Assembly: GCA_030613055.1 (NCBI GenBank)
Contig: JAUWMR010000011.1
Span: forward strand, 1 to 64,000
DNA from: Desulfobacteraceae bacterium
GTDB taxonomy: Bacteria; Desulfobacterota; DSM-4660; Desulfatiglandales; Desulfatiglandaceae
Direction of reading: 5' to 3'
DNA length: 64,000 bases
Part shown: piece by piece, positions 1-64,000 of the stretch
How positions within the stretch are numbered: position 1 is the first letter of the stretch
Layout: the number at the start of each line of letters is the position of its first letter
Made by a program: the position numbers and the translations under genes
Notes under the pieces: generated by a model
Database searches by the model: none
Told to the model about the DNA's origin: nothing
What the model saw: only the letters and a program-made list of their open reading frames with translations

Positions 1-84
1 AAGAATATCATAGATGTTGAGGGGAAAGAGATTTGGTTTAATGATGTTTTTTTTAAGGAATGGATCAAAAAAAGGATGATTTGA
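1..84 (+). CDS. C-terminal end of an unidentified protein (5' end outside window)
   Basis: An open frame enters from the left edge and stops at TGA 82-84, giving 27 residues ending in FFKEWIKKRMI. The acidic/aromatic tail resembles the last helices of AAA/STAND-type ATPases (a pattern like 'F.dpfF..Wl'), but this is too short to identify. The codons look coding and the frame is uninterrupted. It is followed by about 160 bp of non-coding DNA with a short tandem repeat, so it is not in tight operon with the ABC ATPase downstream. Confidence 0.5.
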   Translation, partial: KNIIDVEGKEIWFNDVFFKEWIKKRMI

Positions 85-160
85 TGATTGTTGGAGTGTA
101 GCGGAAATCCCGATTCATCGGGGACTATTGTCCGGAATTGCCACCCACTTTCAAGTTTTA

Positions 161-230
161 TCAACTTTAGTTCACTTTAGTTCACTTTAGGCACTTTAGG
201 CACTTTAGGCACTTTAGATCACTTTAGTTC
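161..230. repeat. CTTTAG tandem repeat, 9-10 bp unit
   Basis: About seven head-to-tail units of the type TTCACTTTAG or GCACTTTAG fill this stretch, which ends 14 bp before the ATG of the ABC ATPase gene. The same words (AACTTTAGGCATTTTAG, ATCACTTTAGGCACTT) recur near 32480-32722, again directly in front of a membrane glycan gene. Unit length is too short and there are no spacers, so this is not CRISPR. It may be a slippage tract or a relic of a dispersed element. Confidence 0.75.
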
Positions 231-243
231 ATTTATTTCACTC

Positions 244-1653
244 ATGATTAACAATATCGCTATTCGTGTCAATGAAGTAACCAAGACCTACAAGCTCTAC
301 GACACTCATGCTGACAGGGTCAAGGAAGCATTCCATCCTTTGAGGAAAAAATATCATCGTCCCTTTAATGCCTTGACCGATGTTTCCTTTGATGTAAACA
401 AAGGTGAAACCCTTGGTATTATTGGCAGAAACGGCAGCGGTAAGTCCACATTGCTGCAAATCATATGCGGAATCCTGCAACCCACATCAGGAAGCGTTGA
501 AGTAAATGGAAGGGTTTCGGCCTTGCTGGAATTAGGGGCAGGCTTCAACCCTGAATTTACAGGGCGTCAAAATGTCTATATCAATGGATCAATACTCGGT
601 TTGGCACATGAAGAGATAGAGACGCGTTTTGACGAAATTGCCGCATTCGCAGATATAGGCGATTTTATTGACCAACCTGTAAAGTCTTATTCGAGCGGTA
701 TGGTTGTCAGGCTTGCTTTTGCCGTAGCCATAAGCATCGAGCCGGATATCCTTATCGTTGATGAGGCGCTTTCTGTGGGAGACGAAGCATTTCAGCGCAA
801 ATGCTTCGCGCGTATTAAGCAAATTCAGGAAAAAGGAGGCACCATACTTTTTGTATCACACGGAGCAGGAACAATTGTTGAGCTTTGCAATAAGGCTTTA
901 TTGATCGATCAGGGTGAATTGCTTACAGGGGGTTCGCCAAAACAAGTGGTTTCTTATTACCATAAAATGATTTTTGCTCCCCCAGAAAGAATTGAAGAGA
1001 TGAAGAAAGAATGGCAAGGTGATCCAAATCGGTTGAACCTTGTTTGGGATGAGAATGAAGAGGAAAAAGAAAACGAAAGTGAGAAAAGCAGCGAAAATGG
1101 AGTAGAAAAGAAAGATAAAGAAAAGCCTGCCCAGGAATCATTTTATGTCCCGGACATGTCGCCTCAAAGCACAATTTACTATGAAAAGAATGGAGCTATT
1201 ATTGATAATCCGCACATTACTACTTTGCAGGGCAAGCAGGTCAATATACTTGTGAATGGAGAAGAATATATCTATACTTATTCAGTATTTTTTGAACGCC
1301 CGGCCTTTCAAGTCCGCTTCGGAATGTTAATCAAAACAGTCAGCGGCTTCGAAATAGGAGGAGCCGCGACAGCCCCCATAGGAGAAGGGATAGATTATGT
1401 TGAAAGCGCAACGTCCTGGTGTGTAAAATTCCGCTTCCGTTGTCTCCTAAACCCGGGGGCTTATTTTCTCAACGCCGGTGTTTTGGGAGTAGTTAACGGA
1501 TCTGAAGACTACTTAGACAGAAACGTAGATATTGCCATGTTTCGCGTGCAGGATAATGAAAATAGAACTGCTACGGCAATAGTTAATTTCATTAAACACG
1601 CAGAAGTGGTGATGGTTGAAGAAGAAACAAATTTTGATGTCGCTCAAAACTGA
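244..1653 (+). CDS. wzt: ABC transporter ATP-binding protein, Wzt type (polysaccharide/O-antigen export)
   Basis: ATPase subunit of a type of ABC exporter that moves undecaprenyl-linked polysaccharide across the inner membrane. Seen: Walker A GRNGSGKST (residues 61-69), signature YSSGM (149-153), Walker B ILIVDE (169-174), H-loop His206. A charged Glu/Lys linker (about 268-297) leads to a C-terminal domain (about 300-469) in the place where Wzt proteins carry a beta-sandwich that binds the finished, often terminally capped, glycan. At 469 residues it fits the long, cargo-binding Wzt class rather than the short capsule class (about 220-250). The partner permease Wzm is not in the window, and the fragment upstream does not look like one. 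The ATG at 244 is the first in frame. The methyltransferases downstream would be logical chain-capping enzymes, by analogy with WbdD, but that is inference. Confidence 0.9.
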   Translation: MINNIAIRVNEVTKTYKLYDTHADRVKEAFHPLRKKYHRPFNALTDVSFDVNKGETLGIIGRNGSGKSTLLQIICGILQPTSGSVEVNGRVSALLELGAGFNPEFTGRQNVYINGSILGLAHEEIETRFDEIAAFADIGDFIDQPVKSYSSGMVVRLAFAVAISIEPDILIVDEALSVGDEAFQRKCFARIKQIQEKGGTILFVSHGAGTIVELCNKALLIDQGELLTGGSPKQVVSYYHKMIFAPPERIEEMKKEWQGDPNRLNLVWDENEEEKENESEKSSENGVEKKDKEKPAQESFYVPDMSPQSTIYYEKNGAIIDNPHITTLQGKQVNILVNGEEYIYTYSVFFERPAFQVRFGMLIKTVSGFEIGGAATAPIGEGIDYVESATSWCVKFRFRCLLNPGAYFLNAGVLGVVNGSEDYLDRNVDIAMFRVQDNENRTATAIVNFIKHAEVVMVEEETNFDVAQN

Positions 1654-1693
1654 GGTTTCATTGAACTATAAAGAAAAGGACAAATGAACCGAT

Positions 1694-4600
1694 ATGAAGC
1701 AGGCTACTAACAAAAATCGGAATGCTATCATTGTTCTCGGCATGCACCGCAGCGGCACGTCCGCTTTAGCGCGCACGCTCAATCTGTGCGGTGTTGACTT
1801 GGGAAACAATCTGATGTCTCCCGGACCAGAGGATAACGTAAAAGGTTTCTGGGAGCACATGGACATTTATCACATGAATGAAAAACTGCTCCTGGATCTG
1901 GGTTCATCCTGGGATGATGTGCGTTCCCTCCCTGACAGATGGTGGAATTCAGATTTTGCAGAGGCCTATAAGCTTGAAATTATCAGTATACTGGAGCGTG
2001 ATTTTTCCAATTCTCCTTTCTGGGGAGTTAAGGATCCGAGAATATGCCATTTTTTGCCTCTGTGGCTTCCCCTTTTGGAACAGACAGGCAGTAAACCGTA
2101 CTTTTTAATCATTGTAAGGAACCCCCTCGAAGTTGTGTCGTCGCTGGCAAAACGTGATGGGTTTTCAAAAGGCAAGTCTTGCCTGTTGTGGCTGAAGCAT
2201 TTGATCGAATTGGAAAAGGGCACACGAAATACGTCCAGAATGTTCGTCACATATGAAGAATTACTCTCCGATTGGAAAGGACTTTTGACCAGGGTGGAAA
2301 AAACCTTTGGGTTTAAATGGACAAAAAATCCAGTAAAAGTAAGTTCAGAGATCAAGTCATTTCTCCAGGATAGCATGCGTCACAATAGGGTCACAGATAC
2401 AACATTGACAAAAGATAAGACCCTATCCAAATGGATTCGGGATATGTATCGGGCAATAAACGGCATTATTGACGGAGACGATACCCGGTTAATTAAAACT
2501 GTAAACACCATTGAAGCTAAACTCAAAGAAGCTGTTAGCCTATATGATCCGGCGTTGACAGAGATATGGGAAAAATACCAGGCCAATAGTGCAATGCTAC
2601 AGGATCGGAGCCGGCAGTTAGATGATATTAACAATCAGATTGAGGAGTTCCGTCAGGATAAGGGATATCACCTGTCCAGTATTGATCACCTGCAATCCGG
2701 GATCAAAGAGAAGGATGAGCATATTCAGCAATTGGATTCCGAACTCACAGGTTTACGCAGTGAATTATCAGAAGTCCAACAAACTGCTGTACGCCGTGAA
2801 GTAGAGGTTGACCACCTGCAAGCCGCGATTAAAGAGAAGGATGAGCATATTCAGCAACTGGATACTGATCTTGCAGGCTTACGGGAAGCATTTGGTGCAT
2901 CTCAGGAGGCGCTAAAGGAGCATGAATCCAAGGTTGCTCACCTGCAAGTCGATATCAAAGAACGAGATGAATATGTCCGGCGGCTAAAAACTGATTCTGT
3001 AGGCCTGCAAGAACAATACACTGCCTTGCAAGGCGCAATAACAGAGCGTGAGGCAGAAATTACTCACTTGCAAACCGGAATCAAAGAAAAGAATGATCAT
3101 ATTCAACAAATAGATACTGAGCTTGCTGGATTGCGAGAAGAATTTGCTGCGTCTCAGCAGTCAGTAAAGGAGCATGAATCCAAGGTTGCCAACTTGGAAA
3201 CCGGAAATAAGGAGAAGGCAGAGCATATACATCAAATAGATGCTGACGTAGGAATGTTGAGAGATGAAATTGATTCCCTGCGGACGCTGGTGGAGAATTA
3301 CAGGATTGACCGGAAGTCAATATTTAATTCAACTTCATGGAAGCTTACAGCGCCGTTAAGATGGATGTCTATGAATGCCAGGTATCTCAAGCTCAATCTT
3401 GGAGCAGCTCGCTATCTCTTTAGTAGACAATACAGATTGATAAAAAAATCGGGATTGTTTGATATGTCGTATTATCTGGATCAAAATCCAGATGTTTCAG
3501 AATCGAAGATGAATCCTTTACTACATTATCTAAAGTTTGGTGCAAGAGAAGGGAGAAACCCTAATTCAATTTTCCTAACCTCATTCTATTTGAAACAGAA
3601 TCCAGATGTAGCTGAATCAAAGATGAATCCTCTGGCACATTATCTCAAATATGGCTGGAAAGAAGGGAGAAATCCCAGCCTGACATTTGACAGCTCAACT
3701 TATCAGATACAGAATCCGGATGTATCTGAATCAGGCATGGATCCTTTATCGCATTATTTTCAATATGGCTCAAAAGAGCGAAATGAGCACAAATTACTAT
3801 TTCCTGATTCGTATCGGGTGGATCAAGGCTCAGATACCGAGGAGTCGGCAATATTTCCACATAAAAGCTCTAATAAAAGAAATGACAGAGAATTACATAG
3901 GCATGTGCAAGCATCTATTATCATATATGTTACTAGCCTAAATGATATAAACAGTGCATTTGTAAAATCTATCCAAAATGAATCGCAAAATAGCTATTGC
4001 GAAGTAATCGTTGCTGCCAATTGTAATTCAGATGAGCTTATATTAGAAGATGAACTTTCTACAGGAATTAAATTTGTTTTTGAAGACGGGTCTGGATATT
4101 TTAAATTTTTTAATAAAGCTGCCAAGTCAGCGAAAGGAGAATTTTGTGTTTTTCTTCATGATGTTTCAAAAGTTGGAGAAGGATGGCTTGAATATCTTCT
4201 TGATGTCATGGAAAAAGATAAATCAGCCGGATTGGTTGGTTCTAAAATTTTAAATTCTGCTGGAAAGCTGCAGGATGCCGGAGGTATTGTCTGGCGTAAC
4301 GGGGAAATTTATCAATATGGCCTCTTAGATGATCCGGAATTGCCTGAATACAATTATCTAAAAGAAGTCGATTATATTTCTGGGAATAGTTTCATTATTC
4401 GGAAAGAACTATTAAGTAATATTGGTGGTTTCGATTGTATGTTTTCCAAAGACATTTTTCAGTACATCGATTTAGCATTCAAAATTAGAAAGCGTGGTTT
4501 CAAAGTTCTTTATCACCCGAAATCGGTTGTTGTAATAAACGATAAAGAAAACTCGAATTCTGATCGTACAAAAAATATCAACATCAATACTAATAACAGT

Positions 4601-5785
4601 GATGAATATAAATTAAAGAAAAAGTGGTCGAATGTTTTAAATAGTTACCATTTAAAGGAAGGAAGTGATATTTATTTAACTCGAGATAGAAGCCAGAGAA
4701 AAAAAAGGATTTTGGTTGTTGATCACTACACCCCAGAGTTTGATATGGATGCAGGATCGTTAAGAATGTTCAAACTACTGAAGATAATGTCAGAATTAGA
4801 TTACAAAGTTATTTTTTGGCCTGCAAATAGAGCTTATCAAGAACGATACACTTGGGCGCTTCAAAGTATTGGAGTTGAAGTTCTCTATGGTGCAATTGAT
4901 TTCGAGAAATATTTAAAGATGAATGGTGAACACATCGAAGTGATATTTTTGTCTCGGCCTCATATTGCTATTAATTTCATAGACGCCGCTAAAACCCTGA
5001 CAAATGCAAAAATTATTTATGATACAGTCGACCTCGTTTTTCTTCGTGAAGAGCGGAAAGCGAAGCTCGAAGGAAAAAAGCTTGGAAATGAAATTAAGAC
5101 CACTGAACTGCTACTGGCAAACAAAGCAGATAAAGTACTCGTAGTAAGTCCTGTTGAAAAAGATATTTTAGAAAAACAAGGGCTAAAAGGAAAGGTATCG
5201 GTAATCTCCACTGTGCACTCATTGGAATTATTAAACAGTTCTTTTGAGAATAGAGCTGGATTGATGTTTATAGGCGGATTTATGCATCTACCAAATGAGG
5301 ATGGAATAGTGTGGTTTGTTCAGTCTGTTTTTCCTCTAATCAATAAAAGCCTCCCAGGTATTCATCTGTATATTGTTGGAAGCCACCCGACTAACAAAGT
5401 AAAATCGCTGGCCTCCCCTAATGTAACCGTAACTGGCTATGTAAAGGATGTCTCTTTCTACTTTGAAAAGTCTAGAGTTTTTGTCAGTCCATTACGATAT
5501 GGGGCAGGGGTAAAGGGGAAAATAGGCCAAAGCATGGCGTATGGCCTACCTGTTGTTACTACGTCTATTGGTGCAGAAGGAATAGGTGTGACTGATGACT
5601 ATAACATTCTCGTTGCAGATAGCGAAAGTCAATTCAAAGAAAAAGTTGTAAAAGTTTACCAGGACCCAAAGTTATGGAAAACTCTTTCATTAAATGCAAG
5701 GACTTTAATTAAGCAAAAGTACACCCCCAATGCGATCAAGAAAGAATTATCTAAAGTTCTGAGAGATACCCTCAAACCCTATTAA
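1694..5785 (+). CDS. Sulfotransferase / coiled-coil / GT2 / GT4 fusion protein
   Basis: Multidomain protein of 1363 residues. Residues 1-260 are a PAPS-type sulfotransferase: P-loop-like GMHRSGTSAL at 16-25 and IIVRNPLEVVSS further on. Residues about 300-535 form a coiled coil containing four exact 42-residue units (six heptads; starts 337, 379, 421, 463) and a partial fifth at 505. A NSTSWKLTAPLRW linker (near 545), common in modular glycosyltransferases, follows. Then come three 38-residue repeats (starts 593, 631, 669) with the core NPDV.ES.M.PL.HY. Residues about 739-945 resemble a GT2 domain; its metal-binding acidic motif is hard to see, so it may be degenerate. Residues about 1004-1363 are a GT4-like domain with a GAGVKGKI segment near the donor site. 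Likely adds sugars and sulfate to the glycan exported by the Wzt system. It ends 2 bp before the next ATG, suggesting co-translation. Confidence 0.85.
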   Translation: MKQATNKNRNAIIVLGMHRSGTSALARTLNLCGVDLGNNLMSPGPEDNVKGFWEHMDIYHMNEKLLLDLGSSWDDVRSLPDRWWNSDFAEAYKLEIISILERDFSNSPFWGVKDPRICHFLPLWLPLLEQTGSKPYFLIIVRNPLEVVSSLAKRDGFSKGKSCLLWLKHLIELEKGTRNTSRMFVTYEELLSDWKGLLTRVEKTFGFKWTKNPVKVSSEIKSFLQDSMRHNRVTDTTLTKDKTLSKWIRDMYRAINGIIDGDDTRLIKTVNTIEAKLKEAVSLYDPALTEIWEKYQANSAMLQDRSRQLDDINNQIEEFRQDKGYHLSSIDHLQSGIKEKDEHIQQLDSELTGLRSELSEVQQTAVRREVEVDHLQAAIKEKDEHIQQLDTDLAGLREAFGASQEALKEHESKVAHLQVDIKERDEYVRRLKTDSVGLQEQYTALQGAITEREAEITHLQTGIKEKNDHIQQIDTELAGLREEFAASQQSVKEHESKVANLETGNKEKAEHIHQIDADVGMLRDEIDSLRTLVENYRIDRKSIFNSTSWKLTAPLRWMSMNARYLKLNLGAARYLFSRQYRLIKKSGLFDMSYYLDQNPDVSESKMNPLLHYLKFGAREGRNPNSIFLTSFYLKQNPDVAESKMNPLAHYLKYGWKEGRNPSLTFDSSTYQIQNPDVSESGMDPLSHYFQYGSKERNEHKLLFPDSYRVDQGSDTEESAIFPHKSSNKRNDRELHRHVQASIIIYVTSLNDINSAFVKSIQNESQNSYCEVIVAANCNSDELILEDELSTGIKFVFEDGSGYFKFFNKAAKSAKGEFCVFLHDVSKVGEGWLEYLLDVMEKDKSAGLVGSKILNSAGKLQDAGGIVWRNGEIYQYGLLDDPELPEYNYLKEVDYISGNSFIIRKELLSNIGGFDCMFSKDIFQYIDLAFKIRKRGFKVLYHPKSVVVINDKENSNSDRTKNININTNNSDEYKLKKKWSNVLNSYHLKEGSDIYLTRDRSQRKKRILVVDHYTPEFDMDAGSLRMFKLLKIMSELDYKVIFWPANRAYQERYTWALQSIGVEVLYGAIDFEKYLKMNGEHIEVIFLSRPHIAINFIDAAKTLTNAKIIYDTVDLVFLREERKAKLEGKKLGNEIKTTELLLANKADKVLVVSPVEKDILEKQGLKGKVSVISTVHSLELLNSSFENRAGLMFIGGFMHLPNEDGIVWFVQSVFPLINKSLPGIHLYIVGSHPTNKVKSLASPNVTVTGYVKDVSFYFEKSRVFVSPLRYGAGVKGKIGQSMAYGLPVVTTSIGAEGIGVTDDYNILVADSESQFKEKVVKVYQDPKLWKTLSLNARTLIKQKYTPNAIKKELSKVLRDTLKPY

Positions 5786-5787
5786 GT

Positions 5788-6972
5788 ATGATGAAATATC
5801 TTCAAAAAATTATTTTCTCGAAAATAGATAATATTTCATTAGCAGTAATATTTGTAGAGTACGACAAAATTAAATTTAAAAATACTTTCGACAAATTAAG
5901 ACAATATTTAAAAGTTCTTAATGAATGTCGTATTACCTTTATAAGGGTGGATAATAAGCATGAAGAACAGGAACTAACCCTTATTGACGAGAATGTCTAC
6001 GTCGTTGGAGGGAATAACGAATATAGGGAATTTTCAGGATGGCAGAAAGGTATTGAAACAATTTATTCTTTAAACATTCCGTGCAACCTAGTTTTGTTTA
6101 CTAATGAAGCATTTTTAAATCCAGGAGAATCATTTCTAAAGGATTATTCACATACTTCTCTATTAAGAAGATCGCTTGATAATGATGCAATTATTGGCAG
6201 AATTGATAGCTTAGGCAAGAACATATTTGTTTATGGATATGATGTGTCAAATTGGGTATGCACAAATTGCTTTCTTGCCCCGCTATCCGCTTTTGAAAAA
6301 ATTGAAGATATCGTACAAGTAAAGAACAACTTAAGTGATTTTATTTGTGATGAATATAATTCCAATCACCTGGTAATAGATAAAGAAATCTCACAAAATG
6401 ATATGGATGAAGGACAATTTGTTATTAAGGCGGATTTTTATTGCACTGGGCTATGCGATTTTCGAATTTTAGTTGATAAATCGTTCAACCCAAATCAGGC
6501 AGGTTTATCTGAAGACAGCGGAAATCTAAGTGTTTATCTAACCGAATTGAGCATATCAAGCCAAGGAATATGTGCAGGAAAAATGATAAGGGGGTTTAAC
6601 AACTATCCGGAGGATAAATGGATTGGGAAAACTGCAGTTATAACTTTGCCTGTGCAAGAAAAAGGGAGATTTTTGTTGAAGGGGTATATTCCTCCTGATG
6701 TTTTTCGGAATATTTATAAAGGAAGAATTCGGATACGCGTTTATAATGATTCATGTCTCTTCAAGGAAGGTGCCCCCATAAGCAGAAATTACCAGCAGTG
6801 GATCATTGAGTGGCTTACTGAACATTGGCATAGTAAATTTGAAATAAATGCTAAAAATTGGGATATTTTTAAATCAAAAGTTGCAGCAATTTTGAATGAA
6901 GCTTTGCTTTCAGCAATATTTGTTAAATCTGGATATTCCTTGGAAAAATATGGGAATAAACTATACTATTAG
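5788..6972 (+). CDS. Protein of unknown function with GT-like N-terminus and beta-rich C-terminus
   Basis: 394 residues, start ATG two bases after the preceding stop. The N-terminal half (LAVIFVEYDKIKF..., VVGGNNEYREFSGWQKGIE..., LVLFTNEAFLNPG) has the look of a rhamnan-synthesis or GT2-like fold that reads a neighbour's 'S/EFSGW..G' motif, but no catalytic DxD is clear. The C-terminal half (about residues 265-335) reads GFNN..EDKWIGKTAVITL then FLLKGYIP, which resembles the C-terminal modules of the methyltransferase at 7383 and the radical SAM protein at 8696. I do not assign an enzymatic activity. Position between the sulfotransferase fusion and a methyltransferase points to glycan modification. 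Very AT-rich. Confidence 0.75.
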   Translation: MMKYLQKIIFSKIDNISLAVIFVEYDKIKFKNTFDKLRQYLKVLNECRITFIRVDNKHEEQELTLIDENVYVVGGNNEYREFSGWQKGIETIYSLNIPCNLVLFTNEAFLNPGESFLKDYSHTSLLRRSLDNDAIIGRIDSLGKNIFVYGYDVSNWVCTNCFLAPLSAFEKIEDIVQVKNNLSDFICDEYNSNHLVIDKEISQNDMDEGQFVIKADFYCTGLCDFRILVDKSFNPNQAGLSEDSGNLSVYLTELSISSQGICAGKMIRGFNNYPEDKWIGKTAVITLPVQEKGRFLLKGYIPPDVFRNIYKGRIRIRVYNDSCLFKEGAPISRNYQQWIIEWLTEHWHSKFEINAKNWDIFKSKVAAILNEALLSAIFVKSGYSLEKYGNKLYY

Positions 6973-7382
6973 AGTTTTCCGATAGTTAAAAATAGGATGG
7001 ACCGGATATGGTTTTGCATTTATGCCAAAAGTGATATTTAAATTTTGGATATATATATTATTTCATACACGATTATCGGAAGTACACAACCTAAGGACTT
7101 CCGTACATTATTTTCCAGGTAAAACCTGTTTGTTAATGCTGCTGATTACTGGTTAATCCACCTTTATTCCTGTATGCTGTAAACAAGGATTAGAAAGTAT
7201 CTAAAAACCAAGGATTTAAAAGTATCACACTATAATCGTTTTAAAAGTTCTGTTTTTTCAAAAAGCGTTATCAAACTTCTATCATTTTGTTCTTAGATAA
7301 TGGTCGTTTTTGCTGCCAAAGTTTTTTAAATGAATTAAGTTCTGTCTAGACTTTTAACATATATTTTTTTTAAGGTGGATTT
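6973..7382. other. Gene-free AT-rich spacer
   Basis: 410 bp with stops in all frames and no recognisable repeat or RNA. It probably holds the promoter for the methyltransferase/radical SAM genes, but no convincing -35/-10 pair stands out in such AT-rich DNA. Confidence 0.5.
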
Positions 7383-8594
7383 ATGCAAAGCTATAAATAT
7401 GTGGAAATTATTGATATTGACCAGTGGTGTGGTCCTTCAGATCAGCAGAACGGGTCTGACAGTTTCAGGTCTTTACTTGTTCCTTTTATTGAGGAACTTG
7501 ATTGTACGGGGTTGGAAGATCTGATGTTAAATGCAGAATTTTGTAAGTGGGATTGGAAACAATGGGAAATGAGATATGTATATCAGAATATCGGTAATGT
7601 AGATCAAAAAATAATTTGTGACGTTGGAGGCTACCTTAACCCCTTAATTCGGCTGTTTGCAATGAAAGGAGCAATGTGTCACATATATGATCAGATCAAA
7701 CCCGATACATCATTATTCGAACCCTTGTCTTATAACAGCATAATTCAATATGAACAAAAAGACGTATGTTCTCTGGATTGTCCTGATGATACTTTCGATG
7801 CTGTTTTCTCAATATCTACACTTGAGCATGTTGTTAATAAACGATTAGCCCTTTCAGAAATAATCAGAGTAACTAAGCCCGGTGGTCTATTTATATGTAC
7901 CTTTGATGTTTGTTCTCATGATCTTGATTATCAATTAGAGGACTCCTTTTTTACAGACTTTCCTCTCAATGAAAGAGCAGTTGAAGATCTCTTGGCATTA
8001 TCTGCTAATTCTATTAAATTGCCTGATAAACATCAGTGCTGGGAATTTTGGGAAAAGGATCCTGTTTACATGAGTATTCATGACAGGTGGCCAAATTGGG
8101 AATTTCTTACCAAACGAGACTTCACTTCATTAGGGTGTGCATTGCGAGTTAAGAGTTCCCCTACTATCAAAGGAAAAAAAGAAGATGATTTTGGACCAGT
8201 CGTAGATTTTACTTCTGTGCATTCAGCGCGTAACCATTTGGTATGGGGTTTCTACAACAGTGACCCAAATGGTGGGCGGTTCACACGTAAGACGGCGCGC
8301 CTTAGGCTTAATTACAACTCAGAAAGCCATAATTATTTTTTTCTAAAAGGTTTTTATCCTTGTTTGTCACGAACACCTAATCGTTTATATATTACAATTG
8401 GAGGATTTACTATTCTTACTGTTCCATTGGTGGAAGATCAGATTCTTGACCTATGTATTGCCATACCAACTGAATTAACATCTGGAACTATATTTGTGGA
8501 TTTAGAGGTTGATAATATTGCAAATGTGGATAATGCTTTACTGGGATTTCTTGTTCATAAGTGTGGTTTAACCCAAAGTCGGATACAAAACTGA
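7383..8594 (+). CDS. Class I SAM-dependent methyltransferase with C-terminal beta module
   Basis: 403 residues. A Rossmann methyltransferase domain occupies about residues 70-190: motif I is IICDVGGYLNPL (an altered GxGxG), the acidic motif II is HIYDQ, motif IV is FDAVFSISTLEHV, and IIRVTKPGGLFICTF follows, all typical of Methyltransf_11. Residues about 285-400 form a separate beta-rich segment starting GFYNSDPNGGRFTRKTARLRL, then YFFLKGFYP, like modules in both flanking genes. Start ATG 7383 has AAGGTGG 6-7 bp upstream. Likely methylates a sugar or glycan end; the target is unknown. A role in capping the Wzt-exported chain is plausible inference. Confidence 0.85.
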   Translation: MQSYKYVEIIDIDQWCGPSDQQNGSDSFRSLLVPFIEELDCTGLEDLMLNAEFCKWDWKQWEMRYVYQNIGNVDQKIICDVGGYLNPLIRLFAMKGAMCHIYDQIKPDTSLFEPLSYNSIIQYEQKDVCSLDCPDDTFDAVFSISTLEHVVNKRLALSEIIRVTKPGGLFICTFDVCSHDLDYQLEDSFFTDFPLNERAVEDLLALSANSIKLPDKHQCWEFWEKDPVYMSIHDRWPNWEFLTKRDFTSLGCALRVKSSPTIKGKKEDDFGPVVDFTSVHSARNHLVWGFYNSDPNGGRFTRKTARLRLNYNSESHNYFFLKGFYPCLSRTPNRLYITIGGFTILTVPLVEDQILDLCIAIPTELTSGTIFVDLEVDNIANVDNALLGFLVHKCGLTQSRIQN

Positions 8595-8695
8595 GGGCGC
8601 TAAACATTATGTAACAACTGATCGACATGATTTAACAGCTGCAATGCTTTTTTTTAAATCCTAACCAAATAATTAAATTACCGGAGAATAATTAC

Positions 8696-10489
8696 ATGAA
8701 GCTCTGTTTGATTTTAGCAACTAAAGAATCTGATAATAATAATTTGATACCTTTAGGGATAGCTTATCTTTCTTCTGTATTAAACATAAACCTACCTCAA
8801 GTAAAAGTAGCTATATGCGAAACAGAACAAGACTTAGTTAAAGAACAACCCGACATAGTAGGTATTAGTGCATTATCGGAAAACTATTATGTAGCTGTAA
8901 AATGGGCAAAAAAAATAAAAAAGAAATTGAACATTCCCATCATTATTGGTGGTTTGCACATTTCACTTGTTCCAGGATCTATGAAGAAGTGTTTTGACAT
9001 TGCAGTCATAGGTGAGGGTGAAAAAACAATTGTTGAATTAATGAATTCGATAATTGAACAGAATGGTATAAACTATAATAGATTAAAAAATATTTCAGGA
9101 CTTCTTTTTTATCATAATGGTCAGCTGGTAATTACAGAAAAACGAGAATATATTAAAAATCTTGATGAACTACCTTTTCTTAATCGAGAATTGTTGCCCT
9201 ACAATAAGGAATATGCTTTCAATCATATTTTTTCAGCGCGTGGGTGTCCATATAAGTGTGCTTTTTGTGCATCTACAATATTTTTCCCTCAATATAGATC
9301 TTTTTCTATTGATAGAATTATAAAAGAGATAGAGCACCTTATTAATGAACATAAAACTGAACATATTATTTTTTTTGATGATTTATTAATTGCTAGTAAG
9401 AAGCGTCTTCGCAAGTTGGTAAATAAAATCAAAGATAAGGGAATAGCTAAAAAATGTACGTTCTCTTGTCAGGTTCGAGCGAATTTGATTAACGATGAAG
9501 TATGTCAGTTGCTACAACAAATGCGAGTAAAAGATGTAGGTATAGGTTTGGAATCATTTTCTGGAAAAATATTAAAATATTATAATAAAACTGGATGTAC
9601 TCCAAGGGTTAATCAACGTGCTCTTGATCTTTTGAATGAGTATGGAATACAAGCTAACCCATGTATCATATTGGGAGCTCCAATTGAGACTCGGGACGAT
9701 ATGCTAAAAACTCTTCGAGCCTTATATAAAAATATAGAAGAAGGAAAAATATTAGATGGTGGTTGGGGACTTCTACGACCTTATCCAGGCACTCAAATTT
9801 GGAAATTGGCAGAAGAACAGGGCGTTGTTAGTAATGATATGAATTGGGAGAAATTTAGCGATTGGTCAAATTTTGAATTATATTTATGTCAAGAAATGAC
9901 GAAAAATGAATTGATCGAATTAGTTGAAGAATGGCTCACTAAATACACTTTGTTAAAGGGCGATAACTCATCTAATTCAGGTAATTTATTTATTAATTCT
10001 CCCCATAAACTGTTTAATAATATTTATCGATATAAAGAAATAATTTATCATAGAGTTAAAAAGGAAAAAAAATATGATTTAGGGGATGAATTAATATTGA
10101 ATTATAACGAGCAAGTTCTTACAAACTTAAATGAAGGTTGGTTTGAGCAACAAACAGATGGTTCAAGATGGATATCAAAATCAGCAAAAGCTTCCCTTTT
10201 TTGTAAAAATAAAAAATTTTTACACTTGTCCATATATATAGCGGATTTCTATACAAAAATTGGCATGTTTCCAATTGAATTAGAGATATTAGTAGATCAA
10301 AAATTGCTGAAATCCATCGTTTTTACAACTAAAGGAATACATAATCTTGATATTCCATTATCTAATTCTATAAATGATATAAGAACTTTAGATTTTAGAA
10401 CAAATAAATCTTTTATACCTGCAGAGGAGAATCTCAATGATGATCATAGGGAGTTAAGTCTTATTATTTCGAAAATCTTTCTTACTTAA
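8696..10489 (+). CDS. B12-binding radical SAM protein with C-terminal beta module
   Basis: 597 residues. The N-terminal cobalamin-binding Rossmann domain (about 1-140) carries IVGISALSENY and IIIGGLHISL; the radical SAM core has the cluster motif C184-x3-C188-x2-C191 (GCPYKCAFC). It continues with the usual DxxL and GLESFS signatures. Members of this class mostly methylate unactivated carbons or rearrange substrates using SAM and cobalamin. Beyond about residue 440 the enzyme core ends and a beta-rich tail follows: GWFEQQTDGSRWISKSAKA then FLHLSIYI, comparable to tails of the two proteins upstream. Start ATG 8696 has CGGAGAA 8-9 bp upstream. Expected to C-methylate or remodel a sugar of the surface glycan; the substrate is not predictable from sequence. 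Confidence 0.88.
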   Translation: MKLCLILATKESDNNNLIPLGIAYLSSVLNINLPQVKVAICETEQDLVKEQPDIVGISALSENYYVAVKWAKKIKKKLNIPIIIGGLHISLVPGSMKKCFDIAVIGEGEKTIVELMNSIIEQNGINYNRLKNISGLLFYHNGQLVITEKREYIKNLDELPFLNRELLPYNKEYAFNHIFSARGCPYKCAFCASTIFFPQYRSFSIDRIIKEIEHLINEHKTEHIIFFDDLLIASKKRLRKLVNKIKDKGIAKKCTFSCQVRANLINDEVCQLLQQMRVKDVGIGLESFSGKILKYYNKTGCTPRVNQRALDLLNEYGIQANPCIILGAPIETRDDMLKTLRALYKNIEEGKILDGGWGLLRPYPGTQIWKLAEEQGVVSNDMNWEKFSDWSNFELYLCQEMTKNELIELVEEWLTKYTLLKGDNSSNSGNLFINSPHKLFNNIYRYKEIIYHRVKKEKKYDLGDELILNYNEQVLTNLNEGWFEQQTDGSRWISKSAKASLFCKNKKFLHLSIYIADFYTKIGMFPIELEILVDQKLLKSIVFTTKGIHNLDIPLSNSINDIRTLDFRTNKSFIPAEENLNDDHRELSLIISKIFLT

Positions 10490-10505
10490 ACATAGTATTG
10501 ATATG

Positions 10506-10556
10506 ATAAGGAAAGTCATTACTACCGGCATAGCCGGTGGTCATGACTTTCCTTAT
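10506..10556. terminator. Long near-perfect hairpin (terminator or REP-type palindrome)
   Basis: Outer arms ATAAGGAAAGTCAT (10506-10519) and ATGACTTTCCTTAT (10543-10556) are exactly complementary. Inner arms around CCGGC-ATA-GCCGG extend the stem to about 24 bp with one mismatch, one G:T pair and a 3-nt loop. It starts 16 bp after the radical SAM stop codon. No T-run follows, so intrinsic termination is possible but not typical. The CCGGC-ATA-GCCGG core resembles REP/IS200-type hairpins. Confidence 0.7.
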
Positions 10557-10614
10557 ACAACTTTTCTCCTGTTTTTAGAAACCCTCACTAATGGTATTTA
10601 CATTCCCAAACTGT

Positions 10615-10756
10615 GAGACCTTTACAAAACTACACTTTTTGCACGATTTCTGCGTCAGGCTCAAATTTCAATCCTCGAAATATTGTATATATTCCTGTGG
10701 TTGAAATTTTCGCCTTCCTTGAACTCGAACAAAAATTACCATTTTTCAACGGTCTC
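10615..10756. mobile_element. MITE-like element, copy A
   Basis: 142 bp bounded by imperfect inverted ends GAGACCTTTACAAAA (10615-10629) and TTTTTCAACGGTCTC (10742-10756). It shares internal words with the element at 38683-38808 (GCGTCAGG..., then CTTGAAC..GAAC...A before the right end). No transposase gene is inside; the short open frame it contains has no protein-like features. No clear target duplication is visible. Confidence 0.65.
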
Positions 10757-10886
10757 GTCGAATGGGATATCCTCCATTACAAATGGCTCGTCGAATGAAC
10801 TACATCAATATGAAATATTTTTTCTTCGATGAAGATTTGATCAGTAAGTGATTTCATCCTTAATACAAGAAAGAGGAGTTTTTCAA

Positions 10887-11018
10887 ATGAGATTCGGTTT
10901 GATAATTGCGACTAAAGAAATGGATAATTACGATTACAATTCACTGCCTGCCATAGGAATAGGCTACTTTTCAGTAACAAGATATATGAAATTGCAAGTG
11001 AAAAGAAATGAGTCATAA
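10887..11018 (+). pseudogene. Remnant N-terminus of a second B12-binding radical SAM protein
   Basis: A 43-residue open frame begins MRFGLIIATKEMDNYDYNS, closely matching the start of the intact protein at 8696 (MKLCLILATKESDN...), including the PxxGIxYxS stretch that follows. It then departs from the family and stops. A good ribosome-binding site (AAGAGGAG) precedes it. Its TAA overlaps the next ATG (TAATG), so if translated it would couple ribosomes to the methyltransferase downstream. Best read as a duplicated gene with nearly all of its body deleted, its leader retained. Confidence 0.7.
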
Positions 11019-11821
11019 TGAAAAAATTAAATAGTGAGGAGATAAAGAAAAAAATAAATAGTGTGAAGTGGTTTCTCTCATTTGAAATTATTCCTGGTGT
11101 CGTTTCTCCAGGGTTATTCCCGTTTAATGCAAGTGATTATGCCGACATGCTAGGCATTCCCAAAAAACTTGATGGGATGAGAGCTCTGGATATTGGTACT
11201 TGGGACGGTCCGATGGCTTTTGAACTTGAAAAGAGAGGCGCGAAAGTTGTAGCCCTCGATATACACAATCCTGATAATACAGGTTTTAATATTGCAAAAG
11301 AGTTAAAACAGTCACAAGTGGCATATGTACAAGGTAGTGTTTATGATTTAACAAAATTGTTAAAAGGGGCTTTTGATTTAGTTACGTTTTTAGGCGTCTA
11401 CTATCATCTAAAACATCCGTTGCTCGGATTTGAGAATATCGCGCATGTCCTAAAAATGAATGGATTAATGTATTTTTCTGGAGAATGTTTTATCAGTTAC
11501 GCCGAAACGCTGACTGGTGAATCTATGAGCGATGTTGAAAACTTTGCAAGTTCAGAGGTCCCGATTGCGCTTGCCTATCCCGGCGTTTACAAAAACCAAG
11601 GCAATTGGTTTATTCCTAATATTGCGTGTATAAAATCTTGGATGATAGCTACAGGCTTTGAGTTTGAAAATTATTCTATTGTTCATGATCCAAAGGCCAC
11701 TCCGTGTCCGGTCCAACGTATTAGTTGCAAGGCAAAAAAAAATAAAGCTACGCCCATAACGGAACATCCGTTAGTTGGAATTGATTTTTTTAAAAGAGAC
11801 GACAAAAAAGATCAATTTTGA
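11018..11821 (+). CDS. Class I SAM-dependent methyltransferase (DUF1698/CmoB-like fold)
   Basis: 267 residues. Motif I is ALDIGTWDGPMAFELEKRGAKVVALDI (about 51-77, quoted here in part: LDIGTWDG), followed by FDLVTFLGVYYHLKHPLLGFENI, the pattern of the tRNA cmo5U34 (CmoB/DUF1698) methyltransferase branch. That branch also includes natural-product and glycan methyltransferases, and the location argues for glycan methylation rather than tRNA work. The start overlaps the stop of the radical SAM remnant by one base, so translation is probably coupled. No membrane segments or extra domains are seen. Confidence 0.83.
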   Translation: MKKLNSEEIKKKINSVKWFLSFEIIPGVVSPGLFPFNASDYADMLGIPKKLDGMRALDIGTWDGPMAFELEKRGAKVVALDIHNPDNTGFNIAKELKQSQVAYVQGSVYDLTKLLKGAFDLVTFLGVYYHLKHPLLGFENIAHVLKMNGLMYFSGECFISYAETLTGESMSDVENFASSEVPIALAYPGVYKNQGNWFIPNIACIKSWMIATGFEFENYSIVHDPKATPCPVQRISCKAKKNKATPITEHPLVGIDFFKRDDKKDQF

Positions 11822-12226
11822 TATAAATACTCCACTTGTGGAGTACCCGGATAGGTTCTACCGATCCGGTGAGAAATAATATAGGTAATTCCTCTGGGAA
11901 AGCCCAGAAAGGCGGAGAGAGGTTTGAAAAACTGATTGGATTTCCGATTTTATGATTTTATCATATTTTCAGAAAAAGCGAGGTGATAATTTCTGTAATT
12001 TCTACTTAAAAATTGACCACTGGCACATAATGAGGCTGAATATTATTCCACTTGGGACTTGATTTGAGGTGAACAACCCGGTTTTTTGATTACCGGGCGC
12101 ACCACTCAACTTTAAAGAGTTAGTGAAAAGCATTATTGATTGAAACTGGATGTTCAAGGAAAAGAACAGCGCCACTGAAACGATAATAAACAGATTGAAA
12201 ACAAACTTAAAATAAAAGGATCAAAC
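11822..12226. other. Intergenic region with tandem hairpins
   Basis: Immediately after the methyltransferase gene are two small hairpins: TACTCCAC-TT-GTGGAGTA (11828-11845) and CCGGAT...ATCCGG (11847-11869). A third, CCCGGT...ACCGGG, sits near 12078-12098. The first two could end transcription; neither has a T-run. The remainder shows no gene. Confidence 0.5.
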
Positions 12227-13201
12227 GTGAAAACAGCTCTGATTATAGGCGTTTCAGGCCAGGATGGGGCATATTTGGCCAAGTTGTTGCTTGGCAAGGG
12301 GTATCGTGTAGTGGGGACTTCTCGTGATGCGCAAATGAATAGTTTTGGAAATCTTTCGCGTTTGGACATAAAAAATGATGTGAATAGAGAATCAATGGGA
12401 CTGAATGATTTCCGCAGCGTTATGCAGGTGCTAAATAAGGTCAGGCCCGATGAGATCTTTAACCTGGCAGGACAGAGCTCAGTGAGTCTGTCCTTTGATC
12501 AGCCGATGGATGCCTTTGAAAGCATCAGCATCGGCACCCTGAACCTTCTGGAATGCCTGCGTTTGCTTGAAATGCCTGCGCGGTTTTACAATGCATGTTC
12601 AAGTGAGTGCTTTGGGAATACGAATGGGCACGCAGCGAACGAAATCACCCCTTTTCGTCCTCGAAGTCCATATGCCATGGCGAAATCTGCTGCCTTCTGG
12701 GCAATTGCAAATTACCGTGAGGCCTATGATTTGTTTGCCTGTTCAGGGATCCTCTTCAATCATGAGTCCCATTTGCGGCCTGTCAGATTTGTGACCCGGA
12801 AGATTGTCCAAGCGGCATGTCGCATTGCTGAAGGCCTGCAAGATAAATTGGAGTTGGGAAATATCGACATTAAGCGGGACTGGGGCTGGGCGCCGGAATA
12901 TGTGGAGGCCATGTGGCTGATGCTGCAGCAGAAGGAACCTGACGATTTTGTTATAGCCACAGGGAAAACCTGCAGCCTGAAGGATTTGGTACGTTTGGTT
13001 TTTGCGCGATTGGGTCTCAACTGGGAAGACCATGTACAGTGTCAGCCAGAGCTTTTGCGCCCCACAGATGTCCTGGTCAGTCGGGCAGACCCGAGCAAGG
13101 CCCTTAAAAAGCTTGGCTGGAAGGCAAAGTACTTTATAGAGGATGTGGTCGATATGATGGTTGAGGCAGAGATGTCTGAAATGAAGATGGACTCAAAATA
13201 G
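12227..13201 (+). CDS. gmd: GDP-mannose 4,6-dehydratase
   Basis: Extended short-chain dehydrogenase of 324 residues that converts GDP-mannose to GDP-4-keto-6-deoxymannose, precursor of GDP-rhamnose, GDP-fucose and related sugars. Seen: NADP-binding GVSGQDGAYLA (8-18), the FNLAGQSSVSLSF segment, catalytic Tyr/Lys in SPYAMAKS, and NHESHLRPVRFVTRKI near the substrate site (classical Gmd has NHESPRRGE here, so this is a divergent branch). Start ATG 12227 is preceded by AAAAGGA. The gene next door is a broken paralogue closer to classical Gmd. Confidence 0.85.
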   Translation: MKTALIIGVSGQDGAYLAKLLLGKGYRVVGTSRDAQMNSFGNLSRLDIKNDVNRESMGLNDFRSVMQVLNKVRPDEIFNLAGQSSVSLSFDQPMDAFESISIGTLNLLECLRLLEMPARFYNACSSECFGNTNGHAANEITPFRPRSPYAMAKSAAFWAIANYREAYDLFACSGILFNHESHLRPVRFVTRKIVQAACRIAEGLQDKLELGNIDIKRDWGWAPEYVEAMWLMLQQKEPDDFVIATGKTCSLKDLVRLVFARLGLNWEDHVQCQPELLRPTDVLVSRADPSKALKKLGWKAKYFIEDVVDMMVEAEMSEMKMDSK

Positions 13202-13207
13202 AATTAA

Positions 13208-13750
<543 letters not shown>

Positions 13751-14135
13751 GCAACCTCCGTCCATTGTTTTATTACTTTCGTTATTCCTTTTAATACCGG
13801 TTTATTAAGATTTTATGGACGTTGTTTACAAATTATTTTTGTAACTTAGCTAAAATTTACGGTACTGTTAAAACTTAGAATTTACGCTATTGGGAAATGT
13901 TGAATAAAATAGAACTATTTGATTTCGCAACTTAAATGCTTTAGATGGTTACATGGCAAAATGCCATGAGCGTAATAAATCTTCCTTTAAGCTTACCTTT
14001 GCATTGTTAAAATAGATTGGCAATATTTTAAGTACTTCTGACTTTTAGTATTGTCCGTAACGAAATAATCTATATTATTGAATAATAAGATTTTCTAACA
14101 ACTATGCCGCATATTACCCAAATGGAAGGAGTATT
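13751..14135. other. AT-rich non-coding remnant
   Basis: No frame is open. Contains a perfect hairpin CATGGCA-AAA-TGCCATG at 13952-13968. The composition suggests decayed sequence between the gmd relic and the epimerase gene. A GGAAGGAG ribosome-binding site ends it, just ahead of ATG 14136. Confidence 0.5.
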
Positions 14136-14777
14136 ATGAAATTAATAAAGGCTATCAAATTAATTATTCAAGATGTTAAGGTAATTCAATATGGCTATTT
14201 CCCAGATTCACGAGGTTTTTTTACAGAACCTTTCCGTAAAAGCGATTTGTCAAATTATGTGGAAGCAGGTTCTATATCAGGTAAAGAAATTGTACAGATC
14301 AATGAGAGTTTCAGCAAAACAGGCGTAATGCGTGGCTTGCATTTTCAGTGGAATCCGTACATGGGCAAACTGGTGAGAACAATCAGCGGTCATATGGTCG
14401 ATATGTTTTTAGATATTCGCAAGGGTAGTACTACTTTTGGGAAAATTGCCATGTATGACATGCCTTGTCGTGATGCTGACAACTACAGCGAATGGATATG
14501 GGTACCGCCAGGATTTGCTCATGGTAATTTTTTTCTGGAACCTACACGAATAGAATATCTGTGCACCGGAGAATATAGTCCGGGCTGTGAGGGTGCAATT
14601 TCCCCGCTTGCGAACGACATTGACTGGAGTCTTTGTGATGTGAAATGTAAAAAAATGTTGGATAAGTTAATCGCGAATGACTTGCTTATCATATCTGAAA
14701 AAGACAGGGCAGGCATGAGCCTTTCTGAGTGGGAAAAACTTTCTGATTCTGAAAATTTTATATATGGTGAGTGTTAA
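14136..14777 (+). CDS. rfbC: dTDP-4-dehydrorhamnose 3,5-epimerase family protein (RmlC-like)
   Basis: 213 residues, cupin fold. Family signatures are present: DSRGFFTEPFRK (start of the barrel), QINESFSKTGVMRGLHFQ with the catalytic His, MVDMFLDIRKGSTTFGK, and IWVPPGFAHGNFFLE. These enzymes epimerise C3/C5 of a 4-keto-6-deoxy sugar nucleotide. It is slightly longer than classical RmlC (about 185) and has a loosely conserved C-terminus, so an alternative sugar nucleotide substrate is possible. AAGGAGT precedes ATG 14136. Its end overlaps the longest reading of the next gene. Confidence 0.85.
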   Translation: MKLIKAIKLIIQDVKVIQYGYFPDSRGFFTEPFRKSDLSNYVEAGSISGKEIVQINESFSKTGVMRGLHFQWNPYMGKLVRTISGHMVDMFLDIRKGSTTFGKIAMYDMPCRDADNYSEWIWVPPGFAHGNFFLEPTRIEYLCTGEYSPGCEGAISPLANDIDWSLCDVKCKKMLDKLIANDLLIISEKDRAGMSLSEWEKLSDSENFIYGEC

Positions 14778-14805
14778 AAATAAGAAGACAGGAGAAGAGG
14801 TGAAA

Positions 14806-15765
14806 ATGAAAATACTTATTGCCGGTGGGGCCGGTTACATAGGTTCGGTCTTGGTTCCTAAGTTATTGGAACGGGGTTATGAAGTGGACGTTCTGGATTT
14901 GCTCTGGTTTGGCAATTATTTGCCCAAAGAAGTCAAAGTCATTCAAAAAGATGTATTTAATGTAAATGAAGATAATCTGAAGGAATATGATCAAGTGATA
15001 TTTCTCGCGGGACTTTCAAATGATCCTATGGCCGAGTATTCCCCGGCCAAAAATTTTATCGACAATGCTTCAGCGCCAACCTACCTTGCATATACTGCTA
15101 AACGCGCTGGTGTGAAGCGTTTTATACATGGAGGCTCGTGCTCGGTTTATGGGTACACAGTTAACGAACTTTATGATGAGACTGCCCCCACCATCTCCAA
15201 CTATCCTTATGGCATTTCAAAGTTGCAAGGTGAGTTCGGCTCTCTGAGAATGCATGGGGACGGTTTTTCAGTGATTGCACTCCGGCAGGGTACGGTGTCC
15301 GGTTACAGCCCCAGGATGAGACTGGATCTGGTGGTCAATACCATGTTCAAGTGTGCTATTGCCGATGGTGTCATCACCGTTAATAACCCTGCTATCTGGA
15401 GGCCAATCCTGGCAGTGAGTGACGCCACCTCGGCTTATATCCGGTCCATTGAAGCGAACTCTGGAATTTCAGGAATCTTTAATGTCGCATCGGGCAATTA
15501 CACGGTGGGTGAAATCGCTGATTACGTGAGTGACGGGGTCAGGGAATACCTTGATATCAAACCGAGGCTGGATATCAAGCACATGGAGGATTTCAGAAAT
15601 TACAAGGTGAACATAAGTAAAGCGAACGAGATTCTCAGCTTCAAGCCCAGAAACACAATTATTGATATAGTAAAAAGTCTGGCGGATAATCTTGATAAAT
15701 TCAAAGATTTTGATAATCCCAGATATTACAATATCCAAATATTCAAGAAAATCCACAATGCATAA
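14806..15765 (+). CDS. NAD-dependent sugar-nucleotide epimerase/dehydratase (extended SDR)
   Basis: Start chosen at ATG 14806, which has AGGAGAAGAGG just upstream; the longer frame from 14764 overlaps the preceding gene. The protein (319 residues) opens MKILIAGGAGYIGS with the NAD-binding GGxGxxG, then VIFLAGLSNDP, GGSCSVYGYT and the catalytic YPYGISK (YxxxK). The arrangement fits 4-epimerase or 4-reductase sugar nucleotide enzymes. Flanked by RmlC-like and RmlD genes, it probably acts on a related deoxysugar; exact reaction cannot be read from sequence. Confidence 0.82.
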   Translation: MKILIAGGAGYIGSVLVPKLLERGYEVDVLDLLWFGNYLPKEVKVIQKDVFNVNEDNLKEYDQVIFLAGLSNDPMAEYSPAKNFIDNASAPTYLAYTAKRAGVKRFIHGGSCSVYGYTVNELYDETAPTISNYPYGISKLQGEFGSLRMHGDGFSVIALRQGTVSGYSPRMRLDLVVNTMFKCAIADGVITVNNPAIWRPILAVSDATSAYIRSIEANSGISGIFNVASGNYTVGEIADYVSDGVREYLDIKPRLDIKHMEDFRNYKVNISKANEILSFKPRNTIIDIVKSLADNLDKFKDFDNPRYYNIQIFKKIHNA

Positions 15766-15924
15766 AACTCGGCGCCTCTCTTTCCGTATGTTATTACTTT
15801 TCAAACACTGAATTTCCAATTTTCAGGCAAATAATAGATATGATTATTATAACAACAACTTAACAACTCAACATCTTAACCACTTAACGCGGTCTGTATT
15901 TATAGACACGGAGAATAAAAACAT

Positions 15925-16797
15925 ATGAAAGTTGCAGTTATTGGAGCTAATGGTCAACTGGGTTCGGATGTGTACAGGGCCTTTCAGGATAACGGTGACG
16001 AGGCGGTTGCACTTAACCACGATGCTTTTGAGGTAAGTGATTTAGAGGCAGTTGATTCCGTGATGCATGATGTTATGCCGGATCTCGTGGTAAATACTTC
16101 CGCAATGCACAACGTTGAGGCATGCGAGGAGGACCCTTCGAAGTCTTTCGCGGTCAATGGGATTGGCGCCAGGAATTTGGCCCAGGTATCGAACGGTGTG
16201 GGGTTCACGCTCATGCATATCAGTACGGATTACGTTTTCGATGGCGCTAAACAGGCCCCCTATGTTGAAGCGGATTTCCCGATCCCCTTGAATGTTTATG
16301 GAAACACCAAGTTATCAGGTGAGCTGTTTGTTCGGACAATCGCTAACAAGTATTTCGTTTTGCGTGTTTCCGGTCTGTATGGAATGAACCTTTGCCGTGC
16401 CAAGGGAGGACATAATTTCGTCACGCTTATGCTCAAACTGGCAAAGGAGCGTGATGAAGTGCGGGTTGTAGACGATGAGATCCTCACACCTACGTATACA
16501 GAAGACATTGCCCATCAGATTGTGCACCTTACCCAATGTACAGATTATGGCCTCTATCACGTCACTGCCCAGGAAAGTTGCTCCTGGTATGAGTTTGCCG
16601 GCAAGATATTTGAATTCACGAACGCTTCTATTCACTTGTCAAAAGCGGATCCGGGAGAATTCCCGGCAAAAGTGCCTCGACCCAAGTATTCTGTCCTGGA
16701 AAACAAAGCACTCCATTCAGTTGGACTCGATATCATGCCGCACTGGTCCATCGGCCTCCAAAGGTATCTTGAAGTAATCAAAGGCGAAGCCTGGTAA
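15925..16797 (+). CDS. rfbD: dTDP-4-dehydrorhamnose reductase
   Basis: 290 residues, RmlD/SDR family: final NAD(P)H-dependent reduction to dTDP-L-rhamnose or a similar 6-deoxy sugar. Seen: VIGANGQLGSDV (nucleotide binding), DLVVNTSAMHNVEACE, ISTDYVFDG with family-typical STDYVFDG, and YGNTKLSGE holding the catalytic Tyr/Lys. Start ATG 15925 follows CGGAGAA. No rmlA or rmlB lies in the window, so these must be encoded elsewhere or the pathway is a variant. Confidence 0.9.
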   Translation: MKVAVIGANGQLGSDVYRAFQDNGDEAVALNHDAFEVSDLEAVDSVMHDVMPDLVVNTSAMHNVEACEEDPSKSFAVNGIGARNLAQVSNGVGFTLMHISTDYVFDGAKQAPYVEADFPIPLNVYGNTKLSGELFVRTIANKYFVLRVSGLYGMNLCRAKGGHNFVTLMLKLAKERDEVRVVDDEILTPTYTEDIAHQIVHLTQCTDYGLYHVTAQESCSWYEFAGKIFEFTNASIHLSKADPGEFPAKVPRPKYSVLENKALHSVGLDIMPHWSIGLQRYLEVIKGEAW

Positions 16798-17295
16798 CAA
16801 GTTGCTCTCGCAGTATCAATATCCTGCGAAAGATTGAAATCGGGTGTAGGTCAAAAGCCTGAGCTGTCAGCTCACCATGATCCAAATATGTTGCCTGAAA
16901 GCACAGTCTGGTAGGAGCGGCGGGGAGCTTATATAGAAGCCCCGGTAGTTACGAGTGTCGATGATCTTGTGGTCGACATTATGGCGAGGAGTAAATAGGG
17001 CTTTGGTCATAATTTGGGCCATTTTATTTGCTGGTTCATTCCTGCGAAAGGAGGAATCCATATAAAATTTGGAACCGGATTTCCGCTTTCGCGGGAATGA
17101 CATTATCGTACTTGTTCCTGCAAGAGTAGGAGGTGGCTGAAGTTATGACCAACACTTATTCAGTTACAGCAGGTGTGATAAACAGGATATTCTTTGAAAT
17201 CTTTTTCATCTTTTTCCTGTTATCCGAAAAAAAAAGAAATGCCCGAATAGGTTACAAAACAGATTTTGTAGAATTGGATGTTGAGGGTTATAATT
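16798..17295. other. Intergenic region with an inverted-repeat element
   Basis: Contains no supported gene. At 17036-17100 an inverted repeat runs from TCATTCCTGCGAAAGGAGGA to TTTCCGCTTTCGCGGGAATGA, the form of widespread REP-like palindromes. Open frames crossing it are products of the repeat. Confidence 0.6.
17036..17100. repeat. REP-like inverted repeat (TCATTCC..GCGAAAG type)
   Basis: The two arms, about 20 bp each, match as inverted copies with few mismatches and are separated by about 23 bp. The word TCATTCCCGCGAA also starts the 49-bp repeats at 40841 and 51135, so these may be one dispersed family. Confidence 0.65.
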
Positions 17296-20271
17296 ATGCG
17301 AAAAGTAGCAATCTTTTTACTGAGTTTGATTTATGTGTGTGTTGCAAACACAGTAGGACAGACGGCTATGGATGTGGATTGGAAAGCCAATTGGATTTGG
17401 AATTCCAGTGAGTCTCAACCTCGAAATTATCGTTTGAACGCGCGAAAAGTATTTGAATGCCCTGCGGAATTGCGTGAGGCAAAAATCCATATCAGCGCCG
17501 ACAGCAGATATAGACTGTATGTAAACGGAGAGTGGCTGGGTGATGGTCCGGCACGTAGCTTTCGCCACTTGCAGCAATTCGATAGCTATGACGTTGAGCC
17601 GTACCTTTCGCAAGGAAAAAATGTCATATCGGTCATTGTTAATCATTATGGCGAAAGCACCTTTCATTACAATCTTGGACGAGGCGGACTTTTGTGTCAG
17701 GTTGAGTTGGACTTCCGAGACGGCGTACACGAATCCATCATCAGCGATGCCGACTGGAAAGTAGCCACCAATATGGCTTATGAACAACGGTCACCGCGCA
17801 TTAGCTGTCAAATGCCGTTTGAGGAGAATTATGATGCCCGGCAAATAGAGCCGAATTGGCACGATCTTGATTACAGTGATGAGGCGTGGGAGGACGCAAA
17901 AGTAATTGGACCTGTCGGCACAAGGCCATGGAAAGAGATGCGGCCGCGTACCATCCCATTTCTGACTCGGGTGCCTTACTATCCAAAACGTGTGGCAGAT
18001 ATGCGCTTGGTTAAGCCGGTGAGCTTTGTAGAAACCGTCAACGTGCGCCCCTATTTGCGTCCTGGCATTCGTGATGCCAATCAACAAGACTATCGCTGTA
18101 TCATCGTCACAAAACTCATCAGTAGCGAGGATCAAAAAGCTGAATTACCGCGTCAATGGAGCATTAGAATGGGTGAGTGGCGATTGAATGGCAAAACCAT
18201 CGAACCTCTGCCAGGTCGAAAAGGTGTGGAGGTAATGTTAAAAAAAGGTGCTAATCTTTTTATAGCCGATCTTGTTGGCAGACATCACTACGTCGATTTC
18301 ACGCTGGCGATAGATGCCAAGTCACGTGTGGAAATTCATGCGCCTTTTGGTGGTAAAGGCAAATGGCTGATTATCGGTCCGCTGGCAGATGATTATGAAG
18401 AAGCTAAACGAATCGTGCGAGGAATGCGCACTGAACAGGATTTATTGAAATTCAAAAAAAAGTTTCATTTTCCGGGCGAAAAAAGTGAAGCTGCGGCTGA
18501 TATTTGGAATCTCACGTTTTCACAAAAAACAGCACCTGGTGTTCCCAAAATCGACAATCTTGAAAGCATGTTTGTGGATAATGGTGAATTTGCGACCGTG
18601 CACCCCAGTGAGAAGGACGTTGAAATCCTTTTGGATTTTGGTCAGGAGCTAGTCGGTTATACTGAGTTCGAGGTGGATGCATCCGCTGGGGTAGTGATGG
18701 ACTTTAATTGCTTCGAGGCCATCAACGATGGTGTTATCCAATGGACGTGGGGTAATCGATCATCATTTCGTTATGTCACGCGTCAAGGCCGTCAGCATTT
18801 TGTAACTGACTGGCGTCGTGGATATCGCTATGTCGCTATGACGCTTCGCAATGTTACCCAGCCACTCAAAATACGTTATATTCGAACCCTCATGTCCACT
18901 TATCCAGCAGTTGAACGCGGCGATTTCCAATGCTCCGATGATCGTTTAAACCGCATTTGGAAAGTCGGCCGCCATACGCTGTTATGCTGCATGGAAGATG
19001 TTTTTACCGACTGTCCAACCTACGAGCAAACCTATTGGGTGGGTGATGGCCGCAATGAAGCGTTAATTAGTTACATTGCCTATGGGGAATGGCCTTTGGC
19101 GGCGCGTTGTGTAAAGTTACCAGCTCAGTCGCTATTCCGCAGCAAGCTGCCAGAATCGCAGGTGCCAAGCGGTTGGCAAAATATCCTGACAGCTTGGAGC
19201 CTCTTATGGGTACAAATGGCCCACGAGTACTGGCTGCATTCTGGCGATATCGGGACGCTGGAGGAAATTTATCCTAGCATAGCCCAAACTATGCGCGCAT
19301 GCAAGGAACTATCTGAAAACGAGTACAAGCTATTGAGAATTGACGCATGGAATATGTTTGATTGGGCAGGTATGGATAATGGGCATCAGTTGGTCACACA
19401 CAATAACATGTTTCTGCTGGCTGCCCTGAAGCGAACCATCGAGATGGCACAAGTACTTTCTCGACAGGAGGATATTCCGGAGTGGCAGGCCTTTGCTAAG
19501 CAGATTAGAACAAATATCAACAACCATCTTTGGTCGGATCCTTTGGGCTGTTACGTGGATAGCATCCACGATGATGGAACACAAAGTAAGGTCATCAGTC
19601 AACAGACGAATACCCTTGCACTGCTATACGATGTTGCGCCACCTGAACGTGCGGCCCGCATTACCGGTTACACAACAAATCCACCTGAAGATATGGTAAC
19701 CTTCGGCAGTCCGTTTGCCATGTTTTATTTGCTGGAAGAATTGGCAAAAGAGGGTCGTTTTAGCGATATAGTTGATATCATCAGAGACCGATGGGGGTTT
19801 ATGCTCGACGCAGGAGCCACGACTTTTTGGGAGACCTTTCCTGGTTATGAAAAAGACGTCCTCACTCGCAGCCACTGCCATGCCTGGTCAGCAGCACCTA
19901 CCTATTTCCTCAGCCGGTACCAGCTTGGAGTAGAACCTCTTGAACCTGGATATACTAAAGCATTGATTGCTCCTCAGCCGGCTGATTTGATATGGTGCAA
20001 AGGGCGTATGCCGACTCCACACGGAGAAATCATAGTTGACTGGCGTAGCTCCGATGATCAATTCGTTCTTGAAGTTGAATTGCCGGAGAGCATCTCAGCT
20101 CGGGTTGAATTGCCTGTGGATGCAAACGTGTTTAAGGCCGTAGAAATAGATGGGCGCTCAGTTGATGTGGGGTTACCTGACGGCATTTCCTCTGTCTCCT
20201 CAATAGACGGGAAATGGGTGGTTGAGGTTGAAAAAGGGAGAAATGTGGTTGTTCGTAGTAGCCGACTTTAA
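17296..20271 (+). CDS. Exported GH78-family alpha-L-rhamnosidase
   Basis: Start chosen at ATG 17296 (GAGGG about 9 bp upstream), giving 991 residues with a signal peptide MRKVAIFLLSLIYVCVAN; an in-frame ATG at 17278 is possible. The order of domains follows GH78: N-terminal beta domains with DSRYRLYVNGEWLGDGPAR, a central all-helical barrel, and a C-terminal beta domain (PTPHGEIIVDW). The barrel holds DCPTYEQTYWVGD (from residue 572; acidic residues where GH78 has its general acid) and TTFWETFPG with Glu846 in the general-base position. Hydrolyses terminal alpha-rhamnosides, probably in the periplasm or outside. Followed by a sulfatase and its maturase, suggesting a sulfated rhamnose glycan as substrate. 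Confidence 0.87.
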   Translation: MRKVAIFLLSLIYVCVANTVGQTAMDVDWKANWIWNSSESQPRNYRLNARKVFECPAELREAKIHISADSRYRLYVNGEWLGDGPARSFRHLQQFDSYDVEPYLSQGKNVISVIVNHYGESTFHYNLGRGGLLCQVELDFRDGVHESIISDADWKVATNMAYEQRSPRISCQMPFEENYDARQIEPNWHDLDYSDEAWEDAKVIGPVGTRPWKEMRPRTIPFLTRVPYYPKRVADMRLVKPVSFVETVNVRPYLRPGIRDANQQDYRCIIVTKLISSEDQKAELPRQWSIRMGEWRLNGKTIEPLPGRKGVEVMLKKGANLFIADLVGRHHYVDFTLAIDAKSRVEIHAPFGGKGKWLIIGPLADDYEEAKRIVRGMRTEQDLLKFKKKFHFPGEKSEAAADIWNLTFSQKTAPGVPKIDNLESMFVDNGEFATVHPSEKDVEILLDFGQELVGYTEFEVDASAGVVMDFNCFEAINDGVIQWTWGNRSSFRYVTRQGRQHFVTDWRRGYRYVAMTLRNVTQPLKIRYIRTLMSTYPAVERGDFQCSDDRLNRIWKVGRHTLLCCMEDVFTDCPTYEQTYWVGDGRNEALISYIAYGEWPLAARCVKLPAQSLFRSKLPESQVPSGWQNILTAWSLLWVQMAHEYWLHSGDIGTLEEIYPSIAQTMRACKELSENEYKLLRIDAWNMFDWAGMDNGHQLVTHNNMFLLAALKRTIEMAQVLSRQEDIPEWQAFAKQIRTNINNHLWSDPLGCYVDSIHDDGTQSKVISQQTNTLALLYDVAPPERAARITGYTTNPPEDMVTFGSPFAMFYLLEELAKEGRFSDIVDIIRDRWGFMLDAGATTFWETFPGYEKDVLTRSHCHAWSAAPTYFLSRYQLGVEPLEPGYTKALIAPQPADLIWCKGRMPTPHGEIIVDWRSSDDQFVLEVELPESISARVELPVDANVFKAVEIDGRSVDVGLPDGISSVSSIDGKWVVEVEKGRNVVVRSSRL

Positions 20272-20475
20272 GCGGGCGTTTCCAGGTAATACATGAGTTT
20301 CTGCCATTTTAAAGAAAGCTTGCAGAGTATATCTATTGATTATGGGAGAAAAAGAGCAATAAATTTATGAAGAGAAAAACAATACATTTATCGTCGCGAC
20401 AACTCAGGCAAACAATTTCCATATTTTGAAAACAGTCAATCCCGACGCAGGCACCTTAAGCGAGGAGTATTTTCT

Positions 20476-21891
20476 GTGGAAGAAAAAAGGCTTACGCGAA
20501 GGCAGTTTTTACACAAGGCCGCATATGGTCTGGGTGCCCTGACCATAGCTCCAAGGGGTGTTGCATCTGGCTTTAGCACTAAACGTCCTTTAAAACCGAA
20601 CATGATTTTCATTCTTACGGACGACCAGCGCTGGGATGCACTCGGTTGTGCGGGCAACCCGATTATTCGAACTCCAAACATGGATCAGCTTGCGGAGAAA
20701 GGCGTGCGCTTCGAGAACGCATTCGTCACATCTCCCATATGTACTGCCAGTCGCGCCAGTATACTAACTGGACTCTATGAACGAACGCATAGCTTTTCAT
20801 TCAAAACACCACCTCTTGCTCGCACACACACTGATATGAGCTATCCACACCTTCTGGGCCAAGCGGGATACCGTACAGGGTTTATTGGCAAGTTCGGGGT
20901 TGAGGTAGAGAAAGAAGCCATAGGAAAGATGTTCGATTTTTATGTGCCCCGGGTGCGTACCCCATATTTCAAGAAAATCGACGGCAAACTCCGGCATCTG
21001 ACCGAAATCAACGGGGATGAGGCAATCAGATTTCTTCATACGTGCAAACCGGGCCAGCCCTTTTGCATGTCAATAAGTTTCAATGCTCCACATGCCGAGG
21101 ATAACGACCCGAAACAATATTTTTGGCCACCTGCATGTGACAATCTTTACAATGATATCAATATCCCTGGGCCTAAAACGTCCGATCCTGCTTTCTTCAA
21201 TGCTCAGCCGGAGTTTCTGAAAGAATCATTGAACCGGGTGCGCTGGAAATGGCGTTTTGATACGCCACAGAAATACCAGAATATGGTAAAAGGGTATTAC
21301 CGCATGATCAGCGGGGTGGACATGGTGCTCGGAAGAATAATGGAGGAACTGAATAGACTTGGAATGAACAAAAACACAATCATTATTCTTATGGGGGACA
21401 ATGGTTGTTTCTTGGGGGAACGAGGTTTTGCCGGAAAATGGTTGATGCACGATCCCTCGATTCATGTTCCACTAATCATTTACGACCCCAGGCGAGGGAA
21501 TTCCATGCAGGGTATAGTATTGAAGCATATGGCACTGAATGTTGATATTGCCCCGACGATTTTGTCCATGGTCGGCCTAGATATTCCCGGCACCATGCAG
21601 GGCCGGGACCTGACTCCCTTTTTAAATGGAGAACATATTCCTTGGCGTACCCAGGTGTTTTGTGAGCATCTATTCAATCACCCGAAAATTCCGCAAAGCG
21701 AGGGAATCCGCACAACAAACTGGAAATATATCCGTTACCGGCAATATCCGGATTTTGAAGAGCTGTATAATCTTGTCTGTGATCCGCAGGAAGAACACAA
21801 TCTGGCCGGGGATAAGCGCTATGCTGCAAAGTTGCTCGAACTGCGTAAGAGCTGCAATGAGAAGATAGAGATGTTTTCAAAAAAAATGTGA
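20476..21891 (+). CDS. Tat-exported sulfatase (Cys-type, FGly-dependent)
   Basis: 471 residues from GTG 20476 with GAGGAG upstream. A twin-arginine signal (TRRQFLHKAAYGLG) begins the protein. The sulfatase core has metal-binding ILTDDQRWD, the formylglycine motif C89-T-A-S-R followed by ASILTG, GDNG near residue 300 and a typical C-terminal region (YNLVCDPQEEHNLAG). Cys at the motif means the active residue is made from cysteine. This is the type handled by an anSME, and the neighbour is one. Predicted to remove sulfate esters from a glycan in the periplasm. Substrate unknown; the adjacent rhamnosidase hints at sulfated rhamnose. Confidence 0.93.
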   Translation: MEEKRLTRRQFLHKAAYGLGALTIAPRGVASGFSTKRPLKPNMIFILTDDQRWDALGCAGNPIIRTPNMDQLAEKGVRFENAFVTSPICTASRASILTGLYERTHSFSFKTPPLARTHTDMSYPHLLGQAGYRTGFIGKFGVEVEKEAIGKMFDFYVPRVRTPYFKKIDGKLRHLTEINGDEAIRFLHTCKPGQPFCMSISFNAPHAEDNDPKQYFWPPACDNLYNDINIPGPKTSDPAFFNAQPEFLKESLNRVRWKWRFDTPQKYQNMVKGYYRMISGVDMVLGRIMEELNRLGMNKNTIIILMGDNGCFLGERGFAGKWLMHDPSIHVPLIIYDPRRGNSMQGIVLKHMALNVDIAPTILSMVGLDIPGTMQGRDLTPFLNGEHIPWRTQVFCEHLFNHPKIPQSEGIRTTNWKYIRYRQYPDFEELYNLVCDPQEEHNLAGDKRYAAKLLELRKSCNEKIEMFSKKM

Positions 21892-21986
21892 CTTCGTGGG
21901 ACAGCCCTTAAGTGTGGAAAAATTCCATTTTTTGTATTTCATCCTGATTATAATAAAAACATGATGAATATAATATTTTTAGAATA

Positions 21987-22025
21987 GTGGGACCTTCGAA
22001 AATTACCATTTTGCAAAGGTCTCAT
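21987..22025. mobile_element. Short MITE relic with facing GAGACC ends
   Basis: GGGACCTTCGAAAAT faces ATTTTGCAAAGGTCTC with only a few bases between, so both ends of the GAGACCTTTGCAAAA element are present and the middle is missing. The GTG used as start of the maturase frame lies at its left end. Confidence 0.55.
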
Positions 22026-23189
22026 AGTGTATGGGAGGATAGAACAATCAAGCCATTTTCCCTTCTCATAAAGCCTGCATCAGCAGATTGTAACCTGCGC
22101 TGTTCCTATTGTTTTTACTTGCCTAAAGCAGATCTTTACCCGGAAATAAAAGTCCATCGAATGTCTTATCACATACTTGAGCGCCTCATTTCAAGCTATA
22201 TGGCAACAGATCAGGCGCAGTATGTGTTTGCATGGCAGGGAGGAGAGCCAACACTCATGGGAGTTGACTTCTTCAACAAAGTAATTGAACTACAGCAAAA
22301 GTATGGCCGATCTGGTAGTGTTGTTGCCAATGGGCTTCAAACCAATGCAACGCTTATTACTGATGAACAGGCCGAGCTTCTTTCGAGATATAAATTCCTG
22401 GTAGGTGTGAGTCTTGACGGTCCTGAAGATATTCACAATAAAAACAGAGTAACCGCCCGAGGAAAAGGTTCCCATTTGGATGTACTGCGAGGCATAGAAT
22501 GTCTTAAGAAAAATAGAGTGCAATTCAATACACTTACACTTGTAAATGCGGATAATGTGACGTGTGGAAGCACGGTTTATCAGTATTTATGCGATAATGG
22601 GTGTTTCTTTCAGCAATATATTCCATGTGTGGACTTTGATGGAAGCGGCAAACCTTCTCCCTATTCTATAACAGGAAAGCAATGGGGGGAATTTCTCTGC
22701 GAAATTTTCGATGAATGGTGTATAAATGATATCTATAGGATTTCAATTCGATTATTTGATTCAATTCTGGAATACCTTGTTAATGGGGTAAGTAATGTAT
22801 GTAGTATGATGAAAAATTGTAATAGTTATTTCCTTGTTGAATATAATGGTGATATTTATCCATGTGATTTTTTTGCAGAGCCAATCCTTAAGTTAGGTAA
22901 CATCGCAAAAAATTCATGGGAGAGTTTTCAGACATCCGTGAGATATTTGGAGTTTGGAGAGAAAAAATCAAAATGGAATGAGGTATGCGATAGATGTCCA
23001 TACTTGGAGCTATGCGCAGGTGATTGCCCGAAGCACCGATTATATGACCTCACTAATCCAAGATCGCGTAGTTGGTTATGTGAAGGTTGGGAGACATTTT
23101 ATTCCCATACATTGAGCCATTTTAGACAACTTGCGGAAATAGTTCAAAGGAAGCGACAAAGAGAGACAATTATTAGACAGAAAATATAA
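21987..23189 (+). CDS. Anaerobic sulfatase-maturating enzyme (radical SAM, SPASM)
   Basis: 400 residues. Radical SAM cluster C35-x3-C39-x2-C42 in PASADCNLRCSYCFY, the anSME hallmark, followed by WQGGEPTLMGVDFF and GVSLDGPEDIHN. C-terminal cysteines (CDFF, CDRCPYLELCAGDCPKHR) ligate two auxiliary [4Fe-4S] clusters. It oxidises the active-site Cys (or Ser) of sulfatases to formylglycine in the cytoplasm without oxygen. The frame opens at GTG 21987 inside a MITE relic and lacks a clear ribosome-binding site; no in-frame ATG precedes the conserved KPFSLLIKPAS, so the original start seems to have been replaced. Confidence 0.93.
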   Translation: MGPSKITILQRSHSVWEDRTIKPFSLLIKPASADCNLRCSYCFYLPKADLYPEIKVHRMSYHILERLISSYMATDQAQYVFAWQGGEPTLMGVDFFNKVIELQQKYGRSGSVVANGLQTNATLITDEQAELLSRYKFLVGVSLDGPEDIHNKNRVTARGKGSHLDVLRGIECLKKNRVQFNTLTLVNADNVTCGSTVYQYLCDNGCFFQQYIPCVDFDGSGKPSPYSITGKQWGEFLCEIFDEWCINDIYRISIRLFDSILEYLVNGVSNVCSMMKNCNSYFLVEYNGDIYPCDFFAEPILKLGNIAKNSWESFQTSVRYLEFGEKKSKWNEVCDRCPYLELCAGDCPKHRLYDLTNPRSRSWLCEGWETFYSHTLSHFRQLAEIVQRKRQRETIIRQKI

Positions 23190-23248
23190 GATATGTCGAT
23201 CAAAGGAGAGAGAACACAGGGGTCAGGTCTTCATTCTTGAGAGCGCCG

Positions 23249-23416
23249 ATGAAAACCGGTATGAAGCAGGGGCTGAAAATGCCTTATGGTGAAGGGCTAA
23301 CCACCCACGCCAGTCCTGAGTCATGCGTTAATGGTGGCAACATCCTTAGCGAAGCGTTGACAAGGGAAAGTGCCCCGTTAAATCGGGATGTTCCACACGC
23401 TAAGACCTTTGCATAA
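23249..23416 (+). pseudogene. Relic frame resembling leader sequence of group II intron/RT elements
   Basis: A 55-codon frame reads MKTGMKQGLKMPYGEGLTTH then ASPESCVNGG...SEALTRESA. The pattern 'GLxxHxxPESC...EALTxxxxxxLSRE' is one I associate with the region upstream of group II intron reverse transcriptases; that link is from memory and uncertain. It stops where a MITE-like end (AAGACCTTTGCATAA) begins. No reverse transcriptase follows. Best treated as mobile-element debris. Confidence 0.35.
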
Positions 23417-23436
23417 CCGGGCGAAAATTGTCCCCG
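23403..23436. mobile_element. MITE left-end relic
   Basis: AAGACCTTTGCATAACCGG followed by GCGAAAAT. A second, weaker version (GAAACCTTTGCAGAACC ... GAAAAT) lies at 24188-24220. Both resemble the left end of the elements at 10615 and 38683 but have no matching right end close by. Confidence 0.4.
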
Positions 23437-23486
23437 CTTATAACCTCAGGAACAAGAAAAGCGCAAACTCAAAAAAATATGATTGA

Positions 23487-23654
23487 GAGTACAAAATTGA
23501 TTTCGGCCCTGGCTACAGGATCTATTTTGGCAGAGATGGTGAGCATCTTGTTATCATTCTTGGCGGTGGAACAAAGAAGCGGCAACAACGAGATATTGAT
23601 ACTGCAAAGGAATACTGGAAGGATTATAAGGCACGAAAACGACAAAATCTGTGA
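23487..23654 (+). pseudogene. Headless HigB/RelE-type addiction toxin
   Basis: Codons 23487 onward read [19 protein letters not shown] then [18 protein letters not shown], ending [12 protein letters not shown]. This is the C-terminal half of the 'addiction module killer protein' branch of HigB/RelE toxins, including its GPGYRIYF and [10 protein letters not shown] signatures. An in-frame stop (TGA 23484-23486) precedes it, and the N-terminal half (about 40 residues) is absent; a MITE relic lies where it should be. Stop is 9 bp before the antitoxin gene, the normal toxin-first order. Confidence 0.8.
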
Positions 23655-23663
23655 GGTATTACA

Positions 23664-24014
23664 ATGGCTTTAACAAAAGATTTTCGGAAAACAATACAAA
23701 CCCGTGCGAAAAGGGACCCTGCATACCGCGAAGCAATGCTGACCGAGGCGGTTGACAGCTTTTTGTCCGGTGACGTAGAGATAGGAAAGGCTATGCTGCG
23801 TGACTATATAAATGCTACCATTGGTTTTGAAGCACTCAGCCAACAGATTCGCAAACCCAGCAAAAGCCTTCATCGGATGCTAAGCCATGACGGCAATCCC
23901 AGTGCAAACAATTTTTTTAAGATTCTAAGTTGTTTACAGAGTAATGAAGGCTTGGATCTAATAGTTACTGCCCGCCATAATTCAGATGCCGGCATACATA
24001 GTATTGCAACATAA
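23664..24014 (+). CDS. HigA-like antitoxin / HTH DNA-binding protein
   Basis: 116 residues: MALTKDFRKTIQTRAKRDPA, EAMLTEAVDSFLSGDVEIGK, then a helix-turn-helix region (IGFEALSQQIRKPSKSLHRML) and NPSANNFFKILSCLQ. This matches the XRE-like antitoxins partnered with the toxin fragment directly upstream. GAGG lies at a good distance from ATG 23664. The C-terminal 15 or so residues are unusual for the family. With the toxin broken it may be an orphan that still binds its own operator. Confidence 0.8.
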   Translation: MALTKDFRKTIQTRAKRDPAYREAMLTEAVDSFLSGDVEIGKAMLRDYINATIGFEALSQQIRKPSKSLHRMLSHDGNPSANNFFKILSCLQSNEGLDLIVTARHNSDAGIHSIAT

Positions 24015-24475
24015 GTATTGCTAATTTTTTAAAACTTTTCGTCTTCGCCCGCCTCTGAGATGACAATTTCTGTTCTCATGAGAACCAATTTTGACATAGC
24101 CGCAAAAATGCCTGTCTGCGTGCAACGCACAGGCAGGCACAAAATATGCAAAAATAAAAAAATGACTTTCTGTAATATCAGGTGATTGAAACCTTTGCAG
24201 AACCTGCTGAAAATCGCCAATGTTTACAACTACTGGGATAGGAATCCGTCAAAATAAATGGCCAATTGATGAGCCAATTCTTAGCTAAAAAGACATCAAT
24301 CTGCTTCTTTTGGAGACCCTACCTGCCGAAGAACTTTATAGAGGGGTCGCGTCTGCTCTTGACTCATCTACAGTCCCTTTGCCAACTGTTTTTATAATGC
24401 CCCTAATTCCCCCCCCCTGAAACTAATATTAAACATTTATGATAGCACGAATGCATACATAAAAAGGCATCTGGA
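24015..24475. other. Non-coding debris with palindromes
   Basis: No supported gene. A perfect 14-bp palindrome GTTCTCATGAGAAC lies at 24072-24085, and a hairpin TGCCTGTCTGCG...CAGGCAGGCA at 24109-24139. GAGGGGTCGCGTCTGCTCTT near 24341 resembles GGGGTCAGGTCTTCATTCTTG at 23219-23239, words I associate with IS200/REP-transposase surroundings. A MITE-end relic sits at 24188-24220. Confidence 0.45.
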
Positions 24476-26326
24476 TTGTCATTGCTCTTCATAAAATTAC
24501 TCAACATTAAATTGTTTAGGGCATCCCACTTGTTCCAGAAGGGATTATTGGTTATTGCAAGGGAAGGTTATCGTGAATTTTTTTTAAGGTTATGGGGTTA
24601 CATATATCGAAATAAATACGACATCATACCTGGCATCAAGACTGACTATAATAGATGGATGAAAAATAACAAATTAACAGACATGAGGATTGATGAGATA
24701 AAAATTGAGATTACAAGATTTCAACACAGACCCAAGATCAGTATAATCATGCCTGTCTATAATGTTGATCAAATCTGGTTGGAGAAAGCGATCGATTCAG
24801 TAATGAACCAGTTATATGACAACTGGGAATTATGTATCGTTGATGATGCCTCTACCAAAGAGCATATAAGAGAAACCTTAAAAAGTTATTCGGAAAAAGA
24901 CAGCAGAATAAAGGTCAAATATCTAAAAAAGAATCAGGGCATAGCAGGAGCCTCCAATGAAGGTGTTTCATTATCAACGAGTGAATGGATAGGGTTTTTA
25001 GATAATGATGATGAATTGACTGAAGATGCTTTATTTGAAGTTGTTAAAGTTATTAACCGAAATAGCGCCAAGATTATCTATTCTGATGAGGGTATTATAG
25101 ATCATAAAGGGAAAATGATCAGCATCCATTTTAAACCTGATTTTTCACCGGATTTGTTGTTTTCTCATAATTATATCACTCATTTTTTAGTATTCAGCAA
25201 ATCATTATTTCAAGAAGCTGGCGGGTTTTCTTCAAAATATGATGGCGCGCAGGATTATGATTTAATCTTAAAGCTTACTGAAAAAACTGATACAATATTT
25301 CATATTCCAAAAGTGTTGTACCATTGGCGGACGATTCCCACATCCACAAGCACAAACCCTGAATCAAAATCTTATGCGGATAATGCCGGAAAAGCGGCTT
25401 TAGTTGCGGCTTTAAATCGGAGAAAAACTGCCGGAAACGTATTAAACACAGATACGATATTTCATTATCGAGTGAAAAGATGGTTGATCCATAATCCACT
25501 TATCAGCATAATTATTCCGTTTAAAGATAAGCCTGAATTGTTAACTAATTGCATCGAATCGATTTTGACAAAAACAAACTACGATAATTTCGAGATAATC
25601 GGCATAAGCAATAACAGTAAAGAATCAAAAACCTTTGACGTGATGACAAGATTGCGGGACGCGGATAAACGAATAAGAATCATTGAATACAATATTGATT
25701 TCAATTTTTCGAAAATAAATAATTACGCGGTCTCTTTAGCAAATGGTGAACATGTTGTGTTGATGAATAATGATATTGAAATACTAAATGTTGACTGGAT
25801 TGAAGCTTTGCTTGAACACTCGCAAAGAGAAGATGTTGGCGCGGTCGGAGCTAAATTGTATTATGCCAATGATACGATTCAACATGCTGGTGTAATAGTT
25901 GGTATTGCCGGTTTTGCCGGCCATTCTCACAGACATTTTAGTAAAAATGATGTCGGTTATTTTAACAGATTGAAGTGCATCCAAAATGTAAGCGCCGTTA
26001 CAGCCGCGTTGATGATGGTGAAGAAAAATTTATACGAAAAATTAAGGGGGCTTGATGAGATAAATCTATCTGTTGCGTTAAATGATGTAGATTTTTGCTT
26101 AAGGTTAAGAGAAAAAGGATATTTGAATATTTATACACCTTATGCGGAATTCTACCATTATGAGTCTTCCAGCAGAGGGTATGAAATCGGCCCTGAAAAA
26201 CAGTCAAGGTTCAAAAACGAAATAGAATACTTTCAAGCAAGGTGGAAAGAAGTATTGGAGAAGGGAGATCCTTATTACAACCCCAACCTGACCCTTGATA
26301 AGGAAGACTTCTCTTTAAGGTTATGA
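24476..26326 (+). CDS. Tandem GT2 glycosyltransferase (rhamnosyltransferase-like)
   Basis: 616 residues with two GT-A domains. The first (about 85-290) has ISIIMPVYNVD, VDDASTKE and LDNDDELT; the second (about 340-590) has ISIIIPFKDKPELL, MNNDIEIL and NDVDFCLRLREKGY. Such double-GT2 proteins assemble O-antigen or cell-wall rhamnan. The listed start is a TTG (24476) with only a weak GGxx upstream; the first in-frame ATG is near residue 61, still before the first domain, so the N-terminus is uncertain. The short N-terminal stretch is hydrophobic and basic and may bind the membrane. AT-rich like its downstream neighbour. Confidence 0.85.
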   Translation: MSLLFIKLLNIKLFRASHLFQKGLLVIAREGYREFFLRLWGYIYRNKYDIIPGIKTDYNRWMKNNKLTDMRIDEIKIEITRFQHRPKISIIMPVYNVDQIWLEKAIDSVMNQLYDNWELCIVDDASTKEHIRETLKSYSEKDSRIKVKYLKKNQGIAGASNEGVSLSTSEWIGFLDNDDELTEDALFEVVKVINRNSAKIIYSDEGIIDHKGKMISIHFKPDFSPDLLFSHNYITHFLVFSKSLFQEAGGFSSKYDGAQDYDLILKLTEKTDTIFHIPKVLYHWRTIPTSTSTNPESKSYADNAGKAALVAALNRRKTAGNVLNTDTIFHYRVKRWLIHNPLISIIIPFKDKPELLTNCIESILTKTNYDNFEIIGISNNSKESKTFDVMTRLRDADKRIRIIEYNIDFNFSKINNYAVSLANGEHVVLMNNDIEILNVDWIEALLEHSQREDVGAVGAKLYYANDTIQHAGVIVGIAGFAGHSHRHFSKNDVGYFNRLKCIQNVSAVTAALMMVKKNLYEKLRGLDEINLSVALNDVDFCLRLREKGYLNIYTPYAEFYHYESSSRGYEIGPEKQSRFKNEIEYFQARWKEVLEKGDPYYNPNLTLDKEDFSLRL

Positions 26327-26408
26327 GTCCGCCTTTCCTAATGATGGGAGGACCTCTGCGACGGGCGGATCATGCTTTCCGCAATCCAAAATATGAGCTG
26401 GTATTGAA

Positions 26409-28976
26409 ATGAATATTATTTTTTCAATGTTTATATCATTATTTCTATTCGCTGTTAGCATTTATTTATACAGAAAAAGGAGTACTTCAATAATAAACAG
26501 GTTCCTTTTTTGTGTTTTAATTTTTACTTCAATTATTTATTACTTATTCTATGCTATAGCAAATTATTTTACAGGAAATGGTATAGATAGATCTGTTATT
26601 TTTCATCTTAAAAGTGGTTTAGCTGGGGCTGGGTTTTTAGAATATTGGGGACTTATTGCCACATCGATTATATTTATTATCCTTGGCTTGGTTTTTTCAT
26701 ACTGGATATTTTCGAAAAAGGGTAAAAATAAAGCTAACAGGATAGGTTATGTTCATGCGGCTTTTATACTTATACTATTATCTCTGCTTTCTAGCCCTGC
26801 AACCTCTGATTTAAGTAATATTCTATTTCAGAGTTCTAACGCTACCGAGAGCTCTAATGCTACCGAATTTTACAAATTCTATAAACAACCTTATATAAAA
26901 CAAGTGGGTGATATTAGAAACTTAGTCGTCATATATTCTGAGGGTTTAGAATGGACATATTTCAATGAAACCATCTTTCCTGGCCTGATTAAAGGACTCC
27001 TTGAGATTCAATCTAAGAGCACTTACTTTACTAATATTAAACAAATTCCTGGAACCGAATGGACAATTGCGGGTATGGTAGCTAGCCAATGTGGAATTCC
27101 ATTATTTTGTCCTTCCCATGGCAACTCTATGTCAGGTATGGATTATTTTCTACCTTTAGCGGTCTGTCTTGGCGATCTATTACATAAAGAAGGTTATCAT
27201 CTTACATATTATGGAGGTGCTGATCTTGATTTTGCGGGGAAAGGGAAATTTTTTTCGACACATGAATTTGATGATATTTTTGGTAGAGATGAGCTATTGC
27301 CTAACCTGAAAGATAAATCTTACAGAACTGGGTGGGGGTTATATGATGACTCGTTATTTGATTTATCTTACCAGCGTTTTATTGAATTATCAGAAACCCA
27401 CGATAAATTTGCACTTTTTTTGTTAACGTTGGATACCCACCATCCTCGTGGAAATCCTTCCAAGAGTTGTCAGGGTATAATCTATAAAAATGGTTCAAAT
27501 CTGATGCTTAATTCAGTAGCTTGTTCAGATCATTTAATTGCTAAATTTGTTAACAACATAATGCAATCTCCATATGGTTCAAAAACGGTTGTGGTAGTAA
27601 TTTCAGATCATCTTGCCATGAGAAATACAGCCTCTAAACTTCTAAACAAAGGAGAGAGAAGGAATCTTTTTATGATCATTGAACCTAATGTAAACAAATC
27701 GACTAAAATAGTGAAACCAGGTTCATCTCTTGACATTGGAGCTACGATATTGCCTTTCATTGGCTACAAAGGCGCAATAGGATTGGGTAGAAATTTAATA
27801 GATAAAAACCAAGCAAAATCAGAATCTGAATATATACATAAGAATCTGACTTCTTGGAGACACTCTATTTCTCGCTTTTGGAATTTTCCAAAAATTCAAG
27901 AATATGTTGAAATTAATATTACTGACAGAACAATAAATATAGATGGTAGAACATTTAACATTCCCGTTCTTTGTGAATTCAATGCTGAATTAGAAACTAC
28001 CCTAAAATATCAATTTGATAGTTGTAAGGAGCATAAACAATTAATTGATCATGTTCTGACGATTGATAAGAATACACCGTTTCTATTAATTGATAAATGT
28101 AAGAATGTTAACAGATTAGATGAAACATTAGGGCAAACTGGATTTTGTTTAATTATAGGTAAAGGCGATAAGTATTACAAAAAAGATAGGATTAAAAAGA
28201 ATATAAAATTAACTACTGAAGATATCCGTCGTTTTACTGGCCTTTACACTCCATCAACAACTAACTTCCAAGTACACCGAATTTCGCATGCTGGTGGAGC
28301 TATTGAAGGGAAAACATATACGAATAGCCTTGATGCTTTAAATCATAATATAAAAAACGGTTTTTTGTATTTTGAACTGGATTTTTCTTTTACAAAAGAT
28401 GGACAATTAGTATGCATGCATGATTGGCAACACAGCTTTAAAAAGGCTTTTGGGTTTGAAGCAAAAGAAAAGCCATCTCTTGAGACTTTTAAGTTTCTGG
28501 TCAAAAATGCGTCTGAGTTTGAAATTTGTACACTTGATAATTTGATTACTTGGATGGAACAATATCCATCTTCATTTATTATTACGGACATAAAAGAAAA
28601 TAATCTTAAGGGATTGGAAATAATTTCAAATAAATTTCCTGATTTTAAAAGAAGAATCATTCCTCAAGTTTATAATCCAAATAATTATAATAGTGTCAAA
28701 AGGATAGGGTATGAACAGATTATATGGACACTTTATCGTTATAATAATACTAATGACGATGTGCTAAAATGGGTTGACAAATTTAAAGGGCCTTTTGCTA
28801 TTACAATGCCTAAAAATCGAGCAGCATCAATTTTACCAAGAGAACTGGCAAAAAAGCATATACCGACTTACGTTCACACTATAAATACATTAGAGGAAAG
28901 GAATAAATTTATAAACGAATTCCATGTAACAGAAATTTATACTGACTTTTTATGTCCCAATAAACGGACACAATGA
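26409..28976 (+). CDS. Membrane phosphoglycerol transferase (MdoB/LTA synthase-like) fused to a GDPD domain
   Basis: 855 residues. About four membrane helices lie in residues 1-135. A periplasmic alkaline-phosphatase-superfamily domain follows (about 170-490): VVIYSEGLEW, candidate nucleophile Thr219 in PGTEWTIAG, TLDTHHPRG and VISDHLAMRN, as in OpgB/MdoB and LTA synthases. It lacks the C-x-P/A-S-R motif of true sulfatases. A linking segment (about 500-615) precedes a glycerophosphodiester phosphodiesterase domain (about 620-850) with His627 in HAGG, the ELDFSFTKDG metal site and CMHDW. One half would transfer phosphoglycerol to a glycan, the other would cleave glycerophosphodiesters. The combination in one chain is unusual to me. 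Confidence 0.87.
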   Translation: MNIIFSMFISLFLFAVSIYLYRKRSTSIINRFLFCVLIFTSIIYYLFYAIANYFTGNGIDRSVIFHLKSGLAGAGFLEYWGLIATSIIFIILGLVFSYWIFSKKGKNKANRIGYVHAAFILILLSLLSSPATSDLSNILFQSSNATESSNATEFYKFYKQPYIKQVGDIRNLVVIYSEGLEWTYFNETIFPGLIKGLLEIQSKSTYFTNIKQIPGTEWTIAGMVASQCGIPLFCPSHGNSMSGMDYFLPLAVCLGDLLHKEGYHLTYYGGADLDFAGKGKFFSTHEFDDIFGRDELLPNLKDKSYRTGWGLYDDSLFDLSYQRFIELSETHDKFALFLLTLDTHHPRGNPSKSCQGIIYKNGSNLMLNSVACSDHLIAKFVNNIMQSPYGSKTVVVVISDHLAMRNTASKLLNKGERRNLFMIIEPNVNKSTKIVKPGSSLDIGATILPFIGYKGAIGLGRNLIDKNQAKSESEYIHKNLTSWRHSISRFWNFPKIQEYVEINITDRTINIDGRTFNIPVLCEFNAELETTLKYQFDSCKEHKQLIDHVLTIDKNTPFLLIDKCKNVNRLDETLGQTGFCLIIGKGDKYYKKDRIKKNIKLTTEDIRRFTGLYTPSTTNFQVHRISHAGGAIEGKTYTNSLDALNHNIKNGFLYFELDFSFTKDGQLVCMHDWQHSFKKAFGFEAKEKPSLETFKFLVKNASEFEICTLDNLITWMEQYPSSFIITDIKENNLKGLEIISNKFPDFKRRIIPQVYNPNNYNSVKRIGYEQIIWTLYRYNNTNDDVLKWVDKFKGPFAITMPKNRAASILPRELAKKHIPTYVHTINTLEERNKFINEFHVTEIYTDFLCPNKRTQ

Positions 28977-29127
28977 TAAAAGTATAAAGGGATCGATAAA
29001 ATGAGAAAGATAGTCTCCTTTGAGGTATTGCTTTATGGCTGATGGATTGGCCAAATGTACTTTGTATCCCTCTTGCTGTAAGCCGTCTGCTAACCAGTAC
29101 CAATTATTTTAATGACTTTGCCTTGTA

Positions 29128-30141
29128 ATGTCTGAAACATTGGAACCAATTGTTCGAGTCATAGTCGTGAATTACAACGCAGGAAACCACCTCCGGCGTT
29201 GTTTGGCTATGCTACAGGCGCAGACTATGCCGCGTTTTGAGGCGGTGATAGTGGATAATGGTTCCACGGATGGATCCCTGGATGGGGCTATTCCTGATGA
29301 TTCCAGATTTGTTTTAAAAACCATGGGCCGAAATCTGGGCTTTGCCGCGGCCAATAACGTAGGTGCCAGAGACGCACGAACACCCTGGCTCGCCACCTTG
29401 AACCCGGATGCCTTTCCAAACCCAGAATGGCTTGATCATTTGCTGAATGCGGCGCGATCTCACCCCGGCGCTTTAATGGTTGGCTCCACACAAATCTTAG
29501 ACAGTAATCAAGAGCTGTATGATGGAACCGGCGATTGTCTGCCAGTATGGGGTTTTCCCTGGCGCAGCAACCATCAGCGACCGCGCGGGGATATTATAGG
29601 AGCGCCATCGGGAGAAGTCTTTTCACCGTGCGCAGCGGCCGCACTGTACGATCGACGCATTTTCGAGAATATTGGCGGTTTTGAGGAGAGTTTTTTCTGT
29701 TACTCTGAAGACGTGGACATAGCCTTTCGCATTCGTCTGATGGGTGGACGCTGTTATCAGGCAGGAGAAGCCGTCGTGCGCCATGCCGCCTCTGCTATCA
29801 GCGGTCAGAATAGCCAATTTGCTATATATCATGGTTTTCGCAATCAACTTTGGATGATTGCCCGCAATATGCCTTTTCCGATATTGCTCCTTTCTTTTCC
29901 CTTTTGTTTTGTTATGGCAGCCGTTTTATTAGTCCGCTACGCTCGACAGGGGAAAGCACAGGCAGTCCTTTTTGGAATCTTAGATGGTGTGAAAGGTCTG
30001 AGACCATTTTTAGCTTCGCGACACCAGCTGCATCGCGAGCGCAGGGTCTCCACACTTGCTGTAGCCCGCATGCTGACCTGGAATCCCCTGCGTTTTATCA
30101 GACGTGACGCGGATGTTCGTGTTTGGAGGGATCAACTGTGA
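29128..30141 (+). CDS. GT2 glycosyltransferase (WbbL/rhamnosyltransferase-like)
   Basis: 337 residues. RVIVVNYNAGNHL, VDNGSTDGSLDG, LGFAAANNVG, TLNPDAFPNPEW (metal-binding region) and CYSEDVDIAFRIRLMGG are the standard order of WbbL-type GT2 enzymes. A hydrophobic stretch around 245-270 could anchor it to the inner membrane. Start ATG 29128 is supported by the conserved N-terminus; the upstream Shine-Dalgarno is weak. Much more GC-rich than the fusion gene before it. Confidence 0.88.
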   Translation: MSETLEPIVRVIVVNYNAGNHLRRCLAMLQAQTMPRFEAVIVDNGSTDGSLDGAIPDDSRFVLKTMGRNLGFAAANNVGARDARTPWLATLNPDAFPNPEWLDHLLNAARSHPGALMVGSTQILDSNQELYDGTGDCLPVWGFPWRSNHQRPRGDIIGAPSGEVFSPCAAAALYDRRIFENIGGFEESFFCYSEDVDIAFRIRLMGGRCYQAGEAVVRHAASAISGQNSQFAIYHGFRNQLWMIARNMPFPILLLSFPFCFVMAAVLLVRYARQGKAQAVLFGILDGVKGLRPFLASRHQLHRERRVSTLAVARMLTWNPLRFIRRDADVRVWRDQL

Positions 30142-30295
30142 GCCGCAGCGGATTTCCCTGATTTTAAGTGATGAGGTTTTGCTGCCCGTGCTGTTCTTAT
30201 TTCCTCAGGCAGTCTAATTCGGGCAAAGGTCTTGCGGGATGAAGTTTTTATCATTTTAGCTAAATATAAATTAACTACACAAATTTAAAGTCGTT

Positions 30296-31324
30296 ATGGG
30301 TATTACAAATCCATTCATATCTGTTGTAATAGCAAATCTTAACGGAGAAAAATATCTGCGCGATTGTCTTGACTCTCTATCTGCCCAAACATTCAGGGAT
30401 TTTGAAGTGATTGTTGTTGACAACGGATCAACTGATGGTTCTCTGAATTTAATCAAAAGACATTACCCCTGGGTAAGAACGATTCCTATGAAGAAAAACG
30501 TCGGTTTTGCCAAAGCAAACAACATTGCTTTTAGATCTTCTGTTTCAGAATACGTTGCAACCTTGAATAATGACACTATAGCGGACAGGGGATGGCTTGA
30601 GGCGCTTTATGAAACTGCTGAGGTTGATAGCGCTATCGGTATGGTAGCATCAAAAATACTTTTAGGCAGGGAACGAAGCGTGCTTGACTCCGCGGGGATG
30701 TTGATATATCCTGACGGCATGTCCCGACAGGCCGGACGAGGTGTGACCGACAACGGGCAATTTGATAAAATCGAAGAGATTTTCTTCCCAAGTGCCTGTG
30801 CAGCACTGTACCGGCGTGCCTTACTCGATGATATTGGTTTTTTTGACGAGGACTTTGTTTCCTTTTGTGAGGATACAGACCTTGGCCTGAGGGCAAGGTT
30901 AGCAGGCTGGAAGGCATTGCTGGCCCCAAAGGCCGTTGTACGACACCTGTATTCTCAAACCGCAGGTAAATATTCCAGGTTTAAGGCTTACTTTATCGAG
31001 CGAAATCACATATGGGTATTTATAAAAGACCTGCCTGCTATATATGCAATATCATTTCCTCTTTACACGGCCTGGCGTTATATTATTCAGATGTACGGCC
31101 TGCTTTCCGGTCGGGGAAGTGTGGCCAGAATTTCTGAGACCAATAGCAAGGGTCAGTTGATTAATATTGTTATCAAGGCCTATTTAGACGCCCTTGCGGG
31201 ACTACCCAATATGCTCAGGAAAAGAAGGCTGGTATGGAGATCAAGACGCATATCTCTTGAAGAATATAAATACCTTTTGAGGACACATCGCATAACCGCA
31301 AAGGAACTTATACTGAGGGATTAG
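30296..31324 (+). CDS. GT2 glycosyltransferase
   Basis: 342 residues, same subfamily as the gene at 29128: ISVVIANLNGEKYL, VDNGSTDGSLN, VGFAKANNIAF, TLNNDTIADRGW and FCEDTDLGLRARLAGW. Probably adds one sugar to a lipid-linked chain in the cytoplasm. Its stop codon abuts the ATG of the next gene (31325), so the two form an operon. Confidence 0.88.
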   Translation: MGITNPFISVVIANLNGEKYLRDCLDSLSAQTFRDFEVIVVDNGSTDGSLNLIKRHYPWVRTIPMKKNVGFAKANNIAFRSSVSEYVATLNNDTIADRGWLEALYETAEVDSAIGMVASKILLGRERSVLDSAGMLIYPDGMSRQAGRGVTDNGQFDKIEEIFFPSACAALYRRALLDDIGFFDEDFVSFCEDTDLGLRARLAGWKALLAPKAVVRHLYSQTAGKYSRFKAYFIERNHIWVFIKDLPAIYAISFPLYTAWRYIIQMYGLLSGRGSVARISETNSKGQLINIVIKAYLDALAGLPNMLRKRRLVWRSRRISLEEYKYLLRTHRITAKELILRD

Positions 31325-32020
31325 ATGAGAATTCTTGTCATAGTGCCTGCATATAATGAGGAAGGCAATATCACAGGCGTTATCAAAGACCTGTCTGATA
31401 ACTTTCCCAATGAAGACATATTGATCGTAAATGACGGTTCGAGCGATAATACATCTGAGGCCGCCAGGGACCTTGGTATAAATGTCATAGATCTCCCCTA
31501 TAACCTTGGAATCGGCGGGGCCATGCAGACAGGATTTTTGTATGCTCACAGGATGGGATACGATGCCGCTATTCAGTTTGACGGGGACGGACAGCACAAG
31601 GCGGATCAAATTTCAGGACTTCTTGAGACTTTTAACGCAAACGGATTGGATTTGGTTGTGGGCTCAAGATTTATTTCAGGAAATGGCTTTTCGTCGTCTA
31701 TACTAAGGGCTTCAGGTGTAAAAATACTTTCTTCTGTGGTGTCGTGGGCCACAAGAAATAGGATAACCGATTCAACTTCAGGCTTTAGACTCTATGGCAT
31801 AAAGGCGATGAAGCTGTTTTCTTCCTTCTATCCGGAAGACTACCCAGAGGTCGAATCTCTTATCCTTGCCCATAAAAAAGGTCTTAATATCGAAGAGGTC
31901 CCCTCAATAATGGGTCCGCGGATTGCGGGTAAGTCGTCAATAACGATTTTTGAGGGGGCATACTACATGGTCAAGGTACTTCTGGCTGTTTTTATCGACG
32001 TTATGAAGAAGCGAAATTGA
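31325..32020 (+). CDS. GT2, polyprenyl-phosphate sugar synthase (DPM1-like)
   Basis: 231 residues: ILVIVPAYNEEGNI, VNDGSSDNTSE, QFDGDGQHKAD (donor/metal site), and TDSTSGFRLYG. This is the DPM1/DPG synthase class that loads a sugar onto polyprenyl phosphate for use by GT-C enzymes. It has no C-terminal membrane helices; the next gene, DUF2304, is a frequent partner and may supply the membrane anchor. Two GT-C-like proteins (36210, 39022) could use its product. Confidence 0.88.
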   Translation: MRILVIVPAYNEEGNITGVIKDLSDNFPNEDILIVNDGSSDNTSEAARDLGINVIDLPYNLGIGGAMQTGFLYAHRMGYDAAIQFDGDGQHKADQISGLLETFNANGLDLVVGSRFISGNGFSSSILRASGVKILSSVVSWATRNRITDSTSGFRLYGIKAMKLFSSFYPEDYPEVESLILAHKKGLNIEEVPSIMGPRIAGKSSITIFEGAYYMVKVLLAVFIDVMKKRN

Positions 32021-32033
32021 GGGAGGAGCATTT

Positions 32034-32402
32034 GTGGATTATGTTCAGACCGTAGCTATTGTCATAAATATAATTATTTTTTTTGTTGTAATAGGGCTTA
32101 TAATGCGTAACCGCCTGAAAGTACGATACAGCATTATATGGCTCGCTGCATCTGTAACAATGATAGTGTTTTCCTGGAGACCGGCCTTACATTATTTTGC
32201 AAAAACCGTTGGTATCTCTTATCCTCCTTCTTTAATATTTTTACTCGCTATTTTTTTCCTCGTCGTATTGCTTCTACATTTCTCAACACTCGTATCATCT
32301 CTAACCGAGAAAAATACGCTTCTGGCGCAGGAAATAGGGATCCTTAAGAACAGACTGGAAATCATCGAACGCAGTACATATTCGCAAAGCCAGTCGGAAT
32401 AG
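32034..32402 (+). CDS. DUF2304 small membrane protein
   Basis: 122 residues from GTG 32034 with GGAGGAG upstream. Three hydrophobic helices (VAIVINIIIFFVVIGLIM, IIWLAASVTMIVFSW, SLIFLLAIFFLVVLLLHF) and a charged C-terminal helix SLTEKNTLLAQEIGILK match DUF2304. It lies 13 bp after the DPM1-like gene, a recurrent pairing. Function not established; likely helps the glycosyltransferase work at the membrane. Confidence 0.85.
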   Translation: MDYVQTVAIVINIIIFFVVIGLIMRNRLKVRYSIIWLAASVTMIVFSWRPALHYFAKTVGISYPPSLIFLLAIFFLVVLLLHFSTLVSSLTEKNTLLAQEIGILKNRLEIIERSTYSQSQSE

Positions 32403-32479
32403 GCTCCGCCTTCATTTGACCCACAGACCCTGTTCCCTCAAACTCGATCCATTTCACTTTCTTATCATATAATAATGAA

Positions 32480-32722
32480 AAGTGCCTAAAATGCCTAAAG
32501 TTTGAAGTGCCTAAAGTTGTGGTACGCCTTCGGCGTGCTATTTTATAAAAGACGCCTCAGAGATTTGCCCCCCCCTTGCTAACTAATTGGTATCATAAAG
32601 TAATTTATTTATATCTACACAGGTTCAAAGTTCCTGGTTGAAACCTGTCATCCTGGGCAGTTACATTTATTTATAATAGCAGAATTCATTAACTTTAGGC
32701 ATTTTAGATCACTTTAGGCACT
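32480..32722. repeat. Inverted CTTTAG-type repeat element
   Basis: Left arm AAGTGCCTAAAATGCCTAAA (from 32480) is the inverse of right arm AACTTTAGGCATTTTAG...GGCACTT (32691-32722); the right arm has one extra ATCACTTTAG unit. A further AAGTGCCTAAAGTT is at 32505-32518. Between the arms is a hairpin GTACGCC-TTC-GGCGTGC (32522-32538). The right arm runs to the TTG listed as the next gene's earliest start. Same words as the tract at 161-230. Confidence 0.7.
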
Positions 32723-32799
32723 TGTGCATAAAGGCTGAAGTACCACTTTGGCTGCGAATCGAAAATTGTGGAGACCGACTGAATAGTTACGAACCATAT

Positions 32800-34095
32800 A
32801 TGAATGCTGCAACGCCATCAACCGAAGCAGGGAATTCCAATAATTTTTCCTTCGGACAAAAGATTGCCTGGATCGTATTCCTGGCGACCTCTCTTCATCT
32901 GGCGTTTCTAACACCCTCTATTAATTTGATTCCCGGTGAAAGAGCCAAGGTGTTTTCAGGAATACTCTGTGCCCTTTCACTTATTCTTGCCCTGTTTTTC
33001 GGCAACAGAGATTCGCTTAACCGGAAATCACCTGAGATCTGGATATCCCTGGCCCTTCTGCTACTGGCGTTGTTGAGTACTTGCCAAAGCAGCACGCCGG
33101 GATCCTCTGCGGCAAGGGCATTCGTCATTATGTCGTCAGGATTAGGGGGATTTTGGTGCGCGAGGCTCCTTATAAAAACCCATGCAAGGAAGCTAAATTT
33201 TCAATGGTTTTGTCTTCTTGTATTGGCCGCCTTGCTCATCGTTGCCGCTTTAGGAAAGGCTCTTTCAGGGAACGTTTACCAATTTCTGGATTATAATTGG
33301 CATCCATTCGGCAGTCGTATTATGCTTCTTTCCTTTGCCCCGCTTGCATTATGCTTTACCGGATCCGGTTGGAAACGCTCTTTTGGATTTGTTCTTCTGT
33401 CTTTGAGTTACGCGGTGTTTGTTATTTCGGGAAGTCATGCCGGTGCAGGGGCCAATGTAGTAATTCCCGCGGCACTTTGTCTGTTAGTCCTTTGTTTGCG
33501 TAAATGGCGACCCAAGCAACTTGCTATCCTTCTCGTATTGATGCTCATAATGTCTGTAGCGATCGCCGCACATTATAAAATTATCGGGGGTAAAATTGAT
33601 AGATATCACCAGTCGATTGCTTATAGAACTGAAAGCATTTTCTTCTCCTGGCATATCGCGAAACAGAAGTGGCTTTTAGGAAACGGCCTTTGGGCTCCAC
33701 GTGAAAAATACCTTGAAAATTACAGCATAAAGTATCCTTATATCACCAAGGCCCGTTTTACAAAATGGATCAAGAAATTGAGAACCTCGGAAAACAATTT
33801 TCTTACCTTCATGGTTGATCTCGGTTTCCCTTTTGTCATAATTTATTCTGTTTCATTGATTATTCTTCTTAGGAAACTCCTTTTACTGCACTTTCGGCAC
33901 CCCCCTAACTTGACCTTTCATCCGATGGCGTTATTGCTTCCTTTTTCAGGTGCACTACTTCACCTGATGGCCTATGAAGGCCTTTACCAACCACAGGTTA
34001 CCTGGTACTTCCATATACTACTGGGGCTAATCCCTACATCGGTCGGCTTTGCTAAAGCAGAGCCACACTATTACATTAGGACTGCTCTAACATGA
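32800..34095 (+). CDS. O-antigen ligase/polymerase-like membrane protein
   Basis: Start taken at ATG 32800; a longer frame from TTG 32722 begins inside the repeat and adds a non-conserved 26 residues. About 431 residues with roughly ten to twelve membrane helices and a large loop near residues 255-315 (ESIFFSWHIAKQKWLLGNGLW..., SENNFLTFMVDLG), the layout of Wzy_C/WaaL proteins: the loop GxG/N-W and 'ENNFLTFMVDLGF' are where WaaL/Wzy place catalytic residues. It would polymerise or ligate lipid-linked glycan on the periplasmic side. Overlaps the next gene by 4 bp (ATGA). Confidence 0.8.
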   Translation: MNAATPSTEAGNSNNFSFGQKIAWIVFLATSLHLAFLTPSINLIPGERAKVFSGILCALSLILALFFGNRDSLNRKSPEIWISLALLLLALLSTCQSSTPGSSAARAFVIMSSGLGGFWCARLLIKTHARKLNFQWFCLLVLAALLIVAALGKALSGNVYQFLDYNWHPFGSRIMLLSFAPLALCFTGSGWKRSFGFVLLSLSYAVFVISGSHAGAGANVVIPAALCLLVLCLRKWRPKQLAILLVLMLIMSVAIAAHYKIIGGKIDRYHQSIAYRTESIFFSWHIAKQKWLLGNGLWAPREKYLENYSIKYPYITKARFTKWIKKLRTSENNFLTFMVDLGFPFVIIYSVSLIILLRKLLLLHFRHPPNLTFHPMALLLPFSGALLHLMAYEGLYQPQVTWYFHILLGLIPTSVGFAKAEPHYYIRTALT

Positions 34096-34976
34096 CAAAT
34101 ACCATGCACCTTTTTCAATCCCTTCGGCCAATCCAATGGATAAAAAACGGTTTTATCCTTATTCCCTTGCTCTTTGCACAAAAAGCCTTTAATTATCCAA
34201 GCCTGCTCCTGAGCCTGCAGGCGGTAGGCATTTTTTGTGCCTTGAGTAGCGCGACCTATTTGATCAACGACCTTTTTGACCTGGAGGAAGACCGTAAACA
34301 TCCCATAAAAAGACATCGTCCCCTGGCAGCAGGACTTATTAGCCCCGGTATTGCCAAGATAACGGCATCAGTTCTCTTATTTTTGTCCTTACTATGGGGA
34401 GTTTACATGGGTCCTGTCTTTTTTCTTATTCTTATAATTTACCTCACTATCCAATTTCTCTATAACTACTTTCTAAAGGATGTAGTCATCCTGGATATGC
34501 TTTGCATATCTTCCGGCTTTTTCCTAAGGGTTATTGCGGGGGCAGTGGTCATTGAGGTAGTAATATCCCACTGGTTGATAATCTGTACTATTTTGATTTC
34601 TATGTTTCTGGCCCTGGGCAAGCGAAGGCATGAACTGGTGATTTTAGGACCGGAAGTGTCAAAAAACCATTGGAAAATCCTCGCCGAATATAACTTAAAT
34701 TTTCTCGATCAGATGATAGGTATAACGGCTGCGTGTACACTACTAAGTTATATGCTCTACTGTATATCTCCCCAGACAATTGAAAAATTCCAAACCGATC
34801 GTCTGGTTTACACCTTTCCTTTTGTGCTCTATGGGATCTTTCGCTACCTTTACCTGATTCACAGAAAGAACCAAGGGGGCGCGCCTGAGAAGCTTTTTGT
34901 TTCCGATTTGCCTTTACTGCTTAGTGTCATCCTGTGGGGGCTGTTCTGTATGCTGATCATTTATAGGGTTTTATGA
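34092..34976 (+). CDS. UbiA-family prenyltransferase, decaprenyl-phosphate phosphoribosyltransferase-like
   Basis: 294 residues, about eight or nine membrane helices. First Asp motif NDLFDLEEDRKHPIKRHRPLAAG and opening LRPIQWIKNGFILIPLLFA are typical of the DPPR-synthase branch (Rv3806c-like), which transfers phosphoribose from PRPP to polyprenyl phosphate. Such products feed arabinose- or ribose-containing glycans. The 4-bp overlap with the ligase-like gene argues for joint function. No DprE1/DprE2 homologue is in the window, so ribose rather than arabinose could be the final sugar; that is inference. Confidence 0.82.
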   Translation: MTNTMHLFQSLRPIQWIKNGFILIPLLFAQKAFNYPSLLLSLQAVGIFCALSSATYLINDLFDLEEDRKHPIKRHRPLAAGLISPGIAKITASVLLFLSLLWGVYMGPVFFLILIIYLTIQFLYNYFLKDVVILDMLCISSGFFLRVIAGAVVIEVVISHWLIICTILISMFLALGKRRHELVILGPEVSKNHWKILAEYNLNFLDQMIGITAACTLLSYMLYCISPQTIEKFQTDRLVYTFPFVLYGIFRYLYLIHRKNQGGAPEKLFVSDLPLLLSVILWGLFCMLIIYRVL

Positions 34977-35035
34977 CTTAATCCCAACCGCTTTAAGAAA
35001 AAAACGGTCAGACTAACGCGCGAGAGTGAGACGAA

Positions 35036-36127
35036 ATGAAAAAAGCTGTTGTTGCCGTTCTTAAGACAAGGCCGGAAAAAGTCCTTAAGGACATTCCTGA
35101 GCTTATGGAGATGGCAGGCCTAAAAGAGGCATTAGACACCCGGGTCACTACTATCTTGAAGGACAATATCTCCTGGCATTTCCCTTTCCTGTCTGCCAAT
35201 ACTACACCATGGCAGCTTGAAGGCGCGATCTTTGGACTAAAAGATGCCGGGTTTGGAGACCTTGTGGCTGTCCACAATAACACCGTGGTAACAGATCCGT
35301 TCAAAGGTGGGAAGTTAAACAAATTGGCACCTGTATACCGCCGCCACGGAATCCCTGAGAAATACAATTTCCTTCCGCAAGATATCACCTGGGAGATCTA
35401 CCAGCCCAAGGCCAGAATGAGGGCACTGAATCAAATCTACCCGGAGGGTATCCGTATCCCCACCCTTTTTCATGGCAAGAACATCGTTCACCTACCCACT
35501 GTAAAATGCCATATCTACACCACTACCACAGGTTCCATGAAAAATGCTTTTGGGGGACTGCTTAACACCCGACGCCATTATACGCACAGTGTTATCCACG
35601 AAACTCTGGTGGACCTTCTGGCAATTCAAAAAGAGATCCACACCGGTATCTTCACGGTCATGGACGGCACTTTATGTGGTAATGGGCCCGGACCGCGTAC
35701 AATGATCCCGGTAGAGAAGGGTCTTATCCTTGCTGGTTACGATAGCGTTGCCATCGATGCGGTTGCTGCCAAGATCATGGGGTTTGACCCTTTTGGAATC
35801 GACTATATCCGGTTGGCCCATGAAGACGGATTAGGGATAGGGAAGATCGAAGAGATAGAGGTGGTGGGAGAAGATATTTCAGACATGGATTTTCGTTTTT
35901 CAGTGGGGGACAATTTTGCCAGCCGCTTCGGTAATCTGTTCTGGTTCAGCTCGTTAAAGAGTATACAAAAATTACTTTTTCATACCCCTCTGGTTTATCT
36001 CTTTGTCTTTGGCTCCTACTTCTATCATGACAGGATATGGTGGCCTTTTGTGGGGAAACGTATCATGGAAGTGATAAAGGCAAATACTGTGTGGGGCAGG
36101 TTCTTTGCGGGGTATCCAGAGAAGTGA
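35036..36127 (+). CDS. DUF362 domain-containing protein
   Basis: 363 residues. KPFLSAN-like region, FHGKNIVHLPTVKCH, MKNAFGGLLNTRRHYTH, VMDGTLCGNGPGPR and SVAIDAVAAKIMGFDP are the ordered DUF362 signatures. No ferredoxin-type CxxCxxC cluster motif is present, unlike some family members. No catalysed reaction is established. The gene sits alone between the UbiA-type enzyme and a membrane protein, all on the same strand with short spacers, so it may belong to the glycan operon. ATG 35036 follows GAGTGAGAC, a modest ribosome-binding site. Confidence 0.85.
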   Translation: MKKAVVAVLKTRPEKVLKDIPELMEMAGLKEALDTRVTTILKDNISWHFPFLSANTTPWQLEGAIFGLKDAGFGDLVAVHNNTVVTDPFKGGKLNKLAPVYRRHGIPEKYNFLPQDITWEIYQPKARMRALNQIYPEGIRIPTLFHGKNIVHLPTVKCHIYTTTTGSMKNAFGGLLNTRRHYTHSVIHETLVDLLAIQKEIHTGIFTVMDGTLCGNGPGPRTMIPVEKGLILAGYDSVAIDAVAAKIMGFDPFGIDYIRLAHEDGLGIGKIEEIEVVGEDISDMDFRFSVGDNFASRFGNLFWFSSLKSIQKLLFHTPLVYLFVFGSYFYHDRIWWPFVGKRIMEVIKANTVWGRFFAGYPEK

Positions 36128-36209
36128 GCCAGGAAGCAATAGAGTACGTTTTTGATCTGTCAGGAAATTATCCCATAATACTGACATCCTCTTAAGAAAT
36201 TAAAGAACT

Positions 36210-37958
36210 ATGACCAAGGAAACCCGCATACATCGTGTTTATCTGCTCTATGTACTGGTAGCGGCCCTTGGAGTATTTGTTTTTGCTCACCGGGAGGCGA
36301 TCAAGTCTCCATATGTCATCAATGATGACGTTCGCCAGCAGATCTACTGGATGAATCAATGGCAAGATAACGAACTATACCAGGACGATATTCTAACTCA
36401 ATACGCCAGAAATTATGTCCCCTGGGGCGTGCAGGCTATCTATTGGGCTGCTTCTCACGTAATTGATCCTGTCCAGTTCACAAAGGTCCTTGCGGGCCTT
36501 CTCTTCGTAGTTACCGCAGTATTTTTTTTCGGATTGGGCCTTGAATTCCGGGATGATCTCACGGCAATTCTGATCGTATGCGTCTTTTTTTTATTTGGTC
36601 ATTTTCTTTGGAGGATTTCCGGAGGACTGGCCCGGGGCTTTGCTTATCCACTTCTGGTGGGATATCTCTTTTTCTTAGCACGGAATAATTTGTTGGGCGC
36701 GAGTGTGATGATGCTGTTGCAATCTCTGTTCATTCCATACATTTTTCTGCTCTGCATGGTCACCCATGTAATCTTTATATTCCATAATAAGGGAAGAACT
36801 TTCCTGAATTGGATGAAGGGAAATCGCCTTTCCGGAGCCTTTCAGGGACCGGAAAATGCTGTGACAAATGAACCCGAAGTAACACCGACCAGACCTCTAA
36901 TTATGCTCCTGACGACTATTCCGGCAGGTGTTGGTCTTTTCATGATGGCTTTAAGATATGTCATTTTCAAATCTCCCGTTTTTGGGGAATTGGTCACGAG
37001 GGCGGAAATGGCCGGCAAGATTGAATACACGACTGCCGGCCGTTTTGAGATTATGCCTGCCCCATCGTTTTTTAGCGGCCTTATACGTCTCTGGGAGATC
37101 AATTTGCCTTTTAGGGAGTGGGGCCCCGTAGCCGGATGTATCAGCGCTGTTATTCTGGTCGTTGCAGTTGTTTATGCTTGTACCAAATATAAGGAATCAC
37201 TTCCTCTGAAGAGCTTTCGTGTTTTCGCCTATCTTCTTGCGGCCTCGGTTTTGGTTTATATATTGTCGCAGGTTTTCCTGATGAAGCTGTTCGTTCCCTG
37301 GCGATACATGGAGTTTTCCCTTAACATCTTCTTTTGTGTGGCAACGGCCATATGCATCAGGATAGCTATAGAGGGATTAGGATTGAGACGAATAGCATTC
37401 CCCCTTCTGACTACACTATTGGTATTGTTGGGCGCTTTGCGGCTAAACAATGTAGGGATATATGATTACTCGGACCATGCCCCTCTTTACAGGTTCCTTG
37501 AAACAACGCCAAAGAACACCCTGATTTCAGGGCATCCAGATATCATGGACAACGTGCTTACCTTTTCGCACAGAAGAGCCTTCATCACTTATGAACTTTC
37601 CCACACCTGGGTCAAACCATACTGGGCCGTGATCAAGGCGAGGACATTTGACTTGTTTCGCGCGTACTATTCCGAGGATCCTGAGGAAGTCCGCGAATTT
37701 TGTCGCAGGAACGGTATTAGCTATCTGGTGGTAAGCGAAGAGGATTTCAAACGCGAGCGTTTAATGGAAGGCGAAATCTATTTCGAACCGTTCGGCAGCC
37801 ATATCCGGGATTATGTCGGATCGAGGTCCCGTTTCGCTGTCCTGGACATGCAGGTATTTCCGCCGGTTTATCACAAGGATGGTATCCGCGTGCTAAAGTT
37901 CAGGAGTCTCCTCCCATCAGGCGAAAAGATAGGGAATTCAGCCCACCCCAGCTTGTGA
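36210..37958 (+). CDS. Multi-pass membrane protein, GT-C-like
   Basis: 582 residues with about ten or more membrane helices. An acidic pair near the first helix ([12 protein letters not shown]) corresponds to the catalytic Asp loop seen in GT-C glycosyltransferases, and a soluble C-terminal domain follows ([10 protein letters not shown]...). It would take sugar from a polyprenyl-phosphate donor. No specific family is recognised with certainty. The last 88 bp overlap the convergent glycosyltransferase gene on the other strand. Confidence 0.72.
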
Positions 37959-38656
37959 AGAACAAATTTGACAGAGGTAAGCAGAACCCCTATGCCGTAT
38001 TTCACGCTCCTTGGGAAGTTGATTGATGAGGCTTCAGGGAAATAACGGGTAGGACAGGAGACTTCTCCCACGGAAAAGCCAAAGTATATGGCCTGTGCAA
38101 GCATTTCATTGTCAAATAGAAAATCGTTAGAGTTCTCCATCAAGGGTAAAGTCTCCAGAACGCGGCGGGAGAAGGCCCGGAATCCGGTGTGATACTCGGA
38201 TAGTTTGGTGCGCAGAAGCAGATTCTGGATAAAGGTAAGCAGACGGTTAGCCAAGTATTTATACAAGGGCATACCCCCGCGGTGCATCCTGTTGCCAAGG
38301 ATACGGGAGCCTATGGCTATATCATATTCTCCACTAGCCACAAGGCTGACCAGTGCAGGGATTATTTTGGGAGAGTATTGATAATCAGGATGAAGCATAA
38401 CCACGATGTCTGCGCCCATCTTGAGCGACTCCGTGTAGCAGGACTTCTGGTTTGCACCATAGCCCAGGTTGTGCTTATGCTGAAAACAGCGGACACCCAA
38501 ACGGCGGGCGATCTCCAGGGTCTCGTCATGGCTTGCGTCATCCACCAGTAGTACATCATCCACAACTTCCGATGGGATGTTGTAGTAGGTCTGTTCAAGG
38601 GTTTGTGCGGCGTTATATGCCGGCATGACGACCATCACTTTTTTTCCGTCGAGCAT
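37871..38656 (-). CDS. GT2, DPM1/DPG-synthase-like glycosyltransferase
   Basis: Start taken at ATG 38656 (complement), with AGGAGGGAG 6 bp upstream; the longer frame runs back into the MITE at 38683. 261 residues: [53 protein letters not shown]. Typical polyprenyl-phosphate glucose/mannose synthase, with a late hydrophobic stretch. Runs opposite to its neighbours and ends inside the 3' end of the GT-C-like gene. Confidence 0.85.
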
Positions 38657-38682
38657 GTATTCTCCCTCCTGACCAGCATCCC

Positions 38683-38808
38683 GAGACCTTTGCAAAACGC
38701 CGCCTTTCGCCCAATTTCGGCGTCAGGTTTAAATTTTCGCATCTCACGCTTAAAGTCCGGGATCTTCGACTTGAACTTGAACTAAATTGAGCATTTTTCA
38801 AAGGTCTC
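38683..38808. mobile_element. MITE-like element, copy B
   Basis: 126 bp with inverted ends GAGACCTTTGCAAAA (38683-38697) and TTTTTCAAAGGTCTC (38794-38808), one mismatch. Inside: GGCGTCAGG and TTGAACTTGAACTAAAT. Same family as 10615-10756. It sits 26 bp upstream of the GT2 start on the minus strand. No transposase; presumed mobilised in trans, or dead. Confidence 0.72.
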
Positions 38809-38962
38809 ATCACTTCTCAGTCGTGTTGCGGATATTCCGGTTTCTTATAGCCTCAAAACCTCAGAATTTCAAGGGATAATCACCTTCCTTTTTAAGCTTC
38901 TTTTGCCATCTTACAGGGAAATAACTCATAACTATTTTTGGATTGCTTTAATATGTCATCCC

Positions 38963-38991
38963 TTGACAATATCCAGAGTATGTTTTAATTA
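38963..38991 (+). promoter_or_regulatory. Candidate sigma-70 promoter
   Basis: TTGACA (38963-38968), a 17-bp spacer, then TAATTA (38986-38991), 30 bp before ATG 39022 of the GT-C-like gene. The -35 is perfect and the -10 is weak. Prediction by eye only. Confidence 0.35.
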
Positions 38992-39021
38992 GCTGCTTGA
39001 TAAAAAGGCAGAGCTACTAAC

Positions 39022-40782
39022 ATGATCATTCCTATCACTTCAACATCTCTCCAGCCTCAGTCTTGCACGAAATTTCCAGGAAAATGCTTTTATGACCTGA
39101 TACGCTCTCTGTTGCTCCCCATAGGGATTCTCATGTTTGCATGGGGTCTAATTGTTCTTTTCGTGGATCCTATGGGTGAATTCATGGTCAATGATGACTG
39201 GAGTTTCTTCAAGACACTTGAGACCCTAAAAGAGGAAGGCAGGATGATTGCCACCGGATGGGGTCCTGTCGGTAAGCCCGGGGGCCCCTCCCTTATCACC
39301 CACCTTTTTTGGGGACTTGCATTTACAAAAATATTTGGGTTTTCGCTAACTACATTGAGAATATCCGTTCTAATAATGGGGATTGTAGGATCATTAGGTC
39401 TGTTGATACTTCTTCGGCATACTGGTGCCTCCCGGTGGCTGGCACTATTGGGGGCCCTGGCTGTAGTTTTCAACCCTCTGTTCCTGTCTCAATGCTTTAC
39501 TTTTATGACCGACATCACATTTGCAACCATTACGATCTTTTCGGTGCTACTTCTCCACCTTGGGGTGGAGAGGTCCCGATTACTATTGATAATCATTGGA
39601 CTATTGCTCGCTCTTGCATCGATTCTTACCAGACAGATTGGGATCGTCATTCCTCTCGGATTTATGGCCGCCTGTCTGGCACATTCCAGGGGCCGAGAGC
39701 TTGGAAGGGCAAAAATGGTTCTGCTATCCGTAGGGATTACATTCATTCCTTGGGCTATGTATGAATTTTATCTTTACATTTCGGGAAGCACACCTGTTAG
39801 CCAGCATCAGGTGGTTCACAATATCCTCTCTTATCCTCTCTCAAAGGGTTTTTTAGGATACGTGAGCTTCCTGTTCAGCCAACTGCTTATAGCCCTTGCT
39901 TACACCTGTTTTTTAGTTTCGCCTGTCCTTGCCGTGAGATATTGGCATTTCTGGCAAAGGAAGGATTTCAGGTATTTATTTGTCGCTTTAACCGCAGCCT
40001 TCTTGTTAGTTGAAACTGTTATTATCACAGATTCTTTGGATCTGCCAATGCGCTTCTATCGCAATATTATATATAATTTTGGTATAGGCCCGATCCTTTT
40101 AAAAGACATATATATTTTGGGAATCCAGCGAACCGCGACCATCCCAAAACCCTTGTATTATCTCCTGATTTATTGGGCGGCATTAGCGGTAGTGGCAGTC
40201 ATCGGTCTTGGCATTTCCTCGCTGAGACGTTTACTGAGCGGTGATTACGAAGCCGGTTCAAGACCCATAAGCTTTATTGCGTCTTTTTCCCTATTAGCGG
40301 CCCTGGCCTATTTAGGCATCATTTTGCTCACCGGATTCCACGACCGATACCTTATCCCGGTCTGTATCCTTTTCATTATTTGGCTTATCACTGATATGCC
40401 TTCCGCAGACGCTTCTTTTTCGCTGTGGAAATCCATTCCCGCCCTGGTTCCGCTGCTTTTAATTGCCGTTACGAGCGTACCTTGTCTGAGTGACTTCATG
40501 GAGACAAAAAGGAGCCTTCAGAAAGCCCACGATTACCTTGTGAGCGACCTGAAAGTGGATCCCTGCCATATTGACGGGGGCTTTGAGTTTAACGGCTATC
40601 ATTGTCACCGGAAAGACTTCAAACCCCGGAAGGACTTAAGCTGGTGGTGGGTTACAAGGGAGGATTATCTTATTACCCTTGGCCCGCTTCGAGGATACAG
40701 TATCATCAAGACTTTTCCCTTTAAAAGATATATTGGTCCGGACGGTGCCATACATATTTTACAACCTGGTGAAAAATCGTAA
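39022..40782 (+). CDS. Multi-pass membrane GT-C (PMT/GT39-like) glycosyltransferase
   Basis: 586 residues, about eleven membrane helices. The first periplasmic loop carries MVNDDWSFFKTLETL, an acidic pair in the catalytic position of PMT/ArnT-like enzymes, followed by GPSLITHLFWG. Predicted to transfer a sugar from a polyprenyl-phosphate donor such as that made by the DPM1-like enzymes nearby. Acceptor unknown. ATG 39022 is preceded by AGAGCTACTAAC, a poor ribosome-binding site. Confidence 0.78.
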   Translation: MIIPITSTSLQPQSCTKFPGKCFYDLIRSLLLPIGILMFAWGLIVLFVDPMGEFMVNDDWSFFKTLETLKEEGRMIATGWGPVGKPGGPSLITHLFWGLAFTKIFGFSLTTLRISVLIMGIVGSLGLLILLRHTGASRWLALLGALAVVFNPLFLSQCFTFMTDITFATITIFSVLLLHLGVERSRLLLIIIGLLLALASILTRQIGIVIPLGFMAACLAHSRGRELGRAKMVLLSVGITFIPWAMYEFYLYISGSTPVSQHQVVHNILSYPLSKGFLGYVSFLFSQLLIALAYTCFLVSPVLAVRYWHFWQRKDFRYLFVALTAAFLLVETVIITDSLDLPMRFYRNIIYNFGIGPILLKDIYILGIQRTATIPKPLYYLLIYWAALAVVAVIGLGISSLRRLLSGDYEAGSRPISFIASFSLLAALAYLGIILLTGFHDRYLIPVCILFIIWLITDMPSADASFSLWKSIPALVPLLLIAVTSVPCLSDFMETKRSLQKAHDYLVSDLKVDPCHIDGGFEFNGYHCHRKDFKPRKDLSWWWVTREDYLITLGPLRGYSIIKTFPFKRYIGPDGAIHILQPGEKS

Positions 40783-40840
40783 ATCCATAACGGACGCGTT
40801 CGGAATATCTTTTGACGGTCTCGTAAAAAGCCAAAATCAT

Positions 40841-40889
40841 GTCACTCCCGCGAAGAGCTTGCCCCAGAGAAGGGAGGGGCGGGAGTCCA
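40841..40889. repeat. 49-bp dispersed repeat, copy 1
   Basis: Starts GTCACTCCCGCGAAGAGCTT and ends GGCGGGAGTCCA; matches 51135-51183 at 45 of 49 positions in the same orientation. Its ends are partly inverted (CTCCCGC / GCGGGAG). Preceded by GACGGTCTCGTAAAAAG, another REP-like word. Confidence 0.7.
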
Positions 40890-40962
40890 CAAGTGCTTGA
40901 TTTTCCTGGTTTCCCGCTGTAGTTTATACCTCACTTGATGCGGGGCCGGGATGACAATAAAT

Positions 40963-41048
40963 TAGCGCATGGCTTCAGCCATGCCTGACAGATGTAGCGC
41001 ATGGCTTCAGCCATGCCATGGACTAAGCAGGGCTAAAGCCCTGCGCTA
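40963..41048. repeat. Three tandem REP-like palindromes
   Basis: TAGCGCATGGCTTCAGCCAT plus GCC occurs twice (40963-40985, 40995-41017), each a hairpin GCATGGCT-TC-AGCCATGC. A third, reversed unit GCAGGGCTAAAGCCCTGC followed by GCTA ends at 41048. Outer TAGCGC/GCGCTA ends face each other. May act as terminator for the gene at 39022. The 427-bp interval to 41210 holds no other feature. Confidence 0.7.
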
Positions 41049-41209
41049 CGCAGAGTTCATGCTTATGTAATAATTATTAAATTGATGCGGGGCGGGTATC
41101 CAGGCGCTAAAATGACTGTTTACAAGTACATCAATTTTTTGGCAAAAAATGAAGGGATAGATGGCCCGATTTTACCGGCTAAGGTAAACAGATAAATGAG
41201 GACACTATT

Positions 41210-42421
41210 ATGAAAAGGAGCTGTATAGGGGTAGAAGTTATTTTAAAACACTTCCTGAGATTTCTTCCCTATCCGTGGATTGGCGTTAAACTGGCAAAAT
41301 TAGAGATTGAGAAGCAGTTCTTCAACCTGGTTTACCCAAATGATAACGCCGGTCGGGCTCGGAAAATACGTCAGGCAAGCTTTCGTATCACTGACCTCTG
41401 CAACCTTCGGTGCCGCACGTGCGGGCAGTGGGGAGAAAAGGGTTTCCTGCACGGCAAGGATTTGAAGGAATTAAAGAGAGAGGAAGTGTCTCCCGGCCGC
41501 TATCAAGAGATATTTGTTGATATGGTCCGCAATGGCCACCGACCCCTCATTTATTTTTGGGGCGGCGAACCCATGCTCTATGACGGAATCCTCGATTTGA
41601 TAGAAGGGGCGGCGGATTTGCGCCTCCCCCCTGCCATAGCCACCAATGGGACTCACATAGCAGGGGCCGCAGACCGCCTTGTCAAGGCTCCCCTGTACCT
41701 GCTCCAGATCTCTATTGACGGTCATTGTGCTGAAATACATAACAACCTTCGGCCCGCAATAGGAGGGGCCGACAATTTCAAAGAGATAAATTCTGCCCTG
41801 GAAGCCGTAACCTATGCCAGAAAAGCCCAAAAGAAAAATCTCCCTTTAATCGCCTCCCTCACCGTGATTTCCAGGGACAACTTCCGGCACCTGGAAGATA
41901 TCTATGAAACCTTTTGTCACAAGGTGGACCTGTTTGTCTTTTACCTGTCCTGGTGGATCGATGAGGAGGGGGCCCGTTCCCATGAAAAAGATTTTTACCG
42001 GCGATTCGGTTTCTTGCCTACCAAACACAGGGGTTGGGTGGGCGACTGGCAGCCAGATGATTACCAGGTACTGGCTCGTCAATTGAAAAGCCTGCTTGCC
42101 CGTTCACGCCGCCTGAATTCCCCTCCGGTCACCATCATCCCCAATATCACGGGAGCGGAGAATCTAAAGGCCTATTATACGGATCACGGGTCCACGTTTG
42201 GCTTTGACCAGTGTGTTTCCATCTACCAGGCGGTGGAGGTCAACAGCAATGGCGATGTTTCTCCATGCCGGGACTATCATGACTATGTGGTGGGAAACAT
42301 CAAGAATGCCACCATCACCGAATTATGGAATTCAGTTGCCTACAGGGATTTCAGGCAGAGCCTGAAAACCGAGGGGTTAATGCCTGTCTGCTCACGCTGC
42401 TGCGGATTAATGGGTTATTGA
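41210..42421 (+). CDS. Radical SAM protein with SPASM-like C-terminus
   Basis: 403 residues. Cluster motif C64-x3-C68-x2-C71 in DLCNLRCRTCGQW; GGEPMLYDGILDLI and ISIDGHCAEIHNN follow. C-terminal CVSIYQAVEVNSNGDVSPCRDY, VVGNIKNATITELWN and CSRCCGLMGY give auxiliary-cluster cysteines. SPASM enzymes modify peptides or small molecules. The N-terminal RFLPYPWIGVKLAKLEIEK looks amphipathic and may contact membrane. Substrate unknown. It opens the strand run that continues into the sphingolipid genes, after a 250-bp spacer, so a linked role is possible but not shown. Confidence 0.85.
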   Translation: MKRSCIGVEVILKHFLRFLPYPWIGVKLAKLEIEKQFFNLVYPNDNAGRARKIRQASFRITDLCNLRCRTCGQWGEKGFLHGKDLKELKREEVSPGRYQEIFVDMVRNGHRPLIYFWGGEPMLYDGILDLIEGAADLRLPPAIATNGTHIAGAADRLVKAPLYLLQISIDGHCAEIHNNLRPAIGGADNFKEINSALEAVTYARKAQKKNLPLIASLTVISRDNFRHLEDIYETFCHKVDLFVFYLSWWIDEEGARSHEKDFYRRFGFLPTKHRGWVGDWQPDDYQVLARQLKSLLARSRRLNSPPVTIIPNITGAENLKAYYTDHGSTFGFDQCVSIYQAVEVNSNGDVSPCRDYHDYVVGNIKNATITELWNSVAYRDFRQSLKTEGLMPVCSRCCGLMGY

Positions 42422-42671
42422 GAGCGATATGGAAAGAAGAGAAATTAGATAGCATTTTGGTACATGAGATGTAAGCGTTTAGCGTTCAACAATCGGCACC
42501 CAGCAAATTTTGTGACGCATGAGCGTGCAGTTTTAATCAAAGCGCTGATTAAATAGTTGAAAAGAAGAGGTAAAAAGGATAAATAAAAACATCGTAACTA
42601 CACAGGTTCAACGGTTTAATGGTCGTTTGCCGAACAATTACGAGATTCCTATGACATAGGTAAGGTTAGTA

Positions 42672-43865
42672 ATGAGAAACAACAGCATTTTCAAAAAAAT
42701 TGACAGCTATACGATTTCTTTTCAAGGTAAAAAAGTGGGGCTCTACCCGTATTTCAGAGAGATTACCTCTGAGCAGGATACGGAAGTGATCCTTAAGGGA
42801 AATAAAAAAGTATTAATGCTTGGCTCCAATAGTTACCTGGGTCTTACAAACCATCCGGAAGTCAAAGAAGCCGCAACAGAAGCCATAAAAAAGTATGGTA
42901 CAGGGTGTGCGGGATCAAGATTCCTTAACGGCACGCTCGATATCCACGAAGAACTTGAACGGGAACTTGCCCATTGGGTTGGAAAAGAGGCGGCACTTCT
43001 TTTCAGCACCGGCTTTCAGGTTATTCAGGGCATCATTGCCACTGTCCTGGACAGACACGACCATATCGTAATGGATAGTTACAATCATGCGAGTATAGTT
43101 GATGCCGCAAAACTCTCTATGGCCGGAATTAACAGATACCCGCATAACGACATGGAAAAACTCGAAAAAATTCTTTTACGTATTCCAGGGGACAAGGCAA
43201 AGTTTATAGTTGTTGACGGTATCTTTAGTATGGAGGGCGATATCGTTAAACTTCCTGAACTGGTAGCACTCGCAGAAAAATATGATGCCGCGGTTATGAT
43301 AGATGACGCGCATGCCATAGGGGTCCTTGGAAAAGATGGCAGCGGAACCGCGTCCCATTTCGGACTTACCAATAAAGTTGACTTCATCATGGGCACCTTC
43401 AGTAAATCACTGGCTTCAATCGGTGGCTTTGTTGCTGCTGACAAACAGTCGATAGAATTTCTAAAACATCATTCCAGGGCTCTTATATTCAGCGCGAGTA
43501 TGCCTCCCGCGTCTGCCGCTTCGGTTCTTAAAGCGCTTGAAATTATAAAACGGGAACCCGAGCGCATTGAAAGACTCTGGAAAAATACAGAAATGATGCG
43601 CGAGGGGTTGAATTCATTGGGATTTGATACGGGACTTTCAGAAACACCGATTATTCCGATTCATATCGGCGACATCATTGTCCTGTTAAAAATGTGTAAG
43701 CGGCTTGAAGAAGAGCATATTTTTGTTAACCCTGTTATTCCTCCTGCAGTCCGGCCAAATGATTGCCTTTTAAGAATCAGCCTTATGGCGACTCACACAG
43801 AATCACAGATAAACTTTGCATTAGAAAAATTAAAGGCTATTGGGAAAGAACTGAAAGTAGTCTAA
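42672..43865 (+). CDS. spt: Alpha-oxoamine synthase, probable serine palmitoyltransferase
   Basis: 397 residues, PLP fold type I. Seen: LGSNSYLGLTNHPEV, YGTGCAGSRFLNGTLDIHEELE, MDSYNHASIVDA, IDDAHAIGVLG and the PLP lysine K245 in TFSKSLASIGG. The family includes BioF, KBL and SPT; the adjacent ketosynthase, ACP, CerR-like reductase and ceramide-synthase-like acyltransferase favour SPT, which condenses serine with an acyl thioester to 3-ketosphinganine. An acyl-ACP rather than acyl-CoA substrate is suggested by the ACP gene. The next gene begins 12 bp after the stop. Confidence 0.85.
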   Translation: MRNNSIFKKIDSYTISFQGKKVGLYPYFREITSEQDTEVILKGNKKVLMLGSNSYLGLTNHPEVKEAATEAIKKYGTGCAGSRFLNGTLDIHEELERELAHWVGKEAALLFSTGFQVIQGIIATVLDRHDHIVMDSYNHASIVDAAKLSMAGINRYPHNDMEKLEKILLRIPGDKAKFIVVDGIFSMEGDIVKLPELVALAEKYDAAVMIDDAHAIGVLGKDGSGTASHFGLTNKVDFIMGTFSKSLASIGGFVAADKQSIEFLKHHSRALIFSASMPPASAASVLKALEIIKREPERIERLWKNTEMMREGLNSLGFDTGLSETPIIPIHIGDIIVLLKMCKRLEEEHIFVNPVIPPAVRPNDCLLRISLMATHTESQINFALEKLKAIGKELKVV

Positions 43866-43876
43866 GGAAATCAACA

Positions 43877-45118
43877 ATGACAAAGCGCAGGGTAGTCGTC
43901 ACAGGATTAGGGGTAGTTGCTGCTAATGGAATAGGGACAAATGAATTCTGGGAAGCAACTATCAATGGGAAGTCAGGAGTAGATAGAATAACTTTTTTTG
44001 ATGTTTCCAAATTTAAAACCAAGTTCGCGGCTGAAGTAAAGGATTTTGATCCTCAAGCGTACATGCCGAAGAAAGTTGCTATGAACGTTGACAGGTTTGT
44101 CCATTTGGGTTTAGCGTCTGCAAAAATGGCAATCGAGGACAGCGGGATTGACCTGGAAAACGAGAACAGAGAACGGATAGGTGTTATTATCGGCTCAGGT
44201 CTTGGCGGAATACTTTTTCACGAACAGCAAATAATGGTGGGGTATGAGAAAGGCGCCCACAGGGGGACCCCTTTATGTGTTCCACGCATTACTCCCAATG
44301 CGGTAGCCGCCCATATTGCTATTCAATATGGCCTTCTGGGGCCAAATTTCGTTATCACTACCGCCTGCGCGGCAGGAAATCATGCCATTGGTGAGGCTTT
44401 CAGGAAGATTCAAAATAAAGAAGCAGATATTGTCATTTCCGGTGGATCAGAGGCACCGCTAACGTTATTTACATTTGGTGCTTTTTATGCCATGAGAGTA
44501 CTTTCAAAAAAAGATGGCCAACCGAAGGAAGTATGCAGGCCATTTGACAAGGAAAGGGATGGTTTTGTTATGGGTGAAGGTTCTGCCATTTTAGTTCTGG
44601 AAGAATTAGGTCGTGCCTTAAAAAGGGGCGCGCATATATATTGTGAAATTGTCGGATATGGACAAACAAGCGGCGCCTACCATATAGCACTTCCTCAACC
44701 TGAAGGAGAAGATTCGGCAAGGGCTATGGTCCTGGCACTCAAGGAAGCGGAATTGAAACCCAGCGACATCGATTATATCAATGCTCACGGAACAAGCACA
44801 ATCGCTAATGATATAGCAGAAACAAAAGCCATTAAATCTGTTTTTTCTAACTATGCATATAATGTACCAATATCTTCTATAAAGTCCATGATAGGGCATG
44901 CTATAGGTGCGGCGGGCGCGATTGAAGCAGTGGCATGTTGCCTAACAATAGAAAAGCGGATAATCCCGCCAACCATAAACTATAAAAATCCTGACCCTGA
45001 ATGTGACTTAGATTATGTCCCTAATGAATCAAGAAAACTAAATGTGGATACTGTTTTGTCCAATTCCTTCGGTTTTGGAAGTACGAACGCCTGTATTTTA
45101 TTTAGAAGGTATTCATAA
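43877..45118 (+). CDS. Beta-ketoacyl-ACP synthase II (FabF-type)
   Basis: Start chosen at ATG 43877 with AAGGAAA upstream; the open frame extends back into spt but the family begins here. 413 residues, as expected for FabF. Catalytic triad visible: Cys164 in TTACAAGNHA, His in INAHGTSTIAND and His in KSMIGHAIGAAG. It elongates acyl-ACP. Placed between spt and a dedicated acpP-like gene, it probably makes the specific acyl-ACP for sphingoid base synthesis rather than serving general fatty acid synthesis. Confidence 0.9.
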   Translation: MTKRRVVVTGLGVVAANGIGTNEFWEATINGKSGVDRITFFDVSKFKTKFAAEVKDFDPQAYMPKKVAMNVDRFVHLGLASAKMAIEDSGIDLENENRERIGVIIGSGLGGILFHEQQIMVGYEKGAHRGTPLCVPRITPNAVAAHIAIQYGLLGPNFVITTACAAGNHAIGEAFRKIQNKEADIVISGGSEAPLTLFTFGAFYAMRVLSKKDGQPKEVCRPFDKERDGFVMGEGSAILVLEELGRALKRGAHIYCEIVGYGQTSGAYHIALPQPEGEDSARAMVLALKEAELKPSDIDYINAHGTSTIANDIAETKAIKSVFSNYAYNVPISSIKSMIGHAIGAAGAIEAVACCLTIEKRIIPPTINYKNPDPECDLDYVPNESRKLNVDTVLSNSFGFGSTNACILFRRYS

Positions 45119-45165
45119 AACCATCCAATACACAAATATTTTAGTAAAAAAAAGGACAATCGAAT

Positions 45166-45423
45166 ATGTCTGTAAGCATAAAAGAGATAGAGAAAAAAGT
45201 AATTGAGATATTAGCCGAGAAATCCTGTATCGATGAAAATAAAATACATCTCAGCTCATCATTAGTCGACGATTTGAATATGGATTCATTGGATGCCGTG
45301 GAAGCGATATTCCAATTCGAGGAACATTACGGTATGGAGATTGATGATGATGATATACGGGAATTCAGAAAAGTTCAGCATATTGTTGATTATATTGAAA
45401 ACAGATTGAGTAAAGGCCTATAA
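45166..45423 (+). CDS. Acyl carrier protein (specialised)
   Basis: 85 residues. Phosphopantetheine site Ser41 in DDLNMDSLDAVEAIF, then FEEHYGMEIDDDDIREFRKVQHIVDYI: a complete four-helix ACP. Ribosome-binding site AAAGGACA before ATG 45166. In Caulobacter-type sphingolipid clusters a dedicated ACP (AcpR) sits beside spt; this gene has the same position. No acyl-ACP synthetase gene is seen nearby, unlike those clusters. Confidence 0.92.
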   Translation: MSVSIKEIEKKVIEILAEKSCIDENKIHLSSSLVDDLNMDSLDAVEAIFQFEEHYGMEIDDDDIREFRKVQHIVDYIENRLSKGL

Positions 45424-45577
45424 AATAAGGATCATCGAGGATTCAAGGGGCCAAGGATTCAAGGCCCGCCCTGTCGCGACGCGGTGATTACTTAAAGTAT
45501 AGTCTAAGCTTCATAATGATGATAGTTTATTGACAATCTAGTAAGGTTGATCGGTCTGGGCCAGGGATTCCAGTGAA

Positions 45578-45622
45578 ATGCTCAAAAACTATAAAGAATT
45601 GATGGTTTGGCAAAAGTCTCAT
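45578..45622 (+). pseudogene. Possible leading fragment of a four-helix-bundle (S23-like) gene
   Basis: The first codons of the frame read MLKNYKELMVWQKS, the characteristic opening of the small 'four helix bundle' proteins found beside or inserted in 23S rRNA and in many genomes. The rest of that protein is missing, and the frame runs straight into the epimerase. Likely a recombination scar. Confidence 0.45.
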
Positions 45623-45652
45623 TTGAGCAACGATCCAGCCTTGAGTAATATA

Positions 45653-46633
45653 TTGAAATCCATAATGTTAACAGGCGCCACGGGATTTATTGGGTCTCAT
45701 ATCGCGGAAAAACTTGTTCGGGAAAAAGTTCCCATACATCTATTTGTCAGAAGAAGAAACCGCCTGATTGATTTGCTGGAGAAAAAAGGCGCAAAAATAT
45801 TTGTATCGCCACTTGACGATCTTGAAACACTGAAAAAGTCTATAAAAGATATTAATGTCATTATTCATTGTGCGGGAGCAACAAAGGCTATAAGGAAGGC
45901 AGACTACTTCAAGACAAACGTAGTGTTTACAAGTAACCTGTTGAGCCTGCTGACCAGACACCAAAAATTTGTATTTATAAGTTCCCAAGCTGCTGCCGGA
46001 CCATCCAGTTCACCCATTCCCATCGACGAAGAATCAGAACCCAATCCCCTTTCCTTCTATGGAAAAAGCAAGCTCCTTGCTGAAAATCACATAAGGGAAT
46101 GGGGCAAGGAGAATGGCAACAACTATGTTATCCTGAGACCGAGCACTGTTTATGGTCCCAGAGAAGGAGATCTATATAAGACCTTTATGCTTATAAACAA
46201 AGGCTTTTTCCTTATGTTGGGTGACGGACAGATAAAGATTTCAATCATTCATGTAGAAGATCTCGTCAATGCTATCATAACAGCTACTGAACACCCATCC
46301 TCCGGTGAGACGTATTTTGTTTCTAATGATGAAGGGTATTCATGGAAAGAGATAGGCCAGAGTGTAGGGAAAGCATTGAACAAAACACATGTTTTGAAGG
46401 TAAAAATACCTGTATCTATTGCCTATCCTGTTGCATTCTTTTACGATTGCCTGTCCCTTATTACAAGAAAACCGGTATTAATAAACCGCCAAAAAATTCT
46501 TGAAATGAGGCAGTCTGCATGGCTATGCAGTAACAGGAAAATCAAAAAGGACCTGGGCTGGAAACCAAAAGTCTCTCTCGATATGGGAATTAAACAAACC
46601 GCCGACTGGTATATTAAGGAAGGCTGGATTTAG
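45653..46633 (+). CDS. NAD-dependent epimerase/reductase, probable ceramide reductase (CerR-like)
   Basis: Family start is near TTG 45653 (MKSIMLTGATGFIGSHIA) or ATG 45665; the full frame opens at 45578 with the S23-like leader. About 326 residues, extended SDR: LTGATGFIGS, IIHCAGATKAI, SSQAAAGPSS, catalytic YGKSK, and LRPSTVYGPREGD. In bacterial sphingolipid synthesis the 3-keto reduction is by an extended SDR (CerR), and this is the only such enzyme in the locus. A generic sugar epimerase is the alternative. It follows the ACP gene by about 230 bp. Confidence 0.75.
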   Translation: MKSIMLTGATGFIGSHIAEKLVREKVPIHLFVRRRNRLIDLLEKKGAKIFVSPLDDLETLKKSIKDINVIIHCAGATKAIRKADYFKTNVVFTSNLLSLLTRHQKFVFISSQAAAGPSSSPIPIDEESEPNPLSFYGKSKLLAENHIREWGKENGNNYVILRPSTVYGPREGDLYKTFMLINKGFFLMLGDGQIKISIIHVEDLVNAIITATEHPSSGETYFVSNDEGYSWKEIGQSVGKALNKTHVLKVKIPVSIAYPVAFFYDCLSLITRKPVLINRQKILEMRQSAWLCSNRKIKKDLGWKPKVSLDMGIKQTADWYIKEGWI

Positions 46634-46687
46634 TTTTCCGCCGATTTATTTGCGGAAACGATATCTGTTCACGGAGTTTTTCGAAAA

Positions 46688-48292
46688 ATGAATGTCCTAC
46701 TGATAAATCCTGAATTGTCGCTGTCGTTCTGGAGCCTTCGTAAATCTTGTAAGCTCACGGGCAGGAAGACACTCGGCCCTCCACTGGGACTCATCACGGT
46801 TGCAGCACTTCTTCCTCGTGAATGGCAATTGCGTCTTGTGGATTTGAATACCCGGAGGTTGACCGAAGCAGATTGGAATTGGGCTGATATTGTCATGATT
46901 TCCGCCATGTTTTTGCAAAAGAACGGACTGTTAGCGCTTGTTCGAGAAGGCAAACAAAAAGGCAAAATAACCGTTGTTGGAGGACCATACCCCACTTCAA
47001 TGCCAGGGGAAATGCTTGAAGCGGGGTGTGATTTCATTGTCCGGGGAGAAGCTGAAAACACTATCCCGCTATTGCTTGAGACATTAAATGAAGAGAGGAA
47101 AGGGATAGTCATCGAAAATGACGCAAGGCCGGACATTTCTAACTCTCCGGTTCCTCGTTTTGATCTTCTTCGACTGAATGATTACGGCACACTCTCGATT
47201 CAGACTTCCCGGGGATGCCCTTTTGACTGCGAGTTTTGCGACGTTATCAGCCTTTTCGGCCGCAAACCCCGTTATAAAAATCCCGATCAAGTTATTTTGG
47301 AATTGGAAACCCTCTACCGATTAGGAGTGAGGCGACAAGTTTTCATATGTGATGACAATTTCATCGGAAGTAAAAGGCATGCCCGTGGCATCCTTCATAG
47401 GATGCTCCCGTGGATGGAAAACCATAACAAACCTTTTGGCTTTACGATCCAGGCATCAGTGGATTTAGGCCAGGATATGGAGATGATCGATCTCATGACA
47501 GAGGCCAATTTTGGTGAGGTTATTGTAGGGATAGAATCACCGGATAAAGATGTACTTGAACGTACCCGCAAGTATCAAAACCTCCGAAATCCTCTGGCGG
47601 AATCCCTGAATAACATATGCAAAAACGGGCTCTCGGTCATTGGCAGTTTCATCATAGGATTTGACGGTGAAAAAAGGGGAGCAGGGGAACGCATTTGTTC
47701 TCTGGTGGATGAGACCAACATCCCGATCGTTATGGTAAACACCCTGCAGGCACCTCCCAACACTCAGTTATGGCATCGTCTGAAAAAGGAAGGCAGGCTC
47801 CTGGAAGACCGGGGTACCGGCGAGGCAACTTTTACAATGCCTAACTTTGTCCCTACTCGGCCTGAACCGGAGATAATAGACGAATACACCAAGGCCTGGG
47901 ATTATCTATACGAACCTTGTCGTTTTCTTGAACGGACCTATCACTATTACCTGACCATGAGACCCACACGCCTTGCCATGGCAATGGCAAAAGGGGAAAA
48001 GGTTCCACCATCCAGACTAAAGCCTGGTAAGAGGCCACTTAGATGCAGACTTCGTGAAATACCGGCTTTTGTGCATTTTTTATTGCGACGGGGCATTTGT
48101 CCCCCATATATGTGTCAGTTCTGGAGACAGTTGATTGGTATATGGAGGAAAAACCCGAGCCGCATGCACAAATATCTGGCTAACTGTATAATGGGTGAAG
48201 ACTTGATTGATATAAGGGACGAAATCCTCAAAAGAGCCGCGTACACCCAAGAGAATTTAGAAACTGAAACACTCCCAAAAGAACACGCCTGA
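46688..48292 (+). CDS. B12-binding radical SAM protein with DUF4070-type C-terminus
   Basis: 534 residues. Cobalamin domain (about 1-150): VLLINPELSLSFW, MISAMFLQKNG, VVGGPYPTSMPGE. Radical SAM cluster C177-x3-C181-x2-C184 in SRGCPFDCEFCDV, then VFICDDNFIG, VGIESPDKDVL and a long C-terminal region with FLERTYHYY, like HpnP and related DUF4070 proteins. Family members C-methylate lipids (2-methylhopanoids by HpnP). Within a sphingolipid locus it may methylate the sphingoid base or acyl chain; this is inference. Starts 55 bp after the CerR-like gene. Confidence 0.87.
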   Translation: MNVLLINPELSLSFWSLRKSCKLTGRKTLGPPLGLITVAALLPREWQLRLVDLNTRRLTEADWNWADIVMISAMFLQKNGLLALVREGKQKGKITVVGGPYPTSMPGEMLEAGCDFIVRGEAENTIPLLLETLNEERKGIVIENDARPDISNSPVPRFDLLRLNDYGTLSIQTSRGCPFDCEFCDVISLFGRKPRYKNPDQVILELETLYRLGVRRQVFICDDNFIGSKRHARGILHRMLPWMENHNKPFGFTIQASVDLGQDMEMIDLMTEANFGEVIVGIESPDKDVLERTRKYQNLRNPLAESLNNICKNGLSVIGSFIIGFDGEKRGAGERICSLVDETNIPIVMVNTLQAPPNTQLWHRLKKEGRLLEDRGTGEATFTMPNFVPTRPEPEIIDEYTKAWDYLYEPCRFLERTYHYYLTMRPTRLAMAMAKGEKVPPSRLKPGKRPLRCRLREIPAFVHFLLRRGICPPYMCQFWRQLIGIWRKNPSRMHKYLANCIMGEDLIDIRDEILKRAAYTQENLETETLPKEHA

Positions 48293-48323
48293 TTTTCTGC
48301 CACTTGATAGCACCTGACTGGTC

Positions 48324-49484
48324 CTATCTGACCGGATAAGGAAGTCTGGATCGTTTTTGTTCATTTACTACGTTCGCTTCTGTTAAATAGGCATTCACGT
48401 TCTTTGCTGAAATAATGTTCATGGTTTCAATGGCTCTCAGCTCTTTTTCAAATGATTTGCGGTCTTGGGCTCTTTCATGCAATCGTTTCAGCCTCCTCGC
48501 CTTTTTCCTCTTTTTTGCTTTGTTGATTATTCCTTCCAGAAATGCGGCATACGGCGCCTTTACACTGCTGCCGGCGATTTGGACAAGATTGTAGTAAATA
48601 TTTTTCCCGTAGACTACTTCAAAAAACTCGTCGCTCCCGAGATGCACCACGCTGGCGTATTCCGTATGCTTGCCCGTGTTGTTGGGTTGAAGCCTTATGA
48701 CCTGCGAGGCAAGTACAAAATTTCCAATCCCTTTTAGTAAAGATGCTTTTCCTCGGGCTATGATATTTCTGGCCTTCTTCTGGGGATTGATAACGCATAT
48801 TTCGGCTTCAGGTTGACCGAACAACAGAAAATTGAAATAGGCCGTCAACGGACCCATCTGGTTTACATATTCAGTTGATGCTGTTAGGTCTTTCTTTGAC
48901 CGATCTTTCCAAAATTTAATCAGCTTTTCATTGTAATCGAAAAATACCCTGAGTCCCTTTTGACCTCTGTGTCTCAACCTCTCCGGCAAAACCTCCTTCA
49001 ATTCGTCTGTCACAAATCTGCCATGCTTGAAATGAAAAGTTTCGAAAATGGTAGTTTCAATACTTTCAAGCATCTTTATGTATTCTTTAGTATGCCTGCC
49101 GTATAAAAATAGCGCGAATTTGCTCCAAAGACTGTCCCCTACAGGCGCTGTTAATCTGAATGTTGAAATGTAATTTTCTCCCTCCTTTTTCATATTCATA
49201 GTAGCTCTCATTTTCATCTTGATTTTCCATTCACGTTCGATATGCACATCGTACACCAAATTCATGGACTTTATGTTTTCAAAGGGCGTCTCTGATAGCC
49301 TCTTTAGAAATGATATTGCGACTCCTTTGCCCTTCTCTTGGGACAATACTTTCCCTGCTTTTTCCACAATGATTTCCCCGGCCCCAGCTCTTGCAGGAAA
49401 GGAGTTATTCAAAGAAAAGAAAAAATTTACCGAAGCTATGCATATGCATGAATATTTCAGGCATTTCCTCAAAGTGTATGCCAT
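48324..49484 (-). CDS. Exported protein of unknown function in the sphingolipid locus
   Basis: 386 residues with an N-terminal signal sequence (CLKYSCICIASVNFFFSLNN). The mature part has YDVHIEREWKIKMKMRATMN, TAPVGDSLWSKFALFLYGRH and RVFFDYNEKLIKFW, vaguely like DUF3108 or LolA-type beta proteins; I do not claim homology. The C-terminal region (KAKKRKKARRLKRLHER) is strongly basic. Encoded against the direction of all neighbours yet between the radical SAM and GT21-like genes. A periplasmic carrier or sorting role for the lipid is a guess from position. Confidence 0.75.
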   Translation of the reverse strand: MAYTLRKCLKYSCICIASVNFFFSLNNSFPARAGAGEIIVEKAGKVLSQEKGKGVAISFLKRLSETPFENIKSMNLVYDVHIEREWKIKMKMRATMNMKKEGENYISTFRLTAPVGDSLWSKFALFLYGRHTKEYIKMLESIETTIFETFHFKHGRFVTDELKEVLPERLRHRGQKGLRVFFDYNEKLIKFWKDRSKKDLTASTEYVNQMGPLTAYFNFLLFGQPEAEICVINPQKKARNIIARGKASLLKGIGNFVLASQVIRLQPNNTGKHTEYASVVHLGSDEFFEVVYGKNIYYNLVQIAGSSVKAPYAAFLEGIINKAKKRKKARRLKRLHERAQDRKSFEKELRAIETMNIISAKNVNAYLTEANVVNEQKRSRLPYPVR

Positions 49485-49586
49485 TTACTCCTCTCCCAGA
49501 TCACAAAAAAATAAGCAATTCCTCATCTTGCCTTCTCTGATGATATCAACTATCCTACGGCGCTGGATCATGATTCAAAAACCAGG

Positions 49587-49778
49587 ATGATACCGGATTC
49601 AGTTGAAGACTGGTTCCCATTTATAGGAAGGCTATCTTCTTTTGTCACCAGAAAAATAGAACCATTTATTTTTCCATTCACCAGGTTTAAAATCTTCGCC
49701 TTTAGGCGAAAGGCTTTAGACATGGAAAATATGCTGATAGAAGAGAATTTAGAATACAGAAGTCAGGAGTCAGAATAG
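49587..49778 (+). CDS. Small hypothetical protein
   Basis: 63 codons (MIPDSVEDWFPFIGRLSSFV...) ending 19 bp before the GT21-like gene. Aromatic-rich, no recognised domain, and only CCAGG before the ATG. Possibly the regulatory upstream region rather than a gene. Kept because the frame is open and oriented with the next gene. Confidence 0.25.
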   Translation: MIPDSVEDWFPFIGRLSSFVTRKIEPFIFPFTRFKIFAFRRKALDMENMLIEENLEYRSQESE

Positions 49779-49797
49779 AATAAGAAAGGTTTGGGAA

Positions 49798-50967
49798 ATG
49801 ATCGAGTGGTTCATTTCAACAGCCATGCTTACGGAATTGTTAATTCTTTCCGCATTTCTTTTATTGGGGAGACGAGGAATAAAGAAAAACCTTGTTGGAA
49901 TGCCTTTCACATCATCAACAAAGTGGCCACAGGTGGCGATGATCGTGCCGGCTACTGGCGCAAGCAAAGAACTGGTCCATTGCTTGAACTCTCTGCTATC
50001 CCAGGATTATCCCGCCTATCAAGCATTATTTGTTACTCGGGATCTTGCAGACCCTGCCACCCCCATCATCCGGCAACTAATTCAAGGCCACCCTCACGCC
50101 CGACATATTTACAGCGGTAAATCGACGGCCTGTAGCCAGAAAAATCACAACCTGCTGGCAGGGATCAAAGAAATCGGTGATAGTCCGGAAATTTTGGTAT
50201 TCTGTGACAGCACTCGCCTGGCTTCACCTAACTGGCTAAAAGAATTAGTGTGGTTTATTGCCAAAAACGAGTCATTGGTCACCTCCGGTTACCACCATGT
50301 GATACCTCGTGATTGGGGATTCACCACCCTGGGTCGAACCATAAGCGTTTTGATCTTTTATCTGATACAAGGAACAGGCTGGTTCACTCAACCCTGGGGA
50401 GGCAATACGGCCATCAGGAGGACCGCATTTGAGGCCCTTGAGGTGGACAAGCTATGGGACCGGAATGTAGTGGACGATGTATCTCTGGCCGCTCTCATAA
50501 AAAAGGCCAAGATAAACGTAAGACTGGCCCCTGATGCATGTCTTTTAACTCATCTGGCCAATGAGACCCTGACAGTTTGGAGCCACTGGCTCACCCGACA
50601 AATACTCTATCTGAAATTCTGTCTTCCCGGAAGTTGGCTTATAGTAGGAATTATTTGTCATCTCTTGGCAGGACTGGTTCTCGTCGCGGGTGTCCAGTGT
50701 TTTGGCACATTCCTTGATTGGACTTCACCCGCTATGGCCTTTTTTTCGGTTTTGTATCTGTTCCTGTTAACCACGCTCGCAGCCGCGTTAAGACCTCTTC
50801 ATCCTAAGCCCGGCCCATTGTTACGCTGGCTGGTTGCGGCCTATACCACTATATTCATGATCAGTTGGTGTCACCTGAAGACCCTATTTGCCAAACGCAT
50901 CCATTGGAGTGGGATTACCTACCGGGTCACATGGGGGGGTAAAGTCGTAAAGATTGAAGAGACATAA
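49798..50967 (+). CDS. GT21-like glycosyltransferase, probable ceramide glycosyltransferase
   Basis: 389 residues. N-terminal helix (AMLTELLILSAFLLLG), a GT-A domain with VAMIVPATGASKEL, KSTACSQKNHNLLAG, the FCDSTRLASPNW acidic motif, QPWGGNTAIRRTAFE and NVVDDVSLAALIKKAK, then C-terminal helices. The layout is that of ceramide glucosyltransferase (GT21) and hopanoid HpnI. The (Q/R)xxRW motif is only partly kept (HWLTRQILY). In this locus a ceramide acceptor is the natural reading, giving a glycosphingolipid. Confidence 0.82.
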   Translation: MIEWFISTAMLTELLILSAFLLLGRRGIKKNLVGMPFTSSTKWPQVAMIVPATGASKELVHCLNSLLSQDYPAYQALFVTRDLADPATPIIRQLIQGHPHARHIYSGKSTACSQKNHNLLAGIKEIGDSPEILVFCDSTRLASPNWLKELVWFIAKNESLVTSGYHHVIPRDWGFTTLGRTISVLIFYLIQGTGWFTQPWGGNTAIRRTAFEALEVDKLWDRNVVDDVSLAALIKKAKINVRLAPDACLLTHLANETLTVWSHWLTRQILYLKFCLPGSWLIVGIICHLLAGLVLVAGVQCFGTFLDWTSPAMAFFSVLYLFLLTTLAAALRPLHPKPGPLLRWLVAAYTTIFMISWCHLKTLFAKRIHWSGITYRVTWGGKVVKIEET

Positions 50968-51134
50968 CCAGAACAATATTAATCACGAAAACACGAAAAA
51001 AAAATCAGTTTGTCAATTTCGTCCTTTCCCTCTTTCGTAATTTCGTGATTATCTGTTTATTCTGACAGAATGATTTTTAAAGGATTAATGAATGTTGGGC
51101 TACTATTACTCCGGCAATTAAATACGCTAAGAAA

Positions 51135-51183
51135 GTCATTCCCGCGAAGAGCTTACCCCAGAGAAGGGAGAGGCGGGAATCCA
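51135..51183. repeat. 49-bp dispersed repeat, copy 2
   Basis: Same repeat as 40841-40889, same orientation, four differences (starts GTCATTCCCGCGAAGAGCTT, ends GCGGGAATCCA). Lies in the 319-bp gap between the GT21-like gene and the ceramide-synthase-like gene, which holds no other feature. Confidence 0.7.
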
Positions 51184-51286
51184 GAATTGAAACGGATGTA
51201 GGGTCAAATCCGGCATAACGGTTTTCGTATATTAAAATGCCAGGTTAATAACAAGGGCATCATTATCTTTCTGAGGAGACTATTGC

Positions 51287-52408
51287 ATGGCCAGCATTGA
51301 GATTATTCCGGTCCGTCGACGGGCCGAGATGAAGGCATTCATCAACCTGCCCTGGCGGATCTATAAGGGAGATCCCAATTGGGTGCCGCCCATCAAGTCG
51401 GACATTGCTAAGTTACTCAACCCGAAGAAACACCCCTTCTGGAAGTTCTCCTATCGGGAGCTGTATCTGGCAAAGCGCGGATCAGAAGTGGTTGGACGAA
51501 TCGCGGCCATAGTGGATGGCAACTACAACCGCTACCATAAAGAGAAAATGGGCATCTGGGGATTCTTCGAGTGTACGCAAGACCCTGAGGCGGCGGCTGG
51601 GCTCTTTGCTGCGGCTGAAAGATGGGTCCGAGTCAAAGGCATGGAATTCCTCAGGGGCCCGCTCAACCCTTCCACCAATTACGAGGTAGGCATGCTCATC
51701 CAGGGCTTTGATTCACCACCTACCCTGATGATGACCTATAACCCGTCCTATTACCCTGAGCTGGTGCATTTACGCGGTTTCAGCAAGGAGAAGGATCTGT
51801 TTACGTATCTTATTACCTGGGACACCCAACTGCCGGATAGGGCCTTAACCTTAATCGAACGAGTGATGCAGAGGGGCAAAATAACTATCCGGCAGTTCGA
51901 TCACCGCAACCTGAAAAACGACCTTCTCATGATGAACCACATCTACAACGAATGCTGGGCCAATAACTGGGGGTTCGTGCCCATGACCGAAGGAGAGCTG
52001 AATGAGACAGCCAAAAATATTGCCCGTATTCTTGATACCGACCTTGCCTTCTTCCTCTATTACGAAGACGAACCGGCAGGAGTCTGCCTGACACTCCCTG
52101 ATATTAATCCTATTCTTAAGCGCCTAAACGGTCGGTTAGGCCTCTTTGCCTTGATAAAAAAACATCTTTACTGGTCGGAGATCAGCGGCATGAGAGTGTT
52201 ATTATTAGGAGTGAAGGATAAGTACCACCGAATTGGGCTTCCCATGGTGGCCTTTGGTCACGTCTATCGTGCAGTAAAAAAGAAGAATCAATACAAGTAC
52301 CTGGAGTTAGGCTGGACCCTGGAAGATAATAATGCTGCCAACCGACTTATTGAAGCATGTGGTGTTAAACCCTATAAGCGGTATCGCATCTATCGGAAGG
52401 ATTTATAA
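51287..52408 (+). CDS. cerS: GNAT-fold N-acyltransferase, probable bacterial ceramide synthase (bCerS-like)
   Basis: 373 residues. MKAFINLPWRIYKGDPNWVPPIKSD (here split by eye), HPFWKFSYRELYLAKRG, VVGRIAAIVDGNYN, FLRGPLNPSTNYEVGML and MMTYNPSYYPELV are the conserved blocks I know from the acyltransferase family that includes the Caulobacter ceramide synthase. It would N-acylate sphinganine to dihydroceramide. Start ATG 51287 has TGAGGAG 8-9 bp upstream. It is 320 bp beyond the GT21-like gene, after a repeat, but same strand. Confidence 0.8.
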   Translation: MASIEIIPVRRRAEMKAFINLPWRIYKGDPNWVPPIKSDIAKLLNPKKHPFWKFSYRELYLAKRGSEVVGRIAAIVDGNYNRYHKEKMGIWGFFECTQDPEAAAGLFAAAERWVRVKGMEFLRGPLNPSTNYEVGMLIQGFDSPPTLMMTYNPSYYPELVHLRGFSKEKDLFTYLITWDTQLPDRALTLIERVMQRGKITIRQFDHRNLKNDLLMMNHIYNECWANNWGFVPMTEGELNETAKNIARILDTDLAFFLYYEDEPAGVCLTLPDINPILKRLNGRLGLFALIKKHLYWSEISGMRVLLLGVKDKYHRIGLPMVAFGHVYRAVKKKNQYKYLELGWTLEDNNAANRLIEACGVKPYKRYRIYRKDL

Positions 52409-52442
52409 ATATACACCGTCCGCAATACGCTGTCCATAATTG

Positions 52443-53486
52443 TTATAGTTTATTCCGGATGATCTCATCCAGCCTTGTGGCCATCTTTTCATTGCCGTAG
52501 AAACTTCCTTTAGCTATTTGTGCTCGAAATCGATCCATGCGTTTTTCAAAACCTTTAAAAAGACTCGGATCAGGATGCTCGATAAGAGAATAATCTCCGT
52601 ATTCCAGTTCCATCAGCATGTGAGCGTTGAAGAACTGTTCGTATGCCAGATGAATGGGAAACGAAAATACGGGTTTTCCAAAAAACAGGGCCTCGGAAAT
52701 CACGTTATGGCCTCCGTTGGTAATTGCGTAACGGCAGGAGGCCAGATCTTCAACAAAACCCCGGCTCGAAGGCGCTTTAAAGACAAGGTTTTTTAAGGAA
52801 GGGAGCTCTCCGAAACCGTAGATAATGTAATGGTTCGGCATTTGCTCAAGGACAGGCAGGAGCCTGCGAAATGTCGGGGACGTCTGATAGACAAGCACGT
52901 GATCACCCTCTATGGGAACTACTTCCTTTACATCTCGCCTCAGAATTGGAGGGAAAAGATCTGAAGTCGCTGGATTTGCCAATGGAAGCTGGAAAAAGGC
53001 AGTTATCAGATAATGGTCCGCCTTGCTGAACATGTACCGAAGCGGCAAGGTAAACATCAAACGGCCTAATGCCTGCCCTTTGAGCGAAGAATAGACACAT
53101 TTTGTCAGAAAATGCTGGTGGTCCACGCTGATGCAGGGAATTCCCAGCCGGCGGGCTACTATGGGGGAAAAGTATTCATAATCGGTCAAAATCAAATCCG
53201 GGTTGAAATCTTTTACAATCTTCACCACTGCTTCAATGGTCCGGCTCCGTCCAAAAAGGACCCTTATTGCATTTCGGAGGGTGGCCACAACATCCACCCT
53301 GTTCTTAGAATAGTATGTTGAAGGCATGGGAACCTCTTCTACTTGATATCCCATTTTCTCGAGATCCAGGACCCTGTCGCCTCCCAGAAACAGGAACTCG
53401 TGCTGGGGCATCTCCTGGGCCACGGCCAGGGCTCGGCTGACATGACCAAACGCGTCACCCATAACTCCAAAAAGGATTCTTGCCAT
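52443..53486 (-). CDS. GT-B glycosyltransferase (MurG/UGT-like, GT28/GT1)
   Basis: 347 residues. ILFGVMGDAFGHVSRALAVA (first Rossmann domain), ILTDYEYFSPIVARRLGIP, and RYAITNGGHNVISEALFFGKP in the nucleotide-sugar donor site: a processive or lipid-acceptor GT-B enzyme. Close relatives act on diacylglycerol, UDP-MurNAc lipids or flavonoids; here a second sugar on the glycosphingolipid is possible. Encoded on the opposite strand with the gap 34 bp from the bCerS-like stop (convergent). Confidence 0.82.
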   Translation of the reverse strand: MARILFGVMGDAFGHVSRALAVAQEMPQHEFLFLGGDRVLDLEKMGYQVEEVPMPSTYYSKNRVDVVATLRNAIRVLFGRSRTIEAVVKIVKDFNPDLILTDYEYFSPIVARRLGIPCISVDHQHFLTKCVYSSLKGQALGRLMFTLPLRYMFSKADHYLITAFFQLPLANPATSDLFPPILRRDVKEVVPIEGDHVLVYQTSPTFRRLLPVLEQMPNHYIIYGFGELPSLKNLVFKAPSSRGFVEDLASCRYAITNGGHNVISEALFFGKPVFSFPIHLAYEQFFNAHMLMELEYGDYSLIEHPDPSLFKGFEKRMDRFRAQIAKGSFYGNEKMATRLDEIIRNKL

Positions 53487-53984
53487 TAATACACTTCTCC
53501 CCTCCTGAACTTGAAGGCGATGATTCGATATATTCTCATCTCGAATATGGAAACCAAAGCCTTATACTACAGAAGCATCAATCTTTCTTCCTATCCAGTT
53601 CCGTAACGAGGCTGCTGAACTCAGTCAGTTTTTATGTTCACGCCCATCCCCTTGATCCTTTCCCGGACAAAACACCGATGGAAGTCTACCACTAAATCGT
53701 ACGCCTGTTCAACCACATATCCGGCCAAGGTGCCTGCAAGAATAAAATTTAATCGAACGTCATCAGACCTTGACATCCTCCGGGTCCCTTTTTAGTATCC
53801 ATCCCAATTGATCGAAAAATGTTCCGCTATTTCTGGCTTGTTTGATTCTCAAGATATCTCGTTCCTTGTCCTCTGGTCTACTGCCTTCGCGGAAGCGATT
53901 GAAGAGTTGAGCCCGAATAAACCAATAGTATTTTTGCTGGACCAGTTCGGTTTGGGGAAATGCGTTTTGAGTGGGAATTCACCG
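53487..53984. other. Intergenic region between divergent glycosyltransferase genes
   Basis: Carries the minus-strand small frame at 53621-53776 and, on the plus strand, an open extension of the next gene that lacks family similarity. No repeat noted. Both promoters presumably lie here. Confidence 0.4.
53621..53776 (-). CDS. Small hypothetical protein (51 aa)
   Basis: Frame reads MSRSDDVRLNFILAGTLAGY then VVEQAYDLVVDFHRCFVRER, ending NIKTD. A GGAGG lies immediately before the ATG, a little too close. A hydrophobic then basic pattern is plausible for a small protein; no family recognised. Could be a chance frame. Confidence 0.3.
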   Translation of the reverse strand: MSRSDDVRLNFILAGTLAGYVVEQAYDLVVDFHRCFVRERIKGMGVNIKTD

Positions 53985-55217
53985 ATGAAGCATCCTAAGA
54001 CCGCATATATTCTACTGTGGTTTCCAAAGCCCTCCGAGACTTTTATTTTCAGAGAGGTGATCAACCTGAGGAAAATGGGCCTGCCGCTAAAGGTCTTCAC
54101 CCTTTACGGCAAATTGACCCGGGACTTGTCACCTGAAATGCAATCTATTTCAGATCAAGTTGAAAGGCTGGGAATACATTTCCTGAAATCCGTGCATGCA
54201 GATCTTCTCCACTGGTGGAAGAAAGACCGCACCATGATGAAGAGGATTTTAAAAACCTTCCTTGTAAGACGCTGGCGTGGTCTGGAAAAGACAGGTGAAA
54301 GCTTTTGGGCATTCCTCTGTGCTTTCCGTTTAGCACGCCGTTTTGAGGAAGAAGGCATTGTACACATCCATGCTCCATGGGCCAGCGGCCCGGCTACGGC
54401 CGCGTGGATTGCATCACAGTTAACGGGTATTCCATTCAGCTTTACGGCTCGCGCCTGGGACATATATCCCCCTGACGGAGTACTTAAGGAGAAGATCCGT
54501 GATGCGACTCTTGTGCGGAGCGAGACCAACTACAACATTCATTACCTGGCAAAATTCGCTGACGGAAATACGGACAAGATCCACCTCACTTACAACGGTG
54601 TTCCTCTCAACGCTTCCGGAGAAGCTTCCGTCAGCATGAGACCCCCATACAGGCTCCTGGCCCTGGGAAGGCTTGTAGGGAAAAAGGGGTATGATTATCT
54701 CATCAAGACCTGCAAGATCCTCAAGGATTCCGGGCTGGACTTCACCCTAACTCTGGCAGGAAACGGCCCCAAAAAAAAACAGCTTGGGCGACTGTCTCAA
54801 AAGCTGGGCCTTGGTGATAGAATCTCATTCCCGGGTTTCATTAGCCATGAGCGTGTTCCCGATCTGTTCCATTCAGCCAATATCTTTCTTATGCCGAGTG
54901 TCGTGCATGAGTCAGGCGACAGGGACGGCATTCCCACAGTGATCATGGAGTCCTTATTGTATCGTGTACCTGTGATCGCTACTAATGTTTCAGGTATTCC
55001 GGAATTAATAGAGAACGGTGTCACAGGCCTTCTGGTTCCCGAAAAAGATTCACCTGCTATTGCCAGTGCCGTCCTGAACCTGCTTAAAGACAAAAAATCG
55101 GCCATTGATATGGCAGAACGGGGACGCTTGACGGTTCTGGAACACTTCGACCCGGAGAAAAACTGTCAAAAGGTATTGCGGCTATATAAACAGTATTTCG
55201 CTCGCGCCGGTGGATGA
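53985..55217 (+). CDS. GT4 glycosyltransferase (WcaL/colanic-type)
   Basis: Start taken at ATG 53985, where conserved sequence (KTAYILLWFPKPSETFIFRE) begins; the longer frame from 53808 adds 59 unmatched residues. 410 residues: FTARAWDIYPPDG acceptor side, LLALGRLVGKKGYDYLI, GNGPKKKQL and MPSVVHESGDRDGIPTVIMESL with the ExxxxxxxE motif. GDP/UDP-sugar dependent exopolysaccharide enzyme. Overlaps the next ATG by 4 bp. Confidence 0.87.
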   Translation: MKHPKTAYILLWFPKPSETFIFREVINLRKMGLPLKVFTLYGKLTRDLSPEMQSISDQVERLGIHFLKSVHADLLHWWKKDRTMMKRILKTFLVRRWRGLEKTGESFWAFLCAFRLARRFEEEGIVHIHAPWASGPATAAWIASQLTGIPFSFTARAWDIYPPDGVLKEKIRDATLVRSETNYNIHYLAKFADGNTDKIHLTYNGVPLNASGEASVSMRPPYRLLALGRLVGKKGYDYLIKTCKILKDSGLDFTLTLAGNGPKKKQLGRLSQKLGLGDRISFPGFISHERVPDLFHSANIFLMPSVVHESGDRDGIPTVIMESLLYRVPVIATNVSGIPELIENGVTGLLVPEKDSPAIASAVLNLLKDKKSAIDMAERGRLTVLEHFDPEKNCQKVLRLYKQYFARAGG

Positions 55218-56320
55218 ATTCAATTCAAAAAGAAAATATGAAACACACGCCTTTCAGATTGGTCATCCTGCTCCAGGATCTGGAATTCGGGGGAACCCAG
55301 CGTTATGCCATCAATCTATTAAAGCATTTGGATAGACGGCTTTTTTCCCCGGAACTATGGATCTTGCGGGGAGGGATTGATATGTTGCCACTGGCCAGGG
55401 AGACCGGTGTCAGAATTGCGTGGTTGTCAGGGTCGAAATGGATATCTCCATGGGCCTTAATTCATCTATTCCTAAGGCTCGTCTGGAGCCGTCCCCAAAT
55501 ACTCTATACCCTTACCGTTGTTCCCAATATCTGGGGACGTCTTTTTGGGCGTATTGTGGGAATTCCGGCAATTGTATCCGGATGGCGAAACCGGGTGGCA
55601 AATCAATATGAATCAATATTGTGGCCATTGAGCAATCGAATCATTTGTAATTCCAGAGCATTGAAAGAATTCATCATCCGGAAATACTCTATCGATCCAA
55701 AGCGGATAGACGTTGTTCCCAACGGAATTGATGTGGGCTATTTTTTCCCGGATCACACCCAGAGGAAAAAGGAGCCCACCGTTCTCTACGCCGGAAGGCT
55801 TGTTGAACAAAAAGATCCCTTAAACCTGTTGGAGGCATTCAGGCTGACATTAAAGAGAGTTCCTTCAGCCCGGCTGAAAATCGTAGGTGACGGTCACCTT
55901 AAGAACGCTATAGAGCAGTTTATCAGGTCTCATTCTCTGGGATCCAGCGTAAGCCTATTGGCTGGTATCAGCGACATCAGACCCATGCTGAGGCAAGCAT
56001 GGGTGTTTGCGTTACCGTCTGCCTATGAAGGTTCTCCCAATGTCATCATTGAAGCTATGGCAACAGGCCTGCCTGTTGTGGCCACGCGGGTCGACGGAGT
56101 GCCCGAGCTTGTTGAAGAAGGCAAAACAGGTATCCTCGTAAAAGCGGGCGATCCCCAGAGACTTGCCGATGCCTTGATCAGCCTTCTTACCAATGAAACA
56201 TTAAGGAGGTCCATGGGATTCAAGGCGAGGGAAAGGGTACTCGCCCACCACGTAATGGATAACATGATTCAAAAGACAGAGCAGGTACTACTGGACACGA
56301 TTCAAGATATCAACGCCTAA
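55214..56320 (+). CDS. GT4 glycosyltransferase
   Basis: 368 residues: LVILLQDLEFGGTQRYAINL, VVPNGIDVGYFFPD, VLYAGRLVEQKDPLNLLEAF and LPSAYEGSPNVIIEAMATGLP (here the EGxPNVxxEA motif). Typical retaining GT-B enzyme of glycan assembly, translationally coupled to the gene before it (ATGA overlap). Substrate unknown. Confidence 0.88.
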   Translation: MNSIQKENMKHTPFRLVILLQDLEFGGTQRYAINLLKHLDRRLFSPELWILRGGIDMLPLARETGVRIAWLSGSKWISPWALIHLFLRLVWSRPQILYTLTVVPNIWGRLFGRIVGIPAIVSGWRNRVANQYESILWPLSNRIICNSRALKEFIIRKYSIDPKRIDVVPNGIDVGYFFPDHTQRKKEPTVLYAGRLVEQKDPLNLLEAFRLTLKRVPSARLKIVGDGHLKNAIEQFIRSHSLGSSVSLLAGISDIRPMLRQAWVFALPSAYEGSPNVIIEAMATGLPVVATRVDGVPELVEEGKTGILVKAGDPQRLADALISLLTNETLRRSMGFKARERVLAHHVMDNMIQKTEQVLLDTIQDINA

Positions 56321-56400
56321 CAGGACTGGTTGGCAATCTCTGTTTCCGGCGTATTTATAAAACAGAAAAACTCGAACGGTCGCAGTACGGCAGGCGGCCC

Positions 56401-57819
56401 TTATATCTCAGAAACTCTTCCCCGGCTGCGCTCGCTGCTGCCACCGGCGCTATACCTAATGACAAGCACATAAGTAAGAAGCCCTGCCAGGGCAGCACTA
56501 AAAGGCTCGAACCATATCATCGCCAAATATATAATTGCCATGGATAGAGAGGCCTTCAATACATGTTTAAGTTCAGGCCAGACAATAGGCGCCAATTGCC
56601 TCTGGAGTGAACCCAAAATAAGGATGCACATAACAATCCTGCATGCCAGCAGATTAATGGCTGCCCCTGTGGGACCCAAGGCTGGGATAAGCCATAGACC
56701 CAAACCCAGGCTCAAGAAGGCCGGAAGAAGATGAAAAAGAAGCAGGCGGCGTTCCTGTTTCAGCGCTAAGAGGACGTAAACCCCGAAGTTATTGACAAAC
56801 GAGAGCAATGTAGCCGGTCCCAAAATTCTCAATGGAACTACAGAAGCGGTATATTTGACCCCATAAAGCGTTGTCAGGACCAAACAGCCGAGTGTGCTTA
56901 AAAAGAAGGCTAACCCTATGCCGTAGGTGATAAGTTGCCAGAAGTAGGCCCTAACCCTGCCAGCCAAGTATTCCTGTCCCTTGGCCGCTGCCGCGACCAG
57001 AGTAGGAAACAGTACGGCCCCAACAATAATGTGCGCCACCAGTCCCGAGAACCCGGAGGTTAAATCAAAGGCTGCACCATACACGGCCACCTCGGTCAGC
57101 GTATGGAATTGTTTGAGTAAAAAGATCTGGATGGAATTGTAAAACATGCCCAGCACACTCACCCCGGCAATGGTCAAAATTACACGGATCTGGCCCGTCG
57201 GAATCAGTCCACCGTTTTTATGCCAGGCCGGCGCAAGCCCAAGCCTTTTAACTCCAGCCAAGACAGCAATGATCTTTAATCCATTGCTGATCACAAAGAA
57301 AAAGGACAGGGCCACCACACCCAGACCCATTAAAAGACACACAACGCCGTAAGCCCCCCCTATAAGGTTGGCCACAGCCCGATAAATACCCTCTCTCACC
57401 TGGCGGCCCTCGGCCCGAAAGAGGTTGAAAAAGGTATCGGCCACTCCTTCCATGATCTGTCCAAGGACAATAACCATTACAACCACTGTTTGAATACTGC
57501 CCCAGCCTTTGAGCAGGCCGAATGCCGCAAGACCGGCCAATGACAGGCCACCCAGGACGGTCTTTATCCTGGCCATCTGGCTTAAAAGCGGGGCTCTGGG
57601 CTGCTCGTTGAGTGAGAACTCCCGCAGGCTGTACTGGTCCAGTCCCAGAGCCAACGCCGCCCGCACCATGGACGCCACCCCTGCCCCAAAAACAAAAAGG
57701 CCGTAGCCTGACTGATCTGTACGGGCCAGCCAGAGAAGAATAAGCGCCAGCATGCCATCATGGATACCCTTGCCGGCCCACAGGGTCAACACCCTGGCTA
57801 AAAAGCCTTTTCCCCTCAT
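56401..57819 (-). CDS. wzx: Wzx/MATE-like oligosaccharide flippase
   Basis: Start taken at ATG 57819 (GGAGCGGGAGAG upstream); a GTG 36 bp earlier is the frame limit. About 472 residues, 12-14 membrane helices spread along the length, with the interior motif FGLLKGWG and the N-terminal LWAGKGIHDGMLALILLWLA fitting the polysaccharide_synt family (RfbX-like). Moves lipid-linked oligosaccharide to the periplasm. A second export route beside the Wzt system would imply two surface glycans. Convergent with the GT4 operon. Confidence 0.82.
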   Translation of the reverse strand: MRGKGFLARVLTLWAGKGIHDGMLALILLWLARTDQSGYGLFVFGAGVASMVRAALALGLDQYSLREFSLNEQPRAPLLSQMARIKTVLGGLSLAGLAAFGLLKGWGSIQTVVVMVIVLGQIMEGVADTFFNLFRAEGRQVREGIYRAVANLIGGAYGVVCLLMGLGVVALSFFFVISNGLKIIAVLAGVKRLGLAPAWHKNGGLIPTGQIRVILTIAGVSVLGMFYNSIQIFLLKQFHTLTEVAVYGAAFDLTSGFSGLVAHIIVGAVLFPTLVAAAAKGQEYLAGRVRAYFWQLITYGIGLAFFLSTLGCLVLTTLYGVKYTASVVPLRILGPATLLSFVNNFGVYVLLALKQERRLLLFHLLPAFLSLGLGLWLIPALGPTGAAINLLACRIVMCILILGSLQRQLAPIVWPELKHVLKASLSMAIIYLAMIWFEPFSAALAGLLTYVLVIRYSAGGSSERSRGRVSEI

Positions 57820-58265
57820 TCGGTCTCTCCCGCTCCTAATAACGTCCTGAAACACCCGCTGGAATCTGTCAATGTCACGAGTGATATTGGCATAAGCATT
57901 GCTCCCAGAAACTACGAAACTTGCTAAGATAATGCAAATCTTATTAATGGGATATATGAATATTATTATAAACCCTCTCCTACCAAAACCACGCCAAGGC
58001 CATGCTCAATCACATCCGGCGCAATCTTTATATGGAGGTCAAGACTCCGTTGAAGTTGAAGTAACAAAGACTCAGACATCCCGCTTCAGCCCGATCCTGT
58101 GTACCCTGTCCGTGTCCTGATCTATGTAAAAGGGTAATGATAGATTTTGACCGGTTTTGTGCGTTGATTAGTCATCAAAAAGTTGTTAAATGGATGAGGG
58201 TGTGATAAAAGAGCCCTCGTAATTGAAAGGCACCAAAAAAGAAATGAAAGGAGCTAAGGGGGAAA
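57820..58265. other. Divergent promoter region of flippase and transketolase
   Basis: 446 bp without a supported gene; the open frame at 57899-58120 has no protein-like pattern. AAGGAG followed by AAGGGGG precedes the transketolase ATG. No clear -35/-10 pair found. Confidence 0.4.
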
Positions 58266-60266
58266 ATGACCGATAAACTGGATGAGCTGTGCGTGAACAC
58301 CATTAGAATGCTTTCCGTTGACTGCATACAAAAGGCCAATTCAGGCCATCCCGGTATGCCCATGGGTGCCGCGGCCATGGCCTATGTCCTCTGGACCCGC
58401 TTTCTGCGGCACAATCCCGAGAACCCGAAATGGCCGGACAGGGACCGGTTTGTCCTCTCTGCGGGCCATGGCTCCATGCTGCTTTACAGCCTGCTTCATC
58501 TTACGGGATATGATTTATCCCTTGAAGACCTCAAGAACTTTCGCCAGTGGGAAAGCAAAACTCCCGGCCATCCTGAATATCCCCTCACCCCGGGCGTGGA
58601 AACAACCACCGGCCCTCTGGGTCAGGGGTTCGCGAACGGCGTGGGAATGGCCATTGCCGAACGCTACTTAGCCGCCCGTTTCAACCGCCCCGAACACACT
58701 ATCGTGGACCATTATGTATACGGCATCCTTGGAGACGGCGACCTTATGGAGGGCGTATCTCACGAAGCCGCCTCCTTAGCGGGACATTTAGGGCTCGGCA
58801 GGATTATCTATCTGTATGATGACAACCACATCTCCATCGAAGGAAGCACGGACATCGCATTTTCGGAAAACCGAACTGCTCGCTTTGAGGCATACGGCTG
58901 GCATGTCCAGACAATAGAAGACGGAAATGACTACAAAGCAATAGAAAAGGCAATTAATGAAGCACAAAAGGAGACCACACGACCATCCTTTATTGCGGTT
59001 CGCACCCATATCGGTTATGGAAGCCCTAATAAACAGGATGCGGCGTCGGCCCATGGCGAGCCCCTGGGGCCCGACGAAATCAAGTTGACCAAACAAAAAT
59101 TGGGCTGGCCCCTTGAACCCGCCTTTCTTATTCCTGATGAAGTCCTGGATCACTTCCGCAAGGCCATTGAAAAAGGCAAAGACCTGGAAAGCCTTTGGCA
59201 GGCACATGCGCGCTCTTATGAAGATGCCTATCCTGAACCGGCCCTGGAATGGAAAAGGTGCATGAATGGAGAACTACCGGAAAACTGGGACAAAGATATC
59301 CCCGCTTTTCCTGCTGACCCAAAGGGCATAGCCACGAGGGTTGCATCAGGAACTGTGCTGAATGCCATTGCGCCGAACGTATTCAATCTATTCGGCGGTT
59401 CTGCCGACCTCGCGCCGTCCAATAAGACGGAAATCAAAGGTGAAAAGGATTTCCAATCCGGCGTCTACGAAGGACGCAACCTGCGCTTTGGTGTGCGAGA
59501 ACACGCAATGGCCTCTATTTTGAATGGTATGGCCCTTCACGGAGGTATCATACCGTATGGGGGCACCTTTCTGATCTTCTCCGAATATATGCGTCCTGCC
59601 ATCCGCCTGGCAGCGCTTATGGGCCTCAGGGTAATCTATATCTTCACACACGACAGCATTGGACTGGGAGAAGACGGCCCGACTCACCAGCCAATAGAAC
59701 AGTTGGCTTCTTTAAGGGCAATCCCAAACCTTACTGTTATCAGGCCATGTGACGCCAATGAGACGGCCGAGGCATGGCGATTAGTTATGACTAATCTCAA
59801 CGGCCCTGTTGCCCTGGCACTTACACGTCAAGGCCTGCCGATTCTCGATAGGACTGCCTTTGCTCCCGCGGCCGAACTGGCCTGGGGCGCTTATGTATTA
59901 AAAGACGCTCCGGGTGGAAAACCGGATGTTATACTCATCGCTACCGGTTCAGAAGTCCCTGTTGCCCTTGACGCATCCGAAAAGCTTGAGGAAAAGGGCG
60001 TGAATGCGCGGGTTGTGAGCATGCCTTCATGGGAGTTGTTTGATAAACAGCCCCAGGAATACCGGGACAGGGTGCTTCCTCCCGAAATAAAGGCCCGTAT
60101 CGCAATTGAGGCCGGAGTCACACAGGGATGGCACCGCTATGTGGGAAGTACCGGTAAGGTGATCGGCATTGATCGTTTCGGAGCATCCGCCCCCTCTAAG
60201 GTACTCTTTGAAAAATTTGGAATTACCGCGGATAATGTGGTAAGAAATGTATTGGAGATTTTATAA
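58266..60266 (+). CDS. tkt: Transketolase
   Basis: 666 residues, full length. TPP domain [20 protein letters not shown] with [10 protein letters not shown]; central pyrimidine domain [39 protein letters not shown]-terminal domain with VLIATGSEV-like [15 protein letters not shown]. Transfers two-carbon units between sugar phosphates in the pentose phosphate or ribulose monophosphate routes. ATG 58266 has AAGGAG plus AAGGGGG upstream. The only central-metabolism gene in the window. Confidence 0.96.
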
Positions 60267-60398
60267 CCTGTCAGCCTTCGCCCAACAACTCACAACGGCA
60301 ACAGGCAGGTTTGGATCGTAACTGCCGACGAGTTCCGGCGTCTGCGAATTCTTTGTCGCCCGTGAGACCTTATCGTAAAGGCAGTTTCCTAATCTTGA

Positions 60399-60881
60399 TC
60401 ACTTTATTCTCTTCGCAGTCCATTCTCCGCTTGGGGAACCAAATTCATGTTCAACTTGCCAGGTACCAAAACCCTGGGATTTGGAAAGGGTGCCCTTGAG
60501 TTTTCCGTAAACAAAGTAAACTCCCGCGGCTTCTCCCTCATCCATATCGGCGTGCCCGCTCAAACCAGCTACAAAAATGCTTTTTCCGGTCTTTCCTTTC
60601 AGTTTAAACGTTATATGTCCTGCGCCCCACCGAAGATCCTGTATCTTTCCTGAAATCTTCCCGGATACAAAGTATGTATCCTTCTCAATTTTTGATTGCT
60701 TCAAGACCATATTGCATTTTGACTCAGTATCACCGGTTACCACCAGTTCCCAGATCTCTTCTTCCGCATCCCCTGTATCCACAGGCTGTTTGGGTTCGGC
60801 AAACACGGAAACGCTAAAGCAAGTAAACAAAAACACGAATACAAAGGCTGCTATCGTAGTCATCCGTTTTATATTAGCCAT
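60399..60881 (-). CDS. Small exported protein of unknown function
   Basis: 160 residues with a clear signal peptide (MTTIAAFVFVFLFTCFSVSV, cleaved near VFA-EP). The mature part is beta-rich (VSGKISGKIQDLRWGAG, FKLKGKTGKSIFVAG). No family recognised. GAGGGCCAT lies before ATG 60881 in the complement. Gene pattern, length and signal are consistent with a periplasmic or surface protein. Confidence 0.75.
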   Translation of the reverse strand: MANIKRMTTIAAFVFVFLFTCFSVSVFAEPKQPVDTGDAEEEIWELVVTGDTESKCNMVLKQSKIEKDTYFVSGKISGKIQDLRWGAGHITFKLKGKTGKSIFVAGLSGHADMDEGEAAGVYFVYGKLKGTLSKSQGFGTWQVEHEFGSPSGEWTAKRIK

Positions 60882-61020
60882 GATGGCCCTCCGTTAAAAT
60901 TTGGATTGATAATATTGTTCGATAAACCCTACGTTTTCATAACAGTTTAGTTCTTTAAAGATTTTTTTCGACGGGATTTGCGGGATATTCAGGATTTAAA
61001 TAATCAGTTTTAAAAACCAA

Positions 61021-61437
61021 TCATTTAATTAACGAGAGACCAAATTCCTCTACTTTCTCTCTTTCAAGACGCACGTCTGTCTTATTAATAAAAATCTCGC
61101 CTGTTACCCCGATAGTCGCCCGCATGAGATGCCCCCCTTTGACGGAACCATCCTCCAGCCCCAACACCGCGTGAAGGTGAATGACGGGTTCATCCCCTTC
61201 CCAACTGATATCCCCGTTCAGAGACAGGAGTTCGAAAGATCCTTTCAAAGCAATCTCTTTATATTTATTTGATTTTGTGTCAAAATAGCCGATAGTAACA
61301 TCCTTAACCGCTCCAATCCCCGTGACAAACGCCCCCGGGAGTTCCAACTCCCTGGTCGCCTGTTTCAGGCTTTCATGGATTGCCTCCCCTTTTTCAAGAA
61401 TAAGAGCCGTAATAGTACCGTCAGAATGTATTTTCAT
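61021..61437 (-). CDS. PPC domain (DUF296) DNA-binding-like protein
   Basis: Start taken at ATG 61437, because GGAGGTT lies just upstream of it; a Met 15 bp earlier falls on that site. 138 residues: ITALILEKGEAIHESLKQA, PGAFVTGIGAVKDVTIGYFD, and PVIHLHAVLGLEDG (HLHAVL motif with metal-binding His). Bacterial PPC proteins are trimers whose function is not settled. Stands alone, same strand as its neighbours. Confidence 0.88.
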   Translation of the reverse strand: MKIHSDGTITALILEKGEAIHESLKQATRELELPGAFVTGIGAVKDVTIGYFDTKSNKYKEIALKGSFELLSLNGDISWEGDEPVIHLHAVLGLEDGSVKGGHLMRATIGVTGEIFINKTDVRLEREKVEEFGLSLIK

Positions 61438-61538
61438 AAACCCAACCTCCATCTCATAATCTAATCTGCAAACAACCCTTGAATCGTTGAACGGTGAACC
61501 CTGAACCTGTGAACACCTATAAATATTGTTATCCGTGT

Positions 61539-63611
61539 TTATCTGCTAAAATCTGTGTCCAATTCCACTAAGACCTCATAGACACTGACTGCCTCATCAA
61601 ATCCTTTTACCTTAATCTTTCCGAGGGCATGCGTGGGTATATCGTCTTTCACGAGATCATTCGTGCGTTCGGAAATCATGATCCCTCCAACCGGAGCGTT
61701 TGACTCCAGCCTCTGCGCGAGGTTAACGCCAGAACCCAACACGGTGTATGAAAGCCTGCGGGCAGAGCCCATATTGCCCACCACAACCGTATCCGTATTA
61801 ATTCCAATTCGAATTTTTATAGGCATGTCTCCCTGTTTTTCCCATTTCGCCTTGATCTCTCTCACCTTCCTTTGCATGTCGATTGCGGCTCTTACACAGA
61901 GAAGCGCGTGATCCGGCTGGGTTTCAGGGTCACCGAAAAATACCATCATACCGTCGCCCATGAACTTATCCACGGTCCCCTGGTATTTGAACACTATTTC
62001 CGTCATGGCATCAAAGTATTCATTAAGAAGTCTCTGAACGTGATCCGGCGTCATTTTGGAAGAATACCTTGTGAAGCTTTTTATGTCACTAAACAGGACA
62101 GTCAATTCCTTTTTTTGTCCCCCTGAGGCTATCATTTCAGGGTTAGCCACAATCTTTTTAACAACCGGAGGCGAGAAATATGCTTCAAGCGTACTCCGAA
62201 GCACTTCTTTCTGTTTCTCCTCATTGATATAACGATAAGACAAAATGGAAATCATGGCAACGACGGTCATGAAAAGTGGCCGTATAATATGTATAATAAG
62301 GTTCACATAATAAAATAGAAATGAGGCGATTCCAATATATCCGGCCGCAACCGCGAGTGTACTCAAAGAAATTGTAAGAGACGAAAATCGAAGCGATATT
62401 GCCAGTATACTAAGCAGGATCAATATCTCGATAAAGAGCATTTCACTTCCCGAAAACTCCCTGAGAAACGATTCCGTCAGGATGGTGTGTATCACATTTG
62501 CGTGTAATCCGCTCAATGGGAAATGCGTATCGGTCGGCACCGGACCGATATCAGAAGACCCCGTTGATACTTCCGAGACAATGACGATCTTCCCTGACAT
62601 CTCTTCCCGCCACATGTCCAGTTCATCCCTGTCATCTGATGCGCGTAACACGTCAGCAAAGTTATAGTGTTTCATGCGCTCCCATGGTCCAATGAAGTTG
62701 ACCACCATGTTACCGTATTTATCAATGGGAATGACAATATTATGTCCTGATGCCTCTCCGGTGCGTCTTGCGTCCTTGAGCGTAACGCTTTTTCCCGGCC
62801 TGAGAATGATTCTTTCAGGAGGAACACCTAAGTAATCACAGACAGCCCTAAAAGCAAAACTGGGATAAAAGGCACCCTCATAGCGAACAAGGAGCGGCAC
62901 GCGGCGAAAGACACCATCGCGGTCAAATTTGAGATTCAGATGGCCTAACCCATTCGAAACAGCAGCAAGGTCAGTAAATGTTATCAGCGGGTTTGCAGCA
63001 GTATAAAAGGACACGGGATCACCCTTGACAATCACCTTCCATTTTGTCCTTTCGAGATACCTTCTTTGTTTTGTGTCTTTATGCTTTCCTGCTTGAGAGT
63101 TATCCTTAAGTAATTCGAATGCCATGCCGAAGTATACATTTGCTGCCTTTCCCACGGCGTCAATCAGTGCGATGTCATCCCTTTCATTTGATCGCGCGGC
63201 AAAGATAAAGTCGTACAACTGTGCGGACACGTTCATGGCAGCCAGATTTTGGATTACTCGCGCGTGGTGAGAGCGATTCAGATAAAAATTGTCGAGTTCC
63301 TGAATACTTGTATCGCTGAGGTCCACGTGGACGACGGTATCGTCATAGTGAGGTCTGATACTATCAGAATTTGAACGGATTATGAAAAGCTGGTCAATTA
63401 CCTGGGCATTCCATGTTTCAAATACATTGGGCAGGAGCCAGAAACAAAGATGCGCTGCGACAAATGATCCTAAGACCAAAAAAATAGTGACCTGCAGGTT
63501 TCGTTTTTTATCGGTGATCAATCGTAAAAGTCCTGCCGTAAAAATCTGTTGTGGATACCTCTTCAGCGATGGGATCAATATCGGGAGGACCTGCTTTCTT
63601 GTCCTTATCAA
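61539..63611 (-). CDS. CHASE2-domain class III adenylate/guanylate cyclase
   Basis: 690 residues in the longest frame; TTG at 63521 (with GGCAGGAC upstream) would give a start overlapping the upstream gene by only 14 bp. A first membrane helix (NLQVTIFLVLGSFVAAHLCF), a CHASE2 sensor (about 85-380, VVHVDLSDTSIQELD..., ISEVSTGSSDIGP), a three-helix membrane group (about 390-460), then the catalytic domain (from 490): VLFSDIKSFTRYSS with metal Asp, MGDGMMVFFGDP with the second Asp, and YTVLGSGVNLAQRLES. Makes cAMP or cGMP in response to an extracytoplasmic signal. Follows a DUF4384 protein, a repeated partner arrangement. Confidence 0.9.
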   Translation of the reverse strand: MIRTRKQVLPILIPSLKRYPQQIFTAGLLRLITDKKRNLQVTIFLVLGSFVAAHLCFWLLPNVFETWNAQVIDQLFIIRSNSDSIRPHYDDTVVHVDLSDTSIQELDNFYLNRSHHARVIQNLAAMNVSAQLYDFIFAARSNERDDIALIDAVGKAANVYFGMAFELLKDNSQAGKHKDTKQRRYLERTKWKVIVKGDPVSFYTAANPLITFTDLAAVSNGLGHLNLKFDRDGVFRRVPLLVRYEGAFYPSFAFRAVCDYLGVPPERIILRPGKSVTLKDARRTGEASGHNIVIPIDKYGNMVVNFIGPWERMKHYNFADVLRASDDRDELDMWREEMSGKIVIVSEVSTGSSDIGPVPTDTHFPLSGLHANVIHTILTESFLREFSGSEMLFIEILILLSILAISLRFSSLTISLSTLAVAAGYIGIASFLFYYVNLIIHIIRPLFMTVVAMISILSYRYINEEKQKEVLRSTLEAYFSPPVVKKIVANPEMIASGGQKKELTVLFSDIKSFTRYSSKMTPDHVQRLLNEYFDAMTEIVFKYQGTVDKFMGDGMMVFFGDPETQPDHALLCVRAAIDMQRKVREIKAKWEKQGDMPIKIRIGINTDTVVVGNMGSARRLSYTVLGSGVNLAQRLESNAPVGGIMISERTNDLVKDDIPTHALGKIKVKGFDEAVSVYEVLVELDTDFSR

Positions 63612-64000
63612 CCCCGCGCACGCTACCTCCGATTGACACAGGCCGTTCCGCAGGAGCGGTAAGTATTCGATGACTTCTTTTTATCTTTCGGATCTCCTGG
63701 ATGACTTCTTTCGCGATTCTCTGCTTATCAGGAGGATTGGCGCAATTATACTTACCCATGACGGCCTCAAGCCCGATCAATCGCTTGGCCGATGCAAGCA
63801 GATAAAATATCTCTATACCGGTATTCTCATCTAATTCAAACCACATTTCTCCCTGCGGGATATAGTATTTTTTGGAAATAGAATAGTCCGTGGTGAACTG
63901 CTCTATCTTGTAGGGAAATAACATGTGCAATTCATTTTGTCCGCTTTTATAGATCAGGTATACAAAGCACTCTTTTTTCAGTTCCACGAATAATTTTAAT
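63508..64000 (-). CDS. DUF4384 domain protein, C-terminal part (5' end outside window)
   Basis: The frame is open to the right edge (the GTG at 63987 is only the first start codon inside the window), so this is a partial gene. Residues CFVYLIYKSGQNELHMLFPY, YYIPQGEMWFELDENTGIEIFYLLAS and AKRLIGLEAVMGKY are the DUF4384 pattern, often at the C-terminus of caspase-like or kinase-like surface sensors. A Pro/Asp-rich tail follows. Its 3' end overlaps the cyclase frame, so the two are likely co-transcribed and functionally linked. Confidence 0.85.
   Translation of the reverse strand, partial: LKLFVELKKECFVYLIYKSGQNELHMLFPYKIEQFTTDYSISKKYYIPQGEMWFELDENTGIEIFYLLASAKRLIGLEAVMGKYNCANPPDKQRIAKEVIQEIRKIKRSHRILTAPAERPVSIGGSVRGVDKDKKAGPPDIDPIAEEVSTTDFYGRTFTIDHR

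What the first reader, a model, noticed from the sequence alone, without database searches (positions are those of the whole stretch)
26409..28976. Phosphoglycerol transferase and glycerophosphodiesterase in one chain
An MdoB/LTA-synthase-like domain with Thr219 is joined to a GDPD domain with His627 and ExD and HD motifs intact. The two activities, putting on and cutting glycerophosphate, are normally separate. A fusion could trim or recycle phosphoglycerol decorations or act in a transfer/hydrolysis cycle.
Basis: partly seen in the sequence, partly recalled or inferred. Interest (0 to 1): 0.7.

Follow-up and report, generated by a model that had tools for sequence, protein, structure and literature searches.

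The report
OpgB–GDPD fusion enzyme, real and recurrent
One membrane protein joins an enzyme that puts glycerol-phosphate onto surface sugars with one of a family that cuts glycerol-phosphate off; the same pairing recurs in very different bacteria as a fused protein or as neighbouring genes, so the two steps probably work together.

Summary
One unbroken 855-aa frame (26409-28976) carries an OpgB/LtaS-type phosphoglycerol transferase with every active-site residue, and a C-terminal GDPD-family TIM barrel that replaces OpgB's own C-terminal domain (DUF7024). It is not an assembly artefact: the same architecture occurs end to end in Deltaproteobacteria, Methylothermaceae and Candidatus Magasanikbacteria, with more distant fusions in Bacteroidota and Marinicella and a separate fusion to a canonical GDPD in the window's own order. 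Elsewhere the two genes are adjacent (Desulfocicer, strain NaphS2, LtaS-GDPD pairs in Clostridia). In total 18 of 62 loci of this GDPD subfamily are fused or adjacent, against 2 of 59 canonical-GDPD loci. The GDPD is atypical (HR becomes HA, ExK becomes DxK) but keeps both catalytic His and the metal ligands. The genome lacks OpgG and the gene sits in an ABC-exported polysaccharide locus, so the acceptor is probably a surface glycan. Most likely it is a bifunctional extracytoplasmic enzyme that adds phosphoglycerol from phosphatidylglycerol and edits, trims or salvages it. The GDPD's substrate and stereospecificity are unknown and are the key open question. This is a new variant of known enzyme kinds.

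The parts
26409..28976 (+). OpgB-GDPD fusion gene, 855 aa
   Evidence: single ORF; full-length homologues L017, L018, L019
26409..26870 (+). N-terminal membrane region, about four TM helices (residues about 1-154)
   Evidence: hydropathy and AlphaFold2 helices 3-24, 28-55, 76-102, 108-127, low to moderate pLDDT there
26886..27818 (+). OpgB/LtaS-type phosphoglycerol transferase domain (residues about 160-470): E178, T219, H344, D400, H401
   Evidence: Pfam Sulfatase; OpgB NCBIfam 461 bits; E. coli OpgB 33% over 15-617; fold match to LtaS/LtaP, one with glycerol phosphate; residues conserved in fused copies
27819..28247 (+). inter-domain region shared with E. coli OpgB (residues about 471-613), containing RFTG, next to where OpgB's C-terminal domain would lie
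   Evidence: alignment with E. coli OpgB; absent in L019
28263..28964 (+). GDPD-family domain (residues 619-852): H627, E656, D658, H671, D727, K729
   Evidence: Pfam GDPD; AlphaFold2 model pLDDT 95.6, fold match 1o1z, 2pz0, BsGlpQ 5t9c; profile match to PDB GDPDs
24476..26326 (+). upstream double GT2 glycosyltransferase, 82 bp away, same strand (context)
   Evidence: Pfam Glycos_transf_2, two stretches
244..1653 (+). Wzt-type ABC transporter ATPase with Wzt_C domain (context: ABC-exported polysaccharide)
   Evidence: Pfam ABC_tran + Wzt_C

Best explanation
It is a membrane-anchored, bifunctional, extracytoplasmic enzyme. The N-terminal OpgB-type half takes sn-1-phosphoglycerol from phosphatidylglycerol through a Thr219 intermediate and places it on a surface glycan, probably the ABC-exported polysaccharide encoded around it. 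The C-terminal GDPD half, which occupies the place of OpgB's DUF7024 domain on the same side of the membrane, cleaves glycerophosphodiester bonds of the product or of excess or misplaced phosphoglycerol by the two-histidine, metal-dependent mechanism of GDPDs. Decoration level or chain length is thereby set by transfer and removal in one polypeptide. Shown here: the architecture, both intact active sites, the membrane anchor, recurrence as fusion and as gene pair, and absence of the OPG pathway gene OpgG. Inferred: both activities, the acceptor, and that the GDPD acts on the transferase's product.
For: All OpgB/LtaS catalytic and metal residues (E178, T219, H344, D400, H401) and all GDPD ones (H627, E656, D658, H671, D727) are present; in the eight fused copies examined they are invariant except T219 to Ser in two and D727 to Glu in L007. 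GDPD identity (68% to L017, 56% to L018) nearly matches the transferase domain (74%, 58%) and exceeds the inter-domain region (56%, 30%), so both domains are under comparable constraint. The fusion recurs: L017, L018, L019, L028, L037, L049, 12 of 249 Flavobacteriaceae genomes, G818 in the CPR class, and an independent fusion to a canonical GDPD, L007. Separate but adjacent pairs exist in several orientations, 12 within 100 bp against 2.7 expected (P 2.5e-5). Fused or adjacent in 18/62 loci against 2/59 for canonical GDPDs, Fisher p 1.3e-4. Trees need at least 4 changes of the fused state on the transferase tree and 3 on the GDPD tree. Standalone relatives have an N-terminal hydrophobic anchor or signal-like segment, consistent with an extracytoplasmic site. 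No MdoG/OpgG in any of the 12 genomes with the pairing that were searched. The locus has Wzt, GTs, GDP-mannose dehydratase, RmlC and RmlD. Precedents: the membrane-anchored GlpQ domain of WhyD removes wall teichoic acid (PMC9208761); GDPDs work through two His and a cyclic intermediate (PMC10404611).
Against: No activity is shown. Known GlpQ-type GDPDs cleave sn-Gro3P diesters and do not touch LTA, PG or lysoPG (PMC7086022), whereas OpgB/LtaS use sn-Gro1P. The canonical Arg next to the first His is Ala. The GDPD is dispensable: L081 is a closely related OpgB that ends where the GDPD would begin. In Desulfocicer, Methylothermaceae and Magasanikbacteria the gene is not in an obvious polysaccharide locus.
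Confidence: 0.5

Rival explanations
1. Salvage or clean-up: the GDPD half does not touch the glycan but hydrolyses small or lipid phosphodiesters made around the transferase, such as glycerophosphoglycerol, lysophosphatidylglycerol or the cyclic phosphoglycerol that OpgB can release without acceptor (the last from my own knowledge of E. coli OpgB).
For: S. aureus LpgD, a GDPD of the same fold, cleaves lysoPG via a cyclic product (PMC10404611); LpgD is a structural match and its NCBIfam model gives a weak hit, E 0.002. Pairing with LtaS/OpgB, which consume PG, fits equally well.
Against: LpgD's lipid groove was not looked for here; the NCBIfam score is far below its cut-off (17 against 450 bits).
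Confidence: 0.25
2. The GDPD half is not a hydrolase but an altered domain: a synthase/cyclase, a second transferase, or a glycan- or phosphoglycerol-binding module that replaced DUF7024.
For: HR to HA and ExK to DxK changes across the subfamily; K729 replaced in the Bacteroidota/Marinicella fusions; it sits in the place of an OpgB accessory domain; a GDPD-derived synthetase exists (AvrBs2, abstract of PMC12807533).
Against: Both catalytic His and all three metal ligands are nearly invariant in 66 sequences, unlike a decayed binding domain. GDPD-related enzymes with a dual-His/metal site that make cyclic products exist (noted in PMC10404611).
Confidence: 0.2
3. It is simply the OPG (periplasmic glucan) phosphoglycerol transferase OpgB with an accidental passenger domain.
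For: OpgB profile covers 6-597.
Against: No MdoG/OpgG in the genome or in 11 others with the pairing; DUF7024 absent; score below OpgB's curated cut-off (461 against 574); GDPD conserved across phyla.
Confidence: 0.04
4. Assembly join or frameshift artefact.
For: None.
Against: End-to-end homologues in independent assemblies.
Confidence: 0.01

Closest known systems
OpgB/MdoB, phosphatidylglycerol-membrane-oligosaccharide glycerophosphotransferase (E. coli)
   Same: membrane region, catalytic domain, inter-domain region; 33% identity over 15-617
   Different: E. coli OpgB ends in DUF7024 (616-759); here a GDPD domain takes its place, and OpgG is absent from the genome
LtaS/LtaP lipoteichoic acid synthases
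   Same: fold and active-site residues, structure with glycerol phosphate; LtaS-GDPD gene pairs in Clostridia
   Different: sequence is OpgB-type; no evidence here of polymerisation
GlpQ/UgpQ/GDPD glycerophosphodiesterases
   Same: TIM barrel, two catalytic His, metal ligands
   Different: HR to HA, ExK to DxK; fused to a transferase; membrane anchor; probably different stereochemistry of substrate
WhyD (S. pneumoniae)
   Same: membrane-anchored extracellular GlpQ domain that tailors a surface polymer (PMC9208761)
   Different: no transferase domain; acts on wall teichoic acid
LpgD (S. aureus lysoPG phospholipase D)
   Same: GDPD acting on a phosphatidylglycerol-derived substrate; fold match 8ghh
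   Different: canonical GDPD; single TM helix; no transferase
phage phi812 central spike / phage K gp155 GDPD
   Same: best sequence-profile match of the subfamily in the PDB; GDPD inside a larger surface-acting protein
   Different: phage structural protein

Membership tests
OpgB/LtaS phosphoglycerol transferase (sulfatase superfamily) | catalytic Thr and metal ligands Glu, Asp, His | tested here: met
   T219, E178, D400, H401; fold LtaS/LtaP
OpgB/LtaS phosphoglycerol transferase (sulfatase superfamily) | N-terminal membrane helices with extracytoplasmic catalytic domain | tested here: met
   helices by hydropathy and model; orientation inferred from OpgB, not tested
OpgB/LtaS phosphoglycerol transferase (sulfatase superfamily) | transfers phosphoglycerol from PG | not testable with these tools
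   needs assay
OpgB equivalog (OPG pathway) | score above NCBIfam equivalog cut-off | tested here: not met
   460.7 against 574 bits
OpgB equivalog (OPG pathway) | C-terminal DUF7024 | tested here: not met
   present in E. coli OpgB, absent here
OpgB equivalog (OPG pathway) | OpgG/MdoG in the genome | tested here: not met
   no PF04349 match in a 95.6% complete genome, E. coli control rings
GDPD family | Pfam GDPD match and TIM-barrel fold | tested here: met
   29.5 bits against 23.6; model pLDDT 95.6 matching GDPD structures
GDPD family | two catalytic His and ExD metal ligands | tested here: met
   H627, H671, E656, D658
GDPD family | Arg after the first His (HR) and ExK third-ligand motif | tested here: not met
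   A628 and D727-x-K729; nearly the whole subfamily shares this
GDPD family | hydrolysis of glycerophosphodiesters | not testable with these tools
   needs assay

The most novel reading that the evidence does not exclude
The HA-type (Arg-less) GDPDs that travel with OpgB/LtaS enzymes are hydrolases of PG-derived, sn-glycerol-1-phosphate decorations and polymers, with stereospecificity opposite to GlpQ. The fusion is a single-chain write-and-erase enzyme for phosphoglycerol on surface glycans, found from Desulfobacterota to Bacteroidota and CPR bacteria.
Probability: 0.25. Interest if true: 0.75.

Novelty: new variant of a known kind. Interest (0 to 1): 0.5.

Why it matters
The pairing predicts an enzyme partner for phosphoglycerol transferases in many bacteria, including LTA-type enzymes in Clostridia. 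It gives a concrete candidate for a hydrolase of sn-glycerol-1-phosphate polymers, which the characterised GlpQ enzymes cannot cut. It also shows OpgB-type enzymes in genomes without the periplasmic glucan gene OpgG. I found no description of the fusion in the open papers searched, but that library is partial.

Tried and rejected
Assembly artefact: rejected, because homologues align end to end. Classical OPG synthesis: rejected, no OpgG. Viral or plasmid carriage of the fusion: no fused match in phages, plasmids or viral contigs. E. coli genomes: no DNA match. A close fused relative among 99 relatives or the 85 genomes of the class: none; only the distant L007 type. Family of Desulfocicer searched with its GDPD gene: the other hits were only its N-terminal DUF4214 part. 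A single unbroken origin of the fusion: not supported, at least 4 changes on the transferase tree and 3 on the GDPD tree. A first script for the GDPD tree failed on group labels and was repeated. Literature searches for the fusion or pairing gave nothing on it.

Full report
Observation. The ORF at 26409-28976 (+) is open without a stop for 855 codons. Pfam finds Sulfatase (252-452) and GDPD (637-675), both above cut-off. NCBIfam's OpgB model covers residues 6-597 with 461 bits, below its equivalog cut-off of 574. tblastn finds annotated opgB genes at 33% identity over 15-617.

Anatomy. About four membrane helices (residues 1-154) lead to the OpgB/LtaS-type catalytic domain (E178, T219, H344, D400, H401). 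Its fold matches LtaS/LtaP, including LtaS with glycerol phosphate. An inter-domain region shared with E. coli OpgB follows. In E. coli the last domain is DUF7024 (616-759). In the window a GDPD domain (619-852) takes its place. The GDPD model has pLDDT 95.6 and matches GDPD structures, among them 1o1z, 2pz0 and B. subtilis GlpQ with glycerol-3-phosphate. The whole-protein model is weaker (pLDDT 78.6, pTM 0.57), so the relative placing of the domains is not known.

Catalytic residues. In 66 aligned members, H627, N639, E656, D658, H671 and D727 are nearly invariant. The canonical Arg after the first His is Ala, Gly or Ser in all but L007, and the canonical ExK is DxK. The subfamily is therefore catalytically equipped but atypical. 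It keeps the two-histidine/metal site that the GDPD mechanism needs (LpgD, PMC10404611).

Relatives. A scan of about 85,000 species' genomes returned 63 loci. Fused, same architecture: L017 (Deltaproteobacteria, 63% end to end), L018 (Methylothermaceae), L019 (Candidatus Magasanikbacteria, with the inter-domain region missing). Fused, more distant transferase: L028 (Marinicella), L037 (Altibacter), L049 (Cytophagales). A targeted search found 12 of 249 Flavobacteriaceae genomes with fusions of about 980 or 750 aa, and another CPR-class fusion, G818, 870 aa. L007, from a genome of the window's own order, is a separate fusion of a sulfatase-fold transferase with a canonical HR-type GDPD.

Neighbouring genes. 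Desulfocicer vacuolatum has GDPD then OpgB, 12 bp apart (L020). Strain NaphS2 has them convergent, 50 bp apart (L021; its contig has the length of G010:C47, so G010, of the window's family, is this strain). Uhrbacteria overlap convergently (L034). A Nitrospirota genome (L047) and Clostridia (L015, L031, L043, L046, L050, L076, L079) have GDPD and LtaS-type genes side by side on one strand. Of 62 subfamily loci, 6 are fused and 12 adjacent within 100 bp, against 2.7 adjacent expected from the density of such genes elsewhere in the same flanks (P 2.5e-5). In a control of 59 canonical-GDPD loci, 2 were fused or adjacent; Fisher p 1.3e-4. Caveats: related rows are not independent, the control taxa differ in mix, and the scan was seeded on conserved stretches of this subfamily.

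History. On the transferase tree the fused state needs at least 4 changes, and on the GDPD tree 3. The split Desulfocicer GDPD lies inside the fused clade on the GDPD tree. L081 (618 aa) is an OpgB of the same clade that ends where the GDPD would begin. So the pair has been fused, split and shortened repeatedly. The GC-poor stretch (about 34% at 24.5-29 kb against about 45% on both sides) and the spread over distant phyla suggest horizontal movement; this is inference.

Constraint. Against L017, identity is 74% in the transferase domain, 56% in the inter-domain region and 68% in the GDPD; against L018 it is 58, 30 and 56%. The GDPD is kept almost as tightly as the transferase, which speaks against a decaying passenger.

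Setting. There is no OpgG/MdoG match in this genome or in 11 others with the pairing, while the E. coli control rings. The window is a polysaccharide locus: Wzt with Wzt_C, glycosyltransferases, GDP-mannose 4,6-dehydratase, RmlC, RmlD, then GT2s on both sides of the fusion. L017 lies next to a GT2 gene as well. In L019 the gene follows a LysM-M23 peptidase gene by 9 bp. The genome has one other GDPD, scoring 73.6 bits with Pfam.

How it probably works. OpgB-type chemistry moves sn-1-phosphoglycerol from phosphatidylglycerol to a glycan outside the cytoplasmic membrane (established for E. coli OpgB; PMC8027125). The GDPD sits on the same side. The simplest reading is write-and-erase control of the phosphoglycerol level. 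The main difficulty is stereochemistry: characterised GlpQ enzymes release sn-Gro3P and leave sn-Gro1P polymers and PG untouched (PMC7086022). Either this subfamily, with its changed active-site motif, accepts sn-Gro1P diesters, or it clears other phosphodiesters made near the transferase. WhyD is a precedent for a membrane-anchored GlpQ domain that tailors a surface polymer (PMC9208761).

Novelty. Both domains are known kinds. The combination, and the link of this GDPD subfamily to OpgB/LtaS enzymes, were not found in the papers searched; the library is partial, and domain-architecture databases may already list the pairing without comment. I rate it a new variant of a known kind, interest 0.5.

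Noticed in passing
L007 91-2238 (-) (= L163; G078:C931): Independent fusion in the window's order: sulfatase-fold transferase joined to a canonical HR-type GDPD (95.7 bits), 716 aa as held.
   Followed up: partly
L020 7347-11002: Desulfocicer vacuolatum DSM 3385: DUF4214-GDPD gene 12 bp upstream of an OpgB gene; a cultured host of the split pair.
   Followed up: partly
L081 578-2434 (-): 618-aa OpgB of the same clade that ends where the GDPD would begin; natural GDPD-less form.
   Followed up: partly
L015, L031, L043, L046, L050, L076, L079: LtaS-type gene directly next to or overlapping an HA-type GDPD gene in Clostridia; candidate LTA turnover operons.
   Followed up: partly
L019 6550-10106: A 1.0-Mb CPR genome carries the fusion 9 bp after a LysM-M23 peptidase gene; the fusion is the only Pfam-Sulfatase match in that genome.
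   Followed up: no
window 20476-23189: Sulfatase with SGSH_C domain followed by a radical SAM-SPASM protein, maybe its anaerobic maturase; both next to a rhamnosidase.
   Followed up: no
window 23276-23408: Group II intron D1-D4-6 match (79 bits) over 133 bases, with no reverse transcriptase gene noticed beside it; looks like a remnant.
   Followed up: no
window 26830-26866: 18-bp tandem repeat, two copies, encoding SSNATESSNATE in the fusion between membrane region and catalytic domain.
   Followed up: no
window 1694-5785: 1363-aa protein with coiled-coil matches and a C-terminal glycosyltransferase group 1 domain, next to Wzt.
   Followed up: no
L140, L142, L143, L156: Proteins of about 627-645 aa in relatives with an unidentified N-terminal part of about 360 aa and a C-terminal canonical GDPD.
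   Followed up: no
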